Below, in pieces: positions 1 through 35,665 of a stretch of DNA of 35,665 nt. This DNA comes from Acidobacteriota bacterium (GTDB taxonomy: Bacteria; Acidobacteriota; Terriglobia; 2-12-FULL-54-10), in contig SHUM01000037.1 of NCBI GenBank assembly GCA_009691245.1, positions 1 to 35,665 of the forward strand, read 5' to 3'. A program made the position numbers and the translations under genes. Numbering within the stretch: the first letter of the stretch is position 1; every line of letters starts with the position of its first letter. Below the pieces are notes generated by a model. That model did no database searches. It was not told where the DNA came from and saw only the letters and a list, made by a program, of their open reading frames with translations.

Positions 1-6
1 TGTTGC

Positions 7-1083
7 TTAGAATATCTTCAGTTGAATGGTCAGGAATTTCTTGGGGTCGCGGCGGAAGTCGCCCATGAGTTCGCGCATCTCCATGGAAACAGTGCTGAGG
101 TTGTTATAGAGTGTGGGATCGTGGAAGAGCTTGCCTACTGTGCCGTCGCCGTTGCGAATGCCGGTGAGCACGTTGTCGAGATTGGTGATGGCGCTGGTCA
201 GGCGGCGGTGCAGCTCGTCCTCGGTGACCAGCTTGCCAAGCGTTCCCTTACCCTGATTGATGTTGTCGATCAGGGTCGAGCCGCGCGAAACCATGTTGCG
301 CGTTTCCTGATACAGCGCGGGGTCGTTGATCAGCTTAGCCACCGAACCTTCGCCACTCTCTATGCGAGTGGCGATCGACTGCATCTTCAAGACGGTGTCA
401 TTTATGTTGCGGTAGAACTCATCCGACTTGAGCATAAGACCGATGCTGCCCTTGCCGTCGTTGATCTCAGCGATCAGAGCTTCGGCATTGCGCACGGCGC
501 CATCCAGGCGGCGGTACAGCGTGTCATCCTTGATGAATTTTCCGATGGTGCCCTCGCCGGTGTCGATGCTTTCAAACACGGAATTCAGCCGCGTAGTCAG
601 CAAATTCAGATTGGCCAGCAGGTCCGCGCTTCCGCCTACCAACTCCGTGAACTCCGGCGTCTGATGGAACGGCACCGCGCCGCCGGCCTGGACCGGCTGG
701 CCCGCGGATGTGCCCATAGAGATGTTGATGTAGCGCTGACCGAGAAGCCCTTCGGCGGCGATGTATACTTCGGAGTCACTGCGAATATCACCTAGATAAG
801 ATGCACGGATTTCGAGAAGGACTTCCACCGCTTCGTTCTTCGCCGGTCGTCCCGAGTGGCGCACGGAGCGCACGTTGCCAACATCCACGCCCGCCAGGCG
901 CACGACCGCACCGGTCTTCAGGCCACCAGCGTCCGGAGTGTAGCTGACTAGCTGAACTTTGTCAGTCCAGAATGCGCCCGAACCCGAGATCAAGAAAATG
1001 GTGGTGGCCAGCAGAGAAACTCCAGCCAGTGCTACCATGCCGACTTTCAATTGCGACCAGCGAATTTCTTTGCGTTGTGACAT
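7..1083 (-). CDS. mlaD: MlaD-family MCE-domain lipid transport protein
   Basis: This is the substrate-binding, membrane-anchored subunit of an Mla/MCE-type phospholipid ABC transporter, which moves lipids between inner and outer membranes. The 358-residue protein has an N-terminal membrane helix (about residues 13-33) and then an MCE domain (about 42-125, with the GxxVRLAGVDVG segment). The C-terminal half is unusual: five copies of a G-x-G-[ST]-[ILV]-[GA]-x-[LFM] motif begin at Gly176, 210, 244, 278 and 312, exactly 34 residues apart. They probably form a helical tube or coiled extension of the MCE ring (inference). The start is an ATG preceded by a G-rich stretch. It is the last gene of the mlaE-mlaF-mlaD set, 67 bp after mlaF. 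The stop is only a few bases from the window edge, so following genes are unseen. Confidence 0.93.
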   Translation of the reverse strand: MSQRKEIRWSQLKVGMVALAGVSLLATTIFLISGSGAFWTDKVQLVSYTPDAGGLKTGAVVRLAGVDVGNVRSVRHSGRPAKNEAVEVLLEIRASYLGDIRSDSEVYIAAEGLLGQRYINISMGTSAGQPVQAGGAVPFHQTPEFTELVGGSADLLANLNLLTTRLNSVFESIDTGEGTIGKFIKDDTLYRRLDGAVRNAEALIAEINDGKGSIGLMLKSDEFYRNINDTVLKMQSIATRIESGEGSVAKLINDPALYQETRNMVSRGSTLIDNINQGKGTLGKLVTEDELHRRLTSAITNLDNVLTGIRNGDGTVGKLFHDPTLYNNLSTVSMEMRELMGDFRRDPKKFLTIQLKIF

Positions 1084-1150
1084 CTCGCCCCCCAGGCCGG
1101 TTTCCTTCTTCTAGTTCGAAGTGCTCGTATCACTGAAGCTCAGGCTAAGC

Positions 1151-1984
1151 TCACGCCAGAAACTTCTGCAAGTATGGGTCGCCAGAGGCGAGCATATCGT
1201 TCAGCTCGCCGTGGAAAACAATCTCGCCCTCGCGCAGCAGCAGGAACCGTGTGCGTGCCGCCCCTTTTCCCAGATGCGCAGTTCCGTTACGCTCGATGGG
1301 CACCAGCCTGCCCGTTGCTTCATCGTAGCGGAAGCTCGCGATGTAGTAGGCATCCTGCAGTCGGTGCGTTACCAGCAATGAACTCACGCGGTGTACATCG
1401 CGCTGCTTGATGATCAGCGCGATAATGCGCTGCGAGGTGATGGGGTCCAGCCCCGCTGTTGGCGAGTCGTAGAGCAGCAACGGAGGTCGGCTGACCATGG
1501 CGCGGGCGATGGAGACGCGGCGGCGCATGCCTCCGGATAATTCGGAGGGAAACTGGTCATAGGTGTGCTCCAGTTCCACGAAGCGCAGCGACTCACGCAC
1601 GCGCCGCTCGGCCTCGCCATCGGAGACCTCTGGCATGCGCTCGAAGGCATAGCCCACGTTTTCGCCGATGGTGAGCGAGTCAAATAGCGCGCCCTCCTGA
1701 AAGACCATGCCGATGTTGCGGCGCGCAGGAAATAACTCTTCCTCGCTCAGATGCGTGATGTCCTGACCCAGCACGCGAATCGCGCCGGCATCAGCTTCGA
1801 GCAGGCCTATGGCCAGCTTCAGCATCACGGATTTTCCCGCGCCAGCTGTACCCAATATGATCTTTGTCTCGCCCGGATCGAGTCCGAAGCTGACATCGCG
1901 CAGCACTGGATCGCCACCGAATCCAATGGTTACGGCGTCAAACGTGATCACCGCATCTTGCGAATTGGTCACCTGTTCGCTCAT
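1151..1984 (-). CDS. mlaF: MlaF-like ABC transporter ATP-binding protein
   Basis: This is the ATPase of the Mla/MCE lipid transporter, acting at the cytoplasmic face with the MlaE permease. The 277-residue protein shows a Walker A motif GTAGAGKS (45-52), a Q-loop VFQEG, the signature LSGGMRRR (149-156), a Walker B LLLYD ending at Asp173, a D-loop GLDP and a switch histidine in VTHR (His207). The residue after the Walker B aspartate is Ser174, not the usual catalytic glutamate. The codon reads TCG, two changes from GAG, so it does not look like a simple sequencing error. An insert rich in charged residues (about 218-250) precedes a final beta segment. The start overlaps no other gene. A palindromic repeat lies between it and mlaE upstream. 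Confidence 0.93.
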   Translation of the reverse strand: MSEQVTNSQDAVITFDAVTIGFGGDPVLRDVSFGLDPGETKIILGTAGAGKSVMLKLAIGLLEADAGAIRVLGQDITHLSEEELFPARRNIGMVFQEGALFDSLTIGENVGYAFERMPEVSDGEAERRVRESLRFVELEHTYDQFPSELSGGMRRRVSIARAMVSRPPLLLYDSPTAGLDPITSQRIIALIIKQRDVHRVSSLLVTHRLQDAYYIASFRYDEATGRLVPIERNGTAHLGKGAARTRFLLLREGEIVFHGELNDMLASGDPYLQKFLA

Positions 1985-1996
1985 CGTTTCACAACG

Positions 1997-2081
1997 CCCT
2001 CATCACGAGCACAGCGAGGGAGAGGCTTTTGCTGCTGTGCGGAAACTGAAAACAGGTCCCTCGCTGTGCCCGGGATGGCGA
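1997..2081. repeat. Imperfect palindrome, AGCG-N-AGCGA family (copy A)
   Basis: The left arm (1997-2030) and right arm (2048-2081) are imperfect inverted repeats that share CACAGCGAGGGA and an ACAGGTCC/GAGGCTTTT end. This diverged copy belongs to the same family as those at 28770, 30967, 32889 and 34898. It sits between mlaE and mlaF, inside what looks like one transcription unit, so it would be transcribed as a hairpin. Confidence 0.75.
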
Positions 2082-2098
2082 CTATCCAATAAAGCCTG

Positions 2099-2869
2099 CT
2101 ACTCCAGCGTCACCAGCAGAAGTTTGGTGATAAAGAAATCGCTGATCAGGATCATCACCGAGGCCGCCACCACGGCCTGTGTGGTCGAGCGGCCCACGCC
2201 TTCCGTACCACCGCGCGTGCGTAACCCGTAGTGGCAGCCCACCAGCGCCACGATAAAGGCAAAGATGAAAGGCTTGATCAGTCCCTGAAACATATCTTCG
2301 AACTCCAGCGCGTTTATGGCGCTCTGCCAGTACTGCTGCGGATTCAGGCGCAGCATGAATAAAGAAGTCGCGAAGCCACCGAGCAGTCCCATGAAATCGG
2401 AGACGATGGTTAGCATCGGCAGCATGATGACGGTGGCCAGCAGGCGCGGGGTAACCAGCTTGCGGCCCGGGTCGGTGCCCAGCGCGCGCATGGCGTCAAT
2501 CTGCTCACTCACCTTCATTGACCCCAGCTCGGAGGCGATGCCCGAGCTGTTCCGCCCGGCGACCATTAGCGAAGTCAGCACCGGGCCCAGCTCGCGCACC
2601 AAGCTCAACATGACCAACTGCCCCGTGATGGACGTTTCGCCAAAAGTACTCAGTGTGTTGGACATTTGCAGCGCTAGTACGGCGCCCGTGAAAAAGCCGG
2701 TGAGAATAACGATGGGCAGCGACCCGAAGCCGATGCGGTCCATCTGCGTAATGACGTCGTCAAAGTAGTGCGGCGGGCGGAAAATATTTTGAATGGCGCG
2801 CATGGAAAGGACTGTAAAGTCCTGGACGGCCATCACTCCTTGCTTGGCATACTCGTTCAGTAGATTCAA
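2099..2869 (-). CDS. mlaE: MlaE-family ABC transporter permease
   Basis: This is the integral-membrane permease of the MCE/Mla phospholipid transport system. The 256-residue length matches the family (about 250-260). It shows the characteristic MlaE core: a GFFTGAVLALQ segment (about 59-69), the conserved LVRELGPVLTSLMVAGR block (about 89-105), and the ELGSMKVSEQIDAMRALGTDP coupling-helix region that docks on MlaF. Four to five hydrophobic segments follow, ending in a GGTEGVGRSTTQAVV stretch typical of these permeases. Downstream are mlaF and mlaD in the usual order. Upstream, 83 bp away, is a small membrane-anchored protein that may belong to the same unit. Confidence 0.95.
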   Translation of the reverse strand: MNLLNEYAKQGVMAVQDFTVLSMRAIQNIFRPPHYFDDVITQMDRIGFGSLPIVILTGFFTGAVLALQMSNTLSTFGETSITGQLVMLSLVRELGPVLTSLMVAGRNSSGIASELGSMKVSEQIDAMRALGTDPGRKLVTPRLLATVIMLPMLTIVSDFMGLLGGFATSLFMLRLNPQQYWQSAINALEFEDMFQGLIKPFIFAFIVALVGCHYGLRTRGGTEGVGRSTTQAVVAASVMILISDFFITKLLLVTLE

Positions 2870-2952
2870 TTCGGTTCAGGCTCCCCGTCTGGTGGCTGTC
2901 CTGATGCCCAACGTAATAACCCAACATAAAGCAATGCAACGCTGCTGGTGAA

Positions 2953-3549
2953 TCAAATGAAGCTGGTGCGCGGCAAATCGTCAATTGACTCTTCGGCCCA
3001 GGATCGCCGCATCTGCAGTTCGTGAATGCGCCAGTGGCCCTCTTCGCGGATTAACTGGTAGCGCACCGGATAGCGCTGTCCGCGATAATCCTCCACCAGT
3101 CCCCACAGCACTGCCGACTGGCTGCGCAGTATGCGGCTCCAGATGTGCATGTTTTGCGCCCGCGAGAATTCCTCGTGGCGACCCACCCATGCCTGGAACA
3201 TCGGCAGACTGTTATCCGCGCGGTAGTCGGCGGAGAACAGTTGATACGCCTCGTCAATGCGTCCGTCACGAATGGCCTCGGCCTGCTGTTCCACAACGCG
3301 AATCGCCGCCGCCGTCCCGATCCAAGAATAAATGAGAAACCCCGCTGTAAGGATCACCGATAGTGCCAGGGCAGTCCGAAGGACCTTCCATGCCCTGCGG
3401 ACACGGACGGCTTGCAATCGCCTGCGTTGCCTTGCCGGCGAAGCTGTTCCCGAACACACTGCGACCGTTTCCGGAGCAATACCCAGACCTCCGTTACTGG
3501 CTGGGGGATCGCTCACCGTCTCCGGGATAGTGGAAATTTCATCTGGCAT
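2953..3549 (-). CDS. Membrane-anchored hypothetical protein, NTF2/DUF4864-like C-terminus
   Basis: The protein has 198 residues. The first ~50 are low-complexity and then Arg-rich, followed by one transmembrane helix (about 57-80) and a soluble C-terminal domain. That domain begins with a helix (VVEQQAEAIRDGRIDEAYQLF) and continues with alternating strands ending in HWRIHEL. This pattern resembles small NTF2-like/DUF4864 domains, in which a helix carrying an AY.LFS motif precedes a curved sheet. No catalytic motif is visible. The gene lies 14 bp after the enoyl-CoA hydratase and 83 bp before mlaE, so it is probably co-transcribed with both. An accessory role in the envelope is possible but unproven. 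No strong ribosome binding site is visible. Confidence 0.7.
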   Translation of the reverse strand: MPDEISTIPETVSDPPASNGGLGIAPETVAVCSGTASPARQRRRLQAVRVRRAWKVLRTALALSVILTAGFLIYSWIGTAAAIRVVEQQAEAIRDGRIDEAYQLFSADYRADNSLPMFQAWVGRHEEFSRAQNMHIWSRILRSQSAVLWGLVEDYRGQRYPVRYQLIREEGHWRIHELQMRRSWAEESIDDLPRTSFI

Positions 3550-3563
3550 GGCTTTTGTTTCGC

Positions 3564-4436
3564 CTACTTGTCCTTCCAGACGGGCTTGCGTTTTTCCACT
3601 GCGGCGCGCAACCCTTCCTGGGCGTCGGACAGATCCATCAACTGATTCAGATAAATATCAGCGGACCGGCGCAGCGCCTGATTGATGGGAACTCCGATGG
3701 TCTCATAGAGAACTTTTTTGGCCATTTCCAGCACAGGCGCGCTCTGCTCGGTGATCTTGACGAGCACCTTGGTGACTTCCGCGTCGAGCTGATCCTCCGG
3801 CACCAGCCGGTTGACCAATCCCAGCCGCGCCGCTTCCTGCGCGCTGAGCGGCTCGCCGGTGAGGATCATTTCCAGCGCGCGCTTATGTCCTATGGCGTGC
3901 GGCAGAATCACCGAGGCCAGCGGAGGGTAGACGCCGATCTTGATCTCCGGCTGTGCGAAACGCGCTTTGGGCGTGGCCACAATCATATCGGCCAGCGCCG
4001 CCAGCTCGCAGCCCGCGCCGATGGCCGGTCCGTTGACCACGGCGACCACGGGCTTGGAAATATCCATCATGGCGTTGAACACGTTCTGGAAGGCTTCCAG
4101 CGTCTGATAGGCACGCTCGGGCCGGGAGTCCTCCACGGCCATCCCGGCCGAGAACGCCGTACAGTCCTTTGCGGCCTGAATCACCAGTGCGCGCACCGTG
4201 GACTGCTCCGAGAGGCTCCCAATGGCGCGCCCGATTTCGTCCATCATATCGTAGGTGAGAACATTGTACGGCGGGCGCTTCATCGTCAGCCAGGCGACGT
4301 TGGCCTTAAAGTCGATGGTGATATGCTGCAGTGGGCGATTCTTGCGCTCCGAGTCGCCGGTGGTGAATACAAATTCGGATTCACCAGTCGCAGGCGTCTC
4401 CGGTTCAGTTACCGGTTCTGGTTCGATCTCTGCCAT
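3564..4436 (-). CDS. Enoyl-CoA hydratase/isomerase family protein
   Basis: This crotonase-fold enzyme probably hydrates an enoyl-CoA in fatty-acid or related acyl-CoA breakdown. The protein is 290 residues, with an acidic Pro/Glu-rich extension of about 30 residues before the core. The oxyanion-hole segment CTAFSAGM, the GPAIGAGCELA block and FAQPEIKIG each carry the expected elements. Both acidic positions of the hydratase pair (the Glu in GCELA and the Glu in QPEI) are present. The usual 'GIIPG' after that block is replaced by GVYPP. The ATG follows a strong GAGGAGG ribosome site. The thiolase gene lies 28 bp upstream, so the pair is likely an operon for beta-oxidation-type chemistry. The exact substrate cannot be read from the sequence. 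Confidence 0.9.
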   Translation of the reverse strand: MAEIEPEPVTEPETPATGESEFVFTTGDSERKNRPLQHITIDFKANVAWLTMKRPPYNVLTYDMMDEIGRAIGSLSEQSTVRALVIQAAKDCTAFSAGMAVEDSRPERAYQTLEAFQNVFNAMMDISKPVVAVVNGPAIGAGCELAALADMIVATPKARFAQPEIKIGVYPPLASVILPHAIGHKRALEMILTGEPLSAQEAARLGLVNRLVPEDQLDAEVTKVLVKITEQSAPVLEMAKKVLYETIGVPINQALRRSADIYLNQLMDLSDAQEGLRAAVEKRKPVWKDK

Positions 4437-4464
4437 CGCAACCTCCTCGCAAGCCAGCTCGTCG

Positions 4465-5646
4465 TTATGCCGTCATCTCCACAGCCATCGCTACGCCCAT
4501 CCCGCCGCTGACGCATAGCGTAGCCAATCCACGCTCCCCGCCATGCTGACGCAACGCGTGCAACAGCGTAACCAACACGCGCGTGCCGCTGCATCCAATC
4601 GGATGGCCCAGCGAGATCGCGCCGCCATGAACATTCAGCTTTTTACGGTCGAACTTCAACTCGCGGTCGCAGGCCAGCACCTGAGCGGCGAAAGCCTCGT
4701 TCAACTCGATCAGCGCGAAGTCTTCCATCTTCCAGTCAATCCGCCCGAGCAGCTTGCGCACCGCCGGAACCGGTCCTATGCCCATGATGGAAGGATCGAC
4801 GCCTACTGAGGTGAAGCCTACGATGCGCGCCATCGGCTTTAATCCCCACTCCTTCAGCTTGCGCTCCGAGACCAACACGGTGGCCGCTGCACCGTCTGTG
4901 ATTCCGCTCGAATTACCCGCTGTTACCGTGCCGGTCTTTGAAAATACAGTTGGCAACTTGGTCATCGACTCAATGGTCGCACCCATGCGCACATGCTCGT
5001 CCAGCTCGTGCATGCGCGTGGACTTCTTTTCCTTTATCTCTATCGGCACGATCTCGCTCCTAAACCACCCATTTTTCGTGGCCGCCTCGGCGCGATTCTG
5101 GCTGGAGAGCGCGTACTCGTCCTGCTCCTGGCGGCTGATGCCGTGCAGTCCGCCGAGCTTCTCCGCGGTCTCGCCCATTAGCATATTCGAAAGCGGATCC
5201 TGAAAGCCGTCCTTATACATCGCGTCGGTGACAACTTGATTACCTAGGCGGTAGCCCCAGCGCGCATTTTCGAGCAAGTAGGGCAAGCGGCTCATCGACT
5301 CCGTGCCGCCGGCCAGCACGCAATCCAGATTGCCCTGCTGAATCTCCTGGTAGCCCAGCGCGACAGCCAACAGTCCGCTGGCGCACGCCTGATTGACGGT
5401 ATACGCGGGCGAAGTCTCCGGCACTCCGGCCCGATAGCTGATCTGCCGGGCCACGTTTGGCCCGCCGCCGGCCTGCCGTCCGTTGCCGAAAATCCCCTGC
5501 TCGATAAACTCTGGCTTCACGCCCGCGCGCTCAATGGCAGCCTTGGCGGCGATGGTGCCCATGTCCGCCGATGAAAAATCCATCAACGATCCGCCAAATT
5601 TCCCAATGGGTGTTCTTACAGCCGAAACTACATAGACAGGTTCCAC
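4465..5646 (-). CDS. Thiolase (acetyl-CoA acetyltransferase family)
   Basis: This is a thiolase that condenses or cleaves acyl-CoA with acetyl-CoA. Its 393 residues match the family norm. The nucleophilic Cys88 sits in NQACASG, the general-base His348 in LGHPIGCSG, and the second catalytic Cys378 in CVSGGMG. The NEAFAAQ motif is also present. All parts of the active site are intact. The start is read as GTG at 5644-5646, just behind a GAGGAGG ribosome site; no in-frame ATG fits better. It is the first gene of the minus-strand run that continues through enoyl-CoA hydratase into the mla genes. A TATAAT-like minus-strand -10 element lies upstream at 5733-5738 but lacks a clear -35. Biosynthetic versus degradative use cannot be told. 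Confidence 0.94.
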   Translation of the reverse strand: MEPVYVVSAVRTPIGKFGGSLMDFSSADMGTIAAKAAIERAGVKPEFIEQGIFGNGRQAGGGPNVARQISYRAGVPETSPAYTVNQACASGLLAVALGYQEIQQGNLDCVLAGGTESMSRLPYLLENARWGYRLGNQVVTDAMYKDGFQDPLSNMLMGETAEKLGGLHGISRQEQDEYALSSQNRAEAATKNGWFRSEIVPIEIKEKKSTRMHELDEHVRMGATIESMTKLPTVFSKTGTVTAGNSSGITDGAAATVLVSERKLKEWGLKPMARIVGFTSVGVDPSIMGIGPVPAVRKLLGRIDWKMEDFALIELNEAFAAQVLACDRELKFDRKKLNVHGGAISLGHPIGCSGTRVLVTLLHALRQHGGERGLATLCVSGGMGVAMAVEMTA

Positions 5647-5784
5647 ACGGCCTCCTCAGGCTTGAAGCAACATTTTAGCACACGGCTCCATTACACAGAC
5701 GAATGCGCCGAGGCTCCTTCTTGACGTTCAGAATTATAAAGTAGCAAGTCAATCAGAGGTGGATCTATGAATCGAATGCGCTGA

Positions 5785-6390
5785 CTACGTGCGTGAGGCG
5801 CCCAGAACCAGCGAGAGGAACTCCTCGCGTGTCTGATTCTGGTCGCGGAAAATGCCCAGCATGGCGCTGGTAACGGTCTGCGAGTGTTGCTTTTCGACGC
5901 CGCGCATCATCATGCATAAGTGTCGCGCCTCGATTACAACGCCCACGCCCTGCGGGCTGATCTTCTCCTGAATGGTCTCGGCGATCTGGTGCGTCAGCCG
6001 CTCCTGAATCTGCAAACGCCGCGCAAACATATCCACCAAGCGTGGAATCTTGCTCAGGCCCACGACCTTCTTGTTTGGCACATATGCCACATGGCATTTG
6101 CCAAGAAATGGCAGCATATGGTGCTCGCACAGGCTGAACAACTCGATGTCCTTGACGATGACCATCTCATCGTAAGTTACGCTGAACAGCGCGCCGTTGA
6201 GTACACGCTCGGAGCTCATTTGGTAGCCGCTGGTCAGATACCGCAGTGCATTTGCAGCGCGCATAGGCGTATCGCGCAGCCCCTCGCGTGTGGGGTCTTC
6301 GCCCAATTCAATTAACATGCGGCGCACCAGCCCGCTTACTGGGTCGGCAGCAGAGGTCTTGCTAGCAGATGATTTCTTTTTAGCAGCCAT
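5785..6390 (-). CDS. folE: GTP cyclohydrolase I (FolE, type IA)
   Basis: This enzyme converts GTP to 7,8-dihydroneopterin triphosphate, the entry step to folate, tetrahydrobiopterin and queuosine precursors. With the ATG at 6390 the protein is 201 residues. The reading frame stays open further upstream, but that extension runs antiparallel to no homologous sequence, and the chosen ATG has a GAGGGGA ribosome site. Zinc ligands Cys88 and His91 (LCEHHMLPF) and Cys159 (HLCMMMRG) mark a zinc-dependent type IA enzyme. [11 protein letters not shown] and the [15 protein letters not shown] start of the core are both clear. It overlaps the upstream pterin synthase paralogue by 11 bp, which suggests translational coupling within a pterin operon. 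Confidence 0.96.
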
Positions 6391-6817
6391 TAGTCCCCTC
6401 ACCCGTGTACTCAAAAAAGTTGGAGCTGGTTTCCTCCAGCCGCACACGCTCCAGTCGAGCGTGCCGCGCCGAGGGCAGCTCGCTCCAGCGCTCTCGCACG
6501 ATGTGATAAATTTGCACGCAGAGGTTTTCCGTGGTGGGTACCAGGTTGGCGAAACCCGGATCGTCATTGAGATTGATTTGATCGAAGCGATTTAGTATCT
6601 TGCGCTCGGCGAGGCCGTCCAGCTCAGTCAGGTCCACCACCATGCCCGTTCGTCCATCGACGGGTCCGGCGATTGTGATCTCCACATGGTAGTTGTGGCC
6701 ATGTCCGCCGGGGTTGTTACACTTGCCGTAGACGAGTGTATTTTCGGCGGCCTCCAGCGCTGGATTGTGCAGCCGGTGCGATGCGGAAAACCAATATCGT
6801 CGTGTGAGATGGACCAT
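6380..6817 (-). CDS. 6-pyruvoyl-tetrahydropterin synthase-like protein, catalytic His replaced by Gln
   Basis: This is a member of the PTPS/QueD family (T-fold), 145 residues from the ATG at 6817. Zinc ligands His14, His39 and His41 and the active-site Cys33 ([14 protein letters not shown]) are kept, as are PTTEN (94-98) and the C-terminal Glu129. The D-H dyad that normally completes the catalytic triad reads Asp79-Gln80 (FDQINLN); the codon is CAA. The protein may therefore be altered in activity or may act with its neighbour. It lies 20 bp downstream of an intact paralogue and overlaps folE. A frame extension upstream of the chosen ATG would run into the neighbouring gene and is not supported. 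Confidence 0.88.
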
Positions 6818-6837
6818 GCCAATCGTCTCCGGTATCG

Positions 6838-7320
6838 TTACGCCGCTCCGGGACCGAAGTAATCGGCGAAGAGGTCGGGCGTTTCGTAGAGGCGGATGCG
6901 GTGCAACTCGCAGAACTCGAGGCGCGGGACGAGCATCTGCCATATCTCCACGGCAATGTTCTCCGTGGTGGGAATAACGTGTCGGAATACGGGGACTTCT
7001 TCGTTGAGGAAGCGATGGTCGAGCACGTCCAGCACTTCGCGATTCAGCACTTCCTTCAGTTGCTTGAGGTCTACTACCATCCCTGAGCGCTCGCTGATGC
7101 GTCCGCGCACAGTTACTTCCAGCACATAGTTATGCCCGTGGCCGTGCGGGTTATTGCACTTGCCGTATAGATTCTTGTTTTCCGCGGGCGTCAGCGCGGG
7201 GCTGTGATAAAAATGCGAGGCGGAAAACTCAGCCCGCCGGGTGAGATACACGGTGGGTTGTGAGGCACTATTGTTGCTGAGGACGGGACTGGGCGCGGAA
7301 CTCGAAGTGTTCTCTGGCAT
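6838..7320 (-). CDS. 6-pyruvoyl-tetrahydropterin / 6-carboxytetrahydropterin synthase
   Basis: This PTPS/QueD-family enzyme acts on dihydroneopterin triphosphate, the product of the adjacent folE. The protein is 160 residues from the ATG at 7320, including an ~22-residue Ser/Pro-rich leader. Zinc ligands are His36, His61 and His63. Catalytic Cys55, Asp101 and His102 (VLDHRFLN) and Glu146 (YETP) are all in place. The YGKCNNPHGHGHNY block resembles the mammalian PTPS form more than the shorter E. coli QueD motif, so a tetrahydrobiopterin-type role is possible. No queC, queE or sepiapterin reductase is visible here to decide. It sits 8 bp after a glycosyltransferase and 20 bp before its paralogue. 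Confidence 0.93.
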   Translation of the reverse strand: MPENTSSSAPSPVLSNNSASQPTVYLTRRAEFSASHFYHSPALTPAENKNLYGKCNNPHGHGHNYVLEVTVRGRISERSGMVVDLKQLKEVLNREVLDVLDHRFLNEEVPVFRHVIPTTENIAVEIWQMLVPRLEFCELHRIRLYETPDLFADYFGPGAA

Positions 7321-7328
7321 GAACCTCA

Positions 7329-8252
7329 CTATCGGCCTCCGCTTGAATATCGACGGCCCTTCCAGCTTACACCTAAATTCCGAGAATACCGCCAATAGGA
7401 GTTTATGAGCAACAGGAAAACAATTGCCGCGCCGGGTGGATAGTACACGCTCCAACGTGGACGCGCGACAAGCCGTAGCGCTGCGGCGCACAATGCTCGG
7501 GTGTCGCGCCCGAGCAGTAAGAATAGGTTCTTGGTCCAGCCCTCCCACATATCTCCGAAGCGGAGGTACATGCGCGTACTCACAACGCCGCGCCCCGATC
7601 CAAACCATATTCGATAGCCTGCCTGCTTCACGCGCTTTGCCAGCGCCACATCTTCGAGCAGTTCGCCGCGAATTGCCTCATGCCCGCCCACGGCATCGTA
7701 TGTTGCACGACGAATCAAAATATATTGGCCGTTGGCGGCGGCGTGCGCGTCGGCGGGGTCATTCACGCGGTCGAAGCTGTAGAGCTGCGCCAACTGATCA
7801 TAGATGATGGGGATGACGGCCTTCTCCCACCACGTCTCGGTAATCTGCTCCGGTGAAAATGAAAGCTGATGCAGGCCCTCGCGCTCCGCCCGCTCGATGA
7901 TGGTGGATATCTTACCTGGCGCGTGGCGCGTGTCGGAGTCGGTGAACAGTAGCCACTCGCCGCGTGCGTGCTGCACGGCGATATGCAGCGCATGATTCTT
8001 GCCAAGCCATTCAGCCGGCAATGGCGGCACGCGGATCAAGAGAACGTGGGAATGCCGCGCGGCTATACTTTCAACGATTCGTGCCGTCCCATCCTCAGAG
8101 GAATCGTCAGCAACAATAATTTCAATGGAGTCGCCTTGCACGGAGTCCTGTGCCAGCAGCGACTCGATGCACGCGGCGATATTCTCCTGCTCATTGCGCG
8201 CAGGAATCAGGACGCTTACGCGCTGGTTGTGGGTGGCGCCGGAAAGAGTCAT
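7329..8252 (-). CDS. Family 2 glycosyltransferase (CrtQ/HpnB-like), short form
   Basis: This is a GT-A fold glycosyltransferase, 307 residues. The N-terminal VSVLIPARNEQENI strand-loop binds nucleotide sugar. VADDSSEDG and TDSDTRH supply the acidic metal-binding residues, and a GELLEDVALAKRVKQAG block carries the catalytic acidic ED. The C-terminus ends in one hydrophobic helix followed by SWKGRRY, the usual tail of membrane-associated carotenoid/hopanoid-type GT2 enzymes. Those enzymes are typically about 370-400 residues with two or three terminal helices. Here the section between the catalytic domain and the last helix is shortened. Only 8 bp separate it from the pterin synthase gene, so it probably heads that operon. 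The acceptor is unknown. Confidence 0.87.
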   Translation of the reverse strand: MTLSGATHNQRVSVLIPARNEQENIAACIESLLAQDSVQGDSIEIIVADDSSEDGTARIVESIAARHSHVLLIRVPPLPAEWLGKNHALHIAVQHARGEWLLFTDSDTRHAPGKISTIIERAEREGLHQLSFSPEQITETWWEKAVIPIIYDQLAQLYSFDRVNDPADAHAAANGQYILIRRATYDAVGGHEAIRGELLEDVALAKRVKQAGYRIWFGSGRGVVSTRMYLRFGDMWEGWTKNLFLLLGRDTRALCAAALRLVARPRWSVYYPPGAAIVFLLLINSYWRYSRNLGVSWKGRRYSSGGR

Positions 8253-8346
8253 CTACACTGCCTCAGCCTGCGCTGCCAAAAATCCGCTATCATAGAGGGG
8301 GTATGCTTCATCGTAAAATGTTTTTGGGCAGGAGACCGACACAGCC

Positions 8347-8877
8347 ATGACCGCGCGCGGAGAGACCATCGCCAAACTCGTGCTGGTGGGTTTTGTCACC
8401 TTCTTCGTCCTGTTCTTTTCCACGCCGCGCGGCCAGTTCAAGATGCTGGCGCTGGGCGATATCGCGCCCAACTTCACACTGCGCAATGAAGAAGGCAAGG
8501 TGGTTGCGCTGGCGGATTTTCGCGGCAAGATCGTCGTGCTCAATTACTGGGCTACCTGGTGCCCGCCCTGCATCGAGGAGATGCCCTCGCTGAACCGGCT
8601 CGCTGACCGCTATCGCGACAAGGATCTGGTGGTGCTCGGCGTGAGTCTTGACGAGGACGCGGACGCCTACAAGGACTTCCTCGCCAAGAATCAAATTTCT
8701 TTCCTCACCCTGCGCAATCCCGCGCGCGCCGTCAGCGAGCAGTACGGAACGTATAAACTTCCCGAGACCTACGTCATCAGCCGACAGGGCCGCTTGCTAA
8801 AAAAATACATCGGTCCGAAGGAATGGGACGGCGCGGAAATCGCCGCGGAGTTCAACGCCTTCCTGGCCGCGCCGTAA
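8347..8877 (+). CDS. TlpA/ResA-type membrane-anchored thioredoxin-like protein
   Basis: This is a periplasmic disulfide oxidoreductase of the TlpA/ResA/AhpC-TSA group. The 176-residue protein has one N-terminal anchor helix (about 8-26) and a thioredoxin domain with the redox motif W-C72-P-P-C75. The KLPETYVI segment contains the expected cis-proline. Such proteins keep cytochrome c or oxidase cysteines reduced, or act in general thiol repair; no partner gene is adjacent. It diverges from the glycosyltransferase over a 94-bp gap. It converges on the copper ATPase across a 31/33-matched palindrome. Confidence 0.92.
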   Translation: MTARGETIAKLVLVGFVTFFVLFFSTPRGQFKMLALGDIAPNFTLRNEEGKVVALADFRGKIVVLNYWATWCPPCIEEMPSLNRLADRYRDKDLVVLGVSLDEDADAYKDFLAKNQISFLTLRNPARAVSEQYGTYKLPETYVISRQGRLLKKYIGPKEWDGAEIAAEFNAFLAAP

Positions 8878-8886
8878 TCGTGCCCC

Positions 8887-9046
8887 GCGCGTCACAGAGC
8901 CGCGCGCGCCAGCAAGCGGACCCGACGAAAGTCACGCCACGGCTCGTGTAATTTCCAACACCCAACCTCCCGCGTCCGTCCGAGCAGTAAAATTGTTCCT
9001 CCGGCAAAGGTGTCCGCTCGCTTGCGCGCGCGGCTCTGTGACGCGC
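8887..9046. repeat. Long inverted repeat between convergent genes
   Basis: Arms 8887-8919 and 9014-9046 are inverted copies matching at 31 of 33 positions, separated by 94 nt. The arms contain GTCACAGAGCCGCGCGCG. The right arm stops one base before the ATPase stop codon, and the left arm begins 9 nt after the thioredoxin stop. There is no T-tract, so it is not a classic terminator. It could act as a bidirectional one or be a small non-autonomous palindromic element. It is unrelated in sequence to the AGCG-N-AGCGA family. Confidence 0.85.
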
Positions 9047-9047
9047 T

Positions 9048-11396
<2,349 letters not shown>

Positions 11397-11541
11397 GCGG
11401 CTCCAAGCGTGGTGATTCCTTCGTCGAGATGCTTGCCCTGCAATTATAATAGACGCGGAGACACATTCCGAGGATTCAAGAATCAGTTGAGATACAATCT
11501 GCCGGAAGAATCGGTTCGGAAAACGAGGGGAACAGACAATC
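11397..11541. promoter_or_regulatory. Divergent promoter region, copA / DUF6176 gene
   Basis: This 145-bp gap separates two divergent start codons. It holds an ATTATAAT block (11443-11450) that reads as TATAAT on both strands, and a TACAAT (11493-11498) nearer the plus-strand gene. Neither has a convincing -35 box at normal spacing. No clear CueR/CsoR-type dyad was recognised. Confidence 0.3.
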
Positions 11542-11982
11542 ATGCGCGTCGAGCTTTCACGGTTCCGAATCCGGCCTGACAAATCCGCTCGCGTCGACGA
11601 ATGGCTTAAAATGCTCAATGACAGAATGGAAGAGGTCGTGCCCATGCTCGACCGCGAAGAGATGAAGCTCGAAGTGATCTTTCGAGAATTGATTGACGGA
11701 CAAGAGTACCTCTCCTGGTTTTCCGTGCAAGGGGACGAGGGAAAGTCCGCGAACGCGGATGAGGATTATGAAGTGGGTCACTTACACACCCAGTTTGGCG
11801 AAGAATGCATGGACCACCAATACGCCAGGCGCGACGGCCAGCCGCAGGTGATTATGGTGCCTCGTGGAGTTGCGGAATCCATGCAGTGGGAGAACCCGCC
11901 GGCGTCGGCGGTGGAATTCCAGCGGCGCGAAATCATCATACGAAGAAATGCCCCGAGCCGTTCCGAGAAGAAGGCCTTATGA
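11542..11982 (+). CDS. DUF6176-like hypothetical protein
   Basis: The protein has 146 residues. Its N-terminal section ([29 protein letters not shown], described in part: an RFRI strand followed by a long amphipathic helix) and the later [18 protein letters not shown] match what I recall of the DUF6176 family, whose members look like small alpha/beta barrel (dimeric ferredoxin-like) proteins. No catalytic residue can be assigned. The tail (about 120-146) is basic. The gene starts opposite copA, and its stop overlaps the next ATG (ATGA), which indicates translational coupling to the small HMA-like gene. Confidence 0.8.
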
Positions 11983-12203
11983 CTTCTGTCGTAGCCGCTT
12001 TCAACTACCAGGGAACGCTGGGTATCACGCAGACGCAGAACCTCGGCGAGTCCTACACGCAGTTGGGCGTGCGCCGCATCAGTGTGGACGAGGCTGCGCG
12101 CACCGTGTCCGTCGAATACGATGCCACGCGCATGGACCAGCGCGGCGTAGCCGCGTTGCTACGCCGGCTCGGCGTGCCCATTGACGGTTCCCTAATTACC
12201 TAG
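11979..12203 (+). CDS. Small HMA-like (ferredoxin-fold) protein lacking the CxxC motif
   Basis: The protein has 74 residues. The ATG overlaps the stop of the preceding gene in an ATGA arrangement, which fixes the start. The latter half (VRRISVDEAARTVSVEYDAT, then a GVAALLRRLGVPID helix) follows the beta-alpha-beta layout of heavy-metal-associated domains: a strand, an acidic turn, a strand ending in EYD, and a closing helix. The usual metal-binding GMxCxxC is absent, and the first part reads TQTQNLGESYTQLG. With copA divergent next door, a metal-related or regulatory role is conceivable but is only inference from context. A neutral hypothetical label is safer. Confidence 0.7.
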   Translation: MTSVVAAFNYQGTLGITQTQNLGESYTQLGVRRISVDEAARTVSVEYDATRMDQRGVAALLRRLGVPIDGSLIT

Positions 12204-12231
12204 CCGACATGGATTCACAACGTTTAGCATT

Positions 12232-12582
12232 GTGATGCAGCGTCCAACTCAGCCTCGCGCCGATGATCAGCTCAAGATGAATGCGGAGAAGCGTGTGCTG
12301 CGATTTTTGTGTCAGGCCGCGGCGGACGCGGTGGCGCGCGCCGAGGTGATGGAGCGGCTGCGCCAATACCGTTTCGCGTCGGTGCCGCATCAGGTGCTGT
12401 TTGATTGTTTGAAGGCGCTGCCGGCGGCGCGGCCCGAGCTAGTGGAGGCATTGCTTCCGGCGCGGCTGGTGCGGGCCGGGTTTCCTGATTTTGATCTGGA
12501 GCCGTTCCTGCGGCCTAGTGGGATGAGCGCCGCGCAGGCCCGCGTGCTGTGCCAGCGCATGGCGGGCGGGGCGGGCGAGTAA
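12232..12582 (+). CDS. Hypothetical protein
   Basis: The protein is 115-116 residues, starting at GTG 12232 or, more likely, ATG 12235. I do not recognise the family. It is predicted to be mostly helical: a KRVLRFLCQAAADAVARAEVMERL helix pair, a VPHQVLFDCLKAL segment, and a PFLRPSGMSAAQARVLCQRM end. The third-position G+C bias supports coding. It follows the HMA-like gene by 28 bp and precedes a solo palindrome arm and a possible terminator, so it may end that small-gene unit. No ribosome site is obvious. Confidence 0.65.
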   Translation: MMQRPTQPRADDQLKMNAEKRVLRFLCQAAADAVARAEVMERLRQYRFASVPHQVLFDCLKALPAARPELVEALLPARLVRAGFPDFDLEPFLRPSGMSAAQARVLCQRMAGGAGE

Positions 12583-12587
12583 AGCAA

Positions 12588-12620
12588 CGGCAGGTCCCTC
12601 GCTCCGCTCGGGATGACAGC
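12588..12620. repeat. Solo arm of the AGCG-N-AGCGA palindrome family (copy B)
   Basis: This single arm reads GGCAGGTCCCTCGCTCCGCT and then CGGGATGACAGC. It matches the right arms of the copies at 34898 and 28770. The expected partner arm is missing: the preceding hypothetical gene ends five bases upstream. It is likely a decayed or half element. Confidence 0.6.
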
Positions 12621-12635
12621 TTCTTGAAAATGTAG

Positions 12636-12665
12636 CCACGGCACGATTTTGGTGCCGTGGGATTT
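12636..12665 (+). terminator. Possible intrinsic terminator hairpin
   Basis: A perfect 9-bp stem, CCACGGCAC (12636-12644) and GTGCCGTGG (12652-12660), with a 7-nt loop is followed by GATTTTCG. The T-tract is short, so termination strength is doubtful. It lies between the hypothetical gene and the TerB-like gene. Confidence 0.5.
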
Positions 12666-12691
12666 TCGATTGCACGAGAGGAACAACCGTA

Positions 12692-13222
12692 ATGTCCATT
12701 TGGAGTTTTCTGGGATTAGACCCGAAGAAGGTGGGCGGCGCGAACTCCGCGGCAAAGGCCGAGACGGAGACGGTGCGCAAGATCGTCGCGGAGATGGATG
12801 GCATGGAGCCAGAGCAGGCGCGTTTCCTCGCCGCTTTCGCCTATCTGCTGACGCGCGTGGCGCATGCCGACCATCAGATCAGCGCGGAAGAGGCGGCGAT
12901 GATCGAGCGCATTGTGAGAGAGCGCGGCAACTTCAGCGAGGCGCAGGCCGTGCTGGTGGCGCAGATCGCCAAGTCGCAGAATCTGCTCTTCAGCGGGACG
13001 GAAAACTTTCTGGTCGCCCGCGAGTTCACGCGCATGGCCACTCTCGATCAGAAGCTGCATCTCATCGACTGCCTCTACGCGGTATGCGGCGTGGACCGCA
13101 GCATCTCCGTGGTGGAGGACAACGAGATCAATAAAATCGCCAACGAGCTGAAACTGGATCACGCCGACTTCATCAGTGTGCGCCTGCGCCACCGCGAGCA
13201 CCTGGCGGTCCTGAAGAAGTAG
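12692..13222 (+). CDS. TerB-like (tellurite resistance B / DjlA N-terminal-like) protein
   Basis: The 176-residue protein has a TerB-type all-helical domain from about residue 42 to 165. Two acidic, calcium-type turns are visible in internal repeat positions: ADHQISAEEAAMIERI (about 59-74) and VDRSISVVEDNEINKIA (about 131-147). This duplication is typical of TerB/TerB-like domains, which bind metal and often sit at the membrane or in stress systems. No TerC/TerD genes are near, so a tellurite role should not be assumed. The ATG follows an AGAGGAAC ribosome site. It is the last protein gene before tRNA-Asp. Confidence 0.85.
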   Translation: MSIWSFLGLDPKKVGGANSAAKAETETVRKIVAEMDGMEPEQARFLAAFAYLLTRVAHADHQISAEEAAMIERIVRERGNFSEAQAVLVAQIAKSQNLLFSGTENFLVAREFTRMATLDQKLHLIDCLYAVCGVDRSISVVEDNEINKIANELKLDHADFISVRLRHREHLAVLKK

Positions 13223-13447
13223 CGTTGGTAGCAGGCAGCGGATCAGTTTGACGTTAGGGCGCTACTCTCGTCGTGCCGTTGCAGGCTGCATCATAAGGCG
13301 GTATTAGCCCCTGAGGTGCGTCCCGCAGTGATTAAGACCGCTTTCGACATCCGGTGTTATGGCACGGTTGAAACCGGACCCTGACGATTTGCAATTCAGA
13401 AATCAACCCACCACTCCCACTCAGATGCGCGAGTGGATCGCTGCCAA

Positions 13448-13476
13448 TTGGAGCGTCAAAAGCAGTGTGCTATACT
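13448..13476 (+). promoter_or_regulatory. Sigma-70-type promoter for tRNA-Asp
   Basis: A -35 box TTGGAG (13448-13453) and a -10 box TATACT (13471-13476) are separated by exactly 17 bp. The tRNA-Asp gene starts about 55 bp downstream. The remainder of the 309-bp stretch 13223-13531 shows no gene that I can support. Confidence 0.65.
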
Positions 13477-13531
13477 GAAAGTTCGCGCGCCGAAGCAGTG
13501 ACAACGCAATCAGCGGCGCGGCGATTAAGCT

Positions 13532-13608
13532 GGGGCCGTAGTTCAGTTGGTTAGAACGCCTGCCTGTCACGCAGGAGGTCGCGAGTTCGAGTCTCGTCGG
13601 CCCCGCCA
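13532..13608 (+). tRNA. tRNA-Asp (GTC)
   Basis: A full cloverleaf is visible. The acceptor arm GGGGCCG pairs with CGGCCCC. The D-arm has GTTCAGTTGGTTAGAAC. The anticodon stem CCTGC/GCAGG encloses the loop CTGTCAC with anticodon GTC. The T-arm GCGAG-TTCGAGT-CTCGT follows. The discriminator is G and the 3' CCA is encoded in the DNA. The gene is 77 nt including CCA. Confidence 0.98.
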
Positions 13609-13748
13609 TTCTTCTCCTCGACACTTGTTTTTTTCAAACGCGATTTAACAATTATTAACACGTTCGAGATCGTTCCGTTGGATTGACGCCACTCGTGTCA
13701 TAATCAAGCATCCCCGGAAAATCAAGTTTCCTGACTAGGCATCCTTTG

Positions 13749-13904
13749 ATGAAGCTTCGTGTGTGGTTTTGCAACCGGTATCATAAAAAAACGGCACCGC
13801 GTAGAGACGAACTCGGACTCTATGTTCGGTGTCTCGATTGCGGACGCCGCATCCCATGGGAAGACCCTTCATTGGCTGACCGCTCCAATGCCCAACAGAA
13901 TTAG
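13749..13904 (+). CDS. 51-residue CHCC zinc-ribbon-like mini-protein
   Basis: A short open frame ATG(13749)...TAG(13902-13904) encodes 51 residues. Cys8 and His12 (WFCNRYHKK) and Cys28 and Cys31 (YVRCLDCGRRIPW) form a plausible zinc knuckle pair separated by a basic stretch (APRRDE). The rest is short and polar. The LYVRCLDCGRRIPW block is strongly protein-like and would not arise by chance in a random frame. The frame overlaps a different open frame on the same strand (from 13759), which has no recognisable motif. A weak AGG lies nine bases upstream. The role is unknown; single zinc ribbons of this size often bind nucleic acid or other proteins. No 140-bp gap on either side holds another gene. 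Confidence 0.65.
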   Translation: MKLRVWFCNRYHKKTAPRRDELGLYVRCLDCGRRIPWEDPSLADRSNAQQN

Positions 13905-13989
13905 AGAACACTCCGACGGTGCACATCCTCTTCTTTGGTCATTTCACATGTGGCCTATAGTGGGCCCTTGGTAGCCAGGGCAAAAGCGC

Positions 13990-14031
13990 AAAAAAAACGG
14001 GGAGGGTCTGCCCTTGGGCATTCCCTCCCCG
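13990..14031 (-). terminator. Intrinsic terminator of the TonB-dependent receptor gene
   Basis: Read on the minus strand, the stem CGGGGAGGG/CCCTCCCCG (9 bp, arms at 14023-14031 and 13998-14006) has a 16-nt loop and is followed by eight T residues (13997-13990). It starts 25 nt past the receptor stop codon. Confidence 0.9.
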
Positions 14032-14055
14032 CATGAAATAGCTGGTGGTTAAAGT

Positions 14056-17000
14056 TTAGAAGATCACCTTCACGCCGAATTGCAACTGACGTGAGTTGGT
14101 GCGCGTGGTGTCGATGCGGGCAGCGCCGGGCTGCAGCCTGCGAGTATAGGGATCCGCCAGATCGGCTGCCAGACTGGCACTCCGCGGCCGAGCGAAGATC
14201 GAGGTGACGGGGTCATCAAAGTTCGGACGGTTGAGGATGTTGTAGAGCTCCGTCCGGAGCTGTAGGTTCCCCGCCTCACCGAGGAACGCCAGCTTGGTGT
14301 TCTTCGTAAAGGTAACGTCCAGATTGATAACGCCGGGGGAGATCAGCGTATTGCTCCCCAGATTGCCCTGGAAGAATCCGTGCTGCGGTCCATCGATTTG
14401 AAGTGGAACGGAGAACTGCCGGATGTCAAAGTACGCTTCCGGGTCTCTGCCATTCTTCAATACAGGATTATTGTTCCCGCCGGGAATCAAATTCAGCGTG
14501 GGGCCGTCGACATTGACGGGCGGGACGCCGGTAGCAGCGGCGCCGCCGATGATTGGGTTCGGGCTCGGCAACTGCGAGGTGACCACCAATGGAGAGCCGG
14601 TATTCATTCGCATAAGTCCGCCAAGAGTCCAGCCCCCCAGCAGAGCCCCTGCCGGTCCGGTAAGGTTCTTTCCCGGCAGATCATAGACGAGGTTGGTGGA
14701 GAAATTGTGGCGGAAATCAAAGGCGGCCAAAGCATTGAGTTTGGTGTCGCGGTAACCGCGAATCGCACCCTGGAAGTCATTGCTGCCGGTCCAGTTGCTT
14801 CCTGTGTCAGTGGTCCTCGAGAAGGTGTAGGCGGTATTAAGCTGCAGCCCGCCGCTAAATCGCTTGGTGATGTTCATCCGAACGGCGTGGTAATCGGAGG
14901 TTCCGTCGGTATAGGCCCAGCGGAAGAAACTCCACGACTTGCTCGGGTACGGCAGGTAAGTCGCGATAAACCGACGGTCGCTCCCGTTATATTGCCGGTT
15001 TTCGGCGAGGGTGGCGATGATCTGCAACGGCCCGCGCTGCAGATGGACGCCGCGCGTGCCGGTGTATCCCACTTGCACCGAGAGATCCTTTATGACTTCA
15101 TGCTCAATATCGGTGCTCCACTTGTAGACGGTGGGTTGTTCGGGATTCCACTGGAACCCATCCGCGCGCGCGAGGCCTCCGCCCTGTTGAACATAGGGCT
15201 GCGTGAAAAATGTGTTGGGAAAGTCGATGGGTACAGTTAGCCCCGTCGTCTGCTGCAAGGGAGCTTTATCGAGAAATACGTTGGTGAAGAACGGAGGAAC
15301 ACGGACGCCCCAGGTAAGCAGGTTGGAGGGCAGAATCATGCTATGAAATACGCCGACTCCCGCGCGGAGCGAAGTCTTCCCGGTGCCAAATACGTCATAG
15401 GCGAACCCGACTCTGGGCGCGAAGTTCTTTAGCGAAGGATTCAAATACCAAGGGCCGCCAACGCTGACATCCTTCTCAGTGAAGGAGTACAGGAAATGTT
15501 CACGCAGGTCGCGGATGTTGGCGATCTTCCCGTTTACCTCGGTGGGTGTGGTGGTGAACTCATAGCGGATGCCGAGATTCACGGTCAGCCGGTTGCTCAC
15601 ATGGATATCATCCTGGAAGTACAGGCCGTTCAGGTTCTGGCGATACCCGCGAATAGTGTCCGATCCGGGCCTCAGGAACGTGGCCTGATCCGCATTGCCG
15701 GCGAAGAAGGCCGCAATGCTGGGGAAGCTCCACGTGCCGAAACCACGGGCTTCCGAGCGCTGGTTCACCTGGAAGCGATCGAAGTGGAAGCCAAACTTGA
15801 TGGCGTGCGCGCCATTGGAGAGAGTGAAGTCCTGCTTGATCTGATAGTCGTTCTGCACGTTGCGCTTCGGGTTGGTGGACCCGCCGCCCCAGGACGTGAG
15901 CCCGGTAACGCTGATGCTGCCAAAACCGTCGGTGAGATCCGAGAAGGTCGTCCGGGGGAAAACTGCGCCCTCAATCGCGAAATCTTTTATGGCGATATCG
16001 GTGCGGTTGAACGCCGCCATGGTCTTGCTGATGAAGGTGGGGGAAAAAATATGCACATGCTCGACGTTGGCAAAGCGCGACCGGGTGCTCCACAACTCGC
16101 CCGTCACCAAACTATTCGGGTTGATCTGGTCGGTATTGTCGTAGGAATATCTTCCGGCAATGGAATCCGTGTCGGAGAAGCGATGATCGACTTTGCCCGT
16201 CAAATATTTGTGGTCCGTATCCCGATCCCGGCCATCGGCATAGTTTCCCACATCGCCAGTTATCGCGCCGTTGGGGAGCGGGTACGCATCCAGGAATGGT
16301 CTTACTGCAGGGATGATCGTGGTTGGACCCGCCACCAAGATTCCAGCCCGTGCATTGGGACTCGGAACGTTAAATGACTTGGTCTGGCCGAGGTTTTCCT
16401 TCAGCGCTTCATAATTGCCGAAGAAGAAAGTTCGGTCCTGAACGATCGGCCCGCCCAAAGCGAAGCCGTACTGATTGCGCCGAAACTCAGGCTTCACCCC
16501 GCCGCCGCGGGCGTTATCCTCCCACTTGGAGGCGTCGAGATTGTCATTGCGAAGAAACTCGAACACCGAGCCGTGAAACTGATTGGTGCCGGACTTGGTG
16601 ATGGCGCTGATGACGCCGCCGGTGTGGCGACCGTACTCAGTGTCATAGGCATTGGTGATGACGCGAAATTCACGGACCGCTTCCACGCCGGCGATCGAGC
16701 CATCGGCGCTGCCCGCCGCGCCGGCGGCATCATTGATGTTGGCGCCGTCGAGCATGAAGCTGTTCTCGGTATAGCGCGTGCCGGAGATGGCCAGCTTCTT
16801 GCCGAAGCCCTTGGTGGCGCTGGAGTCGGCGGTCTCGACGAAGATGGCTCCGCCGACCATGGGGACCAGGTCGAGGAAGCTGCGGTTATTGAGCGGAATT
16901 TCGCGCATCAGCGTGGGGTCCACCACGCGGCTGACCACGGCGTTGGTGGTCTCGATCAGCGGCGCATCGGCGGTGATGGTAACCGACTCGGCGACATTGC

Positions 17001-17358
17001 CGACGGCCATGGTGAAAGCCAGGTTGGCTTCCTGGCCTACGCTGAGCGTAACGCCCTTGCGTACTTCAGACTGGAAACCGGTCAACTCCACCTTGATCTC
17101 GTAAGCACCGGGCTGTAACGCAGCCACGCGATACTCGCCGCGCGCGCCGGTTACTGAACTGCGCACGGTTCCTGTCTCTACATTGGTAATGGTAATGTTG
17201 GCGCCCGGCAGCACCGCCGAGCTTTGGTCCTGCACCACACCGAGTATGGTCGCGGAACTGCCTTGGCCGTGCAGCAGAGTGCCGGCGGCGAAAGCGATGA
17301 ACATCATGCAGGCTGCGCCAAGCGCCATCCAGCCGCGCGTTCCTTGATTGTTTTGCAT
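14056..17358 (-). CDS. Oar-like TonB-dependent outer-membrane receptor with carboxypeptidase-regulatory-like domain
   Basis: This is an outer-membrane beta-barrel receptor of the kind common in Acidobacteriota, probably for large or polymeric nutrients. From the ATG at 17358 it has 1,100 residues. That start has a GGAGG ribosome site 7-8 nt upstream; an ATG seven codons earlier does not. Order: signal peptide (about 1-33), an Ig-like carboxypeptidase-regulatory domain (about 36-115, ATILGVVQDQSSAVLPGANI), a TonB plug (about 125-260, with DGANIND and SGTNQFHGSVFEFLRN), and a long barrel ending in LQFGVKVIF with the aromatic C-terminal residue typical of Bam substrates. Transcription ends at the terminator at 13990. 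No partner SusD-like or TonB gene is adjacent; the substrate is unknown. Confidence 0.95.
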   Translation of the reverse strand: MQNNQGTRGWMALGAACMMFIAFAAGTLLHGQGSSATILGVVQDQSSAVLPGANITITNVETGTVRSSVTGARGEYRVAALQPGAYEIKVELTGFQSEVRKGVTLSVGQEANLAFTMAVGNVAESVTITADAPLIETTNAVVSRVVDPTLMREIPLNNRSFLDLVPMVGGAIFVETADSSATKGFGKKLAISGTRYTENSFMLDGANINDAAGAAGSADGSIAGVEAVREFRVITNAYDTEYGRHTGGVISAITKSGTNQFHGSVFEFLRNDNLDASKWEDNARGGGVKPEFRRNQYGFALGGPIVQDRTFFFGNYEALKENLGQTKSFNVPSPNARAGILVAGPTTIIPAVRPFLDAYPLPNGAITGDVGNYADGRDRDTDHKYLTGKVDHRFSDTDSIAGRYSYDNTDQINPNSLVTGELWSTRSRFANVEHVHIFSPTFISKTMAAFNRTDIAIKDFAIEGAVFPRTTFSDLTDGFGSISVTGLTSWGGGSTNPKRNVQNDYQIKQDFTLSNGAHAIKFGFHFDRFQVNQRSEARGFGTWSFPSIAAFFAGNADQATFLRPGSDTIRGYRQNLNGLYFQDDIHVSNRLTVNLGIRYEFTTTPTEVNGKIANIRDLREHFLYSFTEKDVSVGGPWYLNPSLKNFAPRVGFAYDVFGTGKTSLRAGVGVFHSMILPSNLLTWGVRVPPFFTNVFLDKAPLQQTTGLTVPIDFPNTFFTQPYVQQGGGLARADGFQWNPEQPTVYKWSTDIEHEVIKDLSVQVGYTGTRGVHLQRGPLQIIATLAENRQYNGSDRRFIATYLPYPSKSWSFFRWAYTDGTSDYHAVRMNITKRFSGGLQLNTAYTFSRTTDTGSNWTGSNDFQGAIRGYRDTKLNALAAFDFRHNFSTNLVYDLPGKNLTGPAGALLGGWTLGGLMRMNTGSPLVVTSQLPSPNPIIGGAAATGVPPVNVDGPTLNLIPGGNNNPVLKNGRDPEAYFDIRQFSVPLQIDGPQHGFFQGNLGSNTLISPGVINLDVTFTKNTKLAFLGEAGNLQLRTELYNILNRPNFDDPVTSIFARPRSASLAADLADPYTRRLQPGAARIDTTRTNSRQLQFGVKVIF

Positions 17359-17716
17359 CCGTTTCCTCCGTTGATTCATTCCGCATCGAAGCTGATGCGG
17401 AACGGTTGAACATTACTAATCTCTTTGAGCAACTGCCACTACAAAATTGAACTTCCTGAGTGCCTTGCGCAATGCGCGCGGCAACTCCATGCTCACAGCC
17501 AATTAGTTCAGGCCGCAGGCAATTAAAATACCGGCATGACTAGCCAGATGAAAAATTGTCTGCTATCACTTGCTTCTTAACCCACGCGTCCGTATATCGT
17601 AACTTGCCCAACTAACTTTAGTTTCACCCATTTAACGCCCACGTCCGGTCGCTTGTCAAGCAGGATTTTGGGTCCTGATTGGCAAGTTTGAGTCAGCCAG
17701 GCCGCGGCTCGGTTGG
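17359..17716 (-). promoter_or_regulatory. Intergenic region with candidate receptor promoter and long leader
   Basis: This 358-bp stretch has no gene I can support. On the minus strand a perfect TTGACA (17659-17654) lies 18 bp from TTAAAT (17635-17630), a candidate promoter for the receptor. It would give a leader of roughly 270 nt. An 8-bp inverted pair, AACTTGCC (about 17601) and GGCAAGTT (about 17681), flanks that promoter. No riboswitch was recognised. The methyltransferase ends at 17717 without a clear terminator. Confidence 0.4.
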
Positions 17717-18679
17717 TTAAACCGCGGGCTTTTGCAAAAGCAGGAAGAGCGTCCCGCCGCGCCCGCGCGAGGCGTTCCACATTGCGCTGCTTAGCGCCGG
17801 CGCCGCCAGCCCCGTGGCCAGCGCCAGCCGCGCCAGCGAGGGGGCCGCCGTCATGGGTTGGGCACCCTTCAGCACTTCGTAGAGGCCGTTGTTATCGCTG
17901 ATGCCGCTGTTGAGCCAGCTTTGCAGCGTGCCGAACCAGTCGTATTCAAAGGAGAGGGTGCTGGTCCCGGTCACGCGGAAACCCTGTTGCTCCACCAAAC
18001 GACTGAGCGTAGCCGGGCGGAAGTGCCAGAAATGGCGCGGCAGGTCCAAGTGAAACCAATGCGCGCCGGAGGCCTCGGCCTGCGCTCCGCCGTAGTTGGG
18101 GACGGCGAGCGAAAACCATCCGCCGGGGGCCAGGATGCGATAGACCTCGGCCAGCGTGCGTGCGGGGTCGGCCAGATGTTCCAGGACGTGCCAGAGGATG
18201 ACGAGTTGGAAATGTCCGTCCGGGAAGCCACAGTCAAACAAGTCTTTGTAATGCATGTGCGGATAAGGTTCGCCATGCGGAAAGTCGCGCTCGACGCCGA
18301 AGGCTTCCAGGCCCTCGGCGCGCGCCAGCCGCACCATGGTGCCGCGCCCGCAGCCGATGTCCAGCATGCGCTGGCTTGCGGTCAGAAGGGGCCGCAGTCG
18401 CCGCCACTTGAACACCGTCAGTTGACGGATGGCCGCTTCCAGCACGGAAGAGAACTTCTTGCGACCTTCGCCGTAGTAGCTCTGGTCGTAATAGGAAGCC
18501 AGCTCCGTATCCGTGGGCAGCGGGTGCAGGAACACCAATCCGCACGCGCCGCAATCATAGAGATGAAAGGGCGGCGGCGCGGGAGGCCGCGTGAACGGGC
18601 CCGGCGCGGAGCACAGCGGACAGCGCGACGGTGTCCTAGAGGAACTGTTTGTAACGATGGATGCCTGTGCGATGGACAA
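17717..18679 (-). CDS. Class I SAM-dependent methyltransferase with N-terminal zinc ribbon
   Basis: The protein is 320 residues. The N-terminus has C-x2-C (CPLC, from Cys20) and C-x2-C (CGAC, from about Cys43), a zinc ribbon common in sugar and cell-surface methyltransferases. The SAM motif MLDIGCGRGTM (about 106-116) and the LWHVLEHLADP post-motif follow, and a hydrophobic C-terminal segment (about 285-305) ends it. The start is read as TTG at 18679, inside the 3' end of the preceding glycosyltransferase (44-bp overlap). The frame contains no ATG or GTG before Cys20 and is blocked by TGA just upstream. It is likely co-transcribed and coupled with the glycosyltransferase, so a glycolipid or polysaccharide modification is probable. 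Confidence 0.85.
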   Translation of the reverse strand: MSIAQASIVTNSSSRTPSRCPLCSAPGPFTRPPAPPPFHLYDCGACGLVFLHPLPTDTELASYYDQSYYGEGRKKFSSVLEAAIRQLTVFKWRRLRPLLTASQRMLDIGCGRGTMVRLARAEGLEAFGVERDFPHGEPYPHMHYKDLFDCGFPDGHFQLVILWHVLEHLADPARTLAEVYRILAPGGWFSLAVPNYGGAQAEASGAHWFHLDLPRHFWHFRPATLSRLVEQQGFRVTGTSTLSFEYDWFGTLQSWLNSGISDNNGLYEVLKGAQPMTAAPSLARLALATGLAAPALSSAMWNASRGRGGTLFLLLQKPAV

Positions 18680-19451
18680 AGTATCTGATGATGGTATTCA
18701 GGATTCCAAGGCCATAAATACAGCCTTGGCCGAACCGGACCGAGGAGCAATCAAAACTATAGCGCGTGGTAACGGGAATCTCCTTGAAGCGCAGCCCCTT
18801 CAGATGCATCTGCACGATGATCTCGTTGTCGAAGACGAAATTATCCGAGTTGGCCTCGAAGTTCACCATCTCCAGCGCGTGGCGGCTAAAGGAGCGATAT
18901 CCCGAGTGAAACTCCGTGAAGCGCGTGCCCAGGGCGAGATTCTCAATGCCGGTAAGAAACTTGTTGGCGACGTATTTCCACAGGGGCATCCCGCCGGCCA
19001 GCGGATCGCCCATCATGCGCGAAGCCATCACCACGTCGGCTTCACCGGCGCGTAGAGGCGCGACCAGCTCGGGTACGATGGTCGGATCGTACTGATAATC
19101 CGGGTGCAGCATCACCACATAGTCCGCGCCACGCGCCAGCGCATTGGTGTAGCAGGTCTTCTGATTACCGCCGTAGCCGCGATTCTTGCGATGGCGGATG
19201 GCATGGATGGAAAGCGACTTGGCCAGATCAAATGTGTTGTCAGAGCTGGCGTCGTCCACCAGAATGATTTCGTCGTAACTGTTCGCTGGAATCTGGGAGT
19301 AGGTTTTCTCGAGCGTCCGCGCCGCATTATACGCGGGCATAACCACGATGGTCCTGCCTCCTGCGGGCTGCGGCGCAATGGCACTGGAGGCGACGCCGGG
19401 CGCGGCGGTGGAAGTCGAATTGGTGGCCGGTGAAGTCATGGTTTCCATCAT
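18636..19451 (-). CDS. Family 2 glycosyltransferase, polyprenol-phosphate sugar synthase-like
   Basis: This GT-A glycosyltransferase has 271 residues and resembles dolichol/undecaprenol-phosphate mannosyl- or glucosyltransferases. IVVMPAYNAARTLEKT (about 31-46), ILVDDASSDNT (about 62-72), KNRGYGGNQKTCY and the metal-binding LHPDYQYDP (in place of the usual DADxQ) are all present. ASRMMGDPLAGG matches the conserved SR...GG loop, and no C-terminal membrane helices follow. A leader of ~30 Ala/Thr/Ser-rich residues precedes the core; starts at residues 1, 2 or 5 are equally possible. Its 3' end overlaps the methyltransferase start by 44 bp. Confidence 0.88.
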   Translation of the reverse strand: MMETMTSPATNSTSTAAPGVASSAIAPQPAGGRTIVVMPAYNAARTLEKTYSQIPANSYDEIILVDDASSDNTFDLAKSLSIHAIRHRKNRGYGGNQKTCYTNALARGADYVVMLHPDYQYDPTIVPELVAPLRAGEADVVMASRMMGDPLAGGMPLWKYVANKFLTGIENLALGTRFTEFHSGYRSFSRHALEMVNFEANSDNFVFDNEIIVQMHLKGLRFKEIPVTTRYSFDCSSVRFGQGCIYGLGILNTIIRYFVHRTGIHRYKQFL

Positions 19452-19777
19452 GGTTATCGCACGCTGCTCCGCGATGATTTTATCATTAACTCACCGGGGG
19501 ATCGCCCATGCCATGCCCGGTCCGGAAAGTCCCTAATCTAGCACGTTTGCGTTCCAGATGATAAAGCTGGTGTCTCGCGGGGCTAGTGGCATGCGGTCGG
19601 GTAAATGACTACCAACAGTTCCCGTTGCCCGGCGACTCGTTCGGCGATAGAATTGGACTATCATTACAAGGCGGCATAACAAGGCAGCCTTACAATGTTG
19701 CCTAAGAAGGCGGCTGGCACGTCGGCTGTTGATTCCGCACGGCGCAGCGGATTTTCTATGGGGCAGGAGGACAAACG
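19452..19777. other. Intergenic region, no gene seen
   Basis: This 326-bp gap lies between two divergent genes. No supported coding frame, tRNA or repeat was found. An AAGGCAGCCTT palindrome (about 19682-19692) and nearby AAGGCGGC words form a short, possibly foldable tract. A strong ribosome site (GGCAGGAGGAC) closes the region just before the next ATG. Confidence 0.5.
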
Positions 19778-20599
19778 ATGTCTGGTAAGTTGTCCCGGAG
19801 TTTGCTCGTTATTGTTTCCGCCATTCTATTGCTTTCTGTTTTTGGCGCAACGTCCCTGCGTGCCGCCGAGGGGTTGACGCCCAAATCGCGCATGGCCATC
19901 CTGCGCGGGCTGATCGCGGAATATTGCACGACGCGCGTGGCGCTGCCGCTGGGCGAAAAGGGCGTCGAGCTTTCCACCGCAGGCGAGATCGATCAGGAGA
20001 GTCTTACCCGAGAGATGGCGCAGAACGGTTCAGCCGCCCAGCAGAATCAATTGGTGCAGATTACCGCCATCGCCTTCCGCGACAAAGAAATCCTCTTCGA
20101 GATCAACGGCGGCGGCAAGAAGAAAACCAAGTGGACCGACCGTATCGAAGTGGGCATGGGATCGAACACCACGCCGCTCAGCCGGCAGGACGGCAAGAAG
20201 GCTGTCGGGTCGTATATCACAATTGATTTTAATGGAAAGCTCCCCGACCTGACCGTGGACGAGCTGAAGGCCATGCTCAACACGGTGCTCGACTTCACTC
20301 CCGTCAATCCCATGCAGTCGATGAACGTTGTGGTGCCGGAGGAATTCAAGGAAGCCGTGGAGGCAAAGAAGGCCGAGGTAGGCATGTCCATGGACGTAGT
20401 TCGATTGTCCATGGGGCCACCCGATCAAAAGGTGCGTGAGACCAAGGACGGCGTCGAGCAGGAAGACTGGATCTACGGCAAGCCGCCGCTTAGGATGATC
20501 TTTGTAACCTTTGAAGATGATGTGGTGGTGAAAGTGGAGGAGATGCAGGGCGGCGTGCATGGCAGCATACAGGACTACCCGAAACAGCCGCCGCGTTAG
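19778..20599 (+). CDS. Exported hypothetical protein
   Basis: The 273-residue protein has a clear signal peptide (about 1-30: basic start, LLVIVSAILLLSVF, RAA cleavage area). The mature part has no family I can name. Its first half (about 31-135) contains EYCTTRVALPLGEKG and a charged FEINGGGKKKTKW strand. The last ~80 residues (SMDVVRLSMGPPDQKVRE...EDWIYGKPPLRMIFV) look like a BamE/OmlA-type 'GPPD...W.YG' fold, a pattern found in envelope lipoproteins, though no lipobox Cys is present. The start follows AGGAGG with 7-8 nt spacing. It lies 77 bp before the selenoprotein gene; a small GCGCCG/CGGCGC hairpin (20599-20615) begins at its stop codon and may separate the two units. Confidence 0.8.
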   Translation: MSGKLSRSLLVIVSAILLLSVFGATSLRAAEGLTPKSRMAILRGLIAEYCTTRVALPLGEKGVELSTAGEIDQESLTREMAQNGSAAQQNQLVQITAIAFRDKEILFEINGGGKKKTKWTDRIEVGMGSNTTPLSRQDGKKAVGSYITIDFNGKLPDLTVDELKAMLNTVLDFTPVNPMQSMNVVVPEEFKEAVEAKKAEVGMSMDVVRLSMGPPDQKVRETKDGVEQEDWIYGKPPLRMIFVTFEDDVVVKVEEMQGGVHGSIQDYPKQPPR

Positions 20600-20676
20600 C
20601 GCCGTGTAGCGGCGCGATGGCCTTGCCGATTCACTGGCGCATTAACCAAGGACCATCAGCCAAGGACCAGCAGCGA

Positions 20677-20910
20677 ATGCACATTCTCATTGAATACTGC
20701 TCGAAGTGAAACTACGAACCTACAGCCGTCAGTTTGACGCAGAAAATCCTGGTGGAGTTCAAGCAGCGCATCTCGCAGCTCGAGCTGAAACCCTTCAGCG
20801 ACGGGCGCTTCGAAGTATTCGTCAACTCGCAGAAAATTTTCTCGAAGCTCGCCGAGCATCGCTTCCCGGAAGCGAGCGACATCATCGCCGAGTTGAAGAC
20901 TCACAAGTAA
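20677..20910 (+). CDS. selW: SelW-like (Rdx family) selenoprotein, UGA at codon 11 read as selenocysteine
   Basis: An ATG (20677-20679) opens a frame of 77 codons plus TAA (20908-20910), interrupted only by TGA at 20707-20709. The product begins MHILIEYCSK-U-NYEPTA, so the TGA forms the C-x-x-U redox motif (Cys8, Sec11). That motif defines SelW/Rdx thioredoxin-like proteins; mammalian SelW has YCGAUGYKP at the same place. Later features also fit: a long amphipathic helix, an FSDGRFEVFVN strand pair, an IFSKLAEHRFPE turn and a C-terminal helix. The length matches small bacterial Rdx proteins. A hairpin resembling a bacterial SECIS follows the TGA. AAGGA lies 10 nt upstream of the ATG. The next gene starts 2 nt after the stop, implying an operon. 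The alternative is a nonsense-mutated Cys homologue. SelA/B/C/D genes are not in this window. Confidence 0.85.
20710..20753 (+). promoter_or_regulatory. Putative bacterial SECIS element
   Basis: Immediately after the in-frame TGA, a hairpin forms from CGTCA (20727-20731) and TGACG (20735-20739) with the tri-loop GTT (20732-20734). Its apical loop begins 22 nt after the TGA, within the 16-37 nt range known for SelB-dependent SECIS elements, and it contains the G-U expected in the loop. Weak outer pairing (CAG 20723-20725 with CTG 20749-20751) may extend it with an internal loop. A folding program would be needed to settle the full structure. Confidence 0.6.
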
Positions 20911-20912
20911 TC

Positions 20913-21902
20913 ATGTCCACTCTGCCGCTGCGTCGCTTCCTGCTGTGGCTGGCGTGCTGCACCGCGCTTATCACTGGTGGGGTCGCCAACCTCACCGCTG
21001 CTCCCATCGAGGTTCCCCCGCCAGTCCTCTCCGGGTTTGAATTACTTCGCAATGGCCATTACTCGAAAGCGCTGGAGGCGGCCCGCCATCTCGCAGGCGA
21101 ATTCCCCGCGCACCCGCTGCCGCCACTGCTGGAGGCCCAGGCTCACTTCGATCTCATCTTCTGCCAGACCGGGCACATCAATGCAAAAGAACTCTGGCAT
21201 TTCTCCGAAACTCCCGACAGCCCTCTGAATCAACCGTTCGCGCGCGCCGTGGACAAGGTGTTCGAGCTCAGCGCGCAAATGAAACGGAGTCCGGAGACTT
21301 CCGCTGAGGCGCTCTTCTATGAGGGGACCGCGCACGGTTTCCGCGCGAGATTGCATACGCTACGCGAGCAGATGTTGCCCTCGGGCCGGGAGGGTAAGCA
21401 GATGCGCGAGGCGCTGCTCAAGGCCGTCGCGCTCGATCCGACGCTGGCTCACGATGCCGGCGTTGGCCTCGGCATTTATGACTACTACGCCGACTCGCTC
21501 TCGCCGCTCATCAAGTTTTTCAGGTTTTTCTTGTTCATCCCCGGCGGCAACATGGAACGCGGTATCGCGCAGCTCCACGCCGCGGCGGATACCGGCAATC
21601 TGTTCAGTCCGGAAGCGCGCTGGGAGCTGGCGCGAATCATCGGCGTCCGGGAGGGGCGCCACGAGGAGGCCGTTAAGCTGCTGGTCCCGCTCGTTCACGC
21701 CTATCCCGACAACGCGCTATTCGCGCTGCTCACCGCGCTCGAAGCGGAAGCCATGGGTAATTTGGAGATGGCCCGTGAATACGCACAGCGCGCCTTGGAG
21801 GCCTCGGCGCGCATGGACGTCGCCTGCCGACCCAAGCTTGAACCCGCCGCGCTGCAGGCCCTGGATCGCATAATGGCCGCCGCATCCGAGCCGCGCCAGT
21901 AG
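20913..21902 (+). CDS. Exported TPR-like hypothetical protein
   Basis: From the ATG at 20913 the protein has 329 residues with a signal peptide (about 1-30: LRRFLLWLACCTALITGG). The frame is open further upstream, but there it only re-reads the selenoprotein gene in another frame. The mature part is all-helical with tetratricopeptide-like units, for example FELLRNGHYSKALEAARHLAGEF (about 42-64) and a C-terminal pair around EEAVKLLVPLVHAYPDNALF and AREYAQRALEAS. A central FFRFFLFIPGGNMERGI segment is conserved-looking. The start lies 2 nt after the selenoprotein stop, so the two are almost certainly co-translated. A scaffold role in the envelope is inferred only from the fold. Confidence 0.85.
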   Translation: MSTLPLRRFLLWLACCTALITGGVANLTAAPIEVPPPVLSGFELLRNGHYSKALEAARHLAGEFPAHPLPPLLEAQAHFDLIFCQTGHINAKELWHFSETPDSPLNQPFARAVDKVFELSAQMKRSPETSAEALFYEGTAHGFRARLHTLREQMLPSGREGKQMREALLKAVALDPTLAHDAGVGLGIYDYYADSLSPLIKFFRFFLFIPGGNMERGIAQLHAAADTGNLFSPEARWELARIIGVREGRHEEAVKLLVPLVHAYPDNALFALLTALEAEAMGNLEMAREYAQRALEASARMDVACRPKLEPAALQALDRIMAAASEPRQ

Positions 21903-21963
21903 TGGAGCGGACAACATCCCTAGCGAAAGCTTTGCTCAGTTTTACTACGACTCTGACGACGGT

Positions 21964-22359
21964 CTATAGATACTTCTTGTTCAAGGGCACGATGGTAACG
22001 GGCGACCCGACCCAATTGTTGAGCCGCGCTGCGATCAAGTCTTTAAGCTTTTCAAGTTCCGGCGTGTCCACGATGCAGGATGGCATGAACCACCGTGTCT
22101 TTCTCGAAGTAATGTGAATGCGAAATGCGCCAGCCTCGGGCTCATCACAAAAAATATCGACACTGAGAGAAACCGCTCCATCACGGAACCAAATAAACCA
22201 TCCCCAATCTTCCTGGTCGGCTTCAACTTTTGAGTAGGTGGAACGGATCGATGGAAGCAGTTGGTCCGAGACTACATCGCCTCCATAGCAACATTCGTTT
22301 ATGTAAGCATCTTCATCCTGAACTTTCACCAGCTTAAGAAATGAGATTTCGTAAGGCAT
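21964..22359 (-). CDS. Hypothetical protein
   Basis: The protein has 131 residues from the ATG at 22359, which has GGAGG five nt upstream. A start four codons earlier is possible but lacks this. I do not recognise a named family. The middle reads QEDWGWFIWFRDG, then a strand-rich VSLSVDIFCDEPEAGAFRIHITSRK, and it ends in a helix TPELEKLKDLIAARLNNWVG. This compact alpha/beta layout resembles small stand-alone proteins of unknown function found across Proteobacteria and Acidobacteria. It converges with the TPR gene and lies 50 bp downstream of the HNH gene. Confidence 0.75.
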   Translation of the reverse strand: MPYEISFLKLVKVQDEDAYINECCYGGDVVSDQLLPSIRSTYSKVEADQEDWGWFIWFRDGAVSLSVDIFCDEPEAGAFRIHITSRKTRWFMPSCIVDTPELEKLKDLIAARLNNWVGSPVTIVPLNKKYL

Positions 22360-22409
22360 GGCCGCCTCCATTCGTTTCTGGAAACGTTTGCGGATGTCAG
22401 ACCACAACG

Positions 22410-23006
22410 CTAGAAGAATAGGTATTTGCGCCAACGGGAATCGGTGTTCGCCATCAGGCGCATCAGGTGACGATTGGTGTGCAGATTGTAGGGGCGCGGC
22501 TGTTTGAGCAGCTTCATGTGGGCCTGCTCGGGCGTGCGATTGCCTTTGTAATTGTTGCAGAGGTAGCAGCAGGCCACCAGATTTTCCCACGTTGACTTGC
22601 CGCTGCGTGAGCGCGGCAGCACATGGTCCAGCGTCAGCGCGGAGGCGGGCAGTGTCTCGGCGCAGTACTGGCAGGTATAGCGGTCGCGGATGAGAATGTT
22701 TTTGCGGGACAGCACGCGCGACTGATAGGGAATGCGGTGATACTCAATCAGCCGGATCACAGAAGGCACGCGCAGTGAGCGCGAGGTGGCGCGAATCACG
22801 TCGAGGGAAACTTCCTCCGCCATCGCCGCGCCTTTCAGGATCAGCACAATGGCCCGGCGCGCGCCGCAGACATTTACCGGCTCATACGTTGCGTTCAGGA
22901 CCAGCACGGGTGCTTGTAGCATCGCGACTTTATCCTTGTAGGCCTCGTTGGATTTCTCGCCGTTACTCGTATAGGCGTCCATTGCCGTTCGTGCCGTGGC
23001 GCGCAT
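22410..23006 (-). CDS. HNH endonuclease family protein
   Basis: The protein is 198 residues. Following a variable leader, VLVLNATYEPVNVCGARRAI opens the conserved core. The nuclease motif has C-x2-C (CQYC, about 119-122), LDHVLPRSRSG (the His/Asp of HNH), WENLVACC and C-x2-CN-x-KGNRT. The two cysteine pairs hold structural zinc. Proteins of this type are widespread, chromosomal and of uncertain role (DNA repair or processing), and no restriction or phage genes lie near. Starts at residues 9 and 29 (22922, with AAGGA upstream) are alternatives; codon use across residues 10-28 still looks coding. It is separated from comF by 35 bp. Confidence 0.88.
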   Translation of the reverse strand: MRATARTAMDAYTSNGEKSNEAYKDKVAMLQAPVLVLNATYEPVNVCGARRAIVLILKGAAMAEEVSLDVIRATSRSLRVPSVIRLIEYHRIPYQSRVLSRKNILIRDRYTCQYCAETLPASALTLDHVLPRSRSGKSTWENLVACCYLCNNYKGNRTPEQAHMKLLKQPRPYNLHTNRHLMRLMANTDSRWRKYLFF

Positions 23007-23041
23007 TCGGCAATTATTTCAGCGGACCAGCCTCAGGCCGA

Positions 23042-23806
23042 TTATACAATATCTCTTGCGCCGGGCCGCGCGCGGGCCAGCGTGAGCGCCCGTACCTGCG
23101 CCGCGCCCGCTTCACGCAACGCCGCCGCGCAGGCGTCGAGTGTCGCGCCCGTCGTCAGCACATCATCAATCAACAGTATCGACGCACCTTTCACGCGCCC
23201 TGGTTCGGGCACCGCAAATGCGCCGCGGACATTCTTCCTGCGCTCGGCTCCGCGCAGTCCCGTCTGCGGAGGGGTGTCGCGCATGCGCACGCAATCCCGG
23301 CCGCCGACGCGCACCCCGTTCAGTCGCGAAAGATTCTCGGCCAGCAACTGCGCCTGATTGAAGCCGCGCTTGCGCTGGCGATTGCGGTGCAGGGGCACGG
23401 GAAGGATTAAATCAAATTGGATCGGCGATTTGCTGCCAGTCGCGAAACGACCGGAAGCCTCCTGCAGGCAGCGTGCCAGTGGTTTGGCCAGTGGAAACCA
23501 GGCATCGTATTTGAAGCGACGGATCAGGTCACCCAGCACGCCGTCATACTCCGCGAAGCTGCGGGCCTGATCAAATGAGTACGATGCGCGGCGGCACAAT
23601 CCGCACAGCTCCGTGCCGTGCAGGCCCAGCGTGGAACCCAGAAACAGTCCGCAGTGCTCGCACTCCAATCCGTCGTAGGGTTGCACGCGCTCCCAGCAAG
23701 GGTGGCAGACAGGAACAGCATCAATGGCGTCCAGTGGTGTATCGCAGACACGGCAGAGAGAAGGAATTAGCAAAGTCGATAGAGGATCGACCAGCGCATG
23801 AATCAC
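23042..23806 (-). CDS. comF: ComF family amidophosphoribosyltransferase-like protein
   Basis: The 254-residue protein begins with a zinc-ribbon region with several C-x2-C pairs (CRVC, CHPC, CEHC, CGLC; about 18-73). It is followed by a type I phosphoribosyltransferase domain with LPVPLHRNRQRKRGFNQA (about 130-150), QTGLRGAERRKNVRGAF (about 184-200) and the PRPP-binding LLIDDVLTTGAT (about 212-223). ComF proteins assist DNA uptake or related single-strand DNA handling; the exact reaction is not settled. The neighbours are an HNH nuclease downstream and a DksA-type zinc finger protein upstream. No other competence genes are in the window. Confidence 0.92.
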   Translation of the reverse strand: MIHALVDPLSTLLIPSLCRVCDTPLDAIDAVPVCHPCWERVQPYDGLECEHCGLFLGSTLGLHGTELCGLCRRASYSFDQARSFAEYDGVLGDLIRRFKYDAWFPLAKPLARCLQEASGRFATGSKSPIQFDLILPVPLHRNRQRKRGFNQAQLLAENLSRLNGVRVGGRDCVRMRDTPPQTGLRGAERRKNVRGAFAVPEPGRVKGASILLIDDVLTTGATLDACAAALREAGAAQVRALTLARARPGARDIV

Positions 23807-23903
23807 TGCCCGCAGGCGCGGGAAGCGGGGTTGACGATGCGGAGCAAACGCGATGGGTACCGAGAAGGCGCGACCTCCTGAGTTCCGCCAGCTACTAATC
23901 CAA

Positions 23904-24263
23904 CTAGCCGGTCAGCAGGCCCTGCTCCTGCTTTTCCTGGCACTCGATGCAATGCCTCGCCCAAGGTACAGCCTCCAGGCGCTTCGATTGCATCTCGCCT
24001 TCGCAGTGGACGCATGTGCCATAGGAGCCGTCCTTCATGCGATTCAGAGCTTCCTGTATTAGCGTCATGATGAAGCGGTCGTCGGTGCTCTTCTTAAACA
24101 GGAACTCCTTGTTGTAGGAGTTGGAGGCCTTGTCGGCAACGTCGTTGACGACCTCTCCGTCGGCCTCGCGCCCATCGTGCTCTGTGCGCGAGACGATTGC
24201 CTGCAACTGTTCCTTACGCTCAATCAGACGCGTCCTGTACATCTCTAGTTTTCTCTTGTCCAT
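23904..24263 (-). CDS. TraR/DksA-type C4 zinc-finger protein
   Basis: The protein has 119 residues. An N-terminal coiled-coil of about 60 residues precedes LIQEALNRMKDGSYGTCVHC, the standard entry to the DksA/TraR zinc finger. The finger is C-x2-C-x17-C-x2-C (CVHC ... CIEC). In this family the coiled coil enters the RNA polymerase secondary channel and the protein modulates transcription initiation. The acidic loop-tip residues (DGREADGEVVND) differ from E. coli DksA's DxxDxA, though D-V-A-D follows. The protein therefore may be a general regulator or a YbiI-like variant. The gene diverges from the symporter unit. An AGAGAATTCTCT palindrome (24300-24311) in the 141-bp gap could be an operator. 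Confidence 0.88.
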   Translation of the reverse strand: MDKRKLEMYRTRLIERKEQLQAIVSRTEHDGREADGEVVNDVADKASNSYNKEFLFKKSTDDRFIMTLIQEALNRMKDGSYGTCVHCEGEMQSKRLEAVPWARHCIECQEKQEQGLLTG

Positions 24264-24404
24264 TTAAAGTCGCTTCTAACTGAATCTCCGCCACACGTCA
24301 GAGAATTCTCTCGCTTTGAACCTATCATTCAATACTAGCGAACTCGAAACGGGAGTGTCAAGATTTGCTCCGGAAAGGAACAGCGTTGGTGATATGATTT
24401 GGCG

Positions 24405-24632
24405 ATGCGCCAGAAATCCAGCCATGGCAACAAAGACCGCGGCGGCAAGATGCCCGTTCCGCCCGCGCCCGTTCATTTGGCGAATGGACCGGTGAGTGAG
24501 CCGGTGCGTGAGGAAGACGAGCCGCCGCCGTTCTGCGGGACCTGGCCTCGTCTCTACGCCGCCATCGTCGGATACCTGGCCACGCTTATCACGCTGTTCT
24601 ACCTATTCACGCGCGCCTACAGGATCACATAA
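24405..24632 (+). CDS. Small one-helix membrane protein, symporter partner
   Basis: The protein is 75 residues from ATG 24405. The first ~45 residues are polar and Pro-rich; the last 30 form one transmembrane helix (LYAAIVGYLATLITLFYLFTRAY). Its stop overlaps the symporter ATG as TAATG, so the two are translationally coupled. Small helices encoded directly upstream of sodium:solute symporters are known (DUF485/YjcH with ActP, DUF3311 with others), and this looks like an analogous accessory subunit, though I cannot place it in a named family. No clear ribosome site precedes it. Confidence 0.75.
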   Translation: MRQKSSHGNKDRGGKMPVPPAPVHLANGPVSEPVREEDEPPPFCGTWPRLYAAIVGYLATLITLFYLFTRAYRIT

Positions 24633-26350
24633 TGAGTTGGATCGACTGGTTGGTTCTGCTGGCTTCCCTGGCGGGCATTGTCGGCTACGGTCTATATAAA
24701 GGCCGCGGCAGCAATACCGTGCAGGGGTATCTGCTCGCCGACAAGAGCATGCCTTGGTGGGCCATGGGCCTGTCGATCATGGCCACCCAAGCCTCCGCCA
24801 TTACCTTTATCGGCACCACTGGCCAGGGCTACTCGGACGGCATGCGCTTCGTGCAATTTTACTTCGGCCTGCCTCTGGCCATGATCCTGATCGCGGCGTT
24901 TGTCGTCCCCATGTTCCACCGCTCGGGCGTGGTTACCGCCTACGAGTTCATCGAGAACCGCTTCGACGCCAAGACTCGCGTCGCGGCCTGCATCATCTTC
25001 CTCATCCAGCGCGGACTCGGCGCGGGCCTCGCGCTCTACGCTCCCGCCGTGGTGCTGTCGGTGATCATGGGCTGGCCGGAGCGCTTCACGGTGGTCATCA
25101 TGGCCGTGATCGTGCTCGCATACGCCGTACCTGGCGGCATCAAGGCAATAACCTGGACCGATGTGCAGCAGATGCTGCTGATCTTCCTCGGCGTCATCGC
25201 GGCGTTTACCACGGCGGTGGTGCTGCTTCCGAAAAATGTTTCGTTCGGCGATGCGCTGTATCTGGCGGGCGTGTCGGGCCGGCTGAACGCCGTCGATCTT
25301 TCCTTTGACCTTAATAATCGCTACAACATCTGGTCCGGCCTGATCGGCGGCATGTTCCTCGCGCTATCCTACTTTGGCTGCGACCAGTCGCAAGTCCAGC
25401 GCTATCTGACAGGAAAATCCATTCGGCACAGCCGCCTGAGCCTGATCTTCAACGCCATCGCCAAAGTGCCATTGCAGTTTTTCATCCTGCTCACTGGCGC
25501 GATGGTCTTCGCGTTTTATTTGTTTGAAGCGCCGCCCATGCTCTTCAATCGCGTGGAGTCGGCGCGCCTGCAGCAGGCCGCTGATCCGGTGATCGCGCAG
25601 CAGTTGAGCGTGGTCGAGCAGCAGTACCAGCAATCGCTCACTGAGCGGCGAATCGTTTCGGAGGCTCTTGTACTACAGAAAAATGCCGAAGTAACTCCGG
25701 CGATGGGAAGCAGTCTGCTGACACCCGAAGACCTGCGCCGCGCCAACGCCGCCGTACTGGAGTCGCGCCAGAAGGGCGTCGAGTTGCTCAAGCAGGTCAA
25801 CGGCGGGGCCGAATACGACGACACCAATTACATCTTCCTGACCTTCGTCATGAAATACTTCCCCATCGGCATGATTGGTCTGGTGATGGCCGCCATCTTC
25901 GCCGCGGCCATGTCCACCATCTCGGCGGAGCTGAACTCGCTGGCCACCTCCAGCACCATCGACCTTTATCGGCGCTTCATTAATCGCGACGCGACGGACC
26001 GGCACTACGTAACCGTCTCCAAACTCTCGACCGTCTTCTGGGGCATCTACGCCGCTACGTTCGCCTTCTTCGGCGGCAGCCTCGGCTCGCTGATCGAGGC
26101 CATCAACATGGTCGGCTCGCTCTTCTACGGATCACTGCTGGGCGTGTTCGTGCTGGCCTTCGCCTTTAAGCGCGCCACCGCCAACGGCGCCTTCATCGGC
26201 CTCATCGTCGGCGAGATCGCGGTGTTGGCCACCAGCAAACTGTCCACCATCTCCTTCCTGTTGTACAACGTGGTGGGCTGCGTAGTAGTGGTCGCCGTGG
26301 GCCTGACGATCAGCAGCTTCTCCAAATCAAACCGCATTTCCGCCACTTAA
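24632..26350 (+). CDS. Sodium:solute symporter (SSS family)
   Basis: The 572-residue protein has roughly 13 predicted membrane segments. SSS hallmarks are the unwound-helix region around MATQASAITFIGTTGQGY (about 50-67), RFDAKTRVAAC, a TWTDVQQMLLIFLG helix, and the signature CDQSQVQRYLTGKS (about 250-263). A later helix reads AAIFAAAMSTISAELNSLATSS. A soluble insert of about 80 residues, rich in Gln/Glu (about 310-390), interrupts helices 8 and 9. Such transporters take up sugars, vitamins, amino acids or carboxylates with Na+; the substrate cannot be deduced. The gene starts inside the stop of the one-helix partner. A regulator gene follows 23 bp later. Confidence 0.93.
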   Translation: MSWIDWLVLLASLAGIVGYGLYKGRGSNTVQGYLLADKSMPWWAMGLSIMATQASAITFIGTTGQGYSDGMRFVQFYFGLPLAMILIAAFVVPMFHRSGVVTAYEFIENRFDAKTRVAACIIFLIQRGLGAGLALYAPAVVLSVIMGWPERFTVVIMAVIVLAYAVPGGIKAITWTDVQQMLLIFLGVIAAFTTAVVLLPKNVSFGDALYLAGVSGRLNAVDLSFDLNNRYNIWSGLIGGMFLALSYFGCDQSQVQRYLTGKSIRHSRLSLIFNAIAKVPLQFFILLTGAMVFAFYLFEAPPMLFNRVESARLQQAADPVIAQQLSVVEQQYQQSLTERRIVSEALVLQKNAEVTPAMGSSLLTPEDLRRANAAVLESRQKGVELLKQVNGGAEYDDTNYIFLTFVMKYFPIGMIGLVMAAIFAAAMSTISAELNSLATSSTIDLYRRFINRDATDRHYVTVSKLSTVFWGIYAATFAFFGGSLGSLIEAINMVGSLFYGSLLGVFVLAFAFKRATANGAFIGLIVGEIAVLATSKLSTISFLLYNVVGCVVVVAVGLTISSFSKSNRISAT

Positions 26351-26373
26351 CGATTCTGCAGGGAGATGAGTCG

Positions 26374-26694
26374 ATGAAAAATGACAAACACTATCAATTG
26401 GTCAGACGCAAATCGCGCGGCAACCCGGCATTTGCAAAGGCATTCACCGCAGCGTTACAGCAGATTGATCTGGTTTTGCTGGTCCGCGAAATGCGAGAAG
26501 AAGCTGGGCTGACTCAGTCCGCGCTTGCCCGAATAATCGGCTCCAAGCAATCCGTGATCGCACGATTGGAAGATGCGGAGTATACCGGACATTCATTGGC
26601 TATGTTGGAAAAGATTGCCGCAGCTTGTGACATCCGCTTGCGTCTGCACGCCGAGCGCAAGCCCGGCTTCGACCGCGTTATCGCACTGGTATAG
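26374..26694 (+). CDS. XRE-family HTH regulator (HigA-like, orphan)
   Basis: The 106-residue protein has a helix-turn-helix domain at about 40-95: LVREMREEAGLTQSALARIIGSKQSVIARLED. This is the arrangement of HigA/XRE-type antitoxins and small repressors. No toxin (HigB/RelE-like) frame was seen upstream or in the 66-bp gap to the convergent peptidase gene, so it may be an orphan. It follows the symporter by 23 bp with a GGGAG ribosome site and could regulate that unit. Confidence 0.85.
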   Translation: MKNDKHYQLVRRKSRGNPAFAKAFTAALQQIDLVLLVREMREEAGLTQSALARIIGSKQSVIARLEDAEYTGHSLAMLEKIAAACDIRLRLHAERKPGFDRVIALV

Positions 26695-26760
26695 AGCGAT
26701 TGATAGGGATTTCTACAAGTCCATGTACAATTATTCGACACGCCACTTTAGTCTAAGTTC

Positions 26761-28695
26761 TTACGGGCGTTCGGCGAGTGTTACTTTGGCTGAAACTTCC
26801 TGGCCGTTGCGCTGGACCACCACGTCCACCGTGTCGCCGGGGCGCTTGCCCGAAAGCAGGTAGGAGAATTCGTCGAGGTTATTCACGGTCTGGCCGTCGA
26901 ACTTGATCATTACGTCGCCGGCCTTCAGGCCGGCCTTGGCGGCGGGAGAGTCCGCACGCACATCGTCGAACTTCACTCCTGCAACGGACTGGCCGAAATC
27001 GGGGACTGAGCCGAAGTAGGCTCCGTAGCCGCTCGATGGCGCGCCTTGATCTCCTTGCCCCTGTGGTTGTCCCTGGCCGCGCCGTGGACGCTCGACCGCC
27101 GTGTAGACGGGGCGCGCGTCGTTCGAGTCAATGCGCCGCGTGATGCCTGCCGCCAGATTCAGCACGCGCGCGGTGGGCTCCGGCACCAGCTTGTCCCAGG
27201 TGTCGGACGGGCGGTGATAGTCCGAGTGCAGGCCGGTGAAGAAAAACATCACGGGAATATTGTGACGCGCGAAGGACATGTGGTCGCTCGCGTCGTAGCC
27301 AGAGTCGTTGTAATCAATATCGAAGCCCGGCCCGGCGCCATTCGCAGCAGAATTGGATGCGTTGACGTTCTCCTCGCTCACGATGCGGCGAAAATCCGGA
27401 GAGGTGCCCACGCCGCCCATGTAGAGCTTGTTCCCTTTGGCGCGTCCGATCATGTCGAGGTTCAACATGGCCACGGTGCGATCCAGCGGCAGCATGGGAT
27501 TCGCGACGTAATGCGCCGAGCCCAGCAGACCCATCTCCTCGCCCGCATAGGCCATGAACAGCAGTGAGCGGCGATTGGATTTCTCAGCCACGAACAGCCG
27601 CGCCAACTCCATCACTCCCGCCGTGCCGGAGGCGTTGTCGTCGGCGCCGTAATGGATCTGCCCGCGCAGATTCTGCGCCATGCTGCCGTTGTCGCCCAGG
27701 CCGAGATGATCGTAGTGCCCGCCGATGACGATTACCTCGTCGCGCATCTTGGGATCATTGCCCGGCAGGAACCCGACCACGTTTTTCAGCCCCGCATCGC
27801 GCTTCTTCACCTCGGTGGAAACCTGTAGCCGCAGAGTATCCGGCAGGACGAACGAATGGTTGGAGAGGTCTGCGTCGATGGCCGATTGCAGTCCACGCAG
27901 CGACTTGCCCGCCGCGCGCAGCCACGCCTCGGCGACGGCCTGCTTCACCTGAATGACGGGAATGCCGGCGTCGCCCGGCCCCGTGCTTTCGCCGAAGGGC
28001 ACCAGCTTGTCGTTATCTCCGGAGCCCGCGCCGGCGTGGTTCGCCGGATCATTCACCACAATCAGCGCGACGGCTCCGTGATTGCGCGCGATAACCGCCT
28101 TGCTCAAAAATTCGGCGTGGCGCGTCATGCGGCGGCCACTGAAAACACTTGCGTCGCTGGCCTCCTGCGGCTCGTGGCGCAGCACCAGCACGGCCTTGCC
28201 ATGCACATCGAGGTTGGCGTAATCGTCGTACTGATACTCCGGTGCGACGATTCCATATCCGACGAAGACCACGCCGGCGGTCACGTTGGCGGTGCCGGAG
28301 AACCCCAGCGGTGTGTAGTCGCGGCGCAGGCGATAGCTGATCTTCTTACTATTGGTCATCACCAGTTTGTTCTGCTTGCCGAGGTCGGCGCCCACCACCA
28401 CGTGGAAGGGCTGGAACCAGCCGCCGGTAAGCGGCTTCAGGCCCGCTTTCTGGAACTCCTGCGCGATGTAATTAGCGGCCTTGTTCAGTTCCGGCATACC
28501 GTCGCCGCGCCCCTTCATCTGATCGCTGGACAGATGGCGCGCATCGGCCAGCCAGCGGTCGGCCTGCACGACGGGCTTGGCGTCAGGACCGGCGGGGGGG
28601 CCGGCGGCTGTGTTGGAGAGCGGCGCGAGCAGCAGTGTGGAGATCAGCGCCAGCTTAGCTAGGGTTGCTGTTTTAGGAGAATAAAATGAGGCCAT
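26761..28695 (-). CDS. Exported M28-family metallopeptidase with PA and PDZ domains
   Basis: The 644-residue protein has a signal peptide (about 1-31), an M28 zinc aminopeptidase core with a protease-associated insert (about 135-280), and a C-terminal PDZ domain (about 560-640: GVKFDDVRADSPAAKAGLKAGDV). The zinc-site residues are in GGHYDHLG, HYGADDNASG, AYAGEEMGLLGS (catalytic Glu-Glu), LNLDMIGR and GLHSDYHRPSD, all intact. It is probably periplasmic or secreted and acts on peptides. A Gln/Gly-rich linker separates catalytic and PDZ domains. It is not tightly linked to the oxidase operon; a palindrome lies in the 181-bp gap. Confidence 0.93.
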   Translation of the reverse strand: MASFYSPKTATLAKLALISTLLLAPLSNTAAGPPAGPDAKPVVQADRWLADARHLSSDQMKGRGDGMPELNKAANYIAQEFQKAGLKPLTGGWFQPFHVVVGADLGKQNKLVMTNSKKISYRLRRDYTPLGFSGTANVTAGVVFVGYGIVAPEYQYDDYANLDVHGKAVLVLRHEPQEASDASVFSGRRMTRHAEFLSKAVIARNHGAVALIVVNDPANHAGAGSGDNDKLVPFGESTGPGDAGIPVIQVKQAVAEAWLRAAGKSLRGLQSAIDADLSNHSFVLPDTLRLQVSTEVKKRDAGLKNVVGFLPGNDPKMRDEVIVIGGHYDHLGLGDNGSMAQNLRGQIHYGADDNASGTAGVMELARLFVAEKSNRRSLLFMAYAGEEMGLLGSAHYVANPMLPLDRTVAMLNLDMIGRAKGNKLYMGGVGTSPDFRRIVSEENVNASNSAANGAGPGFDIDYNDSGYDASDHMSFARHNIPVMFFFTGLHSDYHRPSDTWDKLVPEPTARVLNLAAGITRRIDSNDARPVYTAVERPRRGQGQPQGQGDQGAPSSGYGAYFGSVPDFGQSVAGVKFDDVRADSPAAKAGLKAGDVMIKFDGQTVNNLDEFSYLLSGKRPGDTVDVVVQRNGQEVSAKVTLAERP

Positions 28696-28769
28696 AACTA
28701 AGAAGGATACAGGCAGGACGCGCGATTACCAAGTGGATTTGTGAGCGGCGGCGGCCAGTGCTTCGCTGC

Positions 28770-28859
28770 GTCATCCTGAGGAACGCAGCGACGAAGGACC
28801 TGCTGTTGGTCTGCGTGCATGGCAAAAGCAGGTCCTTCGTCGCTGCGCTCAGGATGACA
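28770..28859. repeat. Palindrome, AGCG-N-AGCGA family (copy C)
   Basis: The left arm starts at 28770 (GTCATCCTGAGGAACGCAGC and onward to CCTGCTGTT). The right arm ends at 28859 (from AAAAGCAGG through CTGCGCTCAGGATGACA). The arms match closely except that the left has an extra GAA. The copy lies just past the end of the oxidase gene cluster. Confidence 0.85.
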
Positions 28860-28876
28860 CCTGCAGCATGACCAAC

Positions 28877-29134
28877 TTATGAATTGTGCGCGGGAATCAC
28901 GCTGATTTCCCCGCCCGGAGTTTTGCGCCGGCGGTAGAGCATCAACGCCAATGCGCCGAAGATGAACAGGGTGGGGACGATCAGAATCAGAATGGCGACG
29001 CGCATCACGCTGATGGTGCGCGCTCCGGCTCCGGCCACCGTGTTGTAACAGAGCACGCACTGCGCCGCGGCGGGCAGGGAAGCCAGCAGCGTCCCCAGCA
29101 ACCAGACGAACACGAATTGGCATAGGCGCGTCAT
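28877..29134 (-). CDS. Small CxxC membrane protein of the oxidase cluster
   Basis: The protein has 85 residues from ATG 29134 (an ATG at 29149 is an alternative; neither has a good ribosome site). It has a signal peptide or first helix (about 1-22), then AQCVLCYNTVAGAG, a C-x-x-C pair just past the likely cleavage site, a second helix (about 43-64), and a basic tail RRRKTPGG. Short membrane proteins with a CxxC in this position occur with cytochrome oxidase genes in several phyla; copper or thiol handling is a guess. It follows the subunit IV gene by 35 bp and is probably the last gene of the operon. Confidence 0.65.
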   Translation of the reverse strand: MTRLCQFVFVWLLGTLLASLPAAAQCVLCYNTVAGAGARTISVMRVAILILIVPTLFIFGALALMLYRRRKTPGGEISVIPAHNS

Positions 29135-29169
29135 TTTGGGTATATACATTGGGCAGATACAGTGGCCCG

Positions 29170-29499
29170 TTAGCGCGGCCAGCCCCATTCCTGAATTCGG
29201 AAGCTGTCGAGGAAGAAGACGAGCATCAGCAGCGTACACATCATCCACATGGGGATCAGCGTCAGCACCAGGCTGAAGCGCTCATAGCGCAGGTGCATGA
29301 AGTAGGCGATGATCATCGCCGCCTTGCCTACCGAAAGAGCCAGCAGGATGGTCAGCATCAGCCCCACCGGCAGATGGATGTAGGCCAGAAATACCTCGAC
29401 GGCGGTCAGCGCCAACAGCACTACCCATACCGTCATGAACCACTTGGTGGTCCCGCCGTGGTGTTCGCTGGCGTGCTCGCTTGCATGATTTCCGCTCAT
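29170..29499 (-). CDS. Cytochrome c oxidase subunit IV family protein
   Basis: The 109-residue protein has a His-rich N-terminus and three membrane helices (about 20-38, 43-67, 77-98). The block AAMIIAYFMHLRYERFSLVLT matches prokaryotic oxidase subunit IV (CyoD/CtaF type), small proteins that stabilise the aa3/bo3 complex. It sits 70 bp after a subunit III gene, in the usual position. Confidence 0.9.
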   Translation of the reverse strand: MSGNHASEHASEHHGGTTKWFMTVWVVLLALTAVEVFLAYIHLPVGLMLTILLALSVGKAAMIIAYFMHLRYERFSLVLTLIPMWMMCTLLMLVFFLDSFRIQEWGWPR

Positions 29500-29569
29500 G
29501 GTTCCATTCTCCTTGGACCGAATTGCGTTTCTCGAATTGCGTTTCCAATGAACCGCAGTCGTAGGGTCT

Positions 29570-30214
29570 TTAATGTGCCGCGCCGGAGGGCGCGACCGAG
29601 AGCAAATAGATCAACGGGAAAACGAACATCCACACCAGATCGACAAAGTGCCAGTACAAGCCGGTGATCTCGACATAGTCGGCCGGGTACTTGCCCGACT
29701 TATAGCCGAGTGAAATAACGATCAATGCCACCACGCCGATGGTTACGTGCAGCATGTGCAGGCCGGTGATGGTGAAGAACGTGGCGCCGAACAGCGGATT
29801 GCCCCAGGGATTGGAGTTGGTGCGCAATCCTTCCTCGATCAGCGTGTGCCACTCATTGGCGTGCAGCACCAGGAAGGCCACACCGCCGCCCACCGTGGCC
29901 CATATCCATTTGAAGGAAGCGGCCATGCGCCCCTGCTGCGCCGCCGAGACGGCGAAGACCATGGTGATGGAACTGGTCAGCAAAAACAGCGTCATGACCG
30001 TGGAGACAATGATGCTGGGATAGAAATGGAACGCCATTGGCCAGTCTTTGCTGGAGACACGCAGATAGCTGTAGGCCATCAGCAGCACCGTAAACGTCAA
30101 GGCGTCGGAGATGATAAACAGCCACACCGACAATTTTTTAGACGGAATTCCGAACGGCGAGACGCCGCCATCCCATACGGAAGTTCCCACGCCATCGGTT
30201 TCAATTGTTGACAC
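29570..30214 (-). CDS. coxC: Cytochrome c oxidase subunit III
   Basis: The 214-residue heme-copper oxidase subunit III has five membrane helices. KLSVWLFIISDALTFTVLLMAYSYLR (about 27-52), a central GATFFTITGLHMLHVTIGVV block and the closing EITGLYWHFVDLVWMFVFPLIYL are diagnostic. The last of these includes the YWHFVD motif of helix VII. It follows a second, diverged subunit III gene by 41 bp. It probably contributes the lipid-filled subunit that sustains proton uptake. Confidence 0.92.
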   Translation of the reverse strand: MSTIETDGVGTSVWDGGVSPFGIPSKKLSVWLFIISDALTFTVLLMAYSYLRVSSKDWPMAFHFYPSIIVSTVMTLFLLTSSITMVFAVSAAQQGRMAASFKWIWATVGGGVAFLVLHANEWHTLIEEGLRTNSNPWGNPLFGATFFTITGLHMLHVTIGVVALIVISLGYKSGKYPADYVEITGLYWHFVDLVWMFVFPLIYLLSVAPSGAAH

Positions 30215-30255
30215 TGTCTTGACCTCCGCGTCAGATTACTCACGTTAAATAATGT

Positions 30256-30909
30256 TTATCGCCACAGCCAGAGCAACAACATAATGTAGATCCACAAGCC
30301 ATCCATGAAGTGCCAGTAAATGGCGGTTACTTCCACCAGGGTGCGCTTCGCTGGACCCAGCCGGAAACGCAGCGCCTCTATCGAAATATATCCAAGCGCG
30401 GCCAGCCCGCCCAGCAAGTGCAGCGCGTGCGAGGCTGTCAGCAGATAGAAGAACGAACTGCTGGGATTGGTAATCAGGAAGACACCGGCCGCGGCCAGGT
30501 CTTGCCAGACCCGATACTGTCCAAATAGAAATGCGGCGCCGAGTATCACGGTGGCCATGAGCCAGCGGTTGCAGGCTACTCGCTGCCCGCCGAGCAGTGC
30601 GCGTCGCGTGGCGTCCAGCGTAGCGGAACTGGCCAGCAAGACCAGCGTATTCAACCAGAGCAGCGGAGGCAGCGACAATGCTTGCCAGTCATCGCCCAAT
30701 CCGCTGCGCACAATGTAGGCGCTGGTGAAGGCGATAAAGAACATGGAGATGGCGATCAGCGCCAGCCACATGCCGGTATGATAGACGCGCCGCTCGGTGC
30801 CCGGAGGCAGGCCGGTCCCACCATCGTTGATCTCATCAGAGATGCTCGGGGGCAGCCCGCCTCCGCCCGTGGCGAATGCCGGTTGCCGTTCTGTGAGTAG
30901 CTCTGCCAT
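30256..30909 (-). CDS. Second, diverged cytochrome c oxidase subunit III
   Basis: The protein has 217 residues from ATG 30909, chosen because AGGA lies seven nt upstream; the frame stays open further. The N-terminal ~45 residues are polar and Pro/Gly-rich. Five helices follow, with LLTASHALHLLGGLAALGY and EVTAIYWHFMDGLWIYIMLLLW as the subunit III signatures. It is clearly paralogous to the neighbour at 29570. Tandem subunit III-like genes are a recurring feature of acidobacterial and related oxidase operons, where the two may take the places of CoxC and CyoC-type subunits. A palindrome separates it from coxA. Confidence 0.88.
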   Translation of the reverse strand: MAELLTERQPAFATGGGGLPPSISDEINDGGTGLPPGTERRVYHTGMWLALIAISMFFIAFTSAYIVRSGLGDDWQALSLPPLLWLNTLVLLASSATLDATRRALLGGQRVACNRWLMATVILGAAFLFGQYRVWQDLAAAGVFLITNPSSSFFYLLTASHALHLLGGLAALGYISIEALRFRLGPAKRTLVEVTAIYWHFMDGLWIYIMLLLWLWR

Positions 30910-30966
30910 CGTTTCCTGATTTCTCAACAGCCGCCAACTATTTCTCAACAGCCACTGACGCAACCC

Positions 30967-31072
30967 GTCGTCATTCCGAAAGCCCGGCGCATCTTGCCGG
31001 GCTGAGGAACCTGCTTTGCCCGTGGTGGCGGCGAAGCGAAAAGCAGGTTCATCGCTACGCTTGGAACGACAC
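30967..31072. repeat. Palindrome, AGCG-N-AGCGA family, with a nested hairpin (copy D)
   Basis: The right arm (31039-31072) has the standard form ending AACGACAC. In the left arm (from 30967) the central AGCG-N-AGC part is replaced by an inner perfect hairpin: AGCCCGGC (30981-30988) and GCCGGGCT (30996-31003). The outer GTCATTCC and GGAACCTGCTTT parts remain. It lies between coxA and the first subunit III gene, inside the operon. Confidence 0.75.
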
Positions 31073-31109
31073 TTACTAGCTTGAGATCCAACTACTACTT
31101 GAGAGCCGG

Positions 31110-32858
31110 CTATTTCATCGGCTCGTCTTGCATAACGAAGTCTTTCGCTTCGCCGGGACGGCTGTATTCATAGGGTCCGCGATAGACCACCGGCACACGC
31201 CCGCCAAAGTTGTCAAAGGGCGGCGGCGAGGGGACGGACCACTCGAGCGTGGTCGCTTCCCAGGGATTGTCGGAGGCCTTGGTCCCCTTGGCCAGGCTCC
31301 AGATAATGTTGAACAGGAACAGCAGTTGCGCGCCGATCACGATCATCGCCGCATAAGAAATGAAGACGTGCATGGGCTGCAACGGAGCCAGGAAGTCCAC
31401 GCCGGAGGTCTCCGCGTAGCGCCGCGGATGGCCCACGATGCCCATGTAGTGCATGGGCATGAAGATGGCGTAGACGCCCAGGAAGGTGATCCAGAAATGG
31501 ATCTTGCTTATGGTCTCATTCATCATTTTGCCGAACATCTTGGGGAACCAATACTGCGTTCCGGCAAACATGCCGAAGATGGCCGCCACGCCCATCACCA
31601 GATGAAAATGCGCGACCACGAAGTAAGTGTCATGCAGATACAGGTCGAGCGAAGGCTGGCCGAGGAAGATGCCGCTCAGGCCGCCGCTGATGAACAGAGA
31701 GACGAAGCCGATGGCGTAGAGCATGGGCGCGTGGAAGCGGATCTGGCCGCCCCACATGGTGCCGATCCAGTTGAACGTCTTGATGGCCGAGGGCACGCCG
31801 ATGGAAAGCGTCAGCACCGAAAAAACCATCGAGGTGTAGGGGCTCATGCCGCTGATGAACATATGATGGCCCCAGACCAGGAAGCCCAGCAGTCCGATGC
31901 CGCACATGGCCATGACCATGGCGCGGTATCCGTAGACGGGCTTGCGCGAGAATACCGCGAGAATCTGCGAAGTGGCGCCCATCCCAGGCAGGATGGCGAT
32001 GTACACTTCCGGGTGTCCGAAGAACCAGAACAGATGCTGCCACAGGATCGGCGAGCCGCCTTTGTGATCGATCAACTGCTCGCTGATGACTAGTCCGCCG
32101 GGGACGAAGAAGCTGGTGCCCGCCGTGCGGTCGAGCAGCAGCAGGATGCCGGCGGCCAGCAACACGCCGAAGGCCAGCAGTCCCAGCACCGCGGTTACGA
32201 ACCACACCCAGCAGGTCATCGGCATACGCATCAGGGACATGCCCCGCGCGCGCATGTCCAGGGTGGTGGCGATGAAGTTCAATGCGCCCAGCAGCGCGCC
32301 GAGGCAGAAGATGGCGATGCTGATGATCCACATGTTCATGCCCATGCCCTGGCCCGGCCCGGCGGATGGAATCGCGCTGAGCGGGGGATAGGCGACCCAG
32401 CTTCCAATCGGCGCGCCGCCCTCCACGAAGAAGGCCGCGACCATCACCACGAAGGCCACGAAGGTTACCCAGAATGACAACATGTTCAGAACCGGGAAGG
32501 CCATGTCGGCCGCGCCGATCTGGATGGGCAGGAAATAATTGCCAAAGCCGCCCTGCGGCGCCGTGGTCAGCACGAAGAAGACCATGATGGTGCCGTGCAT
32601 GGTAACCAGCGCGAGGTACATCTCCGGCGTCATTTGCGCGCCGCCGAAGAACGGGAACTCGCCGCTCGGCCAAGCCAGTCGCAGGCGCATATACAGCGAC
32701 AGTCCCATGCCCACGAACACCGCGGCTAGCGCTAGGAACCAGTACTGGATGCCGATCACCTTGTGGTCGACGCTGAAGATATATTTTTTCCAGAATCCGG
32801 TCGGCGCCTGATGCACGTGCGCGGCGGCTGAACCATGCGCCGCTGTCCCTTGTGACAT
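31110..32858 (-). CDS. coxA: Cytochrome c oxidase subunit I
   Basis: This is the 582-residue catalytic subunit of an A-type heme-copper oxidase: reduction of O2 with proton pumping at the cytoplasmic membrane. The twelve-helix core is present. FWFFGHPEVYIAILPG carries the CuB histidine and the helix VI Glu used by A1-type oxidases, with the Tyr of the His-Tyr cross-link. HHMF supplies the other CuB ligands and FVVAHFHLVMG the two heme histidines. The start ATG follows GAGAGA. It is in the order coxB-coxA-coxC-like-coxC-subunit IV. Palindromic repeats occur on both sides of the gene. Confidence 0.96.
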   Translation of the reverse strand: MSQGTAAHGSAAAHVHQAPTGFWKKYIFSVDHKVIGIQYWFLALAAVFVGMGLSLYMRLRLAWPSGEFPFFGGAQMTPEMYLALVTMHGTIMVFFVLTTAPQGGFGNYFLPIQIGAADMAFPVLNMLSFWVTFVAFVVMVAAFFVEGGAPIGSWVAYPPLSAIPSAGPGQGMGMNMWIISIAIFCLGALLGALNFIATTLDMRARGMSLMRMPMTCWVWFVTAVLGLLAFGVLLAAGILLLLDRTAGTSFFVPGGLVISEQLIDHKGGSPILWQHLFWFFGHPEVYIAILPGMGATSQILAVFSRKPVYGYRAMVMAMCGIGLLGFLVWGHHMFISGMSPYTSMVFSVLTLSIGVPSAIKTFNWIGTMWGGQIRFHAPMLYAIGFVSLFISGGLSGIFLGQPSLDLYLHDTYFVVAHFHLVMGVAAIFGMFAGTQYWFPKMFGKMMNETISKIHFWITFLGVYAIFMPMHYMGIVGHPRRYAETSGVDFLAPLQPMHVFISYAAMIVIGAQLLFLFNIIWSLAKGTKASDNPWEATTLEWSVPSPPPFDNFGGRVPVVYRGPYEYSRPGEAKDFVMQDEPMK

Positions 32859-32888
32859 AATTCTCTCCCTCGCCTTGCAACTTCAGTT

Positions 32889-32975
32889 GTCGTCATTCCG
32901 AGCGAAGCGAGGAACCTGCTTTTCATCACTCCGCCCGCCAAAAAGCAGGTTCCTCGCTTCGCTCGGAATGACGAC
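32889..32975. repeat. Perfect palindrome with 35-bp arms, AGCG-N-AGCGA family (copy E)
   Basis: Arms 32889-32923 and 32941-32975 are exact reverse complements over 35 bp, separated by 17 nt. The left arm reads GTCGTCATTCCGAGCGAAGC and continues to CCTGCTTTT. It lies between coxB and coxA, inside the operon, and would form a very stable hairpin in the mRNA. Perfect arms suggest recent spread or active maintenance. Confidence 0.95.
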
Positions 32976-33021
32976 TGTATAAGATGCGCGCTTCTATATA
33001 CCCGCTACCGCACGATACCCG

Positions 33022-33813
33022 CTACTGAACCATGGAATCAATCAGCCACTGGTTGTAGTCCGCCTCGGACTTCACTTGCAGGAAGCTGCGCATCTGATAG
33101 TGGCCCAGGCCGCAGATTTCCATGCAGGGAATTTCATAGTTGCCGATTTGCGAGGCGGTGAAGTGCAGACGGTTTTCCAGGCCCGGCACGGCGTCCTGCT
33201 TCAGGCGCAGCTCGCGCACCGAGAAGTTGTGGATCACGTCTTTGGAGCGCAGGATGATCTCCACCGGCTTATTCACCGGCACGGCCACCACCGGCATCAC
33301 CAGATCGTCCTTGCCCGCGGGGTCTTCCGGATCAATGCCCAACGCGTTGCCGGTTGATTCCTTCATCAGCGCGGGGATGGTGCGGCCAAACTGCCCGTCG
33401 GGTCCGGGGTAGCGCACGGCCCAGACGAACTGCTGTCCCCACACCTCAATCTGGATGGCGTCGGCGGGAGCCGCTTCAATGTGGGCGCGCACCCAGATGC
33501 TCTGCCCGGCGAACACCAGGCTCACGAAGATCACTCCGGCGGCCACCGTCCATACCAGTTCGAGTTTCGGGTTGCCCAGAAGGTACTGCGCTTTGCCGCC
33601 GGTTCCGCGATAGCGGAAGACCGTGTAGGCCAGCGCAATCTGCGCCAGGAAGAAGATGACGCCGGTGACGGCCAGCGTCAGCAGGAAGTGCTTGTCATAC
33701 GCCTCGCCGTATTCGGAAATATACGGCGGAAGCCAGTAGTCCCCGCCGGGACTAAAGAAGTACATGGAAACCAGCGTAATGCCCGTGATCGCCAGCGCCA
33801 GCAGAAGCGCCAT
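33022..33813 (-). CDS. coxB: Cytochrome c oxidase subunit II
   Basis: This subunit accepts electrons from cytochrome c through a CuA centre facing the periplasm. From ATG 33813 (GGAG eight nt upstream; a GTG three codons earlier lacks proper spacing) it has 263 residues. Two N-terminal helices (about 2-18 and 44-68) are followed by the cupredoxin domain. IHNFSVRELRLKQDAVPG contributes the first CuA His, and CMEICGLGHYQM the two Cys, Glu, His and Met ligands, all intact. No fused cytochrome c domain is present. It heads the cox operon; the 278-bp divergent gap upstream faces the SDR gene. Confidence 0.94.
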   Translation of the reverse strand: MALLLALAITGITLVSMYFFSPGGDYWLPPYISEYGEAYDKHFLLTLAVTGVIFFLAQIALAYTVFRYRGTGGKAQYLLGNPKLELVWTVAAGVIFVSLVFAGQSIWVRAHIEAAPADAIQIEVWGQQFVWAVRYPGPDGQFGRTIPALMKESTGNALGIDPEDPAGKDDLVMPVVAVPVNKPVEIILRSKDVIHNFSVRELRLKQDAVPGLENRLHFTASQIGNYEIPCMEICGLGHYQMRSFLQVKSEADYNQWLIDSMVQ

Positions 33814-34091
33814 AGCCTTCACTCCGTTCTAATCAGGAATTTTAGAGTCCGCCAAACAGCTTGCCGTGCAAATGAGTACCAAAGTGGAAGATTTTAGCAA
33901 TAATACGGGCCAGTGAAAAGGAAAATCTTTATCGCTTCTTCACCCGCCACTTCATCTCAGAGGTTCGGGTGCGCAATCTGGGTTAGAATATCTGCTCTAC
34001 CGGCCACGGGCCTGACCTCTTCCACGCGATTCGTGGCTGGCGGACAAATTAACCATTTTCTAGTCATCTTCTATTCAGCGAGGACACCATC

Positions 34092-34883
34092 ATGGATCTG
34101 GGAATTAAAGGACGTGTCGCACTGGTTTGCGGCGGCAGCTCGGGACTGGGCAAGGCCTGTGCCACGCTGTTGGCGCGCGAGGGAGCGCAGGTGGCCATCT
34201 CCTCGCGCACGCCGGAGAAGCTGGCCAAGGCCGCGGAAGATATTCGCAAAGAGACTGGAGCGGAGGTGTTCACAGTCGCCGCCGACGTCAGCAAGCTCGC
34301 TGACGTGAAGATGCTGGTGCGGAAGGTCGCCGAGCACTTCGGCAAGCTGGAGATTCTGATCCCCAACGCCGGCGGCCCGCCCGTCGGTCAGTTTGAATCT
34401 CATGCGGAAGATGTCTGGCTGAAGGCGCTCGAATTGAATCTGCTCTCCACCGTCAACCTGTGCCGCGAGGCCGTGCCGCACATGAAGGCCGCGCGGTGGG
34501 GCCGCATCGTCAACATCACTTCCTTCGCCGCCAAGCAGCCGCAGGAGGGCTTGATCCTCTCGAACACCGCGCGTGCCGGTGTGCTGGGCTTCGCCAAATC
34601 CATCGCTAATGAACTCGCGCAGTACGGCATCCTGGTCAACACGGTTTGCCCCGGCGCTTTCGATACCGACCGCAACGTGGACCTGTCGCGCAAGCGCGCC
34701 GAGGCCCGCGGCATGAATCTCGAGGAGTTCATCCAGCAGCGCGCCAAGGAAATTCCGCTGGGCCGTTTCGGACGCCCCGACGAGTTCGCCGACCTGGTCT
34801 GCTTCCTTGCCAGCGACCGCGCCAGCTACGTTACCGGCACCGCCATTCAGATCGACGGCGGCGTGGTGAAGGGGTTGATTTAG
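34092..34883 (+). CDS. SDR-family oxidoreductase with non-canonical active site
   Basis: This is a Rossmann-fold short-chain dehydrogenase-like protein, 263 residues. The nucleotide-binding VCGGSSGLG (12-20), the NAGG stretch (92-95) and the C-terminal VTGTAIQIDGGV are typical of FabG-like proteins. The catalytic Ser144 (ITSF) is kept. The Tyr-x-x-x-Lys motif instead reads Ser157-N-T-A-Arg161, so both catalytic residues are replaced. A defined group of 3-oxoacyl-ACP reductase-like SDRs carries LSN-x-x-R at this position, so the change is probably old and functional, with altered chemistry. The ATG follows GAGG at nine nt. It precedes a palindrome and a glyoxalase-fold gene. Confidence 0.9.
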   Translation: MDLGIKGRVALVCGGSSGLGKACATLLAREGAQVAISSRTPEKLAKAAEDIRKETGAEVFTVAADVSKLADVKMLVRKVAEHFGKLEILIPNAGGPPVGQFESHAEDVWLKALELNLLSTVNLCREAVPHMKAARWGRIVNITSFAAKQPQEGLILSNTARAGVLGFAKSIANELAQYGILVNTVCPGAFDTDRNVDLSRKRAEARGMNLEEFIQQRAKEIPLGRFGRPDEFADLVCFLASDRASYVTGTAIQIDGGVVKGLI

Positions 34884-34897
34884 CGCGTTCCCCGCAC

Positions 34898-34980
34898 GCT
34901 GTCATCCTGAGCGCAGCGAAGGACCTGCTGTTCGTCGAAGGAAACAACAGCAGGTCCTTCGCTGCGCTCAGGATGACAGC
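34898..34980. repeat. Perfect palindrome with 35-bp arms, AGCG-N-AGCGA family (copy F)
   Basis: Arms 34898-34932 and 34946-34980 are exact reverse complements over 35 bp with a 13-nt loop. The left arm begins GCTGTCATCCTGAGCGCAGC. It lies 15 nt after the SDR stop and could serve as an mRNA 3'-end barrier. Confidence 0.95.
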
Positions 34981-35056
34981 ATTGCGAAGTTGTCCCTCGT
35001 TGAATCCGTGTGCTACATTTTTCTTCTGGACCCGTTTGCATCAAGGAGCCTCCGTC

Positions 35057-35509
35057 ATGATCAAGATCGTCGATGTCGCGCACGTCATGTTCAATGTCAC
35101 CGACATCGAACGGTCGCTGAAATTCTATCGCGACGTATTGGGCTTCACCGTCTCGGGGTCGTACGACGACGCCGTCGTGTGGCTGAACATGGGCCAGTAT
35201 CGCGAGGGCCAGAACCTCTTCTTCCACGACATCGGCCTCTATAAGGTTCCCAACGCCGCGCCGGAAAATGCGCGCAAGGTGGCGGGCCTGAATCACGCCG
35301 CGTTTCGTTTGGCCACTGTGGAAGAGGTGAACCAGGCCGCCGAGCATCTGAAGGCCAACCGGGTAAAAATTCTGAAAGGCCCGGCCACTCACAAAGAGGA
35401 CTCCGATTGCTACCTCTACTTTGAGGACCCGGACGGCAACGTGCTCGAACTGGTGGCCTCGACGCTGCCGAACTTTCCCGCCGACTATGTGGCCAATCGC
35501 GTGGATTAG
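35057..35509 (+). CDS. Glyoxalase/VOC-superfamily protein
   Basis: The protein has 150 residues from ATG 35057, with AAGGAG eight nt upstream. It has the paired beta-alpha-beta-beta-beta modules of the vicinal oxygen chelate fold: the first opens with VDVAHVMFNVTDIERSLKFYRDVLGF (first metal His at His9), the second with LNHAAFRLATVEEV (His81-region). The closing YFEDPDGNVLELVA holds the expected metal-binding Glu. Substrates in this family range from methylglyoxal adducts to extradiol rings and antibiotics, so the function is open. It may be co-transcribed with the SDR, but the palindrome lies between them. Confidence 0.88.
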   Translation: MIKIVDVAHVMFNVTDIERSLKFYRDVLGFTVSGSYDDAVVWLNMGQYREGQNLFFHDIGLYKVPNAAPENARKVAGLNHAAFRLATVEEVNQAAEHLKANRVKILKGPATHKEDSDCYLYFEDPDGNVLELVASTLPNFPADYVANRVD

Positions 35510-35529
35510 CGCGCGCCCCGGGTTTTTTT

Positions 35530-35621
35530 AATCAGAGCCCCGACCGCCAGGGAGGGAGCACAGTCGCCGATTATCACTAACCTTTGGACGTGCCCCCTCC
35601 CTGGCGGTCGGGGCTCTGATT
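35530..35621. repeat. Long palindrome of a second type at the window end
   Basis: Arms 35530-35560 and 35591-35621 match at 30 of 31 positions around a 30-nt loop. The left arm starts AATCAGAGCCCCGACCGCCA. A run of seven T residues (35523-35529) directly precedes it, so on the minus strand the hairpin is followed by A rather than T. It differs from the AGCG-N-AGCGA family and from the 8.9-kb repeat. It lies 20 bp past the glyoxalase-fold gene. Confidence 0.85.
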
Positions 35622-35665
35622 GCAGAGCGCGACGTCCCTGGAGCATCGGACGCCACGCGGAGGAT

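Follow-up and report, generated by a model that had tools for sequence, protein, structure and literature searches.

CxxU SelW-like proteins were described in 2006 in Geobacter, Desulfotalea, Symbiobacterium, Alkaliphilus and other bacteria, and the same work gave a tally of four selenoproteins in three families for the Acidobacteria (PMC1794560). In the marine GOS set, SelW-like proteins formed the prokaryotic family with the most selenoprotein sequences, 427 (PMC2398784). A literature search on whether SelW had been reported before from this acidobacterial group returned general surveys only. In this study, we analyzed a window of 35,665 nucleotides from an acidobacterial genome, which contains a SelW-like (Rdx family) selenoprotein gene at 20677..20910 on the plus strand. 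The gene shares with the bacterial SelW-like selenoproteins (PF10262, TIGR02174, NF041051) the CxxU motif, the size, a profile match over the whole length and a UGA-encoded selenocysteine (Sec), and differs from them only in its species and its gene neighbourhood; with NF041051, the stricter model, it scores 74.7 bits (cut-off 88). It is thus an unremarkable representative of a selenoprotein family whose frequency in bacteria had already been established, and represents no new family or mechanism, in agreement with the first-pass annotation, which had called it a known family; few prokaryotic selenoproteins are better known than those of the CxxU SelW type (PMC2398784, PMC1794560). The Cys-type Rdx proteins of Acidobacteriota (e.g., L035, L036 and L038, with the form CTQC) and the structures 2p0g and 3dex have the same domain and the same CxxC/CxxU position, but carry Cys where the window protein has Sec, and are about 30% identical to it. 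Cys homologues, which the first-pass annotation had named as possible support, do exist in the class; judging from their sequences, they appear to form a branch of their own and not to be genes in which Sec was recently replaced. Mammalian SelW/Rdx12 (C17orf37, 2ljk) also belongs to the family by sequence, and C17orf37 was matched.

Read from the sequence, the frame comprises 77 codons from the ATG at 20677 to the TAA at 20908-20910, and the only internal TGA is codon 11 (20707..20709, plus strand). This frame, as originally claimed, was also recovered by a whole-genome search with Pfam Rdx, in which the locus was reported with '1 TGA' inside (E 1.8e-17) and proved to be the only Rdx gene of the host genome. 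A possible Shine-Dalgarno sequence, AAGGA, is located at 20662..20666 on the plus strand, 10 nt 5' of the ATG, and is also found in the sister species. With TGA read as Sec, the product is MHILIEYCSKUNYEPTAVSLTQKILVEFKQRISQLELKPFSDGRFEVFVNSQKIFSKLAEHRFPEASDIIAELKTHK, with the redox motif YCSKU near its N-terminus (residues 7-11). Pfam Rdx (PF10262) matches residues 3-73 with 73.4 bits (curated cut-off 22.6) and NCBIfam TIGR02174 (CXXU_selWTH; SelT/SelW/SelH) gives 66.4 bits (curated cut-off 34.2), which bears out the SelW/Rdx assignment made at first sight. The cut-off of 88 bits of NF041051 (SelTWH_Campy) was reached neither by the window protein nor by a same-class homologue (85.9 bits). The UGA of CSKU aligns with Sec or Cys in the homologues, and the motif stands at the CxxU position as had been proposed. 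Among solved structures, the closest in sequence belong to SelW-related proteins (e.g., 2p0g). From such relatives we infer that the product may be a small protein of thioredoxin-like fold, in which the CxxU pair would probably act as a thiol/selenol redox centre. From what is known of the family, bacterial SelW in general is probably a thioredoxin-like redox protein. Ordinary ORF calling with table 11 misses the gene, which is a reliable example of how selenoprotein genes are overlooked in this way.

UGA codon 11 is almost certainly decoded as Sec. We hold with high confidence that 20677-20910 is a bacterial SelW-like selenoprotein gene, whose UGA would be read by SelB in complex with Sec-tRNA(Sec), with a short hairpin shortly downstream of the codon as its guide. 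The family, the UGA at the redox position, the decoding machinery and the conservation of UGA and hairpin were established here; Sec insertion itself is what we infer from them. The host genome (Acidobacteriota, 3.4 Mb) encodes the complete set of selA, selB, selC (tRNA-Sec) and selD, the presence of which had been named at the outset as a test on which the claim could fail. SelA (461.8 bits) and SelB (360.6 bits) were found without an in-frame TGA. The tRNA-Sec gave one strong match of 73.2 bits with the anticodon TCA, and further matches to the model scored 48 bits or lower; because of these weaker scores, and because the model also matches in 14 of 14 control genomes, they are probably other tRNAs. 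SelD (358.2 bits; L019:1402-2535, minus strand) contains an in-frame UGA in AAGUASK, which we take to be the usual Sec/Cys active-site position. SelD is therefore likely a second selenoprotein of the same genome, and its UGA provides further, independent evidence that UGA stands for Sec in this host. These observations also bear on the idea that UGA is generally recoded to a standard amino acid, or is passed by leaky readthrough. Under such a reading the codon would not have to stand exactly at the CxxU position of the Rdx family, nor would a second UGA be expected at the known Sec site of SelD, and other large conserved frames, such as those of SelA and SelB, contain no in-frame TGA. General recoding or readthrough is for these reasons extremely improbable, and Sec remains the preferred meaning of the codon.

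A single-sequence scan of genome contigs gave two relatives only, and profile searches across the phylum were used instead. Among 60 relatives, selW with TGA in the CxxU motif was present in the sister species (94% identity), in four additional genomes from the same family and in several of the same class. The ten nearest homologues outside the host genome, which are 94 to 45% identical, all keep TGA at this position, as does one more distant homologue. Since TGA recurs at this codon in the nearest homologues, even at 45% identity, the in-frame TGA of selW is not due to chance. As the genome is a draft assembly, the one in-frame stop of selW could also point to a sequencing error or a pseudogene, that is, to an ordinary CxxC Rdx gene in which codon 11 recently suffered a nonsense mutation. 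However, TGA also stands at codon 11 in the sister species, across five genera of the family and in the majority of the Rdx genes found in the phylum, and the host possesses the complete Sec machinery. Moreover, the frame following the UGA is intact in the sister species and its differences are mostly silent, with seven at third, four at second and none at first codon positions. A stop followed by a decayed frame in close relatives, which would have spoken for such a pseudogene, was thus not what we observed. Retention of TGA across many genera refutes an error or pseudogene, to which we assign a negligible probability.

The window gene carries a bSECIS-like hairpin, CGUCA[GUU]UGACG, at 20727..20739 on the plus strand, the loop of which begins 22 nt after the UGA with a G as its first base. 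A hairpin just 3' of the UGA with a G opening the apical loop is what we take to be the criterion for a bSECIS. The element lies inside the coding region beside the UGA, unlike the eukaryotic SECIS, which is located in the 3' UTR. In 28 of 32 UGA homologues, at least five contiguous pairs enclose a 3-nt loop that begins exactly 22 nt 3' of the UGA, whereas a synonymous-codon null gave a mean of 3.0 and a maximum of 10 such hairpins among the 32 (2000 trials). In all 32, the loop opens with a G. Compensatory changes were observed at two pairs of the hairpin (columns 21/33 and 23/31), although the 17 sequences behind these counts are related and the counts do not represent independent events. 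Variants of the arms among the homologues include cgguca/ugaccg, ccguca/ugacgg and ccgcca/uggcgg. Folded alone, the UGA region of the window does not form an unusually stable hairpin (z about 0), and the five pairs by themselves reach p of about 0.08 under the synonymous-codon null. As neither stability nor pairing of the single sequence is significant, the evidence for the window hairpin is comparative. The region is also constrained by the encoded amino acids, AVSLT. Taken across the UGA homologues, the conserved hairpin appears to be as expected of a bacterial SECIS.

Downstream of selW, a gene for a 329 aa protein with a signal-peptide-like start and weak TPR-like similarity extends over 20913..21902 on the plus strand. 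It was anticipated that ordinary gene finding would start this gene wrongly at 20706, and indeed an open frame of 398 aa beginning with GTG 20706 exists, so that the 20677-20910 stretch might be taken for no more than the beginning of the downstream gene. The first 69 codons of that frame, however, overlap the conserved SelW frame in a different reading frame, and the 398-aa form has no family match. With ATG 20913 as the start, the signal-peptide-like stretch opens the protein, and it is from residue 8 of this shorter form onwards that homology to a second genus is seen. The longer frame is a mechanical artefact with hardly any likelihood of being the true gene; selW precedes a downstream gene whose likely start is its own ATG 20913. 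This ATG lies 2 nt past the selW TAA; coupling to the next gene had been suggested in the first-pass annotation. The arrangement is less general than this implied, as a homologue of the downstream gene adjoins selW in the sister species only, and in L041 a 41% identical homologue is found about 1 kb further on. The neighbourhoods in genomes of the same family show that the operon partner of selW backed by conservation is the upstream gene, not the downstream one. The upstream gene (19778..20599, plus strand) encodes a secreted-looking protein of 273 aa without any match in Pfam or NCBIfam. In the sister species and in four of four further same-family genomes with selW (49-56% identity in these four), its homologue immediately precedes selW and has the same orientation, with a gap of about 10 nt in L041. 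It is tempting to speculate that SelW works with this secreted-looking protein of about 270 residues in the family, a partnership that has not been described before, but we regard this as rather unlikely. If true, it could hint at what bacterial SelW does, and the conserved upstream neighbour provides a modest lead on this role.

Across the phylum, where the surveyed genomes are for the most part draft assemblies, the profile search detected an Rdx match in 116 of 396 genomes. The match contains TGA in 106 of the 396, and Sec-type SelW is thus widespread in Acidobacteriota. At a strict threshold of 1e-60, SelA was present in 98 of the 106 genomes with a TGA-containing Rdx match compared with 153 of the 290 others (Fisher p 7e-15, a value that ignores kinship among the genomes). 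The eight remaining genomes with a UGA-type Rdx comprise four that are at most 75% complete and four that are fragmented (130 to 650 contigs). Other families of the class likewise contain UGA-type SelW (L030, L033, L039 and other members). Many complete genomes of the class possess neither SelW nor SelA, which suggests that selenium use was lost in some lineages. A second, diverged UGA-containing Rdx match was detected in nine acidobacterial genomes (G061, G103, G122, G237, G290, G297, G314, G377 and G384), and possibly represents a second Sec subfamily.
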